64,000 bases of DNA from Nitrosomonadales bacterium (GTDB lineage Bacteria > Pseudomonadota > Gammaproteobacteria > Burkholderiales > Gallionellaceae), in assembly GCA_023259055.1 (NCBI GenBank), contig JAHFQZ010000003.1, positions 186,001-250,000 of the forward strand, written 5' to 3'. Below the pieces are notes generated by a model, which searched no databases, was not told the origin of the DNA, and saw nothing but the letters and a program-made list of their open reading frames with translations. The position numbers and the translations under genes were made by a program. Of this stretch, positions 1 through 64,000 are shown piece by piece (within the stretch, counting starts at the first letter, position 1; the number at the start of each line of letters is the position of its first letter).

Positions 1-2
1 AT

Positions 3-587
3 GGTGATGACGAAGCATTGGAATCCGCTAAATCCTTATTGGATGAGCAACAGAGCCTGAGTCACGGCGACCGCGAACGTCTGTTCGGTTATCTGGAAGG
101 CGGCGGCAAGATGATCCTGTCCGAGCCCCGTGCGATGCTTACCGCCGCCTCGAAAATGCCCGGACTGGACGGGCAGAAAATGTCCAAGTCCTACGACAAC
201 ACCATCACGCTGCGCGAGGACGAGGCCAGCGTCAGCAAGAAAATCCGCACCATGCCGACCGATCCGGCGCGCATCCGCCGCACCGATGTCGGCGACCCCG
301 ATAAATGCCCGGTGTGGCCGTTGCATCTGGTGTATTCCAGCGAGCAGACGAAACAATGGGTAATTCAGGGCTGCAAGAGCGCCGGCATCGGCTGCATCGA
401 ATGCAAACAGCCGGTGATCGACGCTGTGCTCGAAGAGCAGCGCCCGATGCGCGAGCGTGCACAACAGTATCTGGACGACCCGGCGCTGGTTCGCAACATT
501 ATCGCCGACGGCTGCGAGAAGGCGCGCAAACTGGCTTCCGAGACCATGCGCGATGTGCGCGAAGCGATGGGGCTGAGCTACAGCTAA
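3..587 (+). CDS. trpS: Tryptophanyl-tRNA synthetase, C-terminal part (partial)
   Basis: Class I aminoacyl-tRNA synthetase that charges tRNA-Trp. The reading frame is open from the first bases of the window, so the N-terminal catalytic part lies outside it. The KMSKS signature for adenylate formation is visible near residue 58 of the fragment (GQKMSKSYDN), followed by the helical anticodon-recognition region ending DVREAMGLSYS. The visible piece carries an acidic stretch (LLDEQQSLSHGD) before the KMSKS region, a length variation seen in proteobacterial TrpS. It ends 6 nt before scpA, so it is probably co-transcribed with the scpAB genes. Confidence 0.93.
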   Translation, partial: GDDEALESAKSLLDEQQSLSHGDRERLFGYLEGGGKMILSEPRAMLTAASKMPGLDGQKMSKSYDNTITLREDEASVSKKIRTMPTDPARIRRTDVGDPDKCPVWPLHLVYSSEQTKQWVIQGCKSAGIGCIECKQPVIDAVLEEQRPMRERAQQYLDDPALVRNIIADGCEKARKLASETMRDVREAMGLSYS

Positions 588-593
588 CCGGCG

Positions 594-1400
594 ATGAGCG
601 AACAGCAATTCCTGCTTCATCCACTTGCGCGCATTCACGGCGAACCGCTGCTGGAGCTGCCGCAGGATTTATACATTCCGCCGGACGCGTTGGAGCTGGT
701 TCTGGAGAACTTCCAGGGGCCGCTTGACTTGTTGCTGTACCTGATCCGCAAGCACAACCTCGATGTGCTGGACATTCCGATGGCGGAATTGACCCGGCAA
801 TACATGACCTACATCGAGATGATGCATCAACATCGCCTGGAACTGGCGGCAGAGTATTTGCTGATGGCCGCGGTGCTGATCGAAATAAAATCGCGCATGT
901 TGCTGCCGCGCCCGCCCAAGGCCAGCGAAGAAGAAGGTGAAGACCCGCGCGTTGAATTGATGCGCCGCTTACTGGAATACGAGCAAATGAAACTCGCCGC
1001 GCAAAAACTAAACGAACTGCCACAAGCCGGGCGCGATTTCGAGATCGTGCAAGTGCTGATTGAAAATACCGTGCAGGAACGTCTGCCGGAAGTCAGCGTG
1101 GAAGATTTGCGCCAGGCATGGCTGGGCCTGTTAGCTCGCGCCAAGCTCAATAAGCATCACAAAGTGCGCCGCGAACAATTGTCGGTGCGCGAACAGATGA
1201 CACATGTTCTGCGAAGTTTGCATGGAGGCGAGTTTATCGCGTTCGACAAGCTGTTTGATGTGCATGGTGGCGTGCCGAAACTTGTTGTCACCTTCATTGC
1301 CATCCTCGAACTGGCCAAAGAATTTCTGGTGGAAATCCAGCAAAGCGAAACATTGGGGAGCATTTATGTCAGAACAAGCCGAGCCATTACCGCAGAATGA
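594..1400 (+). CDS. scpA: Segregation and condensation protein A
   Basis: Kleisin subunit of the Smc-ScpA-ScpB condensin, which compacts and segregates the chromosome. The 268-residue protein has the family N-terminal signature ([21 protein letters not shown], shown here in part) at about residues 38-58, which binds the Smc neck. A basic, charged middle follows, then a C-terminal winged-helix segment (about 195-265) that contacts the other Smc head. The ATG lies 6 nt after trpS. Its 3' end overlaps scpB by 35 nt, which suggests translational coupling. Confidence 0.95.
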
Positions 1401-2133
1401 AGCGCCACTGCTCGTGGAGACCGAATCCAGTCTGGACGAGGTTTCGATTAGCACGGATCTGTTTGGCGGAAAAATGAACACGGGGCAGTTCAAGCTCATA
1501 CTCGAGGCCGCGCTGATGACCACCACGGAACCCCTGCCGGTTTCGGAGCTGAAGAAGCTCAGTGATGTGTCGCTGGACAATCGCCAGATGGAAGCCCTGC
1601 TCGAAGAGCTTGCGCATGACTGGCAAGGGCGCAGCGTTGAACTAAACCGCGTGGCCAGCGGCTGGCGGTTCCGCGCCAATCCGGAAATGCAGCAATACCT
1701 TGATCGGCTCAACCCGCAAAAACCGCCGCGCTACTCGCGCGCCGTGCTTGAAACGCTTGCCATCATCGCCTATCACCAACCGGTCACACGCGGCGACATC
1801 GAGGAAATACGCGGCGTCGCAGTCTCTTCACAAGTCCTCAAAACGCTGGAAGCCCGCGGCTGGGTAGAAGTGGTTGGCACACGCGATGCACCCGGTAAAC
1901 CCGAATTATTTGCCACCACCAAGCAATTTCTCGATGATCTGAACCTGCGAGCCTTGCAGGAACTTCCCTCGCTGGAAGAAATCGGCGCGTTGCTGGAACA
2001 GGATACTGCTGCGGATAAGTCGTTGCCCGCCCCCGAAAAATGGACAACAACCGACGTTTCCCCTTTGGGCATCACTGGGCCAGGCAGCGAGGATGCCGCC
2101 GAAGTTCCCCTTACGGGGGTTGAAGCGGGATAA
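1366..2133 (+). CDS. scpB: Segregation and condensation protein B
   Basis: Second accessory subunit of the Smc condensin; two winged-helix domains dimerise and bind ScpA. I chose the ATG at 1366 (MSEQAEPL) because a GGGGAG ribosome site precedes it and the conserved part ([19 protein letters not shown]) begins shortly after; the frame is open further upstream but only as a shadow of scpA. The family motif [20 protein letters not shown] is clear at about residues 128-147. An acidic, low-complexity N-terminal extension and a C-terminal tail flank the core. The gene overlaps scpA by 35 nt. Confidence 0.94.
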
Positions 2134-2146
2134 AGCCTGTTCCGGC

Positions 2147-2929
2147 ATGAAACATATCCAATCCCGCGACAACCCTCTTTTCAAGGAACTCGCCAAGCTT
2201 GCCGGTTCAGCGCGTCATCGCGGCAAGGTTAACCAGACCCTGCTGGACGGTACGCATTTGCTGGCGGCGTATCTGGATTCGGGAAATCAGCCGCAACACA
2301 TCCTGCTGAATCCAGCTGCGTTGGGCGATGCGGAAATAACGGCATTGCTGGAACATGCTGCCGGCGTGCCAGTGACGCAATTTGATGACAAATTGTTCGC
2401 AGAACTCAGCGAACTGAAAACACCGACCGGCATTCTCGCACTGATCGATTTGCCGCAGTCGGCAGGAGCGATATCCGATAGCCGCTTTCCCCTGTTGCTG
2501 GAGGATATTCAGGATCCGGGAAATCTCGGTTCGATATTGCGTTCGGCGGCTGCGGCGGGATGCGATGCGGTATTTCTCTCTACCGGGTGCGCCGACGCTT
2601 GGTCACCTAAAGTGCTGCGTGCCGCAATGGGGGGGCATTTTTTGTTGCGTATTTACGAGCAACAGGATTTGCAAAGCGTTGCGAAAGCATTTTCAGGCGC
2701 GCTGCTGGCGGCGAGCCTGCAAGCCACTCACAGCCTTTATGAGAGCGACTTGCGCGGGAATGTTGCATTTCTGATTGGCAACGAAGGGGCCGGACTGTCT
2801 GAGGGCTTGCTGAATCTGGCTACAAGAAAAATTACTATCCCGATGCACGGCAAGATCGAATCACTGAATGCGGCAGCGGCGACAGCGATATGTTTATTTG
2901 AAGCAGTGCGGCAACGGCAAGCGCAGTAA
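2147..2929 (+). CDS. TrmH-family (SpoU) RNA 2'-O-methyltransferase
   Basis: SPOUT-class, SAM-dependent enzyme likely to methylate ribose in rRNA or tRNA. The start at 2147 (MKHIQSRDNPLFKELAKLA) gives the usual N-terminal substrate-binding domain (about 1-95). The knotted catalytic domain follows, with motif 1 (LEDIQDPGNLGSILRSAAA), motif 2 (FLIGNEGAGLS) and motif 3 (ITIPMHGKIESLNAAAATAI). The frame is open upstream inside scpB but that part does not look coding. The gene follows scpB by 13 nt, so it may belong to the same operon. The exact nucleotide target cannot be read from sequence. Confidence 0.88.
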   Translation: MKHIQSRDNPLFKELAKLAGSARHRGKVNQTLLDGTHLLAAYLDSGNQPQHILLNPAALGDAEITALLEHAAGVPVTQFDDKLFAELSELKTPTGILALIDLPQSAGAISDSRFPLLLEDIQDPGNLGSILRSAAAAGCDAVFLSTGCADAWSPKVLRAAMGGHFLLRIYEQQDLQSVAKAFSGALLAASLQATHSLYESDLRGNVAFLIGNEGAGLSEGLLNLATRKITIPMHGKIESLNAAAATAICLFEAVRQRQAQ

Positions 2930-3088
2930 TTCATTCAATCCATTATTGCCAAGCTGTATCCTTGGAGTGCTCAACAGAAGGAAAATCTGGTAGCATGAAA
3001 TACCTCTCTTGGAAGACGAGATACAGAGGGAAGTCCATGGTGAAGCAGCCGCAATTTATAGCTGCCAATTTATTATAGGAGTGTTGCA

Positions 3089-3433
3089 ATGCGTAAAATT
3101 ATTTTGATGATGATACTAATGACAATTGCTGGTTGCGGTGAGAAGGCATCTGGCAACAAGACTGAAACTGTTGCACACCCCGCGCAGAATACAAACTATG
3201 GCGGCAATTTTGGATCGGGAACGCAAAGCCCAGAGGAAAAGTTTGCCGAGGTGAAGCAAAAAGCTGAGGCTGGTAGTTCAAAAGATCAATTAGGTCTCGG
3301 CCGGATGTATTACAACGGAGTCGGCGTAGCCAAAGATGACGCAAAGGCGGCGGAGTGGTGGCAAAAAGCGGCTGCGCAGGGTAATGGAGCCGCAGAGGAA
3401 GCTCTCAAAAACCTTCATGCAAATGCACCTTAA
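3089..3433 (+). CDS. Small lipoprotein with one Sel1-like repeat
   Basis: A 114-residue putative lipoprotein. The signal peptide ends in a lipobox (MTIAGC, Cys at about residue 16). A low-complexity linker follows, then one Sel1-type TPR helix pair with the typical YNGVGVAKDDAKAAEWWQKA core (about 70-95). Sel1 repeats mediate protein contacts; no enzymatic role is visible. AGGAG precedes the ATG. The gene is a paralogue of the two-repeat lipoprotein at 15757-16212, with near-identical signal and linker, and the DNA after it is a decayed copy of the gene that follows that paralogue. Confidence 0.85.
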   Translation: MRKIILMMILMTIAGCGEKASGNKTETVAHPAQNTNYGGNFGSGTQSPEEKFAEVKQKAEAGSSKDQLGLGRMYYNGVGVAKDDAKAAEWWQKAAAQGNGAAEEALKNLHANAP

Positions 3434-3535
3434 GTGAGAATCAAATAAAATTCAGTTCTATGGAAACGCTGAATAAGTACGTATAAGTATGTAAGCGGTT
3501 GTTCAGCAGAACAGTGGGTCGAGTGGTAAGAAAAA
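3434..3535 (+). pseudogene. Decayed, internally deleted copy of the small exported protein gene at 16209-16481
   Basis: Directly after the Sel1 lipoprotein stop, the DNA matches both ends of the intact gene at 16209. The start side reads GTGAGAATCAAATAAAATTC against GTGAATCAAATAAAATTC. The end side reads GTTCAGCAGAACAGTGGGTC against GTTCAGCAGATCAGTGGGTC. The middle of the intact gene is missing, and the frame reaches a stop after four codons. It is therefore the relic of a duplicated two-gene cassette (lipoprotein plus small protein). Confidence 0.75.
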
Positions 3536-3580
3536 ACTGGCGGTTAAACTCTGAAGTACAGCTTTCATAAATGGCGAAAT

Positions 3581-3612
3581 GAACAACCCCGCAGCTTGCT
3601 GCGGGGTTGTTC
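3581..3612. terminator. Perfect 14-15 bp GC-rich hairpin
   Basis: GAACAACCCCGCAGC pairs perfectly with GCTGCGGGGTTGTTC across a two-base gap (or a four-base loop). It lies between the lipoprotein/pseudogene cassette and the small gene at 3700. The strength fits a transcription terminator, but no run of T follows on either strand, so a bidirectional terminator or a repeat hairpin are both possible. Confidence 0.5.
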
Positions 3613-3699
3613 ATTTGACACCCTGCCGACGTATTTTTTACCACGTTCAAAGACATACACGAAACCCGTTAATATGAAATCCTGTGCCGAGGCGTTGCT

Positions 3700-3951
3700 A
3701 TGAACGCGCACGATATATCACACAAGACGTATGTTTACATCGACGAGCTGGCTTCCCTCCTGTGTATTTCCGAAGCGGAAGTACTGGCATACGAAAAGCT
3801 TGGCGCAATTCCGCCTTCAGAACCGCACTACCTTCCGGGCGATACACGTCGAATATATCCAAGGCAAAAAGCGCTTGAGATGTGGGCTGACTGGAAGGCA
3901 TATTGCGAATTTTTAGATGAAGAGCAAGGGACCAACCATGCAAACCACTGA
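3700..3951 (+). CDS. Small protein with a MerR-like helix-turn-helix look
   Basis: An 83-residue protein of unknown function. Residues about 10-60 (YVYIDELASLLCISEAEVLA, then YEKLGAIPP and DTRRIYP) resemble the N-terminal helix-turn-helix of MerR-type or CbpM-type proteins: a sensing helix, a 'YEKLGAI' segment and an RRIYP strand. The effector part of a MerR regulator is absent. The ribosome site is weak (CGAGG). A 17-codon frame (start 3938) overlaps its end and then stops, so this may be the leftover of a longer locus. I cannot name a target. Confidence 0.5.
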   Translation: MNAHDISHKTYVYIDELASLLCISEAEVLAYEKLGAIPPSEPHYLPGDTRRIYPRQKALEMWADWKAYCEFLDEEQGTNHANH

Positions 3952-4179
3952 AATTGAAATTATCGCCAATATCCGCTTTGTGCTGCGTTAGCCACGCTTC
4001 GCGAGTGTCTGCTTACGGGTGACCTGAATTAAATAGCCAGAGCGCAACATTTCAAAGACAGTTTTCATAAAGGCTATTACATGGATCGAAATTTGCCAAT
4101 TGCGTACATGCGCCCCTTTATAATTGAGAATAAATGTAAACAAGATACCATCTGCTTTATACATCGCCATTCTTGTTCT

Positions 4180-4247
4180 ATCAGGCAAACACTGACAACA
4201 AGCTTTCCCATTTCCTTACACCATAATCAGGCAAACACCTATAGCGC
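4180..4247 (+). repeat. Dispersed TCAGGCAAACACTGA element, copy A
   Basis: One of four copies of a ~62-68 bp element in this window. It has two direct copies of the motif TCAGGCAAACACTGA/TCAGGCAAACACCTA. They are separated by about 31 bases that are themselves conserved between copies (a TTTCCCATTTCCTTACACC-like core and an ATAA end). It sits in the 400-base gene-free stretch 3952-4351, where I see nothing else beyond short open frames. Confidence 0.7.
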
Positions 4248-4351
4248 CCTTTTCGTGCGATGTTCATTATTGGCATCATAAATTTTGCAGAAAGTATTGA
4301 GCCATATAGTTTGCTTATCCAGAGGTTCCAAATATTGCGAGGAGAAGGGTT

Positions 4352-4933
4352 ATGTATCTAAACTTTTTGCGTTTGATAACAGTTGTGAGTATTCTTTTTC
4401 ATTGCAGCAGCAGCATGGCAGGCGCTTGGGATAAGAATATAAAACGGATTGTAATCCCATCATTCGGCTTGACGGCGGACCAACTGCCCGATCCTCAAAG
4501 TAAAGGGGCAGTGCTCTTTGCATCGTATTGCAGTCAGTGCCACAATCTCCCGAGTCCCAAGATGCATTCAACAAACGACTGGCCTGTGAGGTTTGAAAAG
4601 ATGATGGATCACGCCCTGCTTATGGCAGGCGCTTCGCCTGGTGTCAAAACACCTGCCGATAAAGAGAAAAAAGAGATCGTTTCCTATCTGGAAAAGAATG
4701 GATTCAGAGATCTTCCTGCAAATTCCCCATTACGTGCAGAACCCGAGGCATTCAACGTTGTCTGGTTTTGCTCAGTGTGCCATGCCGTACCTGACCCAGA
4801 CCAGTTTCCTGCAAAAGAATGGAGCAAGATCGTTGACCGGATGAACAGCTATAGAAAGAAACAGGGCAGGGAAGAGATGAGCAATTCTGACAGGAAGGGA
4901 ATAATAAATTTCCTTGCCAAGAAACGACAGTAA
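4352..4933 (+). CDS. Exported diheme cytochrome c
   Basis: A 193-residue periplasmic electron carrier. A signal peptide covers about residues 1-23 (cleavage near SMAGA). Two heme c attachment motifs are visible, CSQCH at 60-64 and CSVCH at 140-144, each beginning a similar ~80-residue half, so the protein looks like a tandem cytochrome c domain. A good GAGGAGAAGG ribosome site precedes the ATG. I cannot assign a partner; the b6c complex at 16.6-18 kb is a candidate only by being another cytochrome in the region. Confidence 0.85.
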   Translation: MYLNFLRLITVVSILFHCSSSMAGAWDKNIKRIVIPSFGLTADQLPDPQSKGAVLFASYCSQCHNLPSPKMHSTNDWPVRFEKMMDHALLMAGASPGVKTPADKEKKEIVSYLEKNGFRDLPANSPLRAEPEAFNVVWFCSVCHAVPDPDQFPAKEWSKIVDRMNSYRKKQGREEMSNSDRKGIINFLAKKRQ

Positions 4934-5032
4934 GAGTCAAAAGTCATCAGACGTTACTCAAAGTCAGCCGCCAACACACAAAATAAGCCTGTTGGTTATG
5001 TATTACCGCAAAACTATTTACAGGAGCTTGTT

Positions 5033-5623
5033 ATGACTTATCGTTTAAATCACATGTACACAATAAATCGTCTGGTCACAATAAGTGGCGCATCTCTTTT
5101 AATGGCCGTCTCTCTCTTTGCAGGTGCCGCCTTTGGGGCGGAACATCAACTCTCAACTAAATATTCCATGGTAGTCGATCCCGCTGCGAAACAGCAGTTG
5201 GGAGAGCAGACCTTCAATGAAGTGATGATGTTTTTTCAGGCAGCGGAAAAGGCCATTGAAACAAAAGACCTGGAAGGCCTTATGGCACTATATTCAGACA
5301 ATTATGGCGACGGAGACCATGATAAAAAATCTGCAGAACAGATATGGCGAAGAATATTTTCCACATTTGATTCCATGTCAACGCAGCATAATCTGAAGCT
5401 TGGAAAAATGTCGTCCGATAAAAACATGGTGGTTTTTCAGTGTAGTGGTCTTCTGATGGGTATGCCTGACCCTAAAACAAAAAAAGGGCTTATAACCATC
5501 GATAATTGGGCCAATCAAGATCATGTGCTGATCAAGGAAGCCGGTAAATGGAAGTTGATCGGCACATATGGGCAAGAACGTAAACGATTATGGTTCGACA
5601 AGCCTATGCATCCCCTTTTCTAG
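5033..5623 (+). CDS. Exported NTF2-like/SnoaL-like domain protein
   Basis: A 196-residue protein with a signal peptide (hydrophobic stretch about 17-34, cleavage near GAAFGA). The mature part fits an NTF2-like alpha+beta cone: helix EVMMFFQAAEKAIETKDLEG, then LMALYSDNYGDG, then strands ending in a Trp/Lys/Leu pattern (KEAGKWKLIGTYGQ) typical of these folds. No catalytic residues can be assigned. An AGGAG site lies before the ATG; a second in-frame ATG 7 codons later is an alternative start. It lies about 100 nt after the cytochrome gene. Confidence 0.65.
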   Translation: MTYRLNHMYTINRLVTISGASLLMAVSLFAGAAFGAEHQLSTKYSMVVDPAAKQQLGEQTFNEVMMFFQAAEKAIETKDLEGLMALYSDNYGDGDHDKKSAEQIWRRIFSTFDSMSTQHNLKLGKMSSDKNMVVFQCSGLLMGMPDPKTKKGLITIDNWANQDHVLIKEAGKWKLIGTYGQERKRLWFDKPMHPLF

Positions 5624-5817
5624 GATAGTGTAGGCGCCTCAGTAGCTGGACTGACTGGCGGTAAGTTAAGTGACAACTACCGGTTGTTATTTTCACCAGC
5701 GCAGTATGTGTATTCAACTTATGCAATACCAGCCAAGCGAACTTTGTTTGTCATATCTGGTCTGAGAAAATATATTTTACAATTGACAGGACTGCTGAGT
5801 TTTGCCAAGCTGCGTAT

Positions 5818-6219
5818 ATGTCATGTTCCATAAAAAAATTTGTTGCGGTATTAGTAGCCATTTGGCTGCCGTTGTTTAGCGGCAACGTGCTGGCTGTTTC
5901 AGTCGCTATGCAGACGATGTGCGGCGATTGCCAAACTGTCGTTGCCCAGCAGAACGAGCATCACAAGCACCACGTCTCGACAGAGCAAAACCTCCAGTCT
6001 GCTGCAGATCAAGATCAATCTTCCAGCCTTCATGACCAACAGGAATCTGGCTGCGGGAACTCTGGCATCTGCCATCTGGCCTGTTCGGGATATTTGGCTA
6101 CTGCATCAATTAAAGTGGCGGAAGCCCAGCCATTAGCGCTGTCGTTCGCACCCTCTTCGACACAGTTTCAATCCGTTGCATTAACTCTGCTTGATCCTCC
6201 GCCTCTCGCTCGCGCATAA
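5818..6219 (+). CDS. Exported His/Cys-rich protein at the head of the copper operon
   Basis: A 133-residue protein with a signal peptide (about 1-27, ending NVLAVS). A CGDC pair lies near residue 37, a His-rich stretch (NEHHKHHVSTEQ) near 49, and a second Cys cluster (GCGNSGICHLAC) near 79-90. This pattern resembles DUF2946-type small exported proteins found next to copper efflux genes, and it suggests periplasmic metal binding. It is the first gene of the Cus-like operon, followed by the DUF411 gene. The 190-base region upstream (5624-5817) holds a TTGACA at 5783-5788 but no well-spaced -10 box. Confidence 0.65.
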   Translation: MSCSIKKFVAVLVAIWLPLFSGNVLAVSVAMQTMCGDCQTVVAQQNEHHKHHVSTEQNLQSAADQDQSSSLHDQQESGCGNSGICHLACSGYLATASIKVAEAQPLALSFAPSSTQFQSVALTLLDPPPLARA

Positions 6220-6340
6220 CGCGGGACGAGTGTCTTTATTTTTCGTAATCTCGCTGAATCTTTCAGCACAAAGCCTCGTTCCGAATCGCCCAGCCGCCGC
6301 GTTGCGCCTGCTAATACAAAATTATTTCAGGATTCGAAAC

Positions 6341-6883
6341 ATGAGAACGAACGAAGTGGGATTCGCTAAAACATTTACGATGGTTCATTTTAAGAAACAA
6401 GTTCTGCTGCAAGGATTGGCGTTGTGTGCCGCTTTGGGAGCTGCTCTGCCCGGCATGGCGCAACCCTTGCAACAGGGTTCAGGGCAGGCCGCTTCGGCAG
6501 GTTCAGGACATGCCCTGCCAGTTGTGGAAATTTACAAAAGTGCGGAATGCGGATGCTGTAAAGCCTGGGCGGAACATCTTCAGAAAAACGGCTTCGAGGT
6601 TATTCTGCATGATGTTGATGATGTGCCTGCTGCACGCAAAAAGCTGGGCATGCCAAGCAAATATGGTTCATGTCATTCAGCCAAGGTAGGACAATATCTG
6701 GTTGAGGGCCATGTGCCCGCTACGGATATCAAAAGATTGCTTATAGAACGCCCAAAGGCCATCGGTCTGGCTGTGCCTTCCATGCCGCCCGGTTCGCCCG
6801 GCATGGAAAGCACACTCCCCGTACCTTATGACACCTTGCTGATTACTCAGGACGGTAAAGCAAAAGTTTTTGCGCATCATTGA
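6341..6883 (+). CDS. DUF411 metal-binding protein
   Basis: A 180-residue exported protein with a signal peptide after a longish N-terminus (hydrophobic stretch about 27-40, ending PGMAQP). DUF411 hallmarks follow: a CxCC motif in YKSAECGCCKAW, HDVDD, SCHSAKVGQYLVEGHVPA, and the end motif GLAVPSMPPGSPGM. The family is repeatedly found beside copper resistance genes and probably binds metal through its Cys/Met residues. I chose the ATG at 6341 for its AGGA; 6380 is an alternative. It lies between the His/Cys-rich protein and cusC. Confidence 0.85.
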   Translation: MRTNEVGFAKTFTMVHFKKQVLLQGLALCAALGAALPGMAQPLQQGSGQAASAGSGHALPVVEIYKSAECGCCKAWAEHLQKNGFEVILHDVDDVPAARKKLGMPSKYGSCHSAKVGQYLVEGHVPATDIKRLLIERPKAIGLAVPSMPPGSPGMESTLPVPYDTLLITQDGKAKVFAHH

Positions 6884-6951
6884 ACCGGCGCAACGGCCTG
6901 GATAAGTTAATTTCAGGCAGTTGTTTTGCAACTGGTTCCGAGGAGTGAACT

Positions 6952-8226
6952 ATGAAGATGCGACTTATTGCCAGACTAGCTGCTTGCGGACTGATGGGAG
7001 TATGGCTGTTGCCTGCTTGTGCGGCTGATGATCTGGGAACCAATCTCACCGGGCTGCTGGAGTATGCACGCGAGCACAATCCCGAGTTCGCGGCGATGCG
7101 ATACGAGGCCGATGCCGCGGCGCAACGCGCACAGGCCGCAACAGCCTTGCCTGATCCGGTGCTCCGCACCGAGTTGATGGACATTACCAACCGCGGCATG
7201 GACAAGAGCCCCAGCCTGCTCCCGTCGCAGGTGGGCAGCACGCGCTATACGTTTATGCAGAGCGTGCCGTGGTTTGGCAAACGTGATTTGAAGCAGAAAG
7301 CAGCCGGGGCTGTGGCAGACCAGGCGCATGGACGAACTGTCGCTACATGGGCGGATTTGTCGGCGCAAATAAAATCCGCTTACGCGCAGTATTACTATGT
7401 TACGGGCAGTCAAAAAATCACCCGCGACTTGCTTGATCTGGTGGTGCAGATGGAGAAAGTTGCGCAGTTTCGCTATGCCAACGGCCTGGCAGCACAGCAG
7501 GACGCAGTGCGTGCGCAAGTGGAACAATCGGTTATGAAAACCGGGCTGGTCGCGCTGGACAATTCCAAACGACAAATTGAGGTACGGCTGAATGCCATGT
7601 TGTCGCGCCCGGCGACTATGCCGCTTGCTACCCCGCAAATCTTACGAAGCATTCCTGCAACAGCAGGTATGGAAAATTACAAGGCTCTGGAAAATCGCAT
7701 TCATGAACACAACCCGGATTTGTTTGTGGACGAGGCGGGTATCGGCGCGGCAGAAAAAAATCGTGAGCTTGCTTACAAAAACCGTTATCCGGATTTTACG
7801 CTAGGTATTTCTCCGACCCAGTACGGCACTGCAGTGCGGGAGTGGGGCTTGATGGTCGAACTCAATATCCCGTTGCAACAAGATTCACGCCGTTCACAGG
7901 AGCGTGAATCCGAGGCAATGCTGGCGGCAGCAAAGGCACGAAAGGAAGCAACCGCCAACCGCATCCTGTCCGCACTGGCCGAAAACCTTTCCGGCCTGGA
8001 TGCTGCGCAGCACACCGAGGCGCTGAGCTCCAGCGGCCTGTTGCCACAAGCGAAGGTCACATTTGAATCTGCGTTAACCGGCTACCAGACCGGCAGGGTG
8101 GATTTTGCGACGTTGTTGGATGCGGCACGACAAATCCTGAATGCCAAACTGGAAGTGCTGAAAGCACAGACGGAAGCGCAGATGCGTTTGGCTGAAATCG
8201 AAAGACTGTTGGGAGAAGATCTATGA
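6952..8226 (+). CDS. cusC: TolC-family outer-membrane channel of a Cus-type efflux pump
   Basis: The outer-membrane exit duct of the tripartite metal efflux system. The 424-residue protein has a signal peptide (1-24, cleavage near PACAADD) and two related helical halves typical of TolC proteins: ALPDPVLRTE near residue 65 in the first and FESALTGYQTGRVDFATLLD near 368 in the second. A GAGGAG site precedes the ATG. Its last codons overlap the start of the adaptor gene by 4 nt (ATGA), so the two are translationally coupled. Confidence 0.88.
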   Translation: MKMRLIARLAACGLMGVWLLPACAADDLGTNLTGLLEYAREHNPEFAAMRYEADAAAQRAQAATALPDPVLRTELMDITNRGMDKSPSLLPSQVGSTRYTFMQSVPWFGKRDLKQKAAGAVADQAHGRTVATWADLSAQIKSAYAQYYYVTGSQKITRDLLDLVVQMEKVAQFRYANGLAAQQDAVRAQVEQSVMKTGLVALDNSKRQIEVRLNAMLSRPATMPLATPQILRSIPATAGMENYKALENRIHEHNPDLFVDEAGIGAAEKNRELAYKNRYPDFTLGISPTQYGTAVREWGLMVELNIPLQQDSRRSQERESEAMLAAAKARKEATANRILSALAENLSGLDAAQHTEALSSSGLLPQAKVTFESALTGYQTGRVDFATLLDAARQILNAKLEVLKAQTEAQMRLAEIERLLGEDL

Positions 8227-9851
8227 AATCGGTCAGCGTAATTATTATTGGTGCTCTGGCATTGCTGGGCGTAGGCGCAAGCGGGTATTGGTTCGGCACA
8301 CACACGGCTACCCAGGCGACGTCTTCACCAGCTCCCATTTCGAACACCAAGGTAGAACGGAAGATTCTGTATTACCGCAACCCGATGGGCTTGCCTGACA
8401 CATCTCCGGTGCCGAAGAAAGACTCGATGGGCATGGACTATGTTCCGGTGTACGAAGGAGGGGATGAGCCGGACAGTGGCAATCAAACCTCTTCCTCCTC
8501 CGCTACCTCGGGAGGCTCAGGACAAGTAAAAATTAGCGTTGAAAAGGTGCAGAAGCTTGGGGTGAAAACCGAGCATGCAGGGAAACGTGTGCTTGATAAA
8601 ACGATACGCGTCGTGGGCAGGGTGGAAGTCAATGAGCGGAATATCCACAACATTGCTCCCAAGTTTGAAGGCTGGATAGAAAAGTTGCATGTGAAAACGA
8701 CTGGAGAGCCGGTAAAGAAAGGGCAGGCACTGTTCGATGTGTATAGCCCGGAACTGGTATCGGCGCAGCGCGAGTACGCGATTGCCATGCAGGGTGTCGC
8801 GGCATTGAAAGATGCGGATGGCAATACCCGGCAGAGCATGCAACAGCTTGCCGATGCCAGCTTGCAGCGCCTGAGGAACTGGGATATTTCCGAGCAGCAG
8901 GTGAAAGAACTGACCGAATCCGCTACAACCAAACGCAGCCTGACTTTTAATGCCTTTCATACACCGGTGAATGGCATCGTGCTGGAGAAGAAAGCCTTCG
9001 AGGGGATGCGCTTTATGCCCGGTGAAATGTTGTATCAGATCGCCGATCTTTCCTCGGTGTGGGTGATGGCTGACGTCTTTGAGCAGGACATTGCCATGGT
9101 GAGGACGGGTGCCAAGGCCAAGGTGAAAATCAACGCCTATCCAGATAAGGAATTCGAAGGCACGATTACTTACATCTACCCGACCTTGAAACCCGAGACC
9201 CGAACGGTCACGGTGAGGCTGGAGATCGCCAATCCGCATGGTTTGCTCAAGCCCGCCATGTTTGCACAGGTGGAAATTTCGGTGTCCGGCAAGGGCAAGG
9301 TGCTGACCGTGCCGGCTTCTGCGGTGATTGACAGCGGCACGCGCCAAATTGTGCTGGTACAAATGGCGGAAGGGCGCTTTGAGCCGCGTGAAATCAGGTT
9401 GGGCAGCCGTAGCGACAATTATGTGGAAGTGCTGAATGGGATTGCCGAAGGAGAACGCGTGGTAGTGGCGGCCAACTTTCTGATTGATGCCGAAAGCAAC
9501 CTCAAGGCAGCGCTCGGCGGACTCGGGCACACACATGGCAGTGGAGCGCCAGATGCGAAAGGAGCAAATGAACAGCCGAAACCAACCGCAGTGGGGTACC
9601 AGACTGAAGGCACGCTGAATGCGTTCAACTCAGATGGCACGGTCAACGTCACGCACAGCCAGATCAAGATGCTGGGCTGGCCGGGGATGACCATGGATCT
9701 CGCGCTGGCAAATTCATCGCTGGTGACAGGCATCCAACCAGGCACTGCCATTAACTTTGAAATAGTCGAGCGCAAGCCGGGCGAATGGGTGATTACCAAG
9801 CTGCAAGCCAAACCGGCTGCACCTTCCGGCAACCCGCACGCGGGGCACTGA
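8223..9851 (+). CDS. cusB: CusB-type periplasmic adaptor with a fused CusF domain
   Basis: Membrane-fusion adaptor linking the RND pump to the channel. The 542 residues show, in order: an N-terminal membrane anchor (about 5-25); a heavy-metal-binding segment (YYRNPMGLPDTSPVP, then DSMGMDYVPVY) at about 43-78; barrel-sandwich and helical-hairpin parts; a beta-barrel (PTLKPETRTVTVRLEIANP); and a C-terminal CusF-like copper-binding domain after about residue 455. That domain keeps the His-Trp-Met-Met pattern (HSQIKMLGWPGMTMDL). In E. coli the CusF domain is a separate protein; here it is fused, and a separate CusF also occurs at 20653. Confidence 0.9.
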   Translation: MKSVSVIIIGALALLGVGASGYWFGTHTATQATSSPAPISNTKVERKILYYRNPMGLPDTSPVPKKDSMGMDYVPVYEGGDEPDSGNQTSSSSATSGGSGQVKISVEKVQKLGVKTEHAGKRVLDKTIRVVGRVEVNERNIHNIAPKFEGWIEKLHVKTTGEPVKKGQALFDVYSPELVSAQREYAIAMQGVAALKDADGNTRQSMQQLADASLQRLRNWDISEQQVKELTESATTKRSLTFNAFHTPVNGIVLEKKAFEGMRFMPGEMLYQIADLSSVWVMADVFEQDIAMVRTGAKAKVKINAYPDKEFEGTITYIYPTLKPETRTVTVRLEIANPHGLLKPAMFAQVEISVSGKGKVLTVPASAVIDSGTRQIVLVQMAEGRFEPREIRLGSRSDNYVEVLNGIAEGERVVVAANFLIDAESNLKAALGGLGHTHGSGAPDAKGANEQPKPTAVGYQTEGTLNAFNSDGTVNVTHSQIKMLGWPGMTMDLALANSSLVTGIQPGTAINFEIVERKPGEWVITKLQAKPAAPSGNPHAGH

Positions 9852-9852
9852 C

Positions 9853-12800
9853 ATGTTAAACACCATCATCGACTGGTCGGCACGCAATCGTTTCCTGATG
9901 ATTCTCGCCACGCTGTTTATCACGCTGGCGGGCATTTATGCATTGGTCAAAACCCCGCTGGATGCGCTGCCCGATTTGTCGGATGTGCAGGTGATCGTCT
10001 ATACGGAATATCCCGGTCAGGCGCCGCAAGTGGTGGAAGATCAGGTTACTTACCCGTTGACCACGTCGATGATATCGGTGCCGAAATCCAGGGTGGTGCG
10101 CGGCTTTTCGGTTTTCGGCGCGTCCTTTGTGTATGTCATTTTCGAAGACGGCACCGACCTATACTGGGCGCGTTCACGGGTGCTGGAGTACCTCAACTTC
10201 GCTTCCGGCAAACTGCCCAGGGGCGTGATGCCGCAGATCGGCCCGGATGCGACCGGTGTCGGCTGGGTGTACCAGTACGCGGTGATCGGCGTGAACAAGA
10301 CGCTGGCAGAACTGCGCACCATTCAAGACTGGTACCTGCGTTATCAGCTCACCAAGGCACATGGGGTATCGGAAGTCGCTTCAGTCGGCGGCTTCGTGCA
10401 ACAGTATCAGGTAACAGTGGATCCGATGAAGCTGCGCGCTTACGGTATCCCCCTGATGAAGGTCACGCAGGTGATCCGCGATTCGAACCGCGATGTGGGC
10501 GGACGTGTGGTGGAAATGGCCGAGACCGAGTACATGGTGCGCGGCAAAGGCTACCTGCGCGGCGCTGGCGACATCGAGAATCTGGTAGTCAAGGCGGAGA
10601 AAGGCACGCCGGTGCTGATTCGCGATATCGCGCGTGTCGAGCTTGGCCCGGACGAGCGGCGCGGCATCACCGAGTTGAACGGTGAAGGCGAGGTGGTGTC
10701 CGGTATCGTCATGGCGCGCTTTGGCCAGAACGCGCTGGAGGTTATCGAAAACATCAAAAACAAAATTGCCGAGGTGTCCTCCGGCCTGCCAGATGGTGTA
10801 ACTATCCAGACGGTGTATGACCGCTCCGACCTGATCAACCGTGCCATCGAAACCCTGAAGCGCACGTTGCTTGAGGAAAGCATCATCGTCGCACTGGTGT
10901 GCATCGTTTTTCTGATGCATGTGCGCAGCGCGCTGGTCGCAATCGTGATGCTGCCCGTCGGCGTGCTGATCGCCATCATCGCCATGCGGGCGCTGGGCTT
11001 GAATTCCAACATCATGAGCTTGGGTGGCATTGCGATTGCCATCGGCGCGATGGTGGATGCGGCGATTGTGATGATTGAGAATGCGCATAAGCATCTGGAA
11101 CGGCTCCCCCTCCCCAACCCCTCCCCCGGCGGGAGAGGGGGAGGTTTTGATGAGCGCGCCACCGCCATTCTCGCCGCCTGCAAAGAAGTCGGCCCGGCGT
11201 TATTTTTCTCGCTGCTGATCATCACGGTTTCGTTTCTGCCGGTGTTCACACTGGAGTCTCAGGAAGGAAGGATGTTCTCCCCGCTCGCATTTACCAAGAC
11301 CTTCTCCATGGCGGGCGCAGCGTTGCTTTCCATCACGCTGGTTCCTGTGCTGATGATGCTGTTTATTCGCGGAAAGATCATGCCTGAAGCGAAGAACCCG
11401 TTGAACCGTTTTTTAATCTGGACTTATCGTCCGGTCATCGCTGCGGTAATGCGCTGGAAGAAAGCGACCATCGTCGCCGCACTGGTGGTGCTGGGTGTTT
11501 CCATCTATCCGGCGACACGCCTGGGCAGCGAATTCATGCCGACCCTCAACGAGGGCACGCTGCTCTACATGCCGGCCTCGCTGCCTGCCATGTCCATCAC
11601 CAAGGCGGCGGAACTGTTGCAGACGCAGGACAAGATCATCAAGAGTTTTCCCGAAGTCGCGTCCGTGTATGGCAAGGCGGGACGCGCGCAGACCGCTACC
11701 GATCCGGCCCCGCCGGAGATGTTCGAGACCGTGATCAATCTCAAGCCGGAAAAAGAATGGCGAGCCGGCATGACCCTGGATAAATTGATCGCAGAAATGG
11801 ACAAGTCGTTGCAATTTCCGGGCATGGCCAACTCGTGGACTATGCCGATCAAGGCACGCCTCGACATGCTCGCTACCGGCATCCGCACGCCGATCGGCAT
11901 CAAGGTGTACGGCAAGGATTTGCAAGGGATAGAGCGCGTGGCCAAGGACATCGAAGCCGTGGTCAAGAATGTTCCGGGCACCACCAGCGCCTTTGCCGAG
12001 CGCATTACCGGCGGTTACTACCTCGATATAGAGCCTGACCGAGAAGCGCTTGCGCGCTATGGGTTGGCCGTTGGCGACTTGCTGGATGTCATCTCTACCG
12101 CGCTCGGCGGCGAGATGGTGACCACCACGGTGGAGGGGCGCGAACGCTTTGGCGTCATCGTGCGTTACCCGCGCGAATTGCGCAGCAGTCCCGAGCTGAT
12201 TGCGCGCGAAGTGCTGGTGCCGACCCAGATGCAAGGCAATGGGGAGGGTGCGATGATCCCGCTCGGGCAACTCGCCAAGGTGGAAGTAGTCAAGGGCGCG
12301 CCTGCCATCCGTACCGAGAACGCGCTGCTGTCCGCCTATATTTTTGTGGACATCCGCGACCGCGACATCGGATCGTATGTGGACGATGCCCGCCGTGCAG
12401 TGGAGGAGAAAGTGAAATTCCCTCCCGGTTATTATGCGACATGGAGCGGGCAGTTCGAATACATGGAACGCGCAGCAGCCAAGATGAAAATCGTCATACC
12501 GATTACCTTGTTGATCATCTTCTTGCTGCTGTATCTCAACTTCAGGCGCGTAACGGAATCGTTAATCGTGATGCTCTCGGTGCCGTTCGCGCTGGTCGGT
12601 GGCGTGTGGCTGCTATGGCTGCTCGGCTACAACCTGTCTGTTGCCGTTGCGGTGGGCTTCATCGCGCTGGCCGGAGTCGCTGCGGAAACCGGCGTGGTGA
12701 TGCTGATCTATCTGGAACACGCCTGGGAAAAGATCAAGGCGAAACGCGCGGCTGAAGGGCAAGATCCAGCCACAGGCGACCTCTACGCAGCGGTCATGGA

Positions 12801-13017
12801 AGGTGCGGTGGAACGGGTGCGTCCGAAGATGATGACGGTAGTCGCAATCATGGCTGGCCTGTTGCCCATCATGTGGGGCACTGGCACCGGCTCCGAGGTA
12901 ATGCGCCGCATTGCGGCACCGATGGTAGGCGGCATGATTTCTTCGACGATACTGACGCTGATCGTGATCCCGGCCATTTATGCGCTGGTGAAGGAAATAG
13001 GATTGCGCAGGCCATAA
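9853..13017 (+). CDS. cusA: CusA-type heavy-metal RND efflux pump
   Basis: Inner-membrane proton-driven pump for Cu+/Ag+. The 1054-residue protein begins MLNTIIDWSARNRFLMILAT, with TM1 at about 12-33. It has RND transmembrane bundles in both halves and two periplasmic porter domains. Methionines are present at residues 573, 623 and 672, the numbers of the three-Met metal site of E. coli CusA, so a Cu/Ag substrate is better supported than Zn/Co. The gene starts 1 nt after cusB. The loop at about residues 418-431 is encoded by a palindromic repeat. Confidence 0.93.
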   Translation: MLNTIIDWSARNRFLMILATLFITLAGIYALVKTPLDALPDLSDVQVIVYTEYPGQAPQVVEDQVTYPLTTSMISVPKSRVVRGFSVFGASFVYVIFEDGTDLYWARSRVLEYLNFASGKLPRGVMPQIGPDATGVGWVYQYAVIGVNKTLAELRTIQDWYLRYQLTKAHGVSEVASVGGFVQQYQVTVDPMKLRAYGIPLMKVTQVIRDSNRDVGGRVVEMAETEYMVRGKGYLRGAGDIENLVVKAEKGTPVLIRDIARVELGPDERRGITELNGEGEVVSGIVMARFGQNALEVIENIKNKIAEVSSGLPDGVTIQTVYDRSDLINRAIETLKRTLLEESIIVALVCIVFLMHVRSALVAIVMLPVGVLIAIIAMRALGLNSNIMSLGGIAIAIGAMVDAAIVMIENAHKHLERLPLPNPSPGGRGGGFDERATAILAACKEVGPALFFSLLIITVSFLPVFTLESQEGRMFSPLAFTKTFSMAGAALLSITLVPVLMMLFIRGKIMPEAKNPLNRFLIWTYRPVIAAVMRWKKATIVAALVVLGVSIYPATRLGSEFMPTLNEGTLLYMPASLPAMSITKAAELLQTQDKIIKSFPEVASVYGKAGRAQTATDPAPPEMFETVINLKPEKEWRAGMTLDKLIAEMDKSLQFPGMANSWTMPIKARLDMLATGIRTPIGIKVYGKDLQGIERVAKDIEAVVKNVPGTTSAFAERITGGYYLDIEPDREALARYGLAVGDLLDVISTALGGEMVTTTVEGRERFGVIVRYPRELRSSPELIAREVLVPTQMQGNGEGAMIPLGQLAKVEVVKGAPAIRTENALLSAYIFVDIRDRDIGSYVDDARRAVEEKVKFPPGYYATWSGQFEYMERAAAKMKIVIPITLLIIFLLLYLNFRRVTESLIVMLSVPFALVGGVWLLWLLGYNLSVAVAVGFIALAGVAAETGVVMLIYLEHAWEKIKAKRAAEGQDPATGDLYAAVMEGAVERVRPKMMTVVAIMAGLLPIMWGTGTGSEVMRRIAAPMVGGMISSTILTLIVIPAIYALVKEIGLRRP
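11105..11144 (+). repeat. Palindromic CCTCCCC...GGGGAGG repeat inserted in frame in cusA
   Basis: A C-rich arm (CCCCCTCCCC) and a G-rich arm (GGGAGAGGGGGAGG) flank CCCCGGCGGG. It encodes the residues LPLPNPSPGGRGGG in the cytoplasmic loop between TM segments of CusA. The same peptide/nucleotide pattern is familiar as an intergenic palindromic repeat in proteobacteria; here it is tolerated within a gene without breaking the frame. Confidence 0.75.
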
Positions 13018-13068
13018 CAAGCGCTGACTATAGACAGATTTGTGGCGATACCATGATTTGTTTGAAGT

Positions 13069-14382
13069 TCAATATTTTTTGTGGGAGTCATGTACGCTCT
13101 CACTAGATAAATGATAGCCAACGAAATTCTGCGCAAGCGTGAGAAACAGCGGTGTTGGGCAGACCAGCCTTGAGCAGGCTTTGGCAATGAACGCAGCGGC
13201 CATCAGCGGCAATATCATTTCGTGGTTATCCGTCATTTCCATTACGATGACGAACGCTGTGATGGGTGCCTGCGTAACGCCGGCGAAGTAAGCCACCATG
13301 CCGAGGATGATCGTTGCGCCAGCCGGGACGGAGGTGAAAAAGTGTGCGATATTGGCACCGAATCCCGCGCCCGCAGAAAGCGTGGGCGCCATAATCCCCC
13401 CCGGTATGCCGCTGATGTAGGAAACCACGGTGGCCGCCATTTTCAGCAGGCCGTAGCTTTCCGGCAAGGCCGCATTGCCATTGAGAAGTGATTTCGCTTC
13501 GCTGTAGCCGCTACCGTAAGTGGCGTTGCCCGAAGCCAGCCCCACCAGCGCCAGGATTAAGCCGCAGGTGGCTGCGAACGCCACCGGTTTTGCACGCATC
13601 CATGCACCCATGCGACCCGGCAAGCCTTTGTTAACCTCGATCAGCACACGGCTGAACGCTCCGCCAAGAAACCCTCCCGCGATGCCACAAATTACGACCA
13701 CGCTCCATTCGCCGCCGAATGCCAGAGATTCTGAGGTGTGGCCGAAATAGGAATAATTACCGAGCAGTGCAAGCGAGGTGATGCCAGCAATGATAACCGC
13801 CATCAAAATGGTCGAACTGTTGTGCTCTTCGAAAGAACGACCCATCTCCTCGATGGCAAACACTATACCGGCCAGCGGCGTGTTGAAAGCAGCGGCAACA
13901 CCGGCTGCGCCGCCAGCAAGTATCAGCCCTTTTTCCAGATCGTGCCTGGAGAAGCGGGCAAGATTTCCCAAGCTATGCATGATGGATGCGCCAATTTGCA
14001 CAGTGGGGCCTTCGCGTCCCACGGATGCACCAAAGAATAGTCCTATGATCGTAAGCATGATTTTCCCGATCGTCACGCGCAGGGAAAGCACTTGATTACG
14101 GATGCCTTGGTTTTCTTTGGGATCAAGCGATGCAATGGTTTGGGGGATGCCGCTGCCTTGCGAACCGGGGAAGAACTGCCTCGTAATAACGACGATCAGC
14201 GCAAAGCCGAGAGGGGTAGTCAGCAAAGGAAGGTAAGGTGAAATAGCAATCAGCTTGTGGTACAGATCATTCGCCTGCTCGCAAGCGACTGCAAACAAGA
14301 TTGCGACCAAGCCTACGCAAATTGCCCCGAACCAGAATACGAGTCGTCGTTTCCAATTCAGAATCAAAGTATCCTCCGGCAA
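13069..14382 (-). CDS. ClC-family chloride channel/transporter
   Basis: A 437-residue polytopic membrane protein. The ClC signature segments are all readable: GSQGSGIPQ (Ser of the anion site), GREGPTVQIG (gating Glu), NTPLAGIVFAIEEM, and SGIPGGIMAPTLSAGAGFG. No C-terminal CBS domains are present, so it is a short bacterial type. It lies 109 nt downstream of the marR gene on the same strand and could be regulated with it. It could be an H+/Cl- exchanger or a channel; the sequence alone does not settle this. Confidence 0.9.
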   Translation of the reverse strand: MPEDTLILNWKRRLVFWFGAICVGLVAILFAVACEQANDLYHKLIAISPYLPLLTTPLGFALIVVITRQFFPGSQGSGIPQTIASLDPKENQGIRNQVLSLRVTIGKIMLTIIGLFFGASVGREGPTVQIGASIMHSLGNLARFSRHDLEKGLILAGGAAGVAAAFNTPLAGIVFAIEEMGRSFEEHNSSTILMAVIIAGITSLALLGNYSYFGHTSESLAFGGEWSVVVICGIAGGFLGGAFSRVLIEVNKGLPGRMGAWMRAKPVAFAATCGLILALVGLASGNATYGSGYSEAKSLLNGNAALPESYGLLKMAATVVSYISGIPGGIMAPTLSAGAGFGANIAHFFTSVPAGATIILGMVAYFAGVTQAPITAFVIVMEMTDNHEMILPLMAAAFIAKACSRLVCPTPLFLTLAQNFVGYHLSSESVHDSHKKY

Positions 14383-14491
14383 GGAAAATTCAAGGGGTTT
14401 TTAAAGCATCCAAGCATTAGCGGTAAATTTGCATCGGATTCATCAACTGAATACGCGCGCCATATGATTATACTTTTGCAGTCTTTCACTG

Positions 14492-15013
14492 TTATAAATC
14501 CGATAAAGGTCTGTCGGCATATTTGTCGTCGTGAATACGTAATTGCCCAATTACCCCAATCAGGGAATTATCTAAAGCAAGCAATGCTGCTTCAGGCAAT
14601 GCTTGTAAAGCTTCAGGCAAAATACCTTCCGCTGGGCCAGGTGCATTTTTTAACAATCTGGAAGCTTCGTCAGTCACCCATAACCCGACTCGTCGTTGAT
14701 CTTCTTTGCTACGCTCTTTATTTATCAGGCTACGAGTTACAAGCTTCTCAACAAGCTGACTACCGGTGGACTGATGTATGGACAAGCGATCAGCCAGTTC
14801 GGAAACGCCTATGCCAGGTGTCTTGGCAACCTCCTGCAATATCCACAACTGCGAGCCTGTGACACCACAGGTTTGTTCAACATCGCGAAATTGCTGACGA
14901 ACGGAACCATAAATGATGCGGAATTTTTTGAGGACTTGAAGTGAAAGTTGATTTTTAATGCGTTTGCTCAATTTATGTTTCCTTTCTGCATGCCTCTGTT
15001 GTACCCGTAACAT
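14492..15013 (-). CDS. MarR-family transcriptional regulator
   Basis: A dimeric winged-helix repressor or activator that usually senses small phenolic or oxidative signals. The core reads VTGSQLWILQEVAKTPGIGV, ELADRLSIHQSTGSQLVEKL (recognition helix), and EDQRRVGLWVTDEA (wing), all MarR hallmarks. The start is uncertain. The ATG at 15013 has no clear ribosome site, and a TTG at 14971 (LSKRIKNQ) has a good AAAGGA, giving 159 aa. A TTG at 15025 would fall in a palindrome and is less likely. Two palindromes just upstream suggest autoregulation. Divergent from the Pal-like gene. Confidence 0.85.
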   Translation of the reverse strand: MLRVQQRHAERKHKLSKRIKNQLSLQVLKKFRIIYGSVRQQFRDVEQTCGVTGSQLWILQEVAKTPGIGVSELADRLSIHQSTGSQLVEKLVTRSLINKERSKEDQRRVGLWVTDEASRLLKNAPGPAEGILPEALQALPEAALLALDNSLIGVIGQLRIHDDKYADRPLSDL

Positions 15014-15020
15014 TATATCT

Positions 15021-15064
15021 TGCAAATAGTATTTGCATAAAGTATATTGCTGTAAATATACTTT
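15021..15064. promoter_or_regulatory. Two adjacent palindromes, probable MarR operators
   Basis: TGCAAAT-AGT-ATTTGCA (15021-15037) is a perfect 7 bp inverted repeat. It is followed at once by AAAGTATAT-(8 nt)-ATATACTTT (15039-15064), a perfect 9 bp inverted repeat. Both lie in the AT-rich gap between the divergent marR gene and the Pal-like gene at 15125. That is the usual place and size for MarR-type binding sites, so control of both genes is plausible. This is inference from position and symmetry. Confidence 0.55.
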
Positions 15065-15124
15065 GTATCTATGTGTTATGCAGGTTGCCTCAATAAATTT
15101 TGATTTTTAACCAAGGAGAGAAAT

Positions 15125-15679
15125 ATGAAAAAAATTGCGGTTGTTTTGATTCCCTTTCTACTGATGGCCTGTGCTTCCCCACCCAAGACAGATTCTTTAA
15201 AAGCATCTCAACCAAAAGAAGTTACGACTGACACATCAGCTACTACAAAACCAGAGGCAACCATAAGCAGCCCTGCAGAAACAAATGCTTCTGTATCTTC
15301 GGCAGAAATAGAGGCGAACAAATTAGCTGCTGAGTTACAAGAGTTACAAAAGCGGAGCGTTTTCTTTGACTTTGACAAGTCTGTCATCAAACCAGAGTAT
15401 CGGGATGTTATTCAGAAACAGGCTGAATTCATTAAGACGCATAGAAATGATGTCGTCACAGTGGAAGGTAATTGCGACGAGCGTGGAAGCACCGAATATA
15501 ACCTTGCATTAGGTCATAGACGTGCCAACGCTGCACTCAAGAACCTTGAGTTGCTGGGAGTCCCTGCAACTCAAATCAAGGCCGTAAGCTTGGGAGAGGA
15601 AAAGCCACGGCTCTCATGCCATGAGGAAAAGTGTTGGCAAGAGAACCGTAGAGATGATTTTGTCCATAAGATTAATTAG
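15125..15679 (+). CDS. Pal-like OmpA-domain lipoprotein
   Basis: A 184-residue outer-membrane lipoprotein with a signal peptide and lipobox (FLLMACAS, Cys at about 17). A Thr/Ser/Ala/Pro linker (about 20-70) leads to an OmpA_C peptidoglycan-binding domain: VFFDFDKSVIKPEY, then VEGNCDERGSTEYNLALGHRRA with the conserved Asp/Arg. The C-terminal part departs from standard Pal (LSCHEEKCWQENRRDDFVHK carries an extra Cys pair). It is not next to tolB or ybgF, so it is an accessory paralogue rather than the housekeeping pal. AAGGAGAG precedes the ATG. Confidence 0.88.
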   Translation: MKKIAVVLIPFLLMACASPPKTDSLKASQPKEVTTDTSATTKPEATISSPAETNASVSSAEIEANKLAAELQELQKRSVFFDFDKSVIKPEYRDVIQKQAEFIKTHRNDVVTVEGNCDERGSTEYNLALGHRRANAALKNLELLGVPATQIKAVSLGEEKPRLSCHEEKCWQENRRDDFVHKIN

Positions 15680-15756
15680 TAGAAGATCTCGTATAACCAC
15701 AAAGCTGCCGCCCCGACATACTCAGAGGCCTATTGAAGGTTAAGAGGAGCACTACG

Positions 15757-16212
15757 TTGCGTAAAATTATTTTGCTGATGGTGCTAACAATCGCTGGTTG
15801 CGGTGAGAGGGCGTCTGGCAGCAAGACTGAAGCTGATGCACACCCCGCACAGAACACAAGTTTGAATGGCCAGTTTGGTTCTGGGCCGCTTACCCCGGAA
15901 GCCAAGTTTGATGAAATGCAACAGAAAGCCCAGTCTGGCAATGCAAAAGATCAATTAACTCTCGCCCGGAAGTATTACAACGGAGACGGTGTTACCAAAG
16001 ACGACGCCAAGGCGGCGGAGTTGTATCAGAAAGCCGCTGAACTGGGAAATGATTTTGCGCAATACAAACTTGGCGAGATGTATGACAAAGGTGAAGGCGT
16101 GCCCAAGGACGCATCCAAGGCGATGGAGTGGTGGCAGAAAGCTGCTGCGCAGGGGAGTGAAGCCGCGAAAGATTCTCTCAAACACCCCCCTGCCAATGGT
16201 AACCAAGGGTGA
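15757..16212 (+). CDS. Lipoprotein with two Sel1-like repeats
   Basis: A 151-residue paralogue of the lipoprotein at 3089. I place the start at TTG 15757, because AGAGGAG lies 7 nt before it and the following residues (RKIILLMVLTIAGCGERASG) align with the ATG-started paralogue. The lipobox Cys comes at about residue 14. Two consecutive Sel1 units follow (YYNGDGVTKDDAKAAELYQKA and MYDKGEGVPKDASKAMEWWQ), one more than the paralogue. It overlaps the next gene by 4 nt. Confidence 0.85.
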   Translation: MRKIILLMVLTIAGCGERASGSKTEADAHPAQNTSLNGQFGSGPLTPEAKFDEMQQKAQSGNAKDQLTLARKYYNGDGVTKDDAKAAELYQKAAELGNDFAQYKLGEMYDKGEGVPKDASKAMEWWQKAAAQGSEAAKDSLKHPPANGNQG

Positions 16213-16481
16213 ATCAAATAAAATTCGGTTCCAAATTGCCTGCATTGCTGTTGTTTTGTCTGGCAGCAGTGATTTTGATTAGTCTAGCCTTTGCAGCATG
16301 CAATCAGTCTGTTGAAAATAATGCTGTAGCTAAAGAAAGTAACGTTAACGATGTGGAAAGTCCAAATGAAGTGCTTAGAAAGTTGCCGGAGTGTGCGAAG
16401 CGAAACAAGGATGGCACATACAAGTATGGACATGCTTGTTCAGCAGATCAGTGGGTCGAATGGCAGAAAGAGCAGCAGTAA
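16209..16481 (+). CDS. Small exported protein, intact member of the duplicated cassette
   Basis: A 90-residue protein starting at GTG 16209, overlapping the stop of the Sel1 lipoprotein by 4 nt. It has an N-terminal hydrophobic stretch (about 10-29, LPALLLFCLAAVILISLAFA) followed by AACNQS, which could be a lipobox-like Cys. The C-terminal half holds two Cys (KLPECAKRN and YGHACSADQWVEWQKEQ). I do not recognise the family. A deleted relic of it follows the other Sel1 lipoprotein at 3434-3535, which supports the two genes moving or duplicating together. Confidence 0.6.
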   Translation: MNQIKFGSKLPALLLFCLAAVILISLAFAACNQSVENNAVAKESNVNDVESPNEVLRKLPECAKRNKDGTYKYGHACSADQWVEWQKEQQ

Positions 16482-16629
16482 TGCAACGGGCGATCATTTT
16501 GACCCCATGACAGAGGCACCTTTACAGAAAACGCATAACGCGGATTCAATTTTTACATTACCTGTGCATACAACAAATGAGACATCTAGAAAAGAAGAAG
16601 TCAGTAATTTCAACAAAAGGGAAATAACG

Positions 16630-17250
16630 ATGAGCGCTGCCAAGGTTGCAGGGTGGGTCAAGGAGCGGATCCGGCTAAAATTGGGCAAGCCGATACCCGC
16701 GCACGTCAATTTCTTTTATTGCTTTGGCGGTATCTCACTGTTTCTCATCCTCCTCCAGCTGGCCTCGGGCGCGTTCATGCTTTTTTTCTACACGCCCGAA
16801 CCCACCAAGGCATTGCAAAGCATCGCGTATTTAAGCAATGAGGTAACCCTGGGATGGCTGTTCAGAAACGTGCACCGGTGGATATCCTCGCTTCTGCTGG
16901 CAACCGTATTTTCCCATATGGTCATCGTGTTTTATTTGAAAGCCTACCAGAGTCCCAGACAGTTCACCTGGTTGAGCGGAGTCTCCCAGTTGCTCATGGT
17001 GTTCCTGATGGTGGCAACCGGGATTATTCTTCCCTGGGATTGGAGATCCTATTGGTCTTTTGCAATATGGATGGATTACGTCGGAACATGGACGATTGGG
17101 GGGGAATCCCTCAAGGCGGTGATGCTTGATACCTTTACCCTCAATGCGGCCTATTTCACCCATATATTGGCCATTCCGTTAATTCTTGCGGCCTTGTTGT
17201 CTTTCCACTTCAAAATGGTGAGGCGATACGGGATATCGGCGCCGCTATAA
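16630..17250 (+). CDS. qcrB: Cytochrome b6-type subunit of a b6c complex
   Basis: A 206-residue membrane protein holding the two b hemes of a quinol-oxidising complex. The heme ligands are H82/H96 (H-x13-H) and H178/H193 (H-x14-H), the b6-type spacing. The N-terminal HVNFFYCFGGIS places Cys31 where b6f complexes have the Cys that binds the extra heme ci. It is only four helices long, so the cytochrome b is split, as in b6f and in Bacillus-type b6c. I chose the ATG at 16630 (AAGGGA before it). The partner follows 32 nt later; no Rieske gene is in the window. Confidence 0.85.
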   Translation: MSAAKVAGWVKERIRLKLGKPIPAHVNFFYCFGGISLFLILLQLASGAFMLFFYTPEPTKALQSIAYLSNEVTLGWLFRNVHRWISSLLLATVFSHMVIVFYLKAYQSPRQFTWLSGVSQLLMVFLMVATGIILPWDWRSYWSFAIWMDYVGTWTIGGESLKAVMLDTFTLNAAYFTHILAIPLILAALLSFHFKMVRRYGISAPL

Positions 17251-17282
17251 ACCACTATCAGTTTCATGGGGGCAATCAAATC

Positions 17283-17972
17283 ATGGCACACAGGAAAATA
17301 GAAATCATCATGGAGCCCAAGTACGCTCCTCCCTATCCGCAGTCGTTTTATGCTTTTTGGCCGAAACATGCGGTCAAGGCCGGCACGCTGATATCACTGA
17401 TATTTCTGGGGTTGCTGCTGCTATCCTATTTCGTCAGGGTGCCCATGGATCCCGCTATGCCGCCCATGCCTGAGGAGGGTTTTCACATACCCGCCCCGGA
17501 ATGGTATCTGATGTTCCTGTTTCAGCCTTTCTGGTATCTGACGGGGGATAACGCAAAATGGTTATCGGTGGGTACGTTTTGGCTCCCGCTCCTGGCAGTG
17601 GTTTTTCTGTTTCTGGTTCCGGTTATTTTCAAGAAACGCAAAGTCCCTCGTGCCGGGGTCAAGACCGCCACGACCATGACGCTTGCCGTTTTTATCGGGC
17701 TGGTCTGGGCTGTCCCCATGGGTGCGGTGGTCAGCAGCGGATATTCCGTCAAGACGCTGGGTTGCCCGTCCTGCCACAATCCCATGATGGGCCAAAGGCA
17801 AGCCTTGCCTCCCGCCAGGATGGGGGAATATTACCGGGTTGAACGCCAGCGGCAGGTCAATCTGGGTGGTTATAACGTCGGCAGCGAGGATACCGGGAAT
17901 CACGCCGGCGGATCTTACAAAGATGCAAACTGGCAACTTCGCCATGTTTATACGCCCACCCAGACATGGTGA
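17283..17972 (+). CDS. qcrC: Subunit IV-cytochrome c fusion of a b6c complex
   Basis: A 229-residue protein completing the split cytochrome b. Three transmembrane segments are visible (about 33-52, 92-112, 127-150). The Qo-site motif PEWY lies at residues 72-75, followed by LMFLFQPFWYL. A cytochrome c segment follows the last helix, with heme motif CPSCH at 161-165 and a short, Gly-rich tail (VNLGGYNVGSEDTGNHAGG). This is the layout of QcrC in Firmicutes b6c complexes. The tail contains Met (PMMGQRQ) but the axial ligand cannot be fixed from sequence. Confidence 0.85.
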   Translation: MAHRKIEIIMEPKYAPPYPQSFYAFWPKHAVKAGTLISLIFLGLLLLSYFVRVPMDPAMPPMPEEGFHIPAPEWYLMFLFQPFWYLTGDNAKWLSVGTFWLPLLAVVFLFLVPVIFKKRKVPRAGVKTATTMTLAVFIGLVWAVPMGAVVSSGYSVKTLGCPSCHNPMMGQRQALPPARMGEYYRVERQRQVNLGGYNVGSEDTGNHAGGSYKDANWQLRHVYTPTQTW

Positions 17973-18211
17973 TTCTTTGAATTGCATCGGCAATTGATCC
18001 ATTAGCCTCAGATAGTTGTATTTGGCGATGATCCGTATCGAAGATTGCATCGCAATGAATTAGCTGCGCCCTTTATGTTACAGGCGGGTCATTACAAAAG
18101 ACAAAGAGTGTGTCAATTGGTAATGCAATTTAATACTCTATTTATTCCTTCCGCAAAACCAAACCAGTTACGACTGCCTAAGCAATACCAACCATTCGAT
18201 AAGGTCTATGA

Positions 18212-19399
18212 ATGCCTGATTTATTGCTTATTATTTCTGATCTTGCATGGCCTTTTGCTCTCGCTCTCGCTTGGGTAGCAGGAGAATTCGGACATCGTTG
18301 GACAGGTTTGCCACGCATTAGTATTTACGGGCTGGTAGGTTTTATATTGGCAAATACACAGGCTGGTCTTCTGCCGCACCCGGCTGGCATTCCTATTATG
18401 CTATTGGCAAACATCGCTTTTAGTTTGATTTTGTTTGAGCTTGGTTACCACATCAATCTGCGTTGGCTGCGCAATAACCCATGGCTTGGCGTTACCAGCC
18501 TGATTGAGGCCAGCGGCACCTTTGCTGCTGTGTACCTTGCGGCGCAGTGGCTCGGCATGCAGTTGATCCCCTCTCTGTTGTTGTCATCTCTTGCCATGGC
18601 CACATCACCAGCAGCCGTATTGCGCGTTGTGAACGAACAACACAGTTCGGGGCAAGTGACCGAACGGATTTTGCACCTGTCCGCTTTCAATTGTGTGCTT
18701 GCCGTATTCACATTCAAGATCGTCGTTGGCCTGTGGGTGTTTCAGAGTACCGGCAACATTCTGCACGCGCTCTGGAACAGTGTGATTATATTGCTGGTGT
18801 CCGCAGCGCTTGGCGGCCTCTTTGGCTTAGCCGTGCCCGGCTTATTGAAAAGGTTGGGCAATGCTGGGTGCGATGCCACCGTGGCGTTCGCGATGGCAGT
18901 GTTTATCCTGGTTGCCCTGACCCATACGCTCAAATTCTCGCCAGTACCGGCAGCATTGGCCTTTGGCCTGATGGCTCGTCATCGTCGCATTGTTCTTAGC
19001 CAAACCCAACAAAATTTCGGTACGTTGGGAAATCTGCTGACTGTTTTGTTGTTCGTATTTATGGCGGCTACGCTGGAATGGCGGATGGTAATGGCTGGCG
19101 CTGGCCTTGCCATGGCGCTTCTGGCAGTCCGCTTTGCGGTGAAAACTTTGTGTGTCGCCGCTTTTGCGCACGTCAGCGGAATCACTTGGCGGAAAGGATT
19201 GTTGACGGGGATGGCTCTTACTCCCTTATCGGCTTTTGTCATTTTGCTACTGGAACAGACACGCCATTTGGGTATTGGCCTCATGGATGAATTGGCTGCA
19301 TTAGCTGCCATCACACTTCTGCTGGAGGTGATTGGACCAGTCGTCACACAATGGGCACTGGTCTTGGCCAAGGAAGTCCCGGACACCAAGGATACCTGA
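18212..19399 (+). CDS. Monovalent cation/proton antiporter (CPA2/Kef type)
   Basis: A 395-residue membrane transporter with about 11-12 hydrophobic segments and no soluble TrkA-N domain. Features of the Na+/H+ exchanger fold include the YGLVGFILAN segment, ILFELGYHINLRWLR and the MATSPAAVLRVVNEQ region. It probably exchanges Na+ or K+ for H+. The 239 bases before it (17973-18211) hold only short frames that I do not trust. It ends 2 nt before the ligase gene, suggesting a joint transcript. Confidence 0.8.
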   Translation: MPDLLLIISDLAWPFALALAWVAGEFGHRWTGLPRISIYGLVGFILANTQAGLLPHPAGIPIMLLANIAFSLILFELGYHINLRWLRNNPWLGVTSLIEASGTFAAVYLAAQWLGMQLIPSLLLSSLAMATSPAAVLRVVNEQHSSGQVTERILHLSAFNCVLAVFTFKIVVGLWVFQSTGNILHALWNSVIILLVSAALGGLFGLAVPGLLKRLGNAGCDATVAFAMAVFILVALTHTLKFSPVPAALAFGLMARHRRIVLSQTQQNFGTLGNLLTVLLFVFMAATLEWRMVMAGAGLAMALLAVRFAVKTLCVAAFAHVSGITWRKGLLTGMALTPLSAFVILLLEQTRHLGIGLMDELAALAAITLLLEVIGPVVTQWALVLAKEVPDTKDT

Positions 19400-19401
19400 C
19401 C

Positions 19402-20526
19402 ATGCCGCTAGAATATTTCAAAACGTCAACGCCACTTACACTAGGCGTTGAACTGGAACTCCAGCTTGTTAGCCTCAGCGATTTTGATCTCACTGCCGCC
19501 AGCCCGGATATGCTTCATTTGCTGAAACGGGCAAGCTTTCCCGGCAACGTCACGCCTGAAGTTACCGAAAGCATGATTGAAATTAACACCGATATACATG
19601 CGAACCACGCAGAATTGTTGGAGCAGTTGCAACGTATCCGCGATACTTTGTTGCGTGCGGGCGACACCCTGAACATTGGTGTATGCGGCGGTGGCACGCA
19701 CCCCTTTCAACACTGGTCCGAACGCAAGATATTTTCCAAGCCACGTTTCAAGGAGGTCTCTGCGATTTACGGATATCTCGCCAAACAATTCACTGTGTTT
19801 GGGCAACACATCCATGTGGGCTGTACATCAGGTGACGATGCTCTGTTCTTGCTGCACTCCCTGAACCGCTATGTACCTCATTTCATAGCCCTGTCCGCCT
19901 CATCGCCATTTTTCCAAGGGAGCGATACGTTGTTTAACTCGGCACGGCTTAATTCGGTTTTTGCTTTTCCACTGAGTGGGCGTGCGCCTTTTTTGCTGCG
20001 CTGGACAGATTTCGTGAGTGAATATTTTGCCAAGATGGAAGCTACGGGTATCGTCAAGAGCATGAAGGATTTCTACTGGGACATCCGGCCCAAGCCGGAA
20101 TACGGCACCATCGAGCTGCGTGTGTGTGATACACCTCTGACGGTAGAAAGAGCCGCTGCACTGGCCGGTTATCTGCAAGTGCTGTGCCGATACCTGCTGG
20201 ATCGCACTGAACCCGCTCCCGTCGAAGACGATTATTTGGTCTATAACTACAACCGTTTCCAGGCTTGCCGTTTTGGCCTTGATGGCAGCCTCGTTCACCC
20301 TAAAACCCATGAAACGCTTTCACTGCGAGAGGATGTATTGACTACCTTGCGCAAATTGGAATCCTATGCGGAAATGATGGTCGGTATGCCAGCCTTGGAA
20401 CATCTCTATCGAACTGCTCACGAGGGCAGCGATGCCAGTTATCTCCGGCAACAATATGCTGAGAGAGGCAGCACAGAGAGTATGGTCGATGCGGCAATAC
20501 TCCGGTTCCGTGATGGTTGCCCTTGA
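19402..20526 (+). CDS. ybdK: YbdK-family carboxylate-amine ligase (GCS2 type)
   Basis: A 374-residue ATP-dependent enzyme related to glutamate-cysteine ligase type 2. It begins MPLEYF and shows TLGVELELQLVSL (metal/ATP-binding Glu pair), ESMIEINTDIH, GGGTHPFQHW, VFGQHIHVGC and YWDIRPKPEYGTIELRVCDTPL, all in family order. It is likely to make gamma-glutamyl amides, possibly weakly gamma-glutamylcysteine, which would suit a metal-stress region, but the true substrate is unknown. I chose the ATG at 19402 because the antiporter gene ends just before it. Confidence 0.88.
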   Translation: MPLEYFKTSTPLTLGVELELQLVSLSDFDLTAASPDMLHLLKRASFPGNVTPEVTESMIEINTDIHANHAELLEQLQRIRDTLLRAGDTLNIGVCGGGTHPFQHWSERKIFSKPRFKEVSAIYGYLAKQFTVFGQHIHVGCTSGDDALFLLHSLNRYVPHFIALSASSPFFQGSDTLFNSARLNSVFAFPLSGRAPFLLRWTDFVSEYFAKMEATGIVKSMKDFYWDIRPKPEYGTIELRVCDTPLTVERAAALAGYLQVLCRYLLDRTEPAPVEDDYLVYNYNRFQACRFGLDGSLVHPKTHETLSLREDVLTTLRKLESYAEMMVGMPALEHLYRTAHEGSDASYLRQQYAERGSTESMVDAAILRFRDGCP

Positions 20527-20652
20527 GCTTCTTAGGCAATTAAGTCGCGCGAGATCAGACAGGAACTGATGCTTCACATGCCTGAGAAGAAAGTGGAGAA
20601 TGCTGAGTGAGCGGAATATTATTTATTAGGTGAGTAACGAATGGAGGGAGCA

Positions 20653-20994
20653 ATGAAAATCCGAATTGGAATAATCGCCCTGTTGTTGGCTGGTGTAGCA
20701 TCATTGCCACTGGCTGCAAAGCCGATGGCGGATATTGAAGCGCAGAAAACAACCCAGCAGGTCAGCCACCAAGGCACAGGCAAAGTGGTGTCCGTTGATC
20801 GTGCAAAATTGCGCGTCAAGCTGGCGCACGAGCCGATCAAATCGCTCGGTTGGTCGGCCATGATGATGGACTTCAGCGTATCGGACGCCTCGCTGCTGGA
20901 TAACCTCAAGGCGGGCGACGCTGTGCGGTTTGAACTGAGGCAACTCAAACCGGATGACTTGGTATGGGTAATCGTCAAAATTGAACGCAGGTGA
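20653..20994 (+). CDS. cusF: CusF-like periplasmic copper chaperone
   Basis: A 113-residue exported protein with a signal peptide (1-21, ending LPLAAKP) and an OB-fold copper-binding domain. The CusF residues are in place: His, Trp and Met in HEPIKSLGWSAMMMDFSV. It delivers Cu+/Ag+ to CusB-type adaptors. The ATG at 20653 has GGAGGG before it; an ATG at 20641 contains that ribosome site and is unlikely. It stands about 7.6 kb from cusA, where a second CusF domain is already fused to the adaptor. Confidence 0.88.
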   Translation: MKIRIGIIALLLAGVASLPLAAKPMADIEAQKTTQQVSHQGTGKVVSVDRAKLRVKLAHEPIKSLGWSAMMMDFSVSDASLLDNLKAGDAVRFELRQLKPDDLVWVIVKIERR

Positions 20995-21337
20995 TCAATG
21001 AGCAAGCGGGCAGGAACTGACTTTGTTCAAGAGCGACAAGCCGCAAACATTAGGTGGGTATACATACAGGCTGTTCGGTGCAACTTAAAGGAGGCCAACA
21101 TAAGAAACATGGCGTTGAAGGAATAAAATTATGCCGCCGTCTCTGCTGCCAATTATTGAGGTTGCGCATTGGGCTTTAATCAGCGTATCTTGCAGGTATC
21201 TGGATATGGTTGGCGGTGAATTGGATCGCTAAGATACTACAGAAATATTCGAACTGTCCGAACGGCTATTCGCCACACAGGCACGGTGCGAGATCGAACT
21301 TGTGACATGCAGGCTGGCAATGAGGAGGATGGCAATC
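20995..21337. other. Gene-free stretch before the glucan phosphorylase
   Basis: Only short frames without support are present. I see the GAGGAGG ribosome site for the next gene at its end, and no clear promoter, repeat or RNA. Confidence 0.5.
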
Positions 21338-23032
21338 ATGCTCGACGAATTTATCCACGAACCGCGTGTTGCGTACTTCTCGATGGAGATCGCGCTACGC
21401 AATGAAATCCCGACCTACGCCGGCGGACTGGGTGTGCTTGCCGGAGATACCCTGCGCTCTGCCGCAGACCTTGAATTGCCGATGGTGGGGGTCAGCCTGG
21501 TTTCCCATGCAGGCTATTTCCGCCAGGAAATCAACGCGCAGGGCCGACAGACAGAGCATGCGGCAAATTGGGAGATCAGGCGCTGGACGCATCCCCTTGA
21601 CGCCAAGATTGCCGTGCAGATCGAAGGGCGCACCGTCTGGATCGGTGCCTGGCTGTATGTGCTCGAAGGTCACATGGGCGGGCGCCAACCGGTGTTGCTG
21701 CTCGACACCGACCTGAATGAGAACAGCAGCGAAGACCGCGAGCTCACCCACTATCTCTACGGCGGCGACAGCGTCTACCGGTTCAAGCAGGAAATCGTGC
21801 TTGGCTTGGGCGGCGTACGCCTGCTGCATGCAATCGGTTTCTCCATCCGGCACTACCACATGAACGAGGGGCATTCCGCGCTACTCGGTCTGGAACTGAT
21901 GCGTCGTTTTACTTATTCCACCGAACATTTGCGGCCCGGCGAATCGCACTATGACCTTCCGCGCGTACGCGACCTGTGCAGCTTCACCACGCACACACCG
22001 GTCGAGGCCGGGCATGACCGTTTTTCCTACGAGCTAGTGAAGCGTGTTCTCGACAACAGCTTCGATATCGAAACCATCAAGCACTTGGCCGGGGAGGACA
22101 GTCTCAACATGACGCGGCTGGCGCTGAACCTGAGCGAATATGTTAACGGTGTCGCCACGAGACATGCCGAACTGTCCAACGTAATGTTCCCCGGCTACAA
22201 GGTGCACGCGATCACCAATGGCGTACATCCTTTTACCTGGTCTGCCGAAAGCTTCCGCCAGCTTTACGATCATTACATTCCCGGCTGGCGCCACGAGCAG
22301 CAGTTGCTGATGCGCGCCGACTGCTGCATTCCCGATGCAGCGATCTGGGAAGCGCATGTTCAGGCGAAACAGCACCTCATCGAGAAAGTGCAGGCGCTCA
22401 CCGGCGTATCGCTTAAACCCGATATCCCGGTTTTCGGCTTTGCGCGGCGCATGACTGCATACAAACGCCCGGACCTTTTGTTCACCGACCTGGAACGGTT
22501 GCGGGCAATCGCGCGCAAATATCCGTTCCAGATTGTGCTCGCCGGCAAGGCACACCCGAATGATGAAAGCGGCAAGCACTTGATCGAGCAACTGTATGCC
22601 CATGCGCGTGATCTTGCCGATACGATACCGGTGGTTTATCTGCCCGATTATGATATGGCGCTTGCCCAGATACTGACCGCGGGAGTGGACGTGTGGCTCA
22701 ACACGCCGCTTCCGCCGCTCGAGGCTTCGGGTACCAGTGGCATGAAAGCCGCATTCAACGGCGTGCCAAATCTTTCAGTATTGGACGGCTGGTGGATTGA
22801 AGGTTGCCTTGAAGGCGTAACCGGCTGGGCAATCGGCGATATGGCGGGAATGGCCGATGGCAAAGCACAAGTGCTTTACGACAAGCTCGAAAAAGTGGTG
22901 TTGCCGCTGTATTTTAATAGCGACCACAGCGGGTGGATCAGGGTGATGAAAGGAGCGATCAGCAAGAACGCCTCGTATTTCAACAGCCACCGCATGATGC
23001 GCCGTTATGCGACCGAGGCATATGCGCGGTGA
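21338..23032 (+). CDS. glgP: Short alpha-glucan phosphorylase (GT35)
   Basis: A 564-residue enzyme releasing glucose-1-phosphate from glycogen-like glucans. It is of the short type that lacks most of the N-terminal regulatory region of E. coli GlgP (over 800 aa). Motifs in order: VAYFSMEIALRNEIPTYAGG, YHMNEGHSALLGLELMRRF, FTTHTPVEAGHDRF, VHAITNGVHPFTW, FARRMTAYKRPDL, and EASGTSGMKAAFNGVPNLS near the pyridoxal-phosphate site. The start at ATG 21338 follows GGAGG by 9 nt. No other glycogen gene is adjacent. Confidence 0.9.
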   Translation: MLDEFIHEPRVAYFSMEIALRNEIPTYAGGLGVLAGDTLRSAADLELPMVGVSLVSHAGYFRQEINAQGRQTEHAANWEIRRWTHPLDAKIAVQIEGRTVWIGAWLYVLEGHMGGRQPVLLLDTDLNENSSEDRELTHYLYGGDSVYRFKQEIVLGLGGVRLLHAIGFSIRHYHMNEGHSALLGLELMRRFTYSTEHLRPGESHYDLPRVRDLCSFTTHTPVEAGHDRFSYELVKRVLDNSFDIETIKHLAGEDSLNMTRLALNLSEYVNGVATRHAELSNVMFPGYKVHAITNGVHPFTWSAESFRQLYDHYIPGWRHEQQLLMRADCCIPDAAIWEAHVQAKQHLIEKVQALTGVSLKPDIPVFGFARRMTAYKRPDLLFTDLERLRAIARKYPFQIVLAGKAHPNDESGKHLIEQLYAHARDLADTIPVVYLPDYDMALAQILTAGVDVWLNTPLPPLEASGTSGMKAAFNGVPNLSVLDGWWIEGCLEGVTGWAIGDMAGMADGKAQVLYDKLEKVVLPLYFNSDHSGWIRVMKGAISKNASYFNSHRMMRRYATEAYAR

Positions 23033-23298
23033 TTTCCAGTGGAGGCGAAAACGTCAACGAGCAGCTTGCTCTGTGCGCCATCTTGCTGACCGTTGGCAAG
23101 GAAGCGAATGAGCCAGTTGTGAGTACGGCTCATCGGGCGCCGCTGATAATCAACCTGCTTGCCCCCGCCACAAAGGACGGTTGTGACTTAATGTGGAAAT
23201 AAAGCGCCATGAACTCTTGGACGATATTGCAGCGCAATGGGCTGGTTAAATAGATACAGAAATTGAATTCACTAGGCAAAACGCTACGGCGCTGGAAT

Positions 23299-24036
23299 AT
23301 GCGCCGCATACTGCGGCGCAACCCAATACCCCATCATGTTTGGCATCGGGCCGCGCGAAAGATGATGCTGCTGCAAGGGCTGGACGCAGTGCAAATGGCG
23401 CATCTGCGCGAACTGACAACGTGGTTCCTGCATAGCAAGGCTATCAATGGAGTGCAGGGTCTGGACGTGACGTTGGCAATGCGCGTGGCGGTGGCGGCCC
23501 AGGCATGCTTGCTGATTTTGAATCTGGATATTGATTGCTTTGATAATTGGGTCGAAGTCATCCTCTACCCCGGTGCGTTCCGGGTGAATCATGAGCAGGT
23601 AGATGCCATTGGCCTGGTGCATAACGACGCAAGCGACTTAACCGGCGAGGCATGGTTGCGCGGGCCGGTGATCTTGTCTTGGGATGACGTTGAGCGGGAC
23701 ACTTATCATCCCCAGCCAGGTCGCAATGTTGTGTTGCACGAGTTCGCACATAAGCTGGATGGCCTCAATGGCGTTGCGAATGGTTTGCCGCCATTACGTC
23801 GTGGCATGAGCCTTAAAAGATGGGCCGAAGATTTTAGCCGGGCTTACGATGCACTGCGCCAGCAAGTGGCCGCAGGGAAATCGGCCTGCATCAATCCTTA
23901 TGCCGCCACCAGTCCAGCAGAATTTTTTGCGGTAGCGAGTGAGTATTTTTTTACTGCACCGGATATTTTGAAAAATTGCTGCCCAGGCGTTCACAGGCAA
24001 CTGACGCTGTATTATCGGCAGGCTGCATCGCGTTGA
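23299..24036 (+). CDS. mtfA: MtfA-type zinc peptidase
   Basis: A cytosolic zinc aminopeptidase family protein (E. coli MtfA binds the regulator Mlc, tying it to glucose uptake). With the ATG at 23299 it has 245 residues; a TTG at 23263 would add 12. The HExxH site is HEFAHKLD at 147-154. The distal Glu region AATSPAEFFAVASEYFFTAP is conserved, as are VILYPGAFRV and GPVILSWDDV. The 266 bases before it (23033-23298) hold no supported gene. Its neighbour glgP makes a sugar-metabolism link thinkable but unproven. Confidence 0.85.
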   Translation: MRRILRRNPIPHHVWHRAARKMMLLQGLDAVQMAHLRELTTWFLHSKAINGVQGLDVTLAMRVAVAAQACLLILNLDIDCFDNWVEVILYPGAFRVNHEQVDAIGLVHNDASDLTGEAWLRGPVILSWDDVERDTYHPQPGRNVVLHEFAHKLDGLNGVANGLPPLRRGMSLKRWAEDFSRAYDALRQQVAAGKSACINPYAATSPAEFFAVASEYFFTAPDILKNCCPGVHRQLTLYYRQAASR

Positions 24037-24241
24037 TCTCGGATTGTCAATTGGGGAAGCACTGATTAAGTCCCAACTGCGGTTCAACTTCCTGTTCAGG
24101 CTAGCGGAGGCGGGTCACGAGTGGCTGTTTGGGGCGGGGAAAATCGCATCACGGAGTTTTGCTCGGTGCAATTAGCTGCCCTTCAGCCGTTCACAAAATA
24201 AGTCCCCCGGTTATTTATTTAACCCGCAGACACCCTCATCT

Positions 24242-24308
24242 TGTCAGGCGAACACTGATAGCAAAATCTCGCCATCCCCTACACCAAAATCAGGCAAACA
24301 CCGATGTG
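24242..24308 (+). repeat. Dispersed TCAGGCAAACACTGA element, copy B
   Basis: TGTCAGGCGAACACTGATAG begins the element and ATCAGGCAAACACCGATG ends it, with a spacer conserved with the other copies (CCATCCCCTACACCAAA). It lies in the 421-base gene-free stretch 24037-24457, which otherwise shows no clear feature. Confidence 0.65.
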
Positions 24309-24457
24309 CAATCTACTTGCTAAGTAATAGCATTAACCAAATTCGCAGGCTAAAACAAAACATTGCACCGCATCACCAAGCTGCCCGCCCAGAAAAGCAA
24401 ACCTTACTCACGTCACAGGAGTCATCCAACAACGACATCTTCAGGAGGTTCATGATC

Positions 24458-25315
24458 ATGAAAAAGCTATCTTTTAACTCTATCCTGGTTGCGCTGTCGC
24501 TGTATATCGGTATTGGCCTTTTTTCTTGCGCCTATGGGCATTCTGTTGCCTTCGGCCCGGAAATCTATTCCAGTGAAAGCGGCAAATCACAGCGGGTGGT
24601 TAAGCATTTTTCCGTTCATGATGTAAATCAGAAGTTTTTCATTTCGGTACAAAGCGGAAAGGGCAGTGAGCAAGGAGTGGTCGGAGCCGCAATTGATCTA
24701 AACGGGGAACGCATCGTCTCGCGTGATGAGATCGGCAAACAGTTCAAGATGCTTACGAAACCCGTAAAACTCAAAGAGCAGAATGATATTGCGGTTGAGG
24801 TGACAGGCGAATCTGAATCACCGATTATCGTGACCATAATAAGCCTGAAAGCGCAAACAGTGACCGCTAAAATATCTCCCCTTGGGGGCAGGTTGAATAT
24901 TGAGGAATATGCTTTGGTCACATTTCCTGCCAAAGCTTTTGACGTCACTCAGGATGTCAGGATGTCCATCAATGCCTCTCCTTCAACCCAGGATATTTTT
25001 GAGGCCAATGCCGCAGGGCCTCGCTTGCCATATGAGATCAGGATCAACACTGGAAACAAGGCGCCGGCAACGACTGTTGCGATCAGTGTAAAGTATCCGG
25101 AATCCTTTTTTTCGTCGGATTATCGGATGCAGATATGTGCCCGGATGTATGACAATCCAGATACCCCGGACGTGCATGACAAATTCTGTCTGATTGATTC
25201 TGGAGTGAGCCATACCGGCGCGATCATTACATCGTTGCCTAAGGAGGTTTTTTCAAACCATTACGGCAAGAACGGGACGTATGAAGCGATAATCACCATT
25301 GTGCTAATTCAGTGA
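24458..25315 (+). CDS. Exported protein of unknown family
   Basis: A 285-residue protein starting at the ATG 9 nt after a strong AGGAGG; the frame is open upstream but that part is unsupported. A signal peptide (hydrophobic about 8-24) is followed by SCAYGH, so either signal peptidase II at Cys or plain cleavage. The mature part is rich in short beta-like segments (KFFISVQSGKG, IAVEVTGESESPIIVTIISL, AVTISVKYPES) and has two Cys near the end (MQICARMYD, HDKFCLIDSG). It looks like an all-beta periplasmic or surface protein. I do not recognise it. Confidence 0.6.
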   Translation: MKKLSFNSILVALSLYIGIGLFSCAYGHSVAFGPEIYSSESGKSQRVVKHFSVHDVNQKFFISVQSGKGSEQGVVGAAIDLNGERIVSRDEIGKQFKMLTKPVKLKEQNDIAVEVTGESESPIIVTIISLKAQTVTAKISPLGGRLNIEEYALVTFPAKAFDVTQDVRMSINASPSTQDIFEANAAGPRLPYEIRINTGNKAPATTVAISVKYPESFFSSDYRMQICARMYDNPDTPDVHDKFCLIDSGVSHTGAIITSLPKEVFSNHYGKNGTYEAIITIVLIQ

Positions 25316-27086
<1,771 letters not shown>

Positions 27087-27092
27087 AGCTTG

Positions 27093-27171
27093 GTAGGGTG
27101 GGCACGTTTTTGTGCCCACGCGGTCAGCAAAGGTTATTTTCGCGTGGGCACAAAAAACGTGCCCACCCTAC
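27093..27171. repeat. Inverted pair of REP hairpins (same family as the RAYT-flanking REPs)
   Basis: GTAGGGTGGGCACG...GTGCCCACGCG (27093-27122) and its inverse CGCGTGGGCAC...GTGCCCACCCTAC (27141-27171) are separated by 18 nt. Each has an internal perfect 8 bp hairpin (GTGGGCAC/GTGCCCAC). This is a REPIN-like unit, in the gap between atpD and atpC. The same sequence flanks the transposase gene at 31753-32295. Confidence 0.9.
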
Positions 27172-27232
27172 ATGGCTTGTTCCTACGCGCTGCGCCAGGT
27201 AACAATGTGGGACGTGTAAACAAGGAATCTAT

Positions 27233-27631
27233 ATGTCGTTCATGAAGCTTAAAGTACTCTTGCCGTACCAGGTCTTCGCCGAGATAGGAGACGTGATGCG
27301 CATCGTGGCGGAAACGTCGCAGGGTTCGCTCGGGCTGTTGCCGCTTCGGCTCGATTGCGTCGCAGTGTTGAAACCGGGGATACTGACTTTTGAAACCGAA
27401 ACTGAAGGCGAGGTCTACGTGGCTGTCGATGAGGGTATTCTGGTGAAAGCCGGCGCGGACGTGCTCGTCTCGGTGCGCAACGCGATTGGCGGTATGAGCC
27501 TCGGCAAACTGCGCGAGGCGGTGGAGCAGGAATTCGTCAATCTCGACGAGGGTGAAAAGCAGATTCGTGCGGTGCTGGCAAAGCTGGAGAGCGGATTCGT
27601 GCGCCGTTTCGCGGAGTTTCATCGTGGTTGA
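27233..27631 (+). CDS. atpC: N-type F1 ATPase, epsilon subunit
   Basis: Central-stalk subunit of F1, 132 residues. It has the beta-sandwich signature MKLKVLLPYQVF, the segment VMRIVAETSQGSLGLLPLRLDCVAVL, GILTFE and VAVDEGILVKAG, followed by a short helical end. AAGGA lies 6 nt before the ATG. The stop overlaps the GTG start of the next gene, implying coupled translation. Confidence 0.9.
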   Translation: MSFMKLKVLLPYQVFAEIGDVMRIVAETSQGSLGLLPLRLDCVAVLKPGILTFETETEGEVYVAVDEGILVKAGADVLVSVRNAIGGMSLGKLREAVEQEFVNLDEGEKQIRAVLAKLESGFVRRFAEFHRG

Positions 27632-27995
27632 CGTACCCGAACCCTCATCCAGAAGAACCGCACCCAATAAAGGTGAGGCGGCCTTCATCCGGCAGGTCGG
27701 CGCGAATGAAAAGCGCAAGCTCAAGGCGCAGAGCAAGGTCACGCAAACCGTCTGGTCCGGCCTGGGGATGATGGGGCTGGTCGGCTGGTCGGTGGCGGTG
27801 CCGACTCTGCTCGGTGCGGCGCTGGGCATCTGGCTGGACAAGCGCTATCCGGGGATTCATTCCTGGACGCTCTCGCTGCTGATTATTGGCCTGGCCGCCG
27901 GCTGCTTGAATGCTTGGCATTGGGTGGCGAAAGAGGATCGGGAAATCCGGAAAGAACAGGAGGCACCGGGGAACCGGGGAGATAAAGATGAGTGA
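27624..27995 (+). CDS. atpQ: N-ATPase subunit AtpQ (AtpI-like membrane protein)
   Basis: A 123-residue protein starting at GTG 27624. A charged N-terminus (NEKRKLKAQSKVTQTVW) is followed by two transmembrane helices (about 49-69 and 78-97) with the AtpI-like motif ALGIWLDKRYPG between them. AtpI-type proteins help c-ring assembly or ion supply. It is the Q gene of the N-ATPase order. It overlaps atpC upstream and atpR downstream by 8 nt each. Confidence 0.85.
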   Translation: MVDVPEPSSRRTAPNKGEAAFIRQVGANEKRKLKAQSKVTQTVWSGLGMMGLVGWSVAVPTLLGAALGIWLDKRYPGIHSWTLSLLIIGLAAGCLNAWHWVAKEDREIRKEQEAPGNRGDKDE

Positions 27996-28284
27996 GATGA
28001 TGCTGTCGGCTCTGGCATTGCTTGTGGGCATACTGCTCGGAGCGATGTTCTTCGGCGGCCTGTGGTGGACGGTGCTGAAAGGCATTGCGTCGCCGAGGCC
28101 GGCGCTGTGGTTCCTCGGCAGCATGCTGGTGAGAACCGGCATTGCGCTGGCCGGATTTTATTTTGTCTCGGGCGGCGACTGGAAGCGGCTGCTGGCTTGC
28201 CTGCTTGGCTTCATCATCGCTCGCGTCATCATCACCAAGCTGACAGCAATCCAGATGCTAAAGGAGGCAGGCCATGCACCTTAG
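27988..28284 (+). CDS. atpR: N-ATPase subunit AtpR
   Basis: A 98-residue integral membrane protein found only in N-ATPase operons. Three hydrophobic segments are visible (about 5-27, 41-62, 67-85). It has conserved-looking charged residues within them, notably Arg in FLGSMLVRTGIAL and Arg in GFIIARVIITK; these are thought to interact with the c-ring carboxylates. The gene overlaps atpQ (8 nt) and atpB (11 nt). Confidence 0.88.
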   Translation: MSEMMLSALALLVGILLGAMFFGGLWWTVLKGIASPRPALWFLGSMLVRTGIALAGFYFVSGGDWKRLLACLLGFIIARVIITKLTAIQMLKEAGHAP

Positions 28285-28954
28285 CTCCGATGAACTGGTT
28301 TTGTGGCAGCACGGATTCTTCAAACTTAACGCCACCATCGTGACTACCTGGGGGTTGATGCTGGTGCTGACCGTGGGAGCCAGGCTTATCACGCGCAATC
28401 TTGAGGGCAAGGTGCATATTTCGCGCTGGCAAAGCCTGCTCGAAATCATCGTGGTCACCATACGCAAGCAGATCGAAGAAGTCGGATTGCGCCAACCGGA
28501 AAAATATCTGGGCTTTCTGGGCACGCTGTTTGTGTTCATCGCGCTGTCCAATCTGTGCACGATTTTCCCCGGCTACGAACCGCCCACTGGCTCGCTCTCG
28601 ACCACGGCGGCGCTCGCGCTGTGCGTGTTTATTGCGGTGCCAATGTTTGGCATTGAAGAGAGCGGGCTGGGCGCTTATCTCCGCTCATACACGAAGCCGA
28701 CCTTGGTCATGCTGCCGTTCAACATCATCAGCGAACTGTCGCGCACGCTGGCGATGGCGATCCGCCTGTTCGGCAACATGATGAGTGGCACGATGATACT
28801 CGCGATACTGCTGACTATCACGCCGTTCATTTTTCCGATAGTCATGAGCCTGCTCGGCCTGCTGACCGGCATGGTGCAAGCCTATATTTTCAGCATCCTC
28901 GCCACGGTTTACATCGCGGCTGCCACGCGAGCCAAGCAGGAAGCCGGAGATTGA
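28274..28954 (+). CDS. atpB: N-type Fo ATPase, subunit a
   Basis: Ion-path subunit of the membrane rotor-stator, 226 residues with about five hydrophobic helices. The essential arginine lies in LAMAIRLFGNMMSGTMILAI (near residue 167). The C-terminal helix (GMVQAYIFSILATVYIAAA) is well conserved, with the Gln and Tyr typical of subunit a. AAGGAGG precedes the ATG, which overlaps atpR by 11 nt. Confidence 0.93.
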   Translation: MHLSSDELVLWQHGFFKLNATIVTTWGLMLVLTVGARLITRNLEGKVHISRWQSLLEIIVVTIRKQIEEVGLRQPEKYLGFLGTLFVFIALSNLCTIFPGYEPPTGSLSTTAALALCVFIAVPMFGIEESGLGAYLRSYTKPTLVMLPFNIISELSRTLAMAIRLFGNMMSGTMILAILLTITPFIFPIVMSLLGLLTGMVQAYIFSILATVYIAAATRAKQEAGD

Positions 28955-28995
28955 AGTGAACCAGAATAATAATTGCCACAACGAAAGGAAACATC

Positions 28996-29277
28996 ATGGA
29001 TAACACGACACTCATCGCAATAGCATCGATCATCACCGCCGGTCTCACCATGGCCATCGGCGGAATAGGCCCAGCGCTCGGTGAAGGGCGGGCGGTCTCT
29101 ACGGCGCTGAGTTCGCTGGCCCAGCAGCCCGATGCCTCAACTACGATCACGCGCACGTTGTTCGTCGGCCTGGCGATGATCGAATCCATTGCCATCTATT
29201 GCTTCGTGGTCTCGATGATCCTCATCTTTGCCAATCCGTTCTGGAACCATGTCATCGCACAGGTAGCGGCAAAGTAG
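28996..29277 (+). CDS. atpE: N-type Fo ATPase, subunit c, with Na+-type ligands
   Basis: A 93-residue hairpin of two helices that forms the rotor ring. The ion-binding carboxylate is E63. Residues E30, S64 and Y68 correspond to positions used for Na+ coordination in known Na+ c-rings (Gln/Glu, Ser and Tyr). This supports Na+ rather than H+ coupling, as proposed for N-ATPases in general. AAAGGAAAC precedes the ATG. Only 2 nt separate it from atpF. Confidence 0.92.
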   Translation: MDNTTLIAIASIITAGLTMAIGGIGPALGEGRAVSTALSSLAQQPDASTTITRTLFVGLAMIESIAIYCFVVSMILIFANPFWNHVIAQVAAK

Positions 29278-29279
29278 CC

Positions 29280-30062
29280 ATGCTGATCGACTGGTTCACC
29301 GTTGTCGCGCAAGCTTTCAACTTCCTCATTCTGGTGTGGCTGTTGAAGCGTTATTTGTATCAGCCCATTCTCAACGCGCTCGATAGGCGGGAGAAACGCA
29401 TCGCCACCGAACTGGCAGATGCAGACGCGAAAAGAGCCGAAGCTAAAATGGAGCGCGAAGAATACCAGCGCAAGAACGAAGAGTTCGACCAGCAGCGCGC
29501 CGAGCTGTTAAACAAGGCGACGGGCGAGGCCGCCGCCGAACGCCAGCGGCTGCTCGACGAAGCGCGAAAAGACTCCGAAGCTTTGCGGGCAAAACTGCAA
29601 GACACGTTGAGAAGCGAGCATCAAGGCTTGCTTGAAGAAATTGCCCGCCGGACGCGGACCGAGGTGTTTGCCATTGCGCGCAAGGCGCTGACGGAGCTTG
29701 CCGGGGCGAGCCTGGAAGATCGCATGGTTGACGTGTTTATCCGCCGCTTGAGCGAACTGGGCAGCGAAGAGAAGGGCAGGCTGGCATCGATGCTCAAGTC
29801 GCCGCCTATCCCTGTTCTGGTGCGTAGCGCGTTCGACCTTGCACCGGCGCAGCGTAGCTTGATTGAAGGCGCGGTCAAGGAAACCCTGGCCGCCGAAATT
29901 CAAGTCCGTTTTGAAGTTGTGCCAGACCTGGTCAGCGGCATCGAGCTCACGATGCAGGGCCAAAAAATCGCGTGGAGCATCGCCGACTATCTCGCGTCGC
30001 TGGAAAAGGGTGTAAACGAATTGCTGAAGGCGCAACCCAAACCGGAACGACATGAAAACTAA
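29280..30062 (+). CDS. atpF: N-type Fo ATPase, subunit b with delta-like C-terminus
   Basis: Peripheral stalk subunit, 260 residues, starting at ATG 29280 (MLIDWFTVVAQAFNFLILV). One N-terminal membrane helix (about 5-25) is followed by a long charged coiled coil (about 30-130), as in usual b subunits. The last 90 residues (VLVRSAFDLAPAQRSLIEGA, later PDLVSGIELTMQGQKIAWS) resemble the end of subunit delta, which has no gene of its own here. The single protein therefore probably serves both roles. Confidence 0.9.
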   Translation: MLIDWFTVVAQAFNFLILVWLLKRYLYQPILNALDRREKRIATELADADAKRAEAKMEREEYQRKNEEFDQQRAELLNKATGEAAAERQRLLDEARKDSEALRAKLQDTLRSEHQGLLEEIARRTRTEVFAIARKALTELAGASLEDRMVDVFIRRLSELGSEEKGRLASMLKSPPIPVLVRSAFDLAPAQRSLIEGAVKETLAAEIQVRFEVVPDLVSGIELTMQGQKIAWSIADYLASLEKGVNELLKAQPKPERHEN

Positions 30063-30080
30063 AAATCAGAAAGCCGATTT

Positions 30081-30140
30081 TGTAGGAGCACGCCCTGCAT
30101 GCGATTGCTTGTTAGTTCGCACGCAGGGCGTGCTCCTACA
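30081..30140. repeat. Palindromic repeat TGTAGGAGCACGCCCTGC / inverse
   Basis: A perfect 18 bp inverted repeat (30081-30098 and 30123-30140) with a 24-base loop. It lies between atpF and atpA, within the operon. The arms differ from the GTAGGGTGGGCACG family, so this is a second REP-like family. As RNA it would form a strong stem within the operon transcript, and no T run follows. Confidence 0.85.
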
Positions 30141-30175
30141 GGGTGCCGTTTTCCATTGCGGGGCAGATAATAACA

Positions 30176-31699
30176 ATGACCGCTAAAGCCGAAAGCCTGC
30201 AAGCCACCTTCAACCAAACTTTCGCAATTATCGCCAAGGCTCGCGAAGCTCATTCGCCGCAGCTGACCCCGCGTGAGGTCGGTACGGTCATCAGCCTGTC
30301 CACCGGCATTGCCAGAGTCTCGGGCCTGCCCGGCGTGTGTTTCGAGGAGGTGGTGAAGTTTCCCGGTGATTTGTACGGCATCGCCTTCAACGTCGATGAG
30401 AACGAGCTCGGCGTCGTACTGCTCGGCGATTACTGGCAGTTGCATGCGGGCGATGAAGTCGAGCGCAGGGGGCATGTGATGGATGTGCCGGTGGGTGACG
30501 GCTTGATCGGTCGCGTCATCAATCCGATGGGAAGGCCGCTCGACGGCAAGGGGTCAGTGATCTACGCCAAGCGTTTGCCGATCGAGCGCCCCGCGCCGCC
30601 TATCATGGATCGTTCGCCTGTTACCGTGCCGCTGCAGAGCGGCATCAAGGTCATCGACGCGCTCGTTCCCATCGGGCGCGGCCAGCGCGAGCTGATTCTC
30701 GGCGATCGGCAGACCGGCAAGACCGCCATCGCCATCGACACGATCCTCAACCAGCGCGGCCAGGATGTGCTGTGCGTTTATTGCGCCATCGGCCAGCGCG
30801 CCTCCTCTGTGGCCAAGGTCGTCGCCGACCTGCGCGAAAACGGCGCCATGGAGTACACCGTCGTCGTCGTGACCGAGGGCAACGATCCGCCTGGTCTGTC
30901 ATACATCGCCCCGTACTCGGCAACCAGCATCGCGGAATATTTCATGGAAGCTGGCCGCGATGTCCTGATCGTGTATGACGACCTCACGCATCACGCCCGT
31001 GCCTACCGTGAACTGTCGCTGCTGCTGCGCCGCCCGCCGGGCCGCGAAGCGTATCCCGGCGACATTTTTTATATCCATTCACGGCTGCTGGAACGCGCTA
31101 CGCACCTGCGCGAAGAGCTTGGCGGCGGCTCGCTGACCGCGCTGCCGATCATCGAGACCGAAGCGCAAAACATTGCCGCCTACATTCCGACCAACCTGAT
31201 TTCGATCACCGACGGGCAAATATATCTGTCGCCGAACCTGTTCGAACTTGGCATTCTTCCCGCGGTCGACGTCGGCAAATCGGTATCGCGCGTCGGCGGC
31301 AAGGCGCAGCACGCCGCCTACCGCGCGGTAGCGGGCGACCTCAAGCTGGCGTATGCTCAGTTCGAGGAACTGGAAACTTTCGCGCGCTTCGGCACGCGGC
31401 TCGACGAAAATACCCGCAAAGTCATCGAGCACGGGCGGCGCATCAGAACCTGCATCAAACAACCGGAATTCGAACCGTTGACCGTGCCGGAGCAAATTAC
31501 CGTGTTGCTGGCGCTGACTGGAGGACTTTTCGACGGCGTACCGCTGGAACGGATGCGCGATGCCGAGCTTGCGCTACGCAAGGCTGCTGAAGGGTTTCCG
31601 GCAGGATTGGCCCAGCGGCTCACGTCGGCGGAGGAATTGAAAGACAGTGACCGCGAGGCGATCCTGCAAATCGCCCGCGACACGCTCGCGCAGTTGTAG
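30176..31699 (+). CDS. atpA: N-type F1 ATPase, alpha subunit
   Basis: Regulatory nucleotide-binding subunit of F1, 507 residues. The start is at ATG 30176, after the repeat. The P-loop [14 protein letters not shown] is near residue 180. Also visible are [40 protein letters not shown] and the Arg finger region ([14 protein letters not shown]). The TAG stop codon (31697-31699) lies inside the first REP hairpin of the transposase unit, so the insertion abuts or replaced the native end. No delta gene precedes it, as in other N-ATPase operons. Confidence 0.95.
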
Positions 31700-31726
31700 G
31701 GTGGGCACGTCTTTGTGCCCACGCGG
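31696..31726 (+). repeat. REP hairpin, left of RAYT
   Basis: GTAGGGTGGGCACG, a CTTT-type loop, then GTGCCCACGCGG; an 8 bp perfect hairpin. Its first bases form the atpA stop codon. Confidence 0.85.
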
Positions 31727-31752
31727 ATGTTCAACATGTCAGGACAACCCTA

Positions 31753-32295
31753 ATGTCACGCTATCGGCGTGCAACAACGACAGGCTCAAGCTATTTCTTT
31801 ACCGTGGTCGCATACCGGCGGCAACCGATTCTATGCGGCGAATCGATTCGTAACGCATTGCGCGCCGCGATTGAAACGGTGCGCGTGGCGCGCCCTTTTG
31901 TCATTGATGCCTGGGTGTTGCTCCCCGACCATTTACACTGCGTGTGGACATTACCTGACGGTGACGCTGATTTTTCCAATCGCTGGATGAAAATCAAGCG
32001 TGCGGTTTCTTTGGCATGCACGGAAGAATTTCGTCATGGCGACTGGATGACCGCATCAAAACTCAAACATCACGAATCGACCATATGGCAAAGGCGGTTC
32101 TGGGAACATCAGATTCGCGATGAAAACGATTTTGCCCACCATGTCGATTATATTCACCACAATCCGGTTAAACACGGGCATGTACAACACGCATCCGACT
32201 GGCCATATTCGACATTTCACCGTTATGTGCGCGATGGGTTGTATGCACGCGATTGGGCTGGCGAGATGGATGGCGCGGAATTGGAATATGATTGA
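31753..32295 (+). CDS. REP-associated tyrosine transposase (RAYT)
   Basis: A 180-residue single-domain Y1/HUH enzyme related to IS200/IS605 transposases, which cuts and moves REP hairpins. The HUH motif is the HLH in WVLLPDHLHCVWTLP (about residues 55-69). The C-terminal HHVDYIHHNPVKHG (about 133-146) holds the catalytic Tyr region typical of RAYTs. There is no accessory tnpB. All residues that mark an active enzyme appear intact, so the unit may still be functional. Confidence 0.9.
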   Translation: MSRYRRATTTGSSYFFTVVAYRRQPILCGESIRNALRAAIETVRVARPFVIDAWVLLPDHLHCVWTLPDGDADFSNRWMKIKRAVSLACTEEFRHGDWMTASKLKHHESTIWQRRFWEHQIRDENDFAHHVDYIHHNPVKHGHVQHASDWPYSTFHRYVRDGLYARDWAGEMDGAELEYD

Positions 32296-32314
32296 TACCG
32301 TTTGTATGGGTATA

Positions 32315-32345
32315 CCGCGTGGGCACAAAGACGTGCCCACCCTAC
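32315..32345 (-). repeat. REP hairpin, right of RAYT
   Basis: Inverse copy of the left REP: CCGCGTGGGCAC, loop AAAGA, CGTGCCCACCCTAC. Confidence 0.85.
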
Positions 32346-32374
32346 TAGGCTATGGCCTTCTTTAAGGAGACTGT

Positions 32375-32800
32375 ATGAGCGTTAAGATAATCGTCCTGGG
32401 CGGCGGTCTCCTGTTGGCCATCATCATCGGCCTGTTGGTCGTAGCGGCCGTCATCTGGCCCACGATTAATGATGTCAAGACTGGGGAGACGCCCGAGTAT
32501 GCGGACTTGCGCCCCCAGCAGTTTAAGCAGCCGTACGAGCGTGTCTTCGACGCTGTGCTTACGACAGCCCAGGCCCTAGGATGGGAGGTCACAGCACGGG
32601 ACCGAGAGCAAGGAGAAATTCATGCGGTGGCCACAACCCGAGTCTTCCGCTTCAAAGATGATGTGACCATTACAATCGGGCGCGAGGGAGAAGGTGTGGT
32701 TGTCAACGTGCGCTCCCACTCGCGCATTGGCAAGGGCGACTTAGGGACGAACGCTAGACGCATCCGTCAGTTTCAAGCAGAACTGGCCAAGCGGATATAG
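32375..32800 (+). CDS. DUF1499 membrane-anchored protein
   Basis: A 141-residue protein with one N-terminal transmembrane helix (about 4-28, rich in Ile/Leu/Gly) followed by a DUF1499 domain: the family end motif RSHSRIGKGDLGTNARRIRQF is clear. The function of the family is unknown. It sits between the RAYT unit and atpG, has no known role in ATP synthase, and is most likely a passenger of the insertion. AAGGAGAC precedes the ATG. The 187 bases after it, before atpG, hold nothing I can recognise. Confidence 0.8.
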   Translation: MSVKIIVLGGGLLLAIIIGLLVVAAVIWPTINDVKTGETPEYADLRPQQFKQPYERVFDAVLTTAQALGWEVTARDREQGEIHAVATTRVFRFKDDVTITIGREGEGVVVNVRSHSRIGKGDLGTNARRIRQFQAELAKRI

Positions 32801-32987
32801 AAGCGGAAGACCAAGGAAGCAAAACAGAAGCGTTCCTATCTCATAGACCTATGACTCCTAACCACGCGCCGCACACGGGCCGCCTCCAGAGCGCCACAGG
32901 CTTCCGACGAGCGCGGGCGTTGAATCAGCCAAGCCGTGAGCGGCCAGTGGTTTTCGATAGTCCGGCTGATGGAACAGGAGTTATGAA

Positions 32988-33890
32988 ATGAGCGACTCTC
33001 TTGAAAGCATGCGCCACAAGATCGAAGGAGCAACCGAACTCGAATCCGTGGTGAGCACGATGAAGGCGCTTGCCGCTTCGAGCATCGTGCAATACGAACG
33101 CGCGGTGCGCTCGCTGGACGACTATTACCGAACCGTGGAGCTGGGTCTGGTCGCATGGCTGCGCCAAACCGGGGCCGTGATCCATGCGGACGCAAGCGTG
33201 GGAGCGAGCAAAGGAGCGACAGGCGCGGTGGTGTTCGGCTCGGATCAGGGGCTGGTCGGGCAGTTCAATGAGGTGCTCGCCGACTTTGCGGTAAATCAAT
33301 TGGGTACGATGCCGGGCAGCAAGAGCATCTGGGCGGTCGGCGAGCGCGTTCAGGGCTTCCTGGCGGATGCGGCGCTGCCGATGGCGGGCAATTTTCCGGT
33401 GCCGAACTCCATCGCTGCGGTCACGTCGCTGGTCGGCCGTATCCTGATCGAGATTGACACGCAGCGCGAGCGGGGAAAGGTCGCGCAGGTTTTTCTGTTT
33501 CACAACCGCCCGAAATCCGGGGCAGGCTATGAGCCGGTGATGCAGCGGTTGCTGCCGCTGGACGATACGTGGCTGCACGCGCTGGCCGGGCATTCCTGGC
33601 CGACCGGGAACCTGCCCGAGGTCATCGGCGGCGGCGATGCGACACTGCAAGCGCTGATCCGCGAATATCTTTTTATCTCGCTGTTCAGGGCGTGCGCCGA
33701 ATCGCTGGCGAGCGAAAATGCCAGCCGCCTCGCCTCGATGCAGCGCGCCGAGAAAAACATCGACGAGCTGCTGGAGGATCTCAATCAGACTTTTCACCGC
33801 TTGCGCCAGACCGGAATAGACGAGGAGCTGTTCGATGTGATTTCCGGCTTCGAGGCACTGGCAGCGCCACGGATGGTTCAACCCAGATAA
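32988..33890 (+). CDS. atpG: N-type F1 ATPase, gamma subunit
   Basis: Central rotor shaft, 300 residues. The N-terminal helix (LESMRHKIEGATELESVVST, MKALAAS) and C-terminal helix (SENASRLASMQRAEKNIDEL, LNQTFHRLRQTGIDEELFDV) form the coiled coil that turns inside alpha3beta3. The middle has the gamma-type Rossmann-like core (VVFGSDQGLVGQFN). An AGGAG site precedes the ATG at 32988. It is the last operon gene and is cut off from atpA by about 1.3 kb of inserted DNA. Confidence 0.93.
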   Translation: MSDSLESMRHKIEGATELESVVSTMKALAASSIVQYERAVRSLDDYYRTVELGLVAWLRQTGAVIHADASVGASKGATGAVVFGSDQGLVGQFNEVLADFAVNQLGTMPGSKSIWAVGERVQGFLADAALPMAGNFPVPNSIAAVTSLVGRILIEIDTQRERGKVAQVFLFHNRPKSGAGYEPVMQRLLPLDDTWLHALAGHSWPTGNLPEVIGGGDATLQALIREYLFISLFRACAESLASENASRLASMQRAEKNIDELLEDLNQTFHRLRQTGIDEELFDVISGFEALAAPRMVQPR

Positions 33891-33910
33891 TCCATAAGAA
33901 TAAAAACTCG

Positions 33911-34029
33911 TCATTCCCGCGCAGGCGGGAATCCAGTTGATTAAAAATTCCCGCGTAGCGGGACAACATCGAGGTTTTGTCTGCTTCGCAGGGTATTTGT
34001 TCGCTGGATTCCCGCCTGCGCGGGAATGA
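33911..34029. repeat. Inverted pair of TCATTCCCGCGCAGGCGGGAATCCAG elements
   Basis: A 26 bp element at 33911-33936 and its perfect inverse at 34004-34029 are separated by 67 bases. Each arm itself folds as a hairpin (TTCCCGC...GCGGGAA). A CCCGCGTAGCGGG hairpin lies within the spacer. This palindrome type is widespread in intergenic proteobacterial DNA. It may act as a transcript end after atpG, before ppk2. Confidence 0.88.
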
Positions 34030-34079
34030 CAGGGCTAATGGATTATTTTGGTTCAACAGGGATAAACGAAAGGTCAGTC

Positions 34080-34949
34080 ATGAAAATGAATATCAAGGAT
34101 TTCCGTGTCCCGGCGGGAAAAAAGATCAAGCTCGCAAAGTGGCCGACGCTGGTGGAGCCGGTATACCAGTCGAAGAAAGAGTACAAGGCGCTCCTCGAAA
34201 AACAGGTTGAGGAGCTGAGCGAGCAACAACAGCTTCAGTATGCATCGGACCGTTATGCGGTGCTGATAATTTTTCAGGCAATGGATGCCGCCGGGAAGGA
34301 CGGCGCGATCAAGCACGTGATGTCAGGCATCAACCCGCAAGGCTGCCAGGTATTCAGCTTCAAGCATCCGAGCGCTGCGGAACTGGATCATGATTTTTTA
34401 TGGCGCACCACGCAGTGCCTGCCGGAACGCGGCCGGATCGGCATCTTCAACCGCTCCTATTACGAGGAGGTGTTGATCGTTCGCGTGCATCCTGAAATTC
34501 TTCAAGCCCAGGGAATTCCGGACGGGCTGCTGAACCAAAAAACCATCTGGCAGGAACGCTATCGCTCCATCGTGGACATGGAGAACCATCTCCACCGCAA
34601 CGGCACGCGGATCATCAAATTTTTCCTGCATCTTTCGGAAGAGGAACAACGCAAGCGGTTCCTCGAGCGCATCGACAAGCCCGACAAGAACTGGAAGTTC
34701 AGCCTCGCCGATGTCGAGGAGCGGAAATTCTGGAAGCAGTACATGCAGGCCTATGAGGAATGCCTGAGTGCCACCAGCACGAACGATGCGCCCTGGTATG
34801 TTGTTCCCGCCGACGACAAGGAGAATGCACGGCTGATCATTTCCCGGGTTATTCTCGACACCTTCAAGTCGCTCAAATTGGCCTATCCCAAGCCCAGCGA
34901 GGAGCACCGGCAGGAATTGCAGTTGATTCGCAAGCAGCTGAAGAAATAA
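34080..34949 (+). CDS. ppk2: PPK2-family polyphosphate kinase
   Basis: A 289-residue cytoplasmic enzyme that transfers phosphate between polyphosphate and nucleotides. Walker A is [12 protein letters not shown] (about 69-80) and the Walker B region is [17 protein letters not shown] (about 124-140). A lid with conserved Arg/Lys ([18 protein letters not shown]) follows. The start at 34080 ([13 protein letters not shown]) has AAGG ahead. One-domain PPK2s mostly make ADP/ATP or GTP from polyP; the class cannot be settled by eye. Its place behind the ATPase operon suggests a joint energy-storage role, but a palindrome separates them. Confidence 0.9.
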
Positions 34950-34966
34950 ACTCGAAGGAGACATCC

Positions 34967-35002
34967 ATGACCGACACTTGCACCCTGTCAGGCAAACAAT
35001 GA
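34967..35002 (+). CDS. Possible 11-codon ORF with strong ribosome site
   Basis: GAAGGAGAC precedes an ATG that opens a frame of 11 codons (MTDTCTLSGKQ) and stops at 35000-35002. The last bases, TCAGGCAAACAATGA, match the half-unit of the dispersed TCAGGCAAACACTGA element at 14 of 15 positions. It may be the truncated 5' end of a former gene, cut by the element, rather than a real peptide. Confidence 0.3.
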   Translation: MTDTCTLSGKQ

Positions 35003-35069
35003 GCTTCTTGTGATAATCACGAAAACGCAAGCAACGCGGCTCAGGGAAGAAGACTTGATCGGTGGTTCC

Positions 35070-35486
35070 TCAAGAGAACCAGCGCAAGAAGGCGGCTGCG
35101 GTCAGTGCTGTTGCACCCAGCGCAAACAGAATTTGCCATGCGATGTGACGTTGCCTGTCTGCCCACCCTCCGGCATAACGCAGGTAAAACGCAACCATAG
35201 CCAGCCCGGAAACAGCGCACAGCATTTTAACAACCAGCGCGGCGATGGCGATGCCATGAATATCCGGAAATGCCCCATAGTAATAGTGGCTGATCGCCCC
35301 AAAAGCCATGCCGCTCAATACCTGCGCGCCCCACCCGAACCCGACTAGCCAGGCAAACTTGCGTTGTAGCGGGGCGGGTTGCGGCACCATGTGCAACATA
35401 AATGCGGTACCGCCCACAACAGTAACGGCACCGAAATTATGTACCACTTGCACTATGGCATAGCTCAAGTTTTGCAGGTCTATCAT
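35070..35486 (-). CDS. Hypothetical four-helix membrane protein
   Basis: A 138-residue protein starting MIDLQNLSYAIVQVVHNFGA, with about four hydrophobic segments. His residues lie within or near them (VVHNFGAVTV, AFMLHMVPQ, GAISHYYYG, DIHGIAI), a pattern that could bind heme or metal. It resembles the membrane part of CopD-like proteins, but I am not certain. Its ATG follows the stop of the exported protein upstream by 4 nt, so the two form an operon. Confidence 0.6.
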   Translation of the reverse strand: MIDLQNLSYAIVQVVHNFGAVTVVGGTAFMLHMVPQPAPLQRKFAWLVGFGWGAQVLSGMAFGAISHYYYGAFPDIHGIAIAALVVKMLCAVSGLAMVAFYLRYAGGWADRQRHIAWQILFALGATALTAAAFLRWFS

Positions 35487-35490
35487 AAGG

Positions 35491-35832
35491 CTATTCCACG
35501 CTGACCTTGACACATTGCTGTACGCCGATCGGTGTATGACTCCTGTTTACTATCTTGATACAAATATCGTGCTTGCCTGGTGCCAACGCTTCCAGAGTGT
35601 CGCTGCCTTTTAACTTGTGCAACACATCCTCTTGCTTGTCATCCACGTAAAGATGTGCATGGTCGCCTTTCGGTCCGGGTATAACCTCATAGTCGATTTT
35701 AGTTGGCTCTGTCCGGCTCAGTTTGGCGCCATCGGCTGGCGAGGAAATAGTGATTGAAGCATCGGCGGCGAGCACAAAAGGAACATAAAAACCGAAAGCA
35801 AGCAATACAGCCAGTAATTTTAGTGTGCGCAT
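35491..35832 (-). CDS. Exported beta-sandwich protein, partner of the membrane protein
   Basis: A 113-residue protein. I chose the ATG at 35832 (MRTLKLLAVLL), 9 nt after AAGGAG; another ATG two codons upstream is too close to it. Signal peptide 1-23, cleavage near FVLAAD. The mature part has ITISSPADGAKLSRTEPTKI, then DHAHLYVDDKQ and LEALAPGKHDICIKIVN, with a His pair and two Cys (DICIK, QQCVK). The His/Asp cluster suggests metal binding. It may act with the downstream membrane protein, similar to CopC/CopD pairs, but the family is not certain. Confidence 0.65.
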   Translation of the reverse strand: MRTLKLLAVLLAFGFYVPFVLAADASITISSPADGAKLSRTEPTKIDYEVIPGPKGDHAHLYVDDKQEDVLHKLKGSDTLEALAPGKHDICIKIVNRSHTPIGVQQCVKVSVE

Positions 35833-35977
35833 GATCATTTTCTCCTTGAAGTAAAACAAGTGATGAGAAACCTGCGAGCTATCATTTAGAAGGCCATCTA
35901 AAAACGTCCAGTGGTTTAAATGATGTAGCACAGAGGTTTACAAGCTTGAATAATGTTTCATTGCACGCGGAGAGAGT

Positions 35978-36039
35978 ATCGGTGTTTGTCTGATTATGAT
36001 GAAGGGAAATGGGAAAGTTTTATATCGGTGTTTGCCTTA
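35978..36039 (-). repeat. Dispersed TCAGGCAAACACTGA element, copy D
   Basis: Read on the minus strand: AAGGCAAACACCGATA, then ACTTTCCCATTTCCCTTCAT, then AATCAGACAAACACCGAT. It lies in inverse orientation to copy C, 156 bases away. Together they occupy the 609-base gene-free stretch 35833-36441, where I see no other feature. Confidence 0.65.
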
Positions 36040-36195
36040 CAGAAGTGCGTGTGAGGCATGCGGGGTTTAATAAAATAGCCGATATGCTTTTCTTGTGAGT
36101 TGGTGGAAGGGTTTTGAAATTAGCTGAGTGACTGCTTCACCAGGATACCCGCCGAACCACGTTTACAGTTACCACTGAAATAATATTTGCGACGT

Positions 36196-36263
36196 ATCAG
36201 ACAAACGCTGACAATAAATTTTCCTGTCTCCTTACACAATAATCAGGCAAACACTGATAGCGC
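36196..36263 (+). repeat. Dispersed TCAGGCAAACACTGA element, copy C
   Basis: ATCAGACAAACGCTGACAAT at the start, TTTTCCTGTCTCCTTACAC in the middle, and AATCAGGCAAACACTGATAG at the end. Order and length match copy A, including the CGCC bases after the second unit. Confidence 0.7.
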
Positions 36264-36441
36264 CATTTGCATGCAAGGAACATTATCCCGGCAACAGCCG
36301 AAACTGGCTATTTCGAGACTGGCGGCGGATCAAAGTATTCCTCATTTGATAGGGTGTTGCCGTACATTTATCATCATTTTTGCGGAGGTGTTCCAGACTG
36401 GCTCGGTGACCTGCCCCTGTAACCTGTAAGGAGACTATCCC

Positions 36442-36741
36442 ATGAAAAAGATTACCCTTGAAATGCCTATTGTTACGAAGTGCATGGCAAGTGAGTGCGT
36501 CTATAACGCCAACAGCAGCTGCCATGCACGCGCCATTACCATCGGCGATTCCATCCACCCCGGCTGCGACACCTTCATGGCGGGATCGCGCCACGCCAAG
36601 TCGGTCAATCAAATTGCAGGCATCGGTGCCTGCAAGAACGTCGGTTGCAAGTTTAACAATGATCTCGAATGCATTGCGGATAGCATTCAGGTCGGGATGG
36701 TGAAGAACGAAGCTAACTGCATGACCTTCGACTTATGCTGA
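36442..36741 (+). CDS. DUF1540 cysteine-rich protein
   Basis: A 99-residue soluble protein made of two similar halves. Each has a C-x4-C-xYN-type motif (TKCMASECVYNANSSCHA and GACKNVGCKFNNDLECIA) followed by an Ile/Val-rich strand and a further Cys (HPGCDTF and EANCMTFDLC). Eight Cys in this pattern is typical of DUF1540, which is presumed to bind metal. AAGGAG precedes the ATG. It lies upstream of a copper ATPase block. Confidence 0.82.
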   Translation: MKKITLEMPIVTKCMASECVYNANSSCHARAITIGDSIHPGCDTFMAGSRHAKSVNQIAGIGACKNVGCKFNNDLECIADSIQVGMVKNEANCMTFDLC

Positions 36742-36932
36742 ATATTCTGCGACAGGTATTGTATGCTGGGTAGCGCCAAACATCAGTTGTGGTGTGCAAA
36801 ACCTGCGTGGTTCATCCTGCCTGTAAATGGTCGAGCGGCATCAAAACGGCAGTTAAACGATATTGAACAGGTTGATGCGCCAGCCGGCAACATGCTGGAT
36901 CGGCAAAAGCCTTTTCAGAATTGGAGGGAGCG

Positions 36933-37328
36933 ATGAGTGCAATTTTCGGATTTGAGGAGCGCAATGCGCAAGGTTTTATCGACAAGAACATTGTATGCTA
37001 TCCCCGCTCGCCGGATGGTAAATCAGATTTACACAGTATCGTTTCGGCCATCAAAAATGAAGACATCGTTTTCATCAAGCACTGCACGCCAGGATACAGC
37101 CTGCATATCAAAGCTGTGGGTGTTGTACTGTCCGATTATTCAACTGAAAGCGATCTTGGTGTTTGCTTGCCTGTCGAATGGGTGTGGCGGGGCGAAAAAG
37201 TTTTGGATAACTTTGACGAAGTGCTGTCTTTATGCGGCAACGCGCTTTACGAAGAGCATAACGTTATGGTGCAAAGAGAAATCATCGATTTGCTGCCGGA
37301 GAAATACAAATCACCGCAAGAGTGGTAA
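36933..37328 (+). CDS. Hypothetical protein upstream of the HD-GYP gene
   Basis: A 131-residue soluble protein (start at ATG 36933 after TTGGAGGG). No signal peptide. Segments SAIFGFEERNAQGFIDKNIV, EDIVFIKHCTPGYSLHIKAV and VCLPVEWVWRGEKVLDNFDE suggest an alpha/beta fold, with some likeness to EVE/PUA-like small domains, but I cannot name the family. The gap to the HD-GYP gene is 84 nt. Confidence 0.55.
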   Translation: MSAIFGFEERNAQGFIDKNIVCYPRSPDGKSDLHSIVSAIKNEDIVFIKHCTPGYSLHIKAVGVVLSDYSTESDLGVCLPVEWVWRGEKVLDNFDEVLSLCGNALYEEHNVMVQREIIDLLPEKYKSPQEW

Positions 37329-37412
37329 GACCGAAACGCCAAGACGCCCCGCTCAAATTGCTGGCGGATGTTGGCACACCAACATCGAACACGGTAGGGG
37401 TGAGAGGTCGTA

Positions 37413-38087
37413 ATGAATACAGAAGCGGATGTTTTGGAACAAGCAGATACCGCATTTGCCGAAGCCTTGGCCGAGGCTCTGGATATCCGTGAGCATGAAA
37501 CCGGAGACCACTCCAAGCGGGTTGCCTGTCATACCCTGGTGCTGGCACGCCGTTTTACCTCGGACACCGATCAGTTGCGGCAAATTTATTGGGGCTCACT
37601 GCTACACGACATCGGCAAGATCGGGATCCCGGATGCAATCTTGTTGAAACAGGGTGCGCTCAATGAAAACGAGTGGAATGCAATGCGTACTCATCCCGAA
37701 AAAGGACACCGCATCGTCTCGAAAATTCCGGACATGAAAGAAGCCGCCGAACTCGTGTTCAACCATGAGGAGCGCTTCGATGGGAGCGGTTATCCGCGCG
37801 GTCTGCGTGGTGAACAAATCAGCCTGGGGGCGAGGCTGTTTGCCGTGATCGATACCCTGGACGCAATCACTTCTGACCGGCCTTATCGCAAGGCAGGCTC
37901 GTTTGAACAGGCGCGCGATGAGATTGTCAGGATGAACGGCACGCAATTCGATCCGCTAGCGGTGCAGGCATTTCTGGCAGAAGAAAAAACGTTGCGCGAA
38001 ATGGTGGATGCCAAGTGCATGCTGCCGAAAGACCCGGCCATCCCGCAAACACAAATAAGGGGAGTGAACCATGACAGCCAGCATTGA
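37413..38087 (+). CDS. Stand-alone HD-GYP domain protein
   Basis: A 224-residue probable c-di-GMP phosphodiesterase without a receiver or sensor domain. Motifs: [12 protein letters not shown] (HD, about 68-79), HPEKGHRIV, then [15 protein letters not shown] (GYP) and [13 protein letters not shown]. The canonical HHE of the GYP site reads HEE here, a variant known in the family. GAGAGG lies before the ATG. The 3' end overlaps copA by 17 nt, so synthesis of the two proteins is probably coupled. Confidence 0.88.
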
Positions 38088-40467
38088 CCCGGTTTGCGGC
38101 ATGACAGTAAAGCCGGAGTCTCCTCATCACTTCGAATATCACGGCGTCGAATATCGTTTTTGCAGCGCGAAATGCCTGGGCAAGTTCCAGGCATCCCCGG
38201 AGACTTACCTGAGGCCGCACCCGAAGGAGCCGCAAGTTGCCAAAGCGGGCGTGATGTATACCTGCCCGATGCATCCGGAGATCCGCCAGCCTGCGCCGGG
38301 AAGCTGCCCGAAGTGCGGCATGGCACTGGAGCCTGAATCTCCGCTGGTTCCGGGAACAGTCGAATACACCTGCCCGATGCATCCGGAAGTGGTGCGCAAC
38401 GAGCCGGGCAGTTGCCCGATCTGCGGCATGGCCCTAGAACCGCGCAATGCCCCAACTGAAGACAATGCCGAATTGCGCGACATGACGCGGCGCTTCTGGG
38501 TGAGCACGGCATTGGCCTTGCCGGTATTCGTGATGGCGATGGGCACCGACCTGCTGCCGCAGGCAATGCCCGAATCGATTTCGATGACGGCGCTGCAATG
38601 GATCGAGTTCTCCCTGGCGACCCCGGCGGTGGTGTGGGGCGGCTGGCCGCTCTTCCAGCGCGGCTGGGCCTCAGTAGTCAACCGCAGCCTCAACATGTTT
38701 AGCCTGATCGCGCTCGGTGTCGGCGTGGCATGGAGCTACAGCGTCGTGGCGATGCTGCTACCCGGGATTTTTCCTCCGGCGATGCGCAGCATGATGGGGG
38801 CGGTGCCGGTGTACTTCGAGGCTGCGGCAGTGATTACAGCGCTGGTGCTGCTCGGGCAGGTGATGGAGTTGCGCGCGCGCAGCCAGACCAGCGCCGCGAT
38901 CAAGTTGCTATTGGGTCTTGCGCCGAAGACAGCACGCATTGTGCGCGCCGATGGAAACGAGGAAGACATTACGCTGGAACAGGTGCAGCCCGGCGATGTG
39001 CTGCGCGTACGACCCGGCGAGAAGGTGCCGGTGGACGGCGTGGTGCTGGAAGGCGTGAGCGCACTGGACGAATCGATGGTGACCGGCGAATCCATCCCGG
39101 TGGAAAAAACTGCGGGCGCACGGCTGATCGGCGCAACGGTGAACGGTACAGGCAGCCTGTTGATGCGCGCCGAACGCGTCGGCGCCGATACCCTGCTGGC
39201 GCAGATCGTGCACATGGTGAGCGAGGCGCAACGTTCGCGCGCACCGATCCAACGACTGGCTGATGTCACTGCAGGCTATTTCGTTCCGGCGGTGGTGGGG
39301 GTTGCGCTCGCCACGCTGGCGGTATGGGGCATCTGGGGGCCGGAGCCGCGCCTGGCACACGCCGTGGTCAACGCGGTGGCGGTGCTGATCATCGCCTGTC
39401 CCTGCGCGCTGGGACTGGCTACGCCGATGTCGATCATGGTGGGCACCGGTCGTGGTGCTTTGGCCGGCGCGCTGATCAAGAATGCCGAGGCGCTGGAAAC
39501 GATGGAGAAGGTCAATACGCTGGTAGTTGACAAGACCGGCACACTGACCGAAGGCAAGCCGAAACTGACCTCGGTCATCCCGCTCGCTGGATTCAACGAA
39601 GGCGAGGTGCTGCGGCTGGGCGCAAGTCTGGAGCGCGCCAGCGAACATCCGCTTGCCGCCGCCATCGTGAGTGGTGCGCAGGAAAAAGGTTTGGCGCTTG
39701 CGGCAGTCAGCGGCTTTCGCTCGTTCACCGGCAAGGGCGTGGCGGGAACAGTCGAAGGCCGCACAGTCGCGCTGGGCAACCTCAAGCTGTTCGAAGAATT
39801 GCATATCGACGCAAGCGAATTGCCGGCGCGTGCCGAGGCGCTGCGTAGCGATGGCCAGACGGTGATGCTGCTGGCGATTGACGGCAAGGCGGCGGGGCTG
39901 ATCGGTGTGGCCGATCCCGTCAAGGCTTCCACATTGCAAGCGATCCGCGCCCTGCATGAAGAGAACATACAGGTCATCATGCTCACCGGCGACAACCGCA
40001 TCACGGCGGAGGCGGTGGCGAAAAAATTGGGCATAGACCGCATCGAGGCGGAAGTGCTGCCAGAACAGAAGGCCAGCATTGTCAAACAACTACAGGCAGA
40101 GGGGCGCATCGTGGCAATGGCGGGCGACGGCATCAACGACGCCCCAGCGCTGGCTCAGGCGCAAGTCGGCATCGCGATGGGCACCGGCACCGACGTGGCG
40201 ATGGAAAGCGCTGGCGTCACGCTGGTCAAGGGCGACCTGCGCGGCATCGTGCGCGCAGTGCGCCTGTCGCGTGCGACCATGAAGAATATCCGGCAGAATC
40301 TGTTCTTTGCTTTTATCTACAACGTGCTCGGCATTCCTGTTGCGGCGGGTGTGCTGTATCCGTTTTTCGGGTTGCTGCTCTCGCCCATTATTGCAGCAGC
40401 AGCGATGAGTTTCAGTTCGGTGTCGGTAATAACGAATGCGCTACGGCTGCGCCGCGCCAGACTTTAG
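38071..40467 (+). CDS. copA: Copper-translocating P1B-type ATPase with YHS and twin HMBD domains
   Basis: A 798-residue copper exporter of the inner membrane. The N-terminus carries a YHS domain ([21 protein letters not shown]; about 6-50) and two heavy-metal-binding domains, each beginning YTCPMHPE (about 66-90 and 98-125), in place of the usual CxxC HMA domain. The membrane metal site is C443-P-C445. The phosphorylation motif is D487-KTGT, with the GDGINDAP motif later. YN and MSFSS in the last helices fit the Cu+ (P1B-1) signature. Confidence 0.93.
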
Positions 40468-40568
40468 AGGGAACTTGATTGATCCGCACGAAAACAAATG
40501 GATACTTTTGTTGGGTGCAATTGAATTTCCCATACTTATGAAAACACCTCTTTCCCCAGGAGAAGTAA

Positions 40569-41108
40569 ATGACTATTCAACTTGATTTTTCAACTTTTAA
40601 TTTACAGGATGCACTCGATATGGCAGTGCTGATCGAAAAGGAAGCGGAAGATCGCTACCTTTCATTTGTAGACCAACTCGGGCAACGGTATCCCGGTGAT
40701 GCGGCGAATTTCTTTGCCATGATGGCTCGAAACGAACAGCATCACGGGGCTGAACTTTCAGAACGTAGACGTGTGCTTTTTGGCGATGCTCCTTCACGCG
40801 TTACGAAGAATATGATCAAGAGCGATATCGAAGCCCCGGATCCTGGAAAAGCAGTCCGCTACATGTCTCCAAGACACGCCTTGGAAGTCGCTATGGAGTC
40901 TGAAATTAAAGCCTACGAGTTTTATAACAGCATCTTGCCGTTCATTCAGGATGCCACAGTTCGAGAACTGATCAAGAGCCTTAGAGAAGAGGAAGTTGAG
41001 CATCAGAAACTTTTGAACGAAAAGAGGTCGGGGTATTCCGATACGTTGGAATCAGATTTTGAACCGGAGATCGACGAACCCAAAATTTTTCATATACCGG
41101 AAAGTTGA
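40569..41108 (+). CDS. Ferritin-like (rubrerythrin-type) diiron protein
   Basis: A 179-residue soluble four-helix protein. The diiron ligands look conserved: VLIEKEAEDRYLSFV (E), ARNEQHHGAELS (E-x2-H), ESEIKAYEFYNSI (E), and REEEVEHQKLL (E-x2-H). No rubredoxin-like Cys domain is present. It may oxidise or store iron or detoxify peroxide. CAGGAGAAG precedes the ATG. Its position after copA fits a metal-stress role. Confidence 0.82.
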   Translation: MTIQLDFSTFNLQDALDMAVLIEKEAEDRYLSFVDQLGQRYPGDAANFFAMMARNEQHHGAELSERRRVLFGDAPSRVTKNMIKSDIEAPDPGKAVRYMSPRHALEVAMESEIKAYEFYNSILPFIQDATVRELIKSLREEEVEHQKLLNEKRSGYSDTLESDFEPEIDEPKIFHIPES

Positions 41109-41199
41109 GATGTTTCTGTAACTCAGATGGTGGACAACCTTGTGTTGTGGCCTGCGGGCGAGATGGGTCTGATCAATTGTGCAGGGAAAGGAGAATGAA

Positions 41200-41433
41200 A
41201 TGTGGGGACATATGGGTGATTACGGTTGGGGCTGCATGGGGTTTGGTATGCTGTTGTTCTGGGGGCTGTTGATTGCGGGTATCGTGATGCTGCTGAGATT
41301 TTCCCGGGGCGCAGGCCATTGCGGGAAGCGCGAGCGGGCAAATTCAGCGCTCGACATCCTGAAAGAGCGTTACGCACGAGGCGAGATCGAGCGCGAGGAA
41401 TTTGAGCAGAAGAAGCGCGACTTGGGGGAGTGA
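41200..41433 (+). CDS. Small membrane protein with SHOCT domain
   Basis: A 77-residue protein: one or two hydrophobic segments (about 9-36, with a Trp/Gly/Met-rich start MWGHMGDYGWGCMGF) then a SHOCT domain (ALDILKERYARGEIEREEFE, QKKRDL). SHOCT is a short C-terminal helical module for oligomerisation. AAAGGAG precedes the ATG at 41200. Such proteins are often near metal-resistance genes. Confidence 0.8.
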   Translation: MWGHMGDYGWGCMGFGMLLFWGLLIAGIVMLLRFSRGAGHCGKRERANSALDILKERYARGEIEREEFEQKKRDLGE

Positions 41434-41535
41434 TCCGGGTGGTGCGCATACGATGAATCATGGGCATTGGCCGGAAGGAGGACGGCATGTCAGATCAATA
41501 CGAGGCACAGTGCCTTACATTTAAGGAGAGTCATC

Positions 41536-42027
41536 ATGAATGAGATAGTCAGGGATCCCGTTTGCCACATGCAAGTGTCATCTACTTCGTTTGCCGCAAA
41601 ATACGAAGGCGATCATTACGTATTTTGTTCGGCGCAGTGCATGGAACGGTTTCTGGCGAGCCCGCATTTATACATTGGATTTCCCGGACGCAATGCACCT
41701 GCCCAGGAGGGCAAACAAGTCATCAAGCGTCATCGCTTTACATTATCGGCGCCGCTTGATGCGATACAGGCCGAAAAAGTAAAAGGTGCATTACTTGAGA
41801 TGAGGGGAATGCATGAGGTTAGTATTGAGGGGGAAAAAATCGAGATACAGTATGACCTCATCATAGTGACTGCCGAGCAGATTGCGGACAAGCTGGCATC
41901 GATAGGAGCAAGTCTCGGAGAGGGATGGATTGACCATCTCAAATTGGCGTTTATCAATAACCTGGAAGAAATTGAGATTAACAGCCTTGAAGTTGAAAAA
42001 AGGGAAGGGTTTCACTATCCTCTTTAA
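41536..42027 (+). CDS. YHS domain protein with a heavy-metal-associated-like domain
   Basis: A 163-residue soluble protein. The N-terminal YHS domain (DPVCHMQVSSTSFAAKYEG, FCSAQCMERF; about 5-45) resembles that of the neighbouring copper ATPase, with His in place of Gly in CHM. The second half (RHRFTLSAPLDAIQAEKVKG, ALLEMRGMHEVSIEGEKIEI) has the beta-alpha-beta pattern of an HMA domain but no CxxC. It may be a partner or decoy for copper transfer. AAGGAGAG precedes the ATG. Confidence 0.75.
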   Translation: MNEIVRDPVCHMQVSSTSFAAKYEGDHYVFCSAQCMERFLASPHLYIGFPGRNAPAQEGKQVIKRHRFTLSAPLDAIQAEKVKGALLEMRGMHEVSIEGEKIEIQYDLIIVTAEQIADKLASIGASLGEGWIDHLKLAFINNLEEIEINSLEVEKREGFHYPL

Positions 42028-42121
42028 CCAGCGGCAACATCTCAAGTAACAAGATAGGTTGCGATCCAATTTTGGCGCGGGTTGTTTTCACTCGAAAGCA
42101 AACTGGAGTAAGCTGAATACC

Positions 42122-43669
42122 ATGGCTATCGAGACCGAACTCAAATTGCGCATCGCCCCCGGGCAGCTTGCCAGATTAAAGCGGCACGCGCTGCTCAGGA
42201 CTCATCAGGTTACGCGCCCTGCTACACGCCGCCTGTACAACATCTATTACGACACACCGAAGCTCGAACTGCACACATCCGGAATGGCGTTGCGCCTGCG
42301 CCGCACCGGGCGGCAATGGTTGCAAACCTTGAAGGGCGGCGGTTCGATCAAGGCAGGGATGCACCAGCGCAACGAATGGGAAGTGCCGGTGAAAGGAATG
42401 GCGCTGGATTTTTCGCAGTTGGCTGAATCAGGGGAGCCGCAAACGGCGGAGTGGGAAGAGCATTTGCCGAAGGCGCTACGCAAAAAGTTGCAGCCGGTAT
42501 TCGTCACCGATTTTTCCCGTTCCAGCCGCATGTTGCAGTGGCAGGACGCGCTGATCGAGCTGTGCATGGATCAAGGTGTGGTGAGCACCGAACAGCACAG
42601 CACACCCGTCTGCGAGCTGGAGCTGGAACTGAAATCCGGCCAGCCGCAGCAATTGTTCGAGCTGGCGTTGGCGATTCTGGAGATCGTGCCGTTCGAGCTG
42701 GAGGTGGTCAGCAAGGCCGAGCATGGCTACCGATTGTTAACCGGTTATTCGAGCAAGCCAGTCAAAGGGGCCGTGCCGAACTTTACCAAGACGGACACGC
42801 TGGCGGAAGTATTTCAAACATTGATCTGGTCATGCCTGCTGCATTTGCAGAGCAACCTGCGCGGTGCGATGAGCAGTGACGATGCCGAGTATCTGCATCA
42901 GATGCGTGTCGCTCTGCGCAGGCTGAGGGTGGTGCTGCGCATGGTAGAAAAAAACCGTGCCGACGAACAGCTCGCGGCGTTGAGCAAGGAGGTTGCCGCG
43001 TTGTGCGTCGCCCTGGGGCGGGCACGGGAATGGGATGTGTTCATCGCCCAGACGGTACAACCGATGTGCGCACGGATGGCCGGGCATACCGGCTTGCAGG
43101 CTCTGCTGGCGAGCAGCAAGCGCCAGCGCGATGCATGTTATGCCGCACTGCGCGGCGAAGTGCAGGCGCATGAGTTGCAGCGCCTGATAGTGCGTTTCGC
43201 CATCTGGATGAACGGCTCTTACTGGCAGCAACTGCAAATCGAGCCCCATCAGATTGAATCCAGTGCCCACGATTTCGCGACCCGCCGGCTGAATAAGCTG
43301 TCACAGCGCTTTGCCCAATCCGGGCAGCACTTGGGTAATCTCGAAGCTGAACGGCTGCACGCCCTGCGTATCCTCGCCAAGAAGCTGAGATACAGCGCAG
43401 AATTTTTTGCCGGCTTGTACGACAAACAGAAAGCAAAGAATTTTCTCGCCGCATTAAGCGATGTGCAGGATGTGCTCGGGCAGATCAACGATATCGCGGT
43501 AACACATCGCTTGCTGGATGAATTGGCGGGGAGCCCGGATTTGTCTGCGCATCAGGATGCGGTGGTGTTAGCCAAGGGCTGGATCGCCCATGATCTGTCC
43601 CATCAGTTTACTGCGTTGCGCAAGGCTATTCAGCGGTTTGGGAGGGAGCAGCCGTTCTGGGATAAGTGA
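42122..43669 (+). CDS. CYTH-CHAD domain protein (inorganic triphosphatase type)
   Basis: A 515-residue protein. CYTH tunnel domain at about 1-205 with the ExExK motif in AIETELKLRI and paired charged residues on strands (YYDTPKLEL, ALRLRRTGRQWLQTLKG). The CHAD helical domain follows at about 225-510, with conserved His/Arg (LHQMRVALRRLRVVLR, LHALRILAKKLRYSAEFF). CYTH proteins hydrolyse triphosphates; CHAD binds polyphosphate. This ties to the ppk2 gene 7 kb upstream. The ATG 42122 begins MAIETEL. Confidence 0.9.
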   Translation: MAIETELKLRIAPGQLARLKRHALLRTHQVTRPATRRLYNIYYDTPKLELHTSGMALRLRRTGRQWLQTLKGGGSIKAGMHQRNEWEVPVKGMALDFSQLAESGEPQTAEWEEHLPKALRKKLQPVFVTDFSRSSRMLQWQDALIELCMDQGVVSTEQHSTPVCELELELKSGQPQQLFELALAILEIVPFELEVVSKAEHGYRLLTGYSSKPVKGAVPNFTKTDTLAEVFQTLIWSCLLHLQSNLRGAMSSDDAEYLHQMRVALRRLRVVLRMVEKNRADEQLAALSKEVAALCVALGRAREWDVFIAQTVQPMCARMAGHTGLQALLASSKRQRDACYAALRGEVQAHELQRLIVRFAIWMNGSYWQQLQIEPHQIESSAHDFATRRLNKLSQRFAQSGQHLGNLEAERLHALRILAKKLRYSAEFFAGLYDKQKAKNFLAALSDVQDVLGQINDIAVTHRLLDELAGSPDLSAHQDAVVLAKGWIAHDLSHQFTALRKAIQRFGREQPFWDK

Positions 43670-43759
43670 TGCCAGAGCGTTCTAAGCCGGATAAATTTAG
43701 GCGGGTAGCAGTTCGTCAGGAAACCGTGGTGCTTCCCCTATTGCTTATGCAATGGACGC

Positions 43760-44071
43760 TCATTTGGCAAAGTGGTTAATATACGCGATGGCAATAGCAG
43801 TGATTGTGCTTAATGCGATAGCGATGCGTGAATTAAATAAGGCTTTGCGGGCAATAGAAATGCTCTCACGGCGAAGCTCGGATTCTTTTGAGGCAAGCCA
43901 TGACAAAACGATTTCATAACTCGTACTGCCGGGTGCGCCGTACTCACCTTTTGCAAGAGAGTAGCGCACAGCTTTTTCATCTAAGGCATCAAGTTGCCGA
44001 TGCGTCACACCATAGGCTACTTGATCGAAACCCTCTTGCTGCTCTGAGCGGTCTTTTTCGCTCGTGTTCAT
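43760..44071 (-). CDS. Hypothetical protein with C-terminal membrane helix
   Basis: A 103-residue protein starting at ATG 44071 (MNTSEKDRSEQQEG). A charged N-terminal half (QLDALDEKAVRYSLAKGEYG) is followed by one hydrophobic helix at the very end (about 82-100, IAIALSTITAIAIAYINHFA), suggesting a tail-anchored protein. No family recognised. A stretch of about 190 bases (44072-44261) with no feature follows it towards hpnE. Confidence 0.5.
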   Translation of the reverse strand: MNTSEKDRSEQQEGFDQVAYGVTHRQLDALDEKAVRYSLAKGEYGAPGSTSYEIVLSWLASKESELRRESISIARKALFNSRIAIALSTITAIAIAYINHFAK

Positions 44072-44261
44072 GGGCAAACCCTAACGTTAAATAGAAAACA
44101 GTTTCACATTAAGGCAATGTCGCCTATATCTGCTCCGGTTGTCAATATACAAATGGACCAGCCCAATTAATTACCCCATGGGCAGGTATTTCTTAAGAGC
44201 ATTGCTTTTAGGGCAACATGAAATTTTGCGGATGGAAGTAAAGCCGTTTCTCATGATTCAC

Positions 44262-45569
44262 TCAAGCAGTTGCACCAATCATATCGGCGCACTTCACACC
44301 GCTCATCACCGCGCCTTCCAGCGTAGCCGGATAATCACCAGCCGTATAGTCACCCGCGATCAGCAGACGGGGCAGGGGAGTTTGCTGTGAAGGGCGATGC
44401 AGCTTGGGTGAGCAGCAGAACGTGGCGCGTTTTTCGGCGATGACCTTGAACCATTCTGGCTTCTCGGCGATGCCGAATTCTTCGCGCAGTTCGGCGATCA
44501 CTTTTTGCGCCAATTGTTCCTGAGACAGGTCCTGATGGATTCCCTCCGCGCTGATGACGGCGGCGAGCAGGCCGTGCTGCCCGGCGATCTGTCCCTTGTC
44601 GAACAGCCACTGGCTGTAGCGCTGGTGCAGGCCGAGCATCGGGTGCGGCAGGCGAACGGTCGGCGGATATTGCAGATAGACGGTGTAGATCGGTTGGTGT
44701 TCCAGGCTGTCGATTTGCGCGACGGCTTCTGCAAGTGCAACAATCGGGCGAAGCAGTTTCGCGGCGACAGTAGGCGGTGCGGCGCAGATGACGTGGCTGA
44801 AGGTGTGTATTCCTACTGCTGTGACAAGCTTAATTTCACCATCCTTTGGAACGACGGCATCGACGCCGCAGGAAATATGCACTTTGCCGCCGTGCTGTTC
44901 GACGTAGTTCGCTGCACGTTGTGGAAACAATGCGGTGAAGTCGATGCGCGGCAGCAGCATGTCGCTGTCGGCGCGCGACTGGTTCAGCGCGTCGCGCAGC
45001 ACGTTGAGTAGCACCTGTGCGGAAGCCTTATGGATTGGGCTGTTCAGCGCGGCGATGCACAGCGGTTCCCAGAGTTTGAGGGTCAGGTCGGCGTCTTGTC
45101 CGTGTTGGGCGAGTAGTTCGGTGACGGTGATGTCGTTGGGTAAACGAAAATTCATGCCGCGTAGCGCGAGCATGAAACGTGCAGCTTTCATGCGCTCGCT
45201 CCAAGTCAGGCCTTGTGCCGTGAGCAGTGCGATCAGCAGGTGGAGCGGGGAGGGCAGGCGAGGGGCTTTGAGCGAAAATTGGCCGTGCAGGTCGAGTTGC
45301 AGTGGCAGGCGCAGGAAGTCTTGTTCGATGTTGCCGCCAACCTGTTCGATCAGCCGCAATGTTTTCCGGTAGCAGCCGAGCAACAGATGCTGGCCGTTGT
45401 CGAGTTGCGTTTCGTTGTAAAACACTCCACGCGCCCGGCCGCCGAGCTGCTGGGCGCTTTCGAATACGGTGATGGGGATGCCGCGAGCTGAGAGTGAAAC
45501 GGCGGCTGCCATGCCGGCGTAGCCGCCGCCGATGATGGCAGGGTTCAGAAGGGGGTCAGGTGAGCCCAT
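44262..45569 (-). CDS. hpnE: Hydroxysqualene dehydroxylase HpnE
   Basis: FAD-dependent enzyme of the HpnCDE route that reduces hydroxysqualene to squalene, the hopanoid precursor. The 435 residues begin MGSPDPLLNPAIIGGGYAGM with the FAD dinucleotide-binding motif GGGYAGMAAA, then ARGIPITVFESAQQLGGRA. A C-terminal FAD-contact motif (RLLIAGDYTAGDYPATLEGA) closes it. I chose ATG 45569; a GTG three codons upstream is possible. A palindrome-rich gap separates it from hpnD. No squalene-hopene cyclase is in the window. Confidence 0.92.
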   Translation of the reverse strand: MGSPDPLLNPAIIGGGYAGMAAAVSLSARGIPITVFESAQQLGGRARGVFYNETQLDNGQHLLLGCYRKTLRLIEQVGGNIEQDFLRLPLQLDLHGQFSLKAPRLPSPLHLLIALLTAQGLTWSERMKAARFMLALRGMNFRLPNDITVTELLAQHGQDADLTLKLWEPLCIAALNSPIHKASAQVLLNVLRDALNQSRADSDMLLPRIDFTALFPQRAANYVEQHGGKVHISCGVDAVVPKDGEIKLVTAVGIHTFSHVICAAPPTVAAKLLRPIVALAEAVAQIDSLEHQPIYTVYLQYPPTVRLPHPMLGLHQRYSQWLFDKGQIAGQHGLLAAVISAEGIHQDLSQEQLAQKVIAELREEFGIAEKPEWFKVIAEKRATFCCSPKLHRPSQQTPLPRLLIAGDYTAGDYPATLEGAVMSGVKCADMIGATA

Positions 45570-45577
45570 ATTCGTCA

Positions 45578-45661
45578 CACCGGCGGAGGCCGGTGTCTAG
45601 TCCATTTAATAACTGGATTCCGGCCTTCGCCGGATAACCAGCGACTTGCCCGCTTGCGGGC
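45578..45661. repeat. Three hairpin repeats between hpnD and hpnE
   Basis: CACCGGC-GGAG-GCCGGTG (45578-45595), TCCGGC-CTTC-GCCGGA (45619-45634) and GCCCGC-TT-GCGGGC (45648-45661) lie in the 141-base gap. The first two are spaced like the TTCCCGC palindromes at 34 kb and probably belong to the same general repeat class. Confidence 0.75.
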
Positions 45662-45710
45662 TTAGTCGAATGGCTAGTTGTTTCATCAATGACGGAATGT
45701 TTCATGGCAA

Positions 45711-46544
45711 TCAGTTCTTCAGCCAAGCCTTGAACGCCAGCCACAGTTTGTAGCCGGTACCGAGCGAAACGCGCTCGCGCAAAACATGGCAGCCGCTGGC
45801 CACGACTTCATCCAGCGTGGCGCTATAGATTGCGGCCATGATCAGGCCGGTGCGTTGCGATTTGCGGTCCGCCGAGGGGAGATGTTCCAGTGCTTGCCGG
45901 TAGTAGCGTTGTGCGCGCTCGACTTGGAATGCCATCAGCTTGTGGAAATTCTCTGTTTCACGCGCATTGAGGATGTCCGCCGCCGCCACGTCGAATTGCT
46001 GCAGTTCGTCCATCGGCAGGTAAATGCGGTTGCGCCGCGCGTCCTCGCCGACATCGCGGATGATGTTGGTGAGCTGGAATGCGATGCCGAGGTCGTGCGC
46101 GTATTTCAGTGTCTGGCGGTCGGTGTAGCCGAAGATTTCTGCCGACAGCAGCCCGACGACCGAGGCGACGCGATAGCAATACAGTTGCAGCGATTTGAAA
46201 TCCGGATAACGAGTATGGTCGAGGTCCATCTCCATGCCGTCGATGATCTCCTGAAGATGCTCCTGCGCCAGGTTGAATTGTTTTACCACCGGCACCAATG
46301 CGAGCGCGACCGGATGTTGCGGCTTGCCGTTGTAGATATCCTCTACTTGTCCGCGCCACCAGTTGAGTGTGGTGCGCGCCACGTTCTCATCGGAACACTC
46401 GTCCACCACATCATCGACTTCGCGGCAGTAGGCATACAGCGCGGTGATCGCGCGGCGTTTGTCGGGAGGCAGAAACATGAAGCTGTAGTAAAAGCTAGAG
46501 CGGCTTTTTGCAGCTTTGTCCTGACAATATTCTTGAGGGTTCAT
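45711..46544 (-). CDS. hpnD: Presqualene diphosphate synthase HpnD
   Basis: Condenses two farnesyl diphosphates to presqualene diphosphate. The 277-residue protein starts at ATG 46544, one base after the hpnC stop. It has the two Asp-rich metal motifs of squalene/phytoene synthases: CREVDDVVDE (about 44-53) and NIIRDVGEDARRNRIYLP (about 163-180). All helices, no membrane segment. It forms a three-gene hopanoid-precursor unit with hpnC and hpnE. Confidence 0.93.
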   Translation of the reverse strand: MNPQEYCQDKAAKSRSSFYYSFMFLPPDKRRAITALYAYCREVDDVVDECSDENVARTTLNWWRGQVEDIYNGKPQHPVALALVPVVKQFNLAQEHLQEIIDGMEMDLDHTRYPDFKSLQLYCYRVASVVGLLSAEIFGYTDRQTLKYAHDLGIAFQLTNIIRDVGEDARRNRIYLPMDELQQFDVAAADILNARETENFHKLMAFQVERAQRYYRQALEHLPSADRKSQRTGLIMAAIYSATLDEVVASGCHVLRERVSLGTGYKLWLAFKAWLKN

Positions 46545-46545
46545 A

Positions 46546-47361
46546 TCAGAAAATGAATGGCGCACTTTTGGCCAGCATGATAACCCAGTCGAATGGCTTT
46601 AATACCGGACGCTTGCGGAACATGTCGTGCTGCACGTTTTCCAGTTTGTCGAGGATGCGCAGGCCGCCGGCGATTATCATGCGCATCTCAAGGCCGATGC
46701 GTCCGGTGAGTATGCTGCCGAGCGGCGCTCCGTAAATCATCATCGCGCGCGCCCTGTCTACCTGAAATTGCATCAGTTTGCTCCATGCTTTATCGGCTAT
46801 GCCTTGCGCAATCTGTTCTTCGCTCACGCCGTATTGCTTTATTTCATCCTGTGGCAGGTAGATGCGCCCGATGGCGTAATCTTTGGCGACATCCTGCCAG
46901 AAATTGATCAGTTGCAGGCTGGTGCAGATGGCGTCCGAATAGGCGATGTTGACGGGTGTGGCTTTCCCGTAAAGATGCAGCAGCAAATTTCCGACCGGGT
47001 TCGCGGAGCGGTGGCAATAGTCGAGCAGGTCGGCAAAGTCGCTGTAGCGCTTCTTAATTACGTCCTGCGAGAAGGCATTGAGCAAGTCATAAAGCGGTTG
47101 CATCGGAAGCGCATGTTTCCGGATTTCTACGGAAAGATTTTGAAACAAAGGGGTGAGCGGTTGCTCCTTGCGCTCGATACGCGCCAGTTCGGCGCGAAAT
47201 TCATCAAGCTGCCGCAGGCGCTCTTGGTTGGGCAGATCACCCTCGTCGGCAATATCGTCCGCCGCACGCGCGAAATGGTAAATCGCTGCGACCGGCTTGC
47301 GCAGCCGCTTGGGCATCAGGACAGAGGCGACGGGGAAGTTTTCGTAGTGATCGACGGGCAT
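46546..47361 (-). CDS. hpnC: Hydroxysqualene synthase HpnC
   Basis: Converts presqualene diphosphate to hydroxysqualene. The 271-residue protein begins MPVDHYENFPVASVLMPKRL, the typical HpnC N-terminus, and has AADDIADEGD and FWQDVAKDYAIGRIYLP as Asp motifs. It starts 11 nt after prmB ends and stops one base before hpnD begins. Confidence 0.93.
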   Translation of the reverse strand: MPVDHYENFPVASVLMPKRLRKPVAAIYHFARAADDIADEGDLPNQERLRQLDEFRAELARIERKEQPLTPLFQNLSVEIRKHALPMQPLYDLLNAFSQDVIKKRYSDFADLLDYCHRSANPVGNLLLHLYGKATPVNIAYSDAICTSLQLINFWQDVAKDYAIGRIYLPQDEIKQYGVSEEQIAQGIADKAWSKLMQFQVDRARAMMIYGAPLGSILTGRIGLEMRMIIAGGLRILDKLENVQHDMFRKRPVLKPFDWVIMLAKSAPFIF

Positions 47362-47372
47362 GTACTGGCCTG

Positions 47373-49417
<2,045 letters not shown>

Positions 49418-49507
49418 TTACGTTGAGTGCTGTGAAGAAGCCGCTTCGTCAAAACAGGTTGCGCAAAAGTTTGGCCATCCCTCGAGGCACTTGTGGGTGC
49501 ATAAAGC

Positions 49508-50668
49508 TCATTTATCCAGATTGAGCTTGATGCCGCCGAAATCAGCGGGCGGGTTTTTCTTTGCCTCTTTGTTGGCGTCATAAGCCGGCACGTTCAGGTT
49601 TGTGTTGGTGCGTTCCGCAAAGTCAACCAGAGTGGATAAGTTGCTTGCGGAATCCGCATTGCGCATGGCCTCTTCTTTGGTGATTAGCCCTTGTTTGAAC
49701 AATTTGTATAGGGCTTGCTCGAAGGTTTGGGAACCTGCTGAAACACTCTTTTCAATGGACTCGCGTATTTTGTCGAGCTCGTCATTTTTGATCTGATCGG
49801 CGATCAGCGTAGTGTTCAGAAGAATTTCCACTGCCGGCAATAGCTTGCCCTGCACGCTTCGCACCAGGCGTTGCGAAATAACCGCACGCAAGCACATCGA
49901 CAAATCAGCCAGAACACCTCTGCGCGAATCGTATGGGAAGAAATTAACGATACGATTCAGAGCGTGATAACTGTTGTTGGCGTGCAGGGTAGTCAGACAC
50001 AAATGTCCGGTTTGCGCGAAAATCAGTGCGTGTTTGAGCGTCTCGCGATCACGCACCTCGCCTATCATCAGCACGTCCGGCGCTTCGCGCATTCCGCTGG
50101 CTAAAGCTCTTTCATATGAACGGGTGTCACTACCGATTTCGCGCTGGTTCACGATAGATTTGCCGTGCCCGAAAATGTATTCAATTGGCTCTTCAATAGT
50201 AAGAATGTGGCCACTCGAGGTGCTATTTCTATGTTCAATCATGGAGGCCATAGTGGTGGATTTCCCGGAGCCGGTAGCGCCGACCACTAATACCAAGCCG
50301 CGCTTTTCCATGATCAGATCTTTGAGTATGGCGGGCAAATGCAGGTCTTCGGCATTTCCGATTCTGGCTTTGATGAAACGAACCACGATGGCGATGCTGG
50401 CGCGCTGACGGAATACGTTGACGCGGAAGTTGCCGATGCCTTCAACACGGAATGAAAAATTCATTTCCATCTCTGCTTCAAACTCGGCGATTTGCTTCGG
50501 GGACATCATTTCATAGGCGATGCGCTTGATGACATCGGCATCCAGAGTCTGCGCATTGACCGGCAGGGAGACGCCGTCTATCTTGATATTGACCGGCGCT
50601 CCGACAGAGAAGAACAAGTCGGAAGCCTGTTTGCTTGCAGCGAGTTGCAGTAATGGAGTAATGATCAT
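49508..50668 (-). CDS. pilU: Twitching motility ATPase, PilU type
   Basis: Hexameric retraction ATPase of type IV pili. The 386 residues show an N-terminal PAS-like domain, Walker A GATGSGKSTTMASMIEHRN (about 132-150), the Asp box, Walker B (APDVLMIGEVRDRET) and the His box (GHLCLTTLHANNS). The longer C-terminal tail (AKKNPPADFGGIKLNLDK) and the DLFFSVGAPVNIKIDG start fit PilU better than PilT. AGGAG precedes the ATG. Confidence 0.9.
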   Translation of the reverse strand: MIITPLLQLAASKQASDLFFSVGAPVNIKIDGVSLPVNAQTLDADVIKRIAYEMMSPKQIAEFEAEMEMNFSFRVEGIGNFRVNVFRQRASIAIVVRFIKARIGNAEDLHLPAILKDLIMEKRGLVLVVGATGSGKSTTMASMIEHRNSTSSGHILTIEEPIEYIFGHGKSIVNQREIGSDTRSYERALASGMREAPDVLMIGEVRDRETLKHALIFAQTGHLCLTTLHANNSYHALNRIVNFFPYDSRRGVLADLSMCLRAVISQRLVRSVQGKLLPAVEILLNTTLIADQIKNDELDKIRESIEKSVSAGSQTFEQALYKLFKQGLITKEEAMRNADSASNLSTLVDFAERTNTNLNVPAYDANKEAKKNPPADFGGIKLNLDK

Positions 50669-50747
50669 GGTGTGTCTCCTCAGTTATCAGTCGTTAGCTG
50701 CAAGTCGTTAGTTGTTGTCGCCGCTGTGCGGCGGTTTTAACTAGCGA

Positions 50748-51569
50748 CTAGATGCCTCGCAGCAATTCGTTGATGCCAACTTTTGACTGTGTTTTACCAT
50801 CCACTTTTTTCACGATAACCGCGCAATATAAACTGTGGCTGCCGTCCTTGGAAGGCAGACTACCGCTGACAACCACTGATCCTGATGGTACACGACCATA
50901 GTGTATCTCTCCAGTTTCGCGGTCGTATATCTTTGTGCTTTGGCTGATGAATACGCCCATGGAAATTACCACGTTGTCTTCCAGAATTACGCCTTCCACA
51001 ATCTCCGAACGCGCGCCAACGAAACAGTTGTCGCCAATGATGGTAGGGTTGGCTTGTACCGGTTCCAGCACGCCGCCTATGCCGACGCCGCCGCTCAAAT
51101 GCACATTCTTGCCGATCTGCGCGCATGAGCCGACTGTCGCCCACGTATCCACCATGGTGCCCTCGTCGACATATGCGCCGATATTCACGTATGAGGGCAT
51201 CAACACTACGTTTTTTGCAATGAACGCGCCTTTTCGCGCCGCCGCCGGAGGTACGATGCGGAAACCGCCTTCGCGGAAATCGTGGCTGTTGTAGTCGGCG
51301 AACTTGGAGGGTACTTTGTCGTAGTAGTTGGTAAAGCCGCCCTTGATGAAGGCGTTGTCTTCAAGGCGAAACGACAACAGTACGGCCTTCTTCAGCCACT
51401 GATGGGTCACCCATTGCCCGTCTATTTTTTCCGCGACGCGCAGTTTGCCCTGATCTAGCTGGGTGATGACATTATCGACCGCTTCCTTGAGCTGTGCATC
51501 TGCACTACGCGGGGTGATGTCAGCGCGGCGTTCAAAACCTTGTTCGATGATTTTCTGCAATTGATCCAT
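50748..51569 (-). CDS. dapD: Tetrahydrodipicolinate N-succinyltransferase
   Basis: Trimeric left-handed beta-helix enzyme of lysine synthesis. The 273 residues start [20 protein letters not shown]. Hexapeptide repeats run from about 100 to 230 ([40 protein letters not shown]). The frame remains open upstream, into the repeat at 51600, but that part is not coding. It follows dapC and precedes pilU. Confidence 0.95.
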
Positions 51570-51599
51570 GGTATTCCCTGTCAAAAATATTGTTTGCTG

Positions 51600-51670
51600 G
51601 TAGGGGCGTATGGTAATACGCCCTAACGTCATTGCGGCAATGGCGAGGGCGTATTGCCATACGCCCCTAC
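51600..51670. repeat. GTAGGGGCGTATGG...inverted repeat overlapping the dapC 3' end
   Basis: Arms of 24 bp (51600-51623 and 51647-51670) pair with one mismatch. The right arm and the loop lie within the dapC frame and encode its last residues; the stop codon at 51629 lies in the loop. This is a further REP-like family. Confidence 0.85.
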
Positions 51671-52843
51671 AAATTCTGCTATGCGCCGCGCCGCTTCCAC
51701 AGTCTCTTCCGTATTTGCTACCAGTGCCAGACGCACAAAATTTTCACCGGGATTTACACCCTGGGAGGTACGCGCAAGATAGCTGCCCGGCAACACAGTT
51801 ACATTATAGTCGCGATACAAGGCTTGCGCGAAGACGGTGTCGGCAATCGGCGTGCGAACCCACATATAAAAACCTGCATCCGGCAAGGTTACCGGCAACA
51901 CCGGTTTGAGTATCTCCAGTACTTTTGAGAACTTCTCCGTATACAGGCGGCGGTTTTCCGCGACATGCGTTTCATCATTCCACGCGGCGATGCTGGCTGA
52001 CTGAATCGCCGGGTTCATTGCCGAGCCGTGATAAGTGCGATACAGCGTAAATTTTTCGATCACTCTGGCATCACCCGCGACAAAGCCAGAGCGCATGCCG
52101 GGAAGGTTGGAGCGTTTCGATAAACTGGAGAACACCACCAGATTGTTGTAGTTGCTGCGCCCCAGTTGATGAGCGGCTTGCATCGCACCGAGCGGCGGTG
52201 CATCAAAATATATCTCCGAATAACATTCATCCGAAGCAATCACGAAACCATAACGGTCGCTCATCTCGAACAGCGTCTGCCACTCTGCAAGCGGCATTAC
52301 GCACCCCGTCGGGTTGCCGGGCGAACAAACGTATATCAGTTGCGTGCGTTGCCAGACCTCATCTGGCAGTTGAGCGAAGTTCAGCGCATAGTTGTTTTTT
52401 TGCAGCGTGTTAAGGAAGAACGGTGTGGCTCCCGCCAGCAATGCTGCACCTTCGTAAATTTGGTAGAAGGGGTTGGGGCAGACGACGGCGGGATTGCTCA
52501 TGCTTCGGTCGATCACAGCCTGGGCGAAGGCGAACAACGCCTCGCGGCTGCCATTTACCGGCAATACTTGCGTCCTGGCATCCGGCTTCGGAATGCCATA
52601 GCGCGCTGCCAGCCAATTTGCGATGGAGTTGCGCAGCGCGTCGCTTCCTGCTGTTGTGGGATAATTCGCCAAGCCATCCAGATTGGCGATCAGAGCATCC
52701 TTGATGAATTGCGGCGTGGAGTGTTTCGGTTCGCCGATGGACAAGCTGATAGCACGATAATTGGGGTTCGGCTGGACTTCTCGAAATAGCGCAGCGAGTT
52801 TCTGAAAGGGATAGGGTTGCAGACGATTGAGGTCGGGATTCAT
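51629..52843 (-). CDS. dapC: N-succinyl-diaminopimelate aminotransferase
   Basis: Pyridoxal-phosphate (fold type I) transaminase of lysine synthesis. The 404 residues start [20 protein letters not shown]. The PLP site is seen in [20 protein letters not shown] (Lys near residue 240), with CSPGNPTG and [11 protein letters not shown] before it. The last dozen residues ([12 protein letters not shown]) are encoded by a palindromic repeat and are likely not part of the original gene. Confidence 0.93.
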
Positions 52844-52912
52844 ACAGAAATAAGTTGGTAGCGAAAATCAGCGCGCATTATAAGGGCGCTTTGCATAATT
52901 AGGGGCTGGCCA

Positions 52913-53794
52913 GTGCCATCAAAACAAAATGTATTGCCGATTGCCAGCGTATTGACCGGTGCGCTGGTATGGGGGGTGATGTGGTATCCATTCCGTGTGC
53001 TACACGATGGCGGGGTATCCGGCCCGCTGGCGACGCTGATCGCGTATCTGCTGGCGATGCTGTGCGGCTCGTTCATGCTGCCGCGAATATGGCACGAACT
53101 TCCCAAGGCTGGCTGGTGGGCGGTTGGCCTGTTGTTGAGCGCGGGCTGGTCCAATTTAGGTTATGTGCTGGCGATTTTGCATGGCGAAGTGATGCGTGTA
53201 GTGTTGCTGTTTTACCTTGCGCCGCTTTGGACGATTTTCTTTTCCTATTGGCTGCTGGACGAGCGGCTCAACCGCTATGGCTATTTAGTTATTGCGTTGT
53301 CCTTCAGTGGCGCTGCCGTCATGCTGTGGAAGCCGCAATTTGGCCTGCCGCTTCCGAATAATTTGGCCGAATGGATCGGACTGTCGGCGGGCATGAGTTT
53401 CGCGTTATCCAATGTGGTGTCGCGGCGAGCTGCGCATTTGAGCGTAGAGGCGAAGTCCTGCAGCGTGTTGCTCGGTACAACATTACTGACTGTTCCGTTG
53501 TTCTGGTGGTTAGGCGGGATGTCAAATCAGTTGTTAGCGATTGATGCGCAAGCCGGGCTGTTACTCGCGCTGCTTGGCATCGTGCTGTGTGCCACAAGTT
53601 TCGCTGTGCAGTATGCTCTTGCCCACCTGCCAGCTAACCGCGCTATTATCATGTTCCTGTTCGAACTGGTGGTCGCCGCTACCTCGTCGTATTTGCTTGC
53701 CGATGAAGCGATGCAAATGCGCGACTGGCTGGGTGCGGCGTTGATCATTTCTGCCAGTTTGTTGTCGGGAAAACTTTATTCAGAATCAAAGTAG
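52913..53794 (+). CDS. EamA-family (DMT) transporter
   Basis: A 293-residue membrane protein with about ten hydrophobic helices in two related halves, each an EamA domain. It starts at GTG 52913 (PSKQNVLPIASVLTGALVWG). Motifs include the LAPLWTIFFSYWLLDERLN segment in the first half and FLFELVVAATSSYLLADEAM in the second. The substrate cannot be told. It is divergent from dapC across a 69-base gap, which must hold both promoters. Confidence 0.85.
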   Translation: MPSKQNVLPIASVLTGALVWGVMWYPFRVLHDGGVSGPLATLIAYLLAMLCGSFMLPRIWHELPKAGWWAVGLLLSAGWSNLGYVLAILHGEVMRVVLLFYLAPLWTIFFSYWLLDERLNRYGYLVIALSFSGAAVMLWKPQFGLPLPNNLAEWIGLSAGMSFALSNVVSRRAAHLSVEAKSCSVLLGTTLLTVPLFWWLGGMSNQLLAIDAQAGLLLALLGIVLCATSFAVQYALAHLPANRAIIMFLFELVVAATSSYLLADEAMQMRDWLGAALIISASLLSGKLYSESK

Positions 53795-53869
53795 GATGCA
53801 CTTTGTGCACCAATGATCTTGCCGTGCGGAACACATCCCAGCGCGCTGGATGTGACAGTGAAGTCCAGA

Positions 53870-54670
53870 TCACTTGACACTTGCAATTTTTTTCTCATGC
53901 ATGTGGAGGATTAGTTCTTGTTTGATCTCGCGCAACTTGGCCTTGATGATGGCCTCGTTCTTGTTTCCTGTCCGCATGAGGATTCTTTGGCCGATGGGAC
54001 GTTCTTCAAGATCGGGGTCGGCAAACAGGTAAAACACATTGGGCTGAATCAATTTGACCGGTTCCTTGATATCCGGCGTAGCCAGCAAGTTGTCAAGCGT
54101 CTCAATCAGCCGGTCATTGAAATATTTTTTTGGATAGCCAAGCTTTTCGTAGGCCTCCTGAAACAGCGGATAAAGACGGACATAAAGCTCTACCAGTTTT
54201 TTGGCATCGACCGCCTCGGCGATATTAACGTAGGGAGTGTATCTGGCTGCATTCTTGGGGCTGATGGTCAGGTTGCTTTCTGTGCCTGCAGTGACAAATT
54301 TGCCCGCTGTACGCTCGACCGGCATCACGCTCAATGGCGCGCGCTTGCTTGGCAAGTTATCGATGGTGGCAACAATATTGTGAATTATTCGTTCGGTATG
54401 AAAGAGCTTCATCAATGATTCATTGCCGATCAGTCCGGCCAAGGCTTTGATCACATAATTGTCGCTATCGGTCAGTGCTGGCAGTATGGGCGGTGCAGGG
54501 GGAGCTTCGATCACCTGGCTTACCTCTGGCTTGGGTGGCGGTGGAAGCAACTCGGGCGGAGCTTGCTCGTTTACCAGCACTGGGGTTGGCCGGCTCTGCT
54601 GCAGGTAGAAATAGGCGAGGCCGCCAAAAATGATAACTACAGCTACAGCAATCAAGATATTTTTTTTCAT
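53870..54670 (-). CDS. DUF3014 membrane-anchored protein
   Basis: A 266-residue protein with one N-terminal transmembrane helix (about 5-24), a Pro-rich linker (PPELLPPPPKPEVSQVIEAP, about 42-65) and a DUF3014 domain (LIGNESLMKLFHTERIIHNI, FVTAGTESNLTISPKNAARY, YPKKYFNDRLIETLDNLLAT). Its function is unknown; the linker suggests a periplasmic domain held off the membrane. GGGAGAC precedes the ATG. It lies just after the aldolase gene. Confidence 0.85.
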   Translation of the reverse strand: MKKNILIAVAVVIIFGGLAYFYLQQSRPTPVLVNEQAPPELLPPPPKPEVSQVIEAPPAPPILPALTDSDNYVIKALAGLIGNESLMKLFHTERIIHNIVATIDNLPSKRAPLSVMPVERTAGKFVTAGTESNLTISPKNAARYTPYVNIAEAVDAKKLVELYVRLYPLFQEAYEKLGYPKKYFNDRLIETLDNLLATPDIKEPVKLIQPNVFYLFADPDLEERPIGQRILMRTGNKNEAIIKAKLREIKQELILHMHEKKIASVK

Positions 54671-54691
54671 GGGTAAGTCTCCCTAAAGTTG

Positions 54692-55741
54692 CTACGCTAC
54701 CGTCACTGTCTTGTCCAGATAAACATCCTGAATCGCATTAAGCAGCGCCACGCCGTCCCGCATCGGTTTCTGGAATGCCTTGCGTCCGGAGATCAGTCCC
54801 ATGCCGCCCGCGCGTTTATTGATTACCGCAGTGCGCACTGCCTGTTGCAGGTCATTCTTGCCGGATTCGCCGCCGGAATTGATCATGCCGACGCGCCCCA
54901 TGTAGCAGTTCGCTACCTGGTAGCGCACCAGGTCGATCGGGTGGTCGGTGGTCAGTTCGCTGTATACCTTCGGGCTGGTTTTGCCGAATTTGATCGCGTT
55001 GTAGCCGCCGTTATTTTCGGCCATTTTTTGCTTGATGATGTCGGCGTTGATGGTCACACCGAGATGATTCGCCTGCCCGGTCAGGTCGGCGGCGACGTGA
55101 TAATCCTTGTCGGCAGTCTTGAAGGCCGGATTGCGCAAATAAGCCCACAGTATGGTCGCCATGCCGAGTTCATGCGCATGTTCGAAGGCATCGGAGATTT
55201 CCTGTATCTGGCGGCGCGACTCTGTCGAGCCGAAGAACACTGTCGCGCCCACTGCCACGGCGCCCATGTCGAACGCCTGATCCACGCTGGCAAACAGCGT
55301 CTGGTCGAACATGTTTGGATAGGTGAGCAGTTCGTTGTGGTTGATCTTCACGATGAACGGAATCTTGTGCGCGTAGCGGCGCGCCACCGAGCCCAGCACG
55401 CCGAGCGTCGAGGCCACGCCGTTGCAACCGCCCTCGATCGCCAGCTTGACGATGTTCTCGGGATCGAAATACATCGGGTTCGGCGCGAACGAGGCGCCGC
55501 CGGAATGTTCCACTCCCTGATCCACCGGCAATAAAGACAGGTAGCCGGTATTCGCAAGCCGACCCTGTCCGTACAAAGCCTGCAAGCTGCGCAGCACGCC
55601 GGGCTTGCGGTCTTTCATCGCAACCACGCGATCCACATAATCCGGCCCTGGCAAATGCAGCGATTCCTTGGGAATGCAGGTGCAACGATATTTCAGCAAT
55701 TGCTCTGCTTCATCACCCAATAATTGCACGATGTTCGTCAT
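54692..55741 (-). CDS. fbaB: Class I fructose-bisphosphate aldolase (FbaB/DhnA type)
   Basis: Schiff-base aldolase of glycolysis/gluconeogenesis and the Calvin cycle. The 349 residues contain [38 protein letters not shown] and [16 protein letters not shown], with the last holding the likely catalytic Lys. The end [20 protein letters not shown] is the phosphate-binding loop. GGGAG precedes the ATG. It is not related to class II metal aldolases. Confidence 0.93.
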
Positions 55742-55856
55742 GATCTCGCTCCCGTTGGTTGAATTAGGAGCGTCATGTTACTCCTGTTGCCGTATAAGAA
55801 AAACTGTATCTCATGTGTATAATTTCACGCTGTCTCAACACATTCCGCCACATAGT

Positions 55857-57074
55857 ATGTCTACCCAAATAAAACCGCTCGTTATCGGCACCCCTCTCAC
55901 CCCTTCCGCGATCCGCGTCATGCTGCTTGGCAGCGGCGAACTCGGCAAGGAGGTCATCATCGCGCTGCAACGTCTCGGCGTGGAAACCATTGCCGTAGAC
56001 CGTTACGCCGACTCGCCCGGGCAGCAGGTGGCACACCATGCGCGCGTCATCAACATGATGGACGGGACGCAGCTGCGCGCCCTGATCGAGCGGGAGAAGC
56101 CGCACCTTGTTGTGCCAGAGATCGAGGCGATTGCCACCGACGTGCTGGTGCAGATCGAGAAGGAAGGACTGGCGCGCGTCATCCCGACCGCGCGCGCCGC
56201 AAAGCTCACGATGAACCGCGAAGGCATCCGCCGCCTCGTTGCCGAGACGCTGGGGCTTCCTGTTTCGCCGTACCGGTTTGCCGATAGCCTGGAAGAACTG
56301 CGTGCCGCAATCAAAGAGATTGGCTACCCATGCTTCGTCAAACCGCTGATGTCGTCTTCCGGCAAGGGGCAAACGAAAGTGGATAACGCGGAGGAAATCG
56401 AAGCAGCATGGAGCTACGCCGCCACCGGCTCGCGCGTCACACAGGGGCGCGTCATCGTTGAGGGAATGATAGCTTTCGATTACGAAATTACCCAGCTCAC
56501 CGTGCGTGCAGTCGGCGCGGGCGGCCGGGTCGAGACTCATTTCTGCGAACCCATCGGCCATGTGCAGGTGCACGGCGATTACGTTGAAAGCTGGCAGCCG
56601 CAGGCCATGCCGCCGCTGGCAATGCAGCGTGCGCGCGACATAGCGAAGAAAGTCACCGACGACCTTGGCGGCCTCGGCATCTTCGGCGTCGAACTGTTCA
56701 TCAAGGGCGATGATGTCTGGTTCAGCGAAGTCAGCCCGCGCCCGCATGACACCGGCATGGTCACCATGTGCAGCCAGCGCCAGAGCGAATTTGAGCTACA
56801 TGCCCGCGCCATTCTCGGTCTGCCGGTGGATGTCAGCCTGAGTGCGCCCGGCGCGAGCGCAGTGATCTACGGGCAACTGGAAGAGCAGGGCATCGCCTTC
56901 GCAGGTGTGGATGAAGCATTGCGTGTACCGCAAAGCGATGTGCGTCTGTTCGGCAAACCGGAATCCTTCGCAAGGCGCCGCATGGGCGTTGCGCTGGCGA
57001 ACGGCAAGGATACCGATGAGGCGCGTAGCCGTGCAAAATTGGCGGCCAGCAAGGTGGTTCCGGTTAAAGGATGA
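55857..57074 (+). CDS. purT: Formate-dependent phosphoribosylglycinamide formyltransferase
   Basis: ATP-grasp enzyme that makes formyl-GAR in purine synthesis from formate. The 405 residues (start ATG 55857, [20 protein letters not shown]) include the N-terminal [32 protein letters not shown], the ATP-grasp core [27 protein letters not shown], and the C-terminal [20 protein letters not shown]. It converges on the cyclase gene; only 24 nt separate their ends. Confidence 0.95.
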
Positions 57075-57098
57075 AAATGGCGAACAGATGTTCTCGCT

Positions 57099-58196
57099 TT
57101 ATGCTGCCGCTGACACCAGTAGCTGCACAAACAACTGAATTTTCATGTTTGTGTCGGGGCTTGATGACGTGAACTCCAGTCCCGCTAGATGACGACCACC
57201 GTCATGTTTTATCTTGACGACTTTTGCATAGATGTCGGTTGCCTTGAAGTCAATCAACGGCAAATCAAATTCAATTTTTACATCGTCGAGTGATTTGAGC
57301 TGATGCTCGACTTCTATCAGCACACCGTGATAGCCGATGTCGCGGATGGTCGCGCTGGTTGCTTTCGGCATCACGATCTTGTTCTGAATGAGGTTGAACG
57401 AGCAGGGAAGCTTGACTTCCATGCGGTGGCTTCGGCGGACTTCTTTACGCGGCACTTCGAGATTTAGCGAGGGAATCGCATACAACTCGCGCAACTTGAC
57501 CGGTTGCGTCTTGCCTTTAACGAATACTTCCATCGCCTCGCTGACAGTGACAAAGCCGCGGCAGTGATCAAAGGTGTTCTCGCTGATCAAGACCTGTCCG
57601 CGCAGGCTGAAGGCTTCGATACGTGAGGCAAGATTGACCTCGTCGCCGATCACCGTATATTCAGAATAGAAGTTTGATCCGAACTTGCCAGCCATGACGC
57701 TGCCGGTATTGATGCCGATGCCCATGAACAGCTCCGGCATGCCTTCCTGACGGTCTTGGCTGTTGAGTTCGCCCATCGCGAGTTGCATTTCGATTGCGCA
57801 GGCCAGCGCGCGTTGCACATCATCCGGTTGTTCGATCGGCACGCCGAACAGCACCATGATGGAGTCGCCCATGAATTTATCGATGACGCCATGATGGCGG
57901 GCGACTATTTCGTTCATTCGCCCCAAGCAGCGGTTTAGCATCGCGATCACCATTCCGGCAGGAAGCGTGGCAGTGATGGAGGTAAAACCTCTCAAGTCTG
58001 CGAGGAGGATGGTGACCTCGCGCCGCACAAAAGAATGCTCCGGGCCAGCCGCGCTGTCCTCGCCATCAGCTCCACGCGCGTGCTGGATGATGGATTCCAT
58101 CTCAACTTCGGCGGCGTGTTTGAGAGGCGCGCCAGTTTCGCGAGTGATCAATTCCTGAAGGTGGCGTACTGCCTCTTTACTTGGATCGTCTTTCAT
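57099..58196 (-). CDS. Class III nucleotide cyclase fused to a PilZ domain
   Basis: A 365-residue signalling protein starting at ATG 58196 (MKDDPSKEAVRHLQELITR). A further ATG at 58268 is possible, but the added part is AT-rich and uses rare codons. The cyclase catalytic domain (about 55-240) has the metal motif LLADLRGFTSIT, KFMGDSIMVLFG and GIGINTGSVMAGKFG. The C-terminal PilZ domain (about 255-360) has RRSHRMEVKLPCSF and DIGYHGVLIE, the c-di-GMP-binding arrangement. It is probably an adenylate cyclase sensing c-di-GMP. Confidence 0.88.
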   Translation of the reverse strand: MKDDPSKEAVRHLQELITRETGAPLKHAAEVEMESIIQHARGADGEDSAAGPEHSFVRREVTILLADLRGFTSITATLPAGMVIAMLNRCLGRMNEIVARHHGVIDKFMGDSIMVLFGVPIEQPDDVQRALACAIEMQLAMGELNSQDRQEGMPELFMGIGINTGSVMAGKFGSNFYSEYTVIGDEVNLASRIEAFSLRGQVLISENTFDHCRGFVTVSEAMEVFVKGKTQPVKLRELYAIPSLNLEVPRKEVRRSHRMEVKLPCSFNLIQNKIVMPKATSATIRDIGYHGVLIEVEHQLKSLDDVKIEFDLPLIDFKATDIYAKVVKIKHDGGRHLAGLEFTSSSPDTNMKIQLFVQLLVSAAA

Positions 58197-58389
58197 ATGT
58201 TGATATGAATACTTAGAGTTTATGCAATATTGTATGGAATCAGTTGAGAATTGCAATCTCGTTTTCATTGATACAAATAATGGCTTTCAGGTGGAGTCCA
58301 ACTCCTGTAGCAGAAAGACATAGTCAATATGGTTGTATTGGCTCGAAGTAGAAGAGCTCTGAAATTTCGGCAAATTCCTGTTTGATATG

Positions 58390-58458
58390 TAACCCCAATG
58401 GGTTATCTAGGCTACCCTTTATGGGTATGGACGCATGCAATCAGATTATTCCTATAAT
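58390..58458 (+). promoter_or_regulatory. Twin palindromes and -10 box upstream of tusA
   Basis: TAACCC-CAAT-GGGTTA (58390-58405) and TACCC-TTTAT-GGGTA (58413-58427) are two similar inverted repeats. A perfect TATAAT (58453-58458) follows, with a weak TGGACG -35 at 58428-58433 (spacing 19). The layout suggests an operator next to a promoter for tusA-dsrE2. It lies in the 339-base gap 58197-58535; a 9 bp AATCAGATT/AATCTGATT pair at 58439 and 58489 also surrounds the -10 box. Confidence 0.45.
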
Positions 58459-58535
58459 GTTTATATTGCTGTTTTTAAGATACGAATGAATCTGATTTCA
58501 GTGGTAATTATTAATTATTTGTGGGGGAAAAAATC

Positions 58536-58763
58536 ATGAATTTCGATAAAGAATTTGATGCTAGCGGTATGTCCTGTCCTTTGCCTATCCTGAAGACCAA
58601 AAAGGCGCTCGTCGACATGGCTTCCGGGCAAGTGCTTAAGGTGGTCTCGACCGATAGTGGCTCAGTGAAGGATATGCAGGCATTCGCCGATCAGACCGGC
58701 AATTCCTTGTTGTCTACAGACGAGGCAAACGGGAAATACACTTTTTACATGAAGAAAAAATAA
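58536..58763 (+). CDS. tusA: TusA-family sulfurtransferase
   Basis: A 75-residue sulfur carrier: MNFDKEFDASGMSCPLPILK holds the persulfide-bearing Cys14 in the CPxP motif. The rest is the typical two-layer fold (QVLKVVSTDSGSVKDMQAFA). It passes sulfane sulfur to acceptors in tRNA thiolation or sulfur oxidation. GGGGGA lies before the ATG at 58536. A DsrE2-like gene follows, a pairing typical of sulfur oxidisers. Confidence 0.92.
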   Translation: MNFDKEFDASGMSCPLPILKTKKALVDMASGQVLKVVSTDSGSVKDMQAFADQTGNSLLSTDEANGKYTFYMKKK

Positions 58764-58804
58764 GTTATCTGCTTCAATCCTGAAAACGCACAAAAGGGGA
58801 AATT

Positions 58805-59275
58805 ATGACTACCAAAAAAATGGCAATCATTGCCACCAAAGGTACGCTGGATATGGCGTATCCACCATTCATCCTCGCTTCAACTGCCGCCGCTTTGGGC
58901 TATGAGGTGCAGGTGTTCTTTACATTCTACGGTTTGCAACTGCTGCGCAAAGACCTGTCCACAGTGATGATCAGCCCACTTGCCAATCCCGCGATGCCGA
59001 TGCCTGTGCCGATGCCAGTAATGGTGCAAATGCTGCCCGGAATGGAATCCATGGCTACCATGATGATGAAGCAAAAATTAAAAAAACATGGTGTTGCCTC
59101 GTTGCAGGAGTTGCGCGATCTGTGTCTGGAGGCCGAGGTGAAATTCGTTGCCTGCCAGATGACGGTGGACCTGTTCGAATTCGACAAGAGCGAATTCATT
59201 GACAATATTGAATACGGCGGAGCGGCTACATTCTTGGGATTTGCCGGAGATACTGATATTTGTTTGTTTGTTTAA
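58805..59275 (+). CDS. DsrE2-like sulfur carrier
   Basis: A 156-residue DsrE/F/H-superfamily protein. The active Cys is likely C117 in EVKFVACQMTVDLFEF. The N-terminal KKMAIIATKGTLDMAYPPFI is typical, and C107 lies nearby. A Met/Pro-rich stretch (NPAMPMPVPMPVM, 61-73) in the middle is notable. DsrE2-type proteins interact with TusA in cytoplasmic sulfur transfer. It follows tusA by 41 nt with AAAAGGGG before the ATG. Confidence 0.88.
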   Translation: MTTKKMAIIATKGTLDMAYPPFILASTAAALGYEVQVFFTFYGLQLLRKDLSTVMISPLANPAMPMPVPMPVMVQMLPGMESMATMMMKQKLKKHGVASLQELRDLCLEAEVKFVACQMTVDLFEFDKSEFIDNIEYGGAATFLGFAGDTDICLFV

Positions 59276-59370
59276 CAGGGATGTTTGCTTAAAGATAATT
59301 AGTTGCTTCAACAGTGCGGTAAACAGGGTAGGGTGTTTGTCATATCAATAAACCAAGGGGATTATTTAAC

Positions 59371-60774
59371 ATGAAGATGAATAAAATCGTTGTTTCGTTG
59401 TTAGCCGCCGGTGTGACGGCATCACCGCTGGCGCTCGCCACCAACGGCATGAATCTTGAGGGCTACGGCCCGGTCTCGGAGGCAATGGGGGGCGCGTCCA
59501 TGGCCTACGACAACGGCACCGCTGCCGTCATGAACAATCCAGCCACCCTTGGCCTGATGAAAGAGGGCAGCCGCATCGATGCCGCGCTGGGAATACTGGG
59601 ACCAAGCATTACCTCAAAATTTACCGGGATGCCGTCGGCTGATTCGTCCGCAACGGCTTTCTATATGCCCGCTGTCGGTTACGCGAAAAAGTCGGGCCAA
59701 ATGACCTACGGCGTGGGTGTATTTTCACAGGGCGGTATGGGCACGGAATACTCGGCAACTTCGTTCCTGGCTGCGGGTTCGGGTGAGAAGGTGCGCTCCG
59801 AAGTGGGTGTCGGGCGCCTCATCGTTCCGCTGGCCTATCAGTTAGGCGATAAATTCACTGTCGGCGGCAGCCTGGATTATGTATGGGCAGGGATGGATCT
59901 CAAGATGGCTCTGAATGGATCGCAGTTCGGAGACATGGTTGCAGCACTGGGCGGCACGCAGACTTACGGTTCCGCCAGCGGCAGCATGGTAAATACACTG
60001 GCTGGCGCATTTGGCGCAGGCCAACTTACGGCGCTCAACTGGGCGCGAGTCGATTTCTCCAACAACAGCAGTTTTACCGGAAAAGCCAATGGGACAGGCT
60101 TAGCCTTCAAACTGGGCGGTACTTTCAAGGCCAACAGTCAGTTGACTCTGGGCGCAACCTACCACAGCAAGACAAAACTGGGCGATCTCACCGCTACTGG
60201 CGCCTCGATGTCGATGAATGTTAACGGTCCTGCTGTTGGCGGTGTCGCTACTACTATCCCCGTGGCCGGAAGCGTTTCAGTCCATAATTTCCAGTGGCCG
60301 CAAACCATTGCTATGGGCGCCGCCTACCAGGCCAGCGACCAGTTGCTGCTGGTTGCGGATTACAAACGCATAGGCTGGAAGGATGTGATGAAAAATTTCA
60401 GCATGACCTTCACCGCAGATGCAGGGGCACCACTAGGCATGGGTGGTCAGTCAACAAATATGACGCTGTTTCAGAACTGGGCTGACCAGAATGTATACGA
60501 ACTCGGCGGCGCCTACAAAACAAGCGATGCGCTCACGTTGCGTGCCGGCCTCAACTTGGCCAACAACCCGGTGCCAAACAAGTACATGAACCCGCTGTTC
60601 CCGGCAATCGCCAAAAACCATTTGACCCTGGGTGTGGGCTATGCCGTCAGCAAGGTATCGAACGTGGATTTTGCGTACGTGTATGTGCCTAAGGTTTCAG
60701 CCACCAATGGTCAAGGCGTGACCGTTGACTTTGGCGGATACAGCACGCAGCTTATGTACAGCTACCTGTTCTGA
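59371..60774 (+). CDS. FadL/TodX-type outer-membrane transport protein
   Basis: A 467-residue outer-membrane beta-barrel. Signal peptide 1-24 (SPLALATNG). The N-terminal hatch contains GYGPVSEAMGGASMAYDNGT and VMNNPATLGLM with the NPA motif of the FadL family. Amphipathic strands run to the C-terminal aromatic (SYLF). It imports hydrophobic compounds; in this locus it could bring in sulfur (for example polysulfur species), which is inference. A strong terminator follows. Confidence 0.88.
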   Translation: MKMNKIVVSLLAAGVTASPLALATNGMNLEGYGPVSEAMGGASMAYDNGTAAVMNNPATLGLMKEGSRIDAALGILGPSITSKFTGMPSADSSATAFYMPAVGYAKKSGQMTYGVGVFSQGGMGTEYSATSFLAAGSGEKVRSEVGVGRLIVPLAYQLGDKFTVGGSLDYVWAGMDLKMALNGSQFGDMVAALGGTQTYGSASGSMVNTLAGAFGAGQLTALNWARVDFSNNSSFTGKANGTGLAFKLGGTFKANSQLTLGATYHSKTKLGDLTATGASMSMNVNGPAVGGVATTIPVAGSVSVHNFQWPQTIAMGAAYQASDQLLLVADYKRIGWKDVMKNFSMTFTADAGAPLGMGGQSTNMTLFQNWADQNVYELGGAYKTSDALTLRAGLNLANNPVPNKYMNPLFPAIAKNHLTLGVGYAVSKVSNVDFAYVYVPKVSATNGQGVTVDFGGYSTQLMYSYLF

Positions 60775-60809
60775 TGTAATTGTTGCCGTAAAAGGCAACC
60801 TCTCCCATG

Positions 60810-60834
60810 GCCCGCCTCCTTGGCGGGCTTTTTT
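60810..60834 (+). terminator. Intrinsic terminator after the porin gene
   Basis: GCCCGCC pairs with GGCGGGC across a five-base loop (60810-60828), followed by TTTTTTATT. It ends the tusA-dsrE2-fadL transcript, and the opposing gene stops at 60873. Confidence 0.88.
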
Positions 60835-60872
60835 ATTCATCGCAAAATTTCCGCAGCCAAAAAGTCGGGAAA

Positions 60873-61751
60873 TCACGTACCGGCGATGCGGTCAAAATAG
60901 CGTGCGCGGTAGAGCAGGCGCGGAGTAGTAGCATTGTCAGCAAAGGCAGCACGGTTATGCAGCACGTTGTTGCATAACAGGCCCATGCCGCGCTCAAGCC
61001 GCGCGAGATGGATATGCGGCGAATCAGACGCAAGCAATTTTTCGAGCATCGCAACAGCCGCCAAGGTGGTTGCGTCCTTTTTCCACACAATGCTTCGGGT
61101 GCGGGCGGTATAGCGCATGTGCAGGTCGCCGCTCGCGGGGTCGATGGAAAACACCGGGCCTGTTTGTGCTGGACGCGCTATACCTTGCTCGTCAATGCGT
61201 TCTGGAATCGTCATCGCATCCGGCGCGGAAAGCGCGAAGATAAAATCGCTATTTGCTTCACGCAGCATCAAGTAGGCGATTTCGTGATCCATCAGGCGAT
61301 TCTCGCCGCCGTGTCCGGCACTCTGCGCACAATGCAATACCAGGCTGTGTATCTGCTTTTCGGGAGCGTTGTAATAGCCGTCGGTGTGCCATTTGATGGC
61401 GCGGTCTGTATAGGGAATAAAAGCCTGCCGCAGCTCATCGTCAGCGCACACAGTGATGCGCGTGACGCCTTGTTTACTTGCCAGCCAGTTCGCATCCAGG
61501 CGATTCAAGCCAAACTGTTGCCCTAGTTGGCGAACCGAATTTTCATCGATATCTTCGGTACAGGATGCATAGATCGCCATGTTGCTGCGGCGGCAACGCG
61601 CCAAAAGTGCGGTGTGCTCTGCCACAGTCAGTGCGCGCGGTTTTTGGATTTCGACGATCAGCTCGTCAGTGTTGGTGATGGCATGTGCCAGCTTGTGATC
61701 GCGCCAGCGCAGATAAGCAGTAGCGTTGTCGAGATCAAATGGATTTTGCAT
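60873..61751 (-). CDS. TauD/TfdA-family Fe(II)/2-oxoglutarate dioxygenase
   Basis: A 292-residue oxygenase. The iron-binding HxD is HTDGYYNAPE (about 139-148), the distal His is likely in NNVLHNRAAF near the end (H268), and the 2-oxoglutarate Arg follows in PRLLYRARYFD. The substrate is unknown. TauD relatives cleave sulfonates such as taurine, which would fit the sulfur locus, but others in the family act on unrelated compounds. ATG 61751 chosen; no clear ribosome site. Confidence 0.8.
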   Translation of the reverse strand: MQNPFDLDNATAYLRWRDHKLAHAITNTDELIVEIQKPRALTVAEHTALLARCRRSNMAIYASCTEDIDENSVRQLGQQFGLNRLDANWLASKQGVTRITVCADDELRQAFIPYTDRAIKWHTDGYYNAPEKQIHSLVLHCAQSAGHGGENRLMDHEIAYLMLREANSDFIFALSAPDAMTIPERIDEQGIARPAQTGPVFSIDPASGDLHMRYTARTRSIVWKKDATTLAAVAMLEKLLASDSPHIHLARLERGMGLLCNNVLHNRAAFADNATTPRLLYRARYFDRIAGT

Positions 61752-61774
61752 CAATTGGTTTGCACTTGGTGAAT

Positions 61775-62371
61775 CTAATCCCCGCTGACAGTTTTGCGGA
61801 TGCGCGGTTGCCCCGGTTCTGTTTCGAATAAGTCGCGCATGGTTTTATCCACCATGCCAACGGCCTCTGGAGCTTCGATACTCATCATCTGGTCAATGAT
61901 CCAGTTACTGTCATTTTCATCCATAACTTCGCGCATACAGAAGCCAAGGTAACGGGTAAACGCAAATTCCGGGCCATCGCTGCCGTAATCAAACTCGGCG
62001 TATTCGCCGGAACGCTGGTTGAGCTTGTCGATGAAGTGCTGCTTGTGTATTTCAAAGCTGTTGCCTGTCAATCTGCTCTTGTTTTCCGCCAGTGTTTCCG
62101 CCACGCGATTTGCCAGAAAGCTGGTGAATGCAAGACGGTCTTCAGCGGGTAATTGGCGATAGGCAATGCGGTCAGCGACTTGAACAAGGAATAATAAAAA
62201 CTCGGTGAGAAAGGAAAAGTATTGTGTGCCGATTGCGATTTCAAATTTGGCTTTGCGGGTGTTTTTAAGTGCGTTATCCCCGATGCGCCATATGACAAAA
62301 GCCAGCGCACCTGCAATTTCCTGAGGCGTTCTCTTGTGCCCACTCTTAAACCAGTGGCTTTTGATCCTCAT
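61775..62371 (-). CDS. Conserved-looking hypothetical protein of the sulfur locus
   Basis: A 198-residue, mainly helical soluble protein (WFKSGHKRTPQEIAGALAFV, FEIAIGTQYFSFLTEFLLFL, DRIAYRQLPAEDRLAFTSFL, NSFEIHKQHFIDKLNQRSGE). One Cys only (LGFCMREVMDE). No motif that I can name. It lies between the dioxygenase and the tandem TusA gene on the same strand, with short gaps of 23 and 40 nt, so it is part of the minus-strand unit. Confidence 0.65.
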   Translation of the reverse strand: MRIKSHWFKSGHKRTPQEIAGALAFVIWRIGDNALKNTRKAKFEIAIGTQYFSFLTEFLLFLVQVADRIAYRQLPAEDRLAFTSFLANRVAETLAENKSRLTGNSFEIHKQHFIDKLNQRSGEYAEFDYGSDGPEFAFTRYLGFCMREVMDENDSNWIIDQMMSIEAPEAVGMVDKTMRDLFETEPGQPRIRKTVSGD

Positions 62372-62411
62372 GGCTTTAGATGCGCAAAATTAGCAACAAT
62401 CACAAATTCAA

Positions 62412-62897
62412 TCATCCTTTTTGCAGGAAAAACTCATACTCGCCTGCGGATACTTCAATGGTGTCGAGGATTTTTATTCCGGTCATGTTGGCCCAGCCAA
62501 TGATATCGGAGCGTATCCCTGGGCAGTTGCTGACAAGCTTGAGTGTTTCGCCTGAGTTCATGCCGTTCAGAAGCTTTTTGGCCTCAACAATCGGTCCAGG
62601 GCATACTACACCGCGAATATCCAGAATTACATTCGCTTTGCGCGCTGTCCCCTGGCCCTTCATGATGTAATAGCCGGTGCCGCCGTCCGGCATCGCTTCT
62701 GTCCCCATTACATTGTTTCGAGTCTGTTCAGCCCAGGCGAACAGGTCGTCCCTGGTGCCCGGGCAATCCGAGATCAACAATAGTACTTGCTCGTTTTTCA
62801 GGTCGTCGACTACACGCTTGGCGCCAAGCAGTGGAGCGGGGCAGGTCAGGCCGCGCATATCAAGTTTGATATTGGCGTGCAAATTTTGAGTGTTCAT
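62412..62897 (-). CDS. Tandem TusA-TusA fusion protein
   Basis: A 161-residue protein made of two TusA domains in a row. Domain 1 has LDMRGLTCPAPLLGAKRVV with C19, domain 2 LDIRGVVCPGPIVEAKKLL with C99. Each also has a second Cys at matching places (SDCPGTRDD, C45; SNCPGIRSD, C125). A short linker (GQGTARK) joins them. The start at ATG 62897 follows AGGA. Internal duplication with four matching Cys suggests two sulfur-carrying sites. Confidence 0.88.
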   Translation of the reverse strand: MNTQNLHANIKLDMRGLTCPAPLLGAKRVVDDLKNEQVLLLISDCPGTRDDLFAWAEQTRNNVMGTEAMPDGGTGYYIMKGQGTARKANVILDIRGVVCPGPIVEAKKLLNGMNSGETLKLVSNCPGIRSDIIGWANMTGIKILDTIEVSAGEYEFFLQKG

Positions 62898-62932
62898 ATT
62901 AAATGTCCTGTTGGTTGCTGAACTATCGTTGT

Positions 62933-63262
62933 TCAATATCCACCTTTACCATAAGGCTGGGGTAACCCGGCAATTTTAGCGCCTTGTTTTGCAGGGCCGG
63001 TTGGAAATAAATCATACAGAGATTTGCTGTCTGCCTCAGGCCAGAACTCCTGCACATCTTTCAGCATGTTGCGAAAGTTGGGTGTGTGGCCATGTTCCCG
63101 GTATTGATCGCGCATGTAATTGATTACCTGCCAATGCTTGGGTGTCAGCTCGATGTTTTCCGCCGCTGCAATGACGCTTACCACTTCCTCGCTGTAATCT
63201 GGCTCCAGCAAGTAGCCATCCGCATCGGTTTCAAGCTCTTTATTTGCAATTATGTATCCCAT
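62933..63262 (-). CDS. DsrC/TusE-like protein without cysteine (RspA-like)
   Basis: A 109-residue DsrC-family protein: GYIIANKELETDADGYLL, then ELTPKHWQVINYMRDQYREH and the C-terminal arm DLFPTGPAKQGAKIAGLPQP. In DsrC the arm has Cys where KQGAKIAG stands and a penultimate Cys at the end. Here both are absent (end: YGKGGY), and the protein has no Cys at all. Such Cys-less members have been called RspA and are thought to be regulatory. AGG precedes the ATG. Confidence 0.9.
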   Translation of the reverse strand: MGYIIANKELETDADGYLLEPDYSEEVVSVIAAAENIELTPKHWQVINYMRDQYREHGHTPNFRNMLKDVQEFWPEADSKSLYDLFPTGPAKQGAKIAGLPQPYGKGGY

Positions 63263-63278
63263 GATTAACCTCCGTTAA

Positions 63279-63869
63279 TTATTTCGCCTCATTCAAACCG
63301 GATATGACTTTGTGAGGCACAAATATTCCACACCCGAATTGGCGACTTTCTCCCAAGCCTGCATATTGCAATTGCAGGGATCCTTCCGGTTTCAGATCAT
63401 GTATCACCAAACTAAAGCCATGAATAGTATGCTGGTCGCCTGCAAGGGTGCGGCGTTTGCCGCAGATCAGTTGGGCCGTTATTTTCATTTCGCTTAACTG
63501 AGCCCTGATTCTGTCCATGAACATCGCTTCGTCGTTTGCGCCTGTTACCAGTTGCGAATGTAGGGTGGAAAAGGGTTGAATCTGGCGAGTCCTGCTTGTT
63601 CCTAACCGCAACTGGCTTGAGCCAATCTGTAAAGCGCTTCCACACAGACGCGATGCAGCACCTGACGATGCCGTCGGCAATCGTAGCACCAGCTTGGCGC
63701 GATTGGGAAGCAGCAAGCCTTCATTGCTTTCCGCTGTGCGCAATGGCAATACTCCTACCAGCTTTTCTTCGGCTAGATGTGGTGCATGGCGCACAATTTC
63801 TTCCCACAACGCAAATGGATAGGTAGCGGGAAGTGTTCCGCCGACAAGATCGAACACTATGTCGATCAT
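63279..63869 (-). CDS. Cas6/Cmx6-like RAMP protein in a sulfur locus
   Basis: A 196-residue protein (start ATG 63869, MIDIVFDLVGGTLPATYPFA; an ATG at 63890 is possible). Its N-terminal strand and GGTLPATYPFALWEEIVRH, then VGVLPLRT, LLLPNRAKLVLRLP and a C-terminal glycine loop GLGESRQFGCGIFVPHK match the pattern of Cas6-related Cmx6 (type I-MYXAN) proteins. Such proteins process CRISPR RNA, but no CRISPR or other cas gene is seen. The gene follows a partial frame by 13 nt and precedes the DsrC-like gene by 16 nt. Confidence 0.72.
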   Translation of the reverse strand: MIDIVFDLVGGTLPATYPFALWEEIVRHAPHLAEEKLVGVLPLRTAESNEGLLLPNRAKLVLRLPTASSGAASRLCGSALQIGSSQLRLGTSRTRQIQPFSTLHSQLVTGANDEAMFMDRIRAQLSEMKITAQLICGKRRTLAGDQHTIHGFSLVIHDLKPEGSLQLQYAGLGESRQFGCGIFVPHKVISGLNEAK

Positions 63870-63882
63870 CTCCGGGATTCCA

Positions 63883-64000
63883 TTAATCATTGGCTGGCTG
63901 CACTTGAGAATCTGCCCAATGTTGCATGGTAGTCGCCCATTGCTGTGCAGTAGCAGGATCGATATCAAAAATCGTAAAACGTTTACCCTCACGAATTCGG
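63883..64000 (-). CDS. C-terminal end of an upstream gene (partial)
   Basis: On the minus strand a frame is open from the window edge and ends at TAA 63885-63883. The visible 38 residues (IREGKRFTIFDIDPATAQQW, then ATTMQHWADSQVQPAND) look coding. It stops 13 nt before the Cas6-like gene, so it likely belongs to the same transcript. Too short to name. Confidence 0.55.
   Translation of the reverse strand, partial: RIREGKRFTIFDIDPATAQQWATTMQHWADSQVQPAND

Follow-up and report, generated by a model that had tools for sequence, protein, structure and literature searches.

The window analysed here is a stretch of 64,000 nucleotides, at the end of which a gene for a Cas6-like protein lies on the reverse strand beside genes for sulfur-related proteins. 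The features relevant to this locus are the following:

58390..58405, no strand assigned: dyad TAACCC-N4-GGGTTA (TAACCCCAATGGGTTA), a candidate shared operator, 115 bases before tusA of the tusA-dsrE2 pair
58521..58763, plus strand: tusA (profile matches)
58805..59275, plus strand: dsrE2 (profile matches)
60873..61754, minus strand: TauD-type Fe(II)/2-oxoglutarate dioxygenase-like protein (PF02668)
61775..62371, minus strand: 198-aa protein, matched by neither Pfam nor NCBIfam, found in every one of the order's 25 cas6 loci as well as in L195 and L196
62412..62936, minus strand: tandem TusA-TusA protein (profile matches)
62933..63262, minus strand: DsrC-family paralogue without C-terminal cysteines, ending in GKGGY (TIGR03342 103 bits, PF04358 118 bits)
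63279..63869, minus strand: Cas6-family RAMP protein, 196 aa, of a dsr-linked subfamily, with Tyr17 where the family has its conserved His (profiles, predicted fold, alignment)
63883..64000, minus strand: 3' part of a small DUF6967 gene (PF22295) that continues past the window edge, the ORF being conserved in 21/22 spacers

The open frame of the Cas6-like gene extends upstream to 63992. Profile matches bore out the neighbours named in the original prediction, namely a DsrC-family protein, a tandem TusA and a tusA/dsrE2 pair. The DUF6967 gene, for which the PF22295 match was obtained with the orthologue at L054, shares the strand of the Cas6-like gene and lies immediately upstream of it, between that gene and dsrA (L002:9883 onward). 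The next 10 kb of the contig hold dsrA, dsrB, dsrE, dsrF, dsrH, dsrC, dsrM, dsrK, dsrL, dsrJ and dsrO, in that order, names that are our reading of the ORFs from dsrA to dsrO, with dsrA confirmed by TIGR02064; the presence of dsrEFH and dsrL points to a dsr operon of the oxidative type. This operon is head-to-head with the Cas6-like gene and leads away from it, and no CRISPR locus is present at the window edge, in line with the sulfur setting that had been proposed for the gene.

The identification of the protein as a Cas6/Cmx6-like RAMP protein was upheld by profile matches. The 196-residue translation matched PF09559 'Cas6' with 186.8 bits (E 5.4e-55, cut-off 26.7), NCBIfam TIGR02807 cas6_cmx6 with 144.3 bits (cut-off 98.85) and six Cas6 models of PADLOC, and the glycine loop GLGESRQFGCGIF was found in it; in this C-terminal glycine-rich loop, G171, G173, G179, C180 and G181 are invariant across 58 sequences (alignment A2). 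The nearest solved sequence was 8fcj_B, the Cas6 of a type I-B CRISPR-associated transposon (E 2.9e-13). A RAMP/Cas6 fold was predicted by AlphaFold2 both for the window protein (mean pLDDT 91.1) and for its relative in Thiohalobacter thiocyanaticus (L145, 89.8), and the top Foldseek match of both was the type I-B transposon Cas6, with TM scores of 0.88/0.80 for 8fcj (rmsd 1.8, 27% identity) and 0.78/0.82 for 8fcu, followed mainly by other Cas6 proteins, the best-ranked matches being CRISPR RAMP structures, of Cas6 or another kind. Both its sequence and its predicted fold place the window protein in the Cas6 lineage. The type I-B protein, its closest solved structure, works in a Cascade-transposon complex, whereas the loci studied here show dsr and sulfur genes.

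The original prediction had also described the locus as being without CRISPR, with no array or other cas gene in the window. A direct-repeat scan of the 64,000 nt detected no CRISPR-like array, none was found in C9:240001-280000, and Cas1 was found in the host genome only on a different contig, C3. There, C3:1-5547 (L031) contains an array with a 66-base period, cas1, a cas2-like ORF and a cas9-sized ORF of 1082 aa, which we read, from the size and order of the genes, as a type II-C system separate from the Cas6-like locus. Type II-C CRISPR is not known to need a Cas6. The best cas3_core match in the genome reached 38.7 bits against a cut-off of 102.45, with none above, and Cas10 gave no match. 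The description therefore stands for the locus, which has dsr and sulfur genes and no array, but not for the genome, which has an array and cas1 on C3. The type I-MYXAN setting of cas3, cas8, cas7 and cas5 with an array was not found around the Cas6-like gene, where the dsr operon and sulfur genes lie instead. In an even sample of 369 gammaproteobacterial genomes, Cas1 was present in 51 of 118 carriers of the Cas6-like family and in 85 of 251 non-carriers (p=0.084), leaving 67 of the 118 carriers without it; the occurrence of the family does not follow CRISPR-Cas and has no significant link to Cas1.

Among 61 relatives from the order of the window, PF09559 was found in 24, giving 25 loci. A DsrC-like gene directly followed the Cas6-like gene in 25/25 of these, and dsrA was head-to-head with it in 24/25, the contig ending in the remaining one. 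In several order relatives the tandem TusA gave no tblastn match (L036, L046, L049, L051, L052, L195 and L196), and no tusA-tusA was found in 20 other gammaproteobacterial loci scanned. Both the Cas6-like gene and dsrA were present in 23 of the 61 genomes (dsrA above cut-off in 22, plus G050 with split copies), the Cas6-like gene alone in one (G031, at a contig end) and dsrA alone in none. The DUF6967 gene was also found in G654 and G627, where the order is DUF6967, cas6-like, dsrC-like, orf198 and tauD, divergent from dsrA.

The association extended to the class sample, where the Cas6-like family was present in 118 of the 369 genomes and dsrA, among the matches listed and with partial ones included that were judged to be real, in 119. 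Both occurred in 111 genomes, the Cas6-like gene only in 7, dsrA only in 8 and neither in 243 (odds ratio about 482, p 7e-75, a value that overstates independence since the genomes are related). In 84 genomes the two genes shared a contig, and in 82 of them they were divergent neighbours at 0.6-4.5 kb; they were unlinked on the same contig in G169, at 41 kb, and in G384, at 517 kb, and lay on different contigs in 27 genomes. The unlinked Cas6-like gene of G384 (L097:6666-8044) is head-to-head with an apparent RNase III gene (rnc) followed by era, as read from ORFs only. Most genomes with the Cas6-like gene only had interrupted contigs: in G378 the contig starts with a fragment of dsrA, in G127, G153, G187 and G246 no more than about 420 bases separate tauD from the contig end, and in G377 the contig stops just beyond the Cas6-like gene, while G359, with 2.6 kb on that side and no tauD, is a possible true exception. 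Likewise, in the five of the eight dsrA-only genomes that were looked at (G139, G271 and G298 being left out), contigs end near dsrA or tauD on the relevant side in G130, G170, G183 and G267, and G414, with 1.75 kb on that side and no tauD, may be a true exception. The listed matches are open reading frames without stops, distributed over many families, and the gene is retained in five genomes of only 1.0-1.1 Mb.

Outside the class the picture differed. In a phylum sample of 299 genomes the family was found in four, all from the order of the window and all with dsrA, and the Cas6-like protein was absent from every one of 47 genomes that have dsrA over cut-off and are from other classes. Dsr metabolism thus does not need this protein, which is a feature of the pathway as one class has it and not of dsr in general.

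A scan of wider genome contigs returned at least 582 relatives among at least 590 pattern matches, of which the best 80 were kept. Most of these 80 bear gammaproteobacterial or proteobacterial titles, in several cases those of known sulfur oxidisers (L129 is titled as an archaeon), and within the fetched flank dsrA was divergent in 60, tauD was present in 68 and a same-strand DsrC-like gene in 65. The 20 loci without dsrA fall into two sets of 10, one with less than 2.4 kb and one with 4.4-6 kb of contig on the dsrA side; in the second set, neither dsrA nor any other usual neighbour was found in the flanks of L123, L135, L163, L174 and L186, and tauD or the DsrC-like gene is kept in L114, L168, L178, L181 and L188. 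Linkage to dsrA is therefore a rule with exceptions. For the alignments A2 and A3, 57 of the 80 loci were used, L129 among them, and L131 and L138 were dropped because, within the matched range, an in-frame stop precedes the start; loci overlap at least twice (L089/L187 and L098/L128) and G010 gave two loci, so that the counts are not all of independent genomes. The five loci with no usual neighbour in the flanks are from giant sulfur bacteria (Parabeggiatoa, Thioploca, Marithrix and Thiomargarita), in which the Cas6-like gene is present.

Starting from dsrA, the other gammaproteobacteria have, in this order, tauD, a 63-aa ORF, in some loci a 235-aa ORF, the Cas6-like gene and the DsrC-like gene. 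The motif of the 63-aa ORF occurs in 54/56 spacers and the 235-aa ORF in 19/20 long spacers, both without a Pfam match over cut-off; the 63-aa ORF takes a place similar to that of the DUF6967 gene in the order of the window, although the two ORFs differ. Taken together, these results support the assignment of the Cas6-like protein to the sulfur locus more strongly than the window alone could show.

In the 127 loci examined, 99 DsrC-like proteins lie directly downstream of the Cas6-like gene on the same strand. Likeness to the DsrC/TusE family is clear, as the window partner is well over the cut-offs of PF04358 and TIGR03342, but the tail differs: it is RKGGY (72) or GKGGY (27) in 99/99, with the penultimate carrier cysteine absent, and 93 of the 99 have no cysteine in the last 20 residues, the other 6 keeping one. 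In contrast, all 65 DsrC proteins encoded on the opposite strand have at least two cysteines near the end and terminate in GCV or GCI. The penultimate cysteine is described as strictly conserved in DsrC in the literature (PMC3397948). Since it is missing, the KGGY-tailed partner should not carry sulfur in the known way, and its sequence suggests a role in regulation or structure. DsrC homologues without the cysteines have been called RspA, and no paper on this naming was found in the open-licence literature.

To compare the dsr-linked subfamily with Cas6 proteins from a CRISPR context, we used seven cyanobacterial plasmid proteins annotated as I-MYXAN Cas6, six of which adjoin cas3, the Gloeobacter one being without another annotated cas gene within 5 kb. 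They share with the dsr-linked proteins the PF09559/TIGR02807 family, the glycine loop, the His of the xDH motif and Arg63, and have 24-29% identity to a gammaproteobacterial dsr-linked member. Their charge is distinct: the seven are basic, with a median pI of 9.4, whereas most dsr-linked proteins are acidic to neutral, with medians of 5.8 in the wider sample (35 rows, 4.8-9.2) and 6.4 in the order (25 rows, 5.4-9.3). In a tree, 59 dsr-type rows were split from the 7 I-MYXAN Cas6 proteins with a support of 100/99; the split is unrooted, with seven CRISPR-linked sequences, one of the 67 rows (<150 residues) having been left out and L046 included twice. Arg57 (35/35 and 24/24 scored rows) and Lys187 (34/35 and 25/25 rows) are specific to the dsr-linked subfamily and are not conserved in the seven CRISPR-context proteins.

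The His at the start of helix 1, which we take to be the catalytic His as in other Cas6 proteins, was found in 57/57 contig-scan sequences, 34/34 scored rows of the wider sample and 7/7 CRISPR-context proteins. In the genus of the window, Tyr replaces it in 22 of 23 loci, including Tyr17 of the window protein, and only L035 keeps the His. By sequence alignment the 8fcj Cas6 has Asn at this place, so the His is not universal in working Cas6 complexes. Persulfide carriage by the protein's own cysteines was considered and rejected, as Cys136 is present in 25/25 order rows but in only 26/35 of the wider sample, and Cys180, though conserved, is also found in 6/7 CRISPR-context members; neither cysteine points to a sulfur role.

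We also looked for an RNA that the protein could recognise. A hairpin before dsrA is conserved in 22 loci (L041 was left out of alignment A4, 21/22), and it stood out in folding against shuffled sequences, its energy being better on the dsrA strand, although the z-scores rest on 30 column shuffles, of which some hardly varied, and are not to be taken at face value. The hairpin was rejected as an RNA target: a compensatory change was present in only 1 of 15 pairs, the hairpin model matched only the window's own locus (L002) and L043 among 26 sources and a single site in the genome, and dyads of a similar kind are present in gammaproteobacterial dsrA-tauD spacers and before tusA. No Rfam family matched it, and no RNA ligand was found. 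A per-sequence scan, limited to the first 45 of 58 and of 56 spacers and to 12 shuffles each, gave z below -2 in 17/45 dsrA leaders, 12/45 tauD leaders and 4/45 tauD-cas6 spacers, several of the best hairpins being the dyads themselves.

The dyad before tusA in the window resembles the conserved element before dsrA (L002:10196-10305), which holds a similar repeat in the genus of the window. TAYCCC-N4-GGGRTA was present in 21 of 58 dsrA-tauD spacers from the named contig-scan loci (L113-L192), while the strict dyad at other spacings from 0 to 10 was found in at most 2 of the 58. A relaxed dyad occurred in 30/58 dsrA-tauD spacers, against 2.4 in shuffles, and in 1/56 tauD-cas6 spacers; the relaxed pattern was beyond chance at two further spacings as well (N8 in 30/58, N3 in 18/58), and the dsrA-tauD spacers may hold more than one kind of site. 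Upstream of tusA the dyad was found in 7/13 regions, against 0.025 in shuffles (7/11 in the genus of the window, 0/2 in others), with the spacing fixed after the L002 site had been seen, so that L002 is not independent; at the wrong spacing tried at first it was found in 0/13. Over the whole window a loose dyad was not significant, with 6 matches against 2.99 expected. These patterns make the dyad a candidate site of a sulfur regulator, that is, a putative shared DNA operator and not an RNA target, and the dsrA hairpin is better explained as such an operator.

Considering the evidence as a whole, a protein of the Cas6 lineage almost certainly works in the dsr locus of Gammaproteobacteria outside CRISPR, and probably has a role in sulfur metabolism. 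The likeliest mechanism would be regulation at the RNA level. The Cas6-like gene, the KGGY-tailed DsrC paralogue and the TauD-type oxygenase would form an operon-like run divergent from dsrABEFHC and the following genes, from which the Cas6-like protein could bind structured RNA and adjust dsr expression, with the DsrC-like protein possibly acting as a sensor that couples this adjustment to sulfur status. In lineages with the conserved His the protein may also cut RNA, while in the genus of the window it would bind RNA without Cas6-type cutting. We infer RNA binding because of the fold, the glycine loop and the conserved His; the sharing of the loop and Arg63 with CRISPR-context Cas6 speaks for RNA as the ligand. 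A regulatory role is suggested because the protein is absent from other classes, its gene is divergent from the operon and its partner lacks the carrier cysteine. In Allochromatium vinosum on sulfide, dsrEFH and dsrC transcripts exceed that of dsrA (Grimm et al. 2010, as cited in PMC3397948), so abundance in that operon is adjusted somehow, and the differential levels could come from internal promoters. The loss of the His in most of the window's genus and the mostly acidic to neutral charge of the proteins speak against a simple RNA reading. As a complete statement, a dsr-locus protein of the Cas6 lineage that adjusts dsr expression at the RNA level is a tentative proposal, which we place somewhat below an even chance.

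This same charge and the lost His bring a second reading close behind the RNA mechanism, namely that the RAMP fold has been reused as a protein-binding accessory, for assembly, scaffolding or chaperoning of DsrAB, DsrC or the oxygenase, without RNA. The subfamily-specific Arg57 and Lys187, together with the adjacency to the DsrC paralogue throughout the order, fit a scaffold of this kind, but a pure scaffold would have no need of the family His and glycine loop that the gammaproteobacterial branch keeps, and we regard it as a serious contender that is nevertheless unlikely. Binding of tRNA, in aid of a sulfur- or oxygenase-dependent tRNA modification, would suit a protein with an RNA-binding fold whose gene neighbours encode DsrC/TusE-family, TusA and oxygenase proteins, the DsrC family including the TusE of tRNA thiolation. 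The thiolation idea, raised in the original prediction alongside RNA-level control of sulfur genes, is weakened by a partner without the penultimate carrier cysteine, and the presence of the protein tracks dsrA, with no tusA-tusA in the 20 loci of other gammaproteobacteria; this explanation appears improbable.

The adjacency of the genes itself allows a more neutral explanation, since co-occurrence of neighbours can be partly the loss or gain of one cluster, as would be expected of a passenger carried with dsr and having no function related to it. Stop-free frames over many families, persistence in the five small genomes and retention where the gene is unlinked from dsrA (G169 and G384) are at odds with this, and we judge it very improbable. 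Still less credible, to the point of being nearly negligible, is that the protein acts in trans as a CRISPR Cas6 on crRNA of unlinked arrays: the NCBI model does name it type I-MYXAN Cas6/Cmx6 and the host has an array, but over half of the carriers have no Cas1, the host system is of apparent Cas9 type with neither cas3 over cut-off nor Cas10, and the dsr-type proteins form their own tree group. Returning to RNA-level regulation, a more elaborate version would have the Cas6-like protein as the recruited, CRISPR-derived RNA arm of a sulfur-responsive module, in which the KGGY-tailed DsrC senses the sulfur or DsrC state and its Cas6-like neighbour acts on dsr RNA by binding or cutting it, the module being kept through genome reduction; we consider this version doubtful.

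No paper linking a Cas6-like protein to a dsr locus was found in the open-licence literature, and others may exist elsewhere. The window protein and 7/7 other subfamily members tested exceed the TIGR02807 'equivalog' cut-off (seven dsr-type members score 101-151, against 206 and 255 for two I-MYXAN Cas6 proteins tested), so automatic annotation would name the subfamily 'type I-MYXAN CRISPR-associated protein Cas6/Cmx6', and genomes can be credited with CRISPR parts that they may lack. The finding shows that, in a large group of ecological importance, a subfamily of Cas6 has its conserved setting in energy metabolism and not in immunity, and it offers, in the Cas6-like protein, the KGGY-tailed DsrC paralogue and the TauD-type oxygenase, a testable gene set for the control of the dsr operon.
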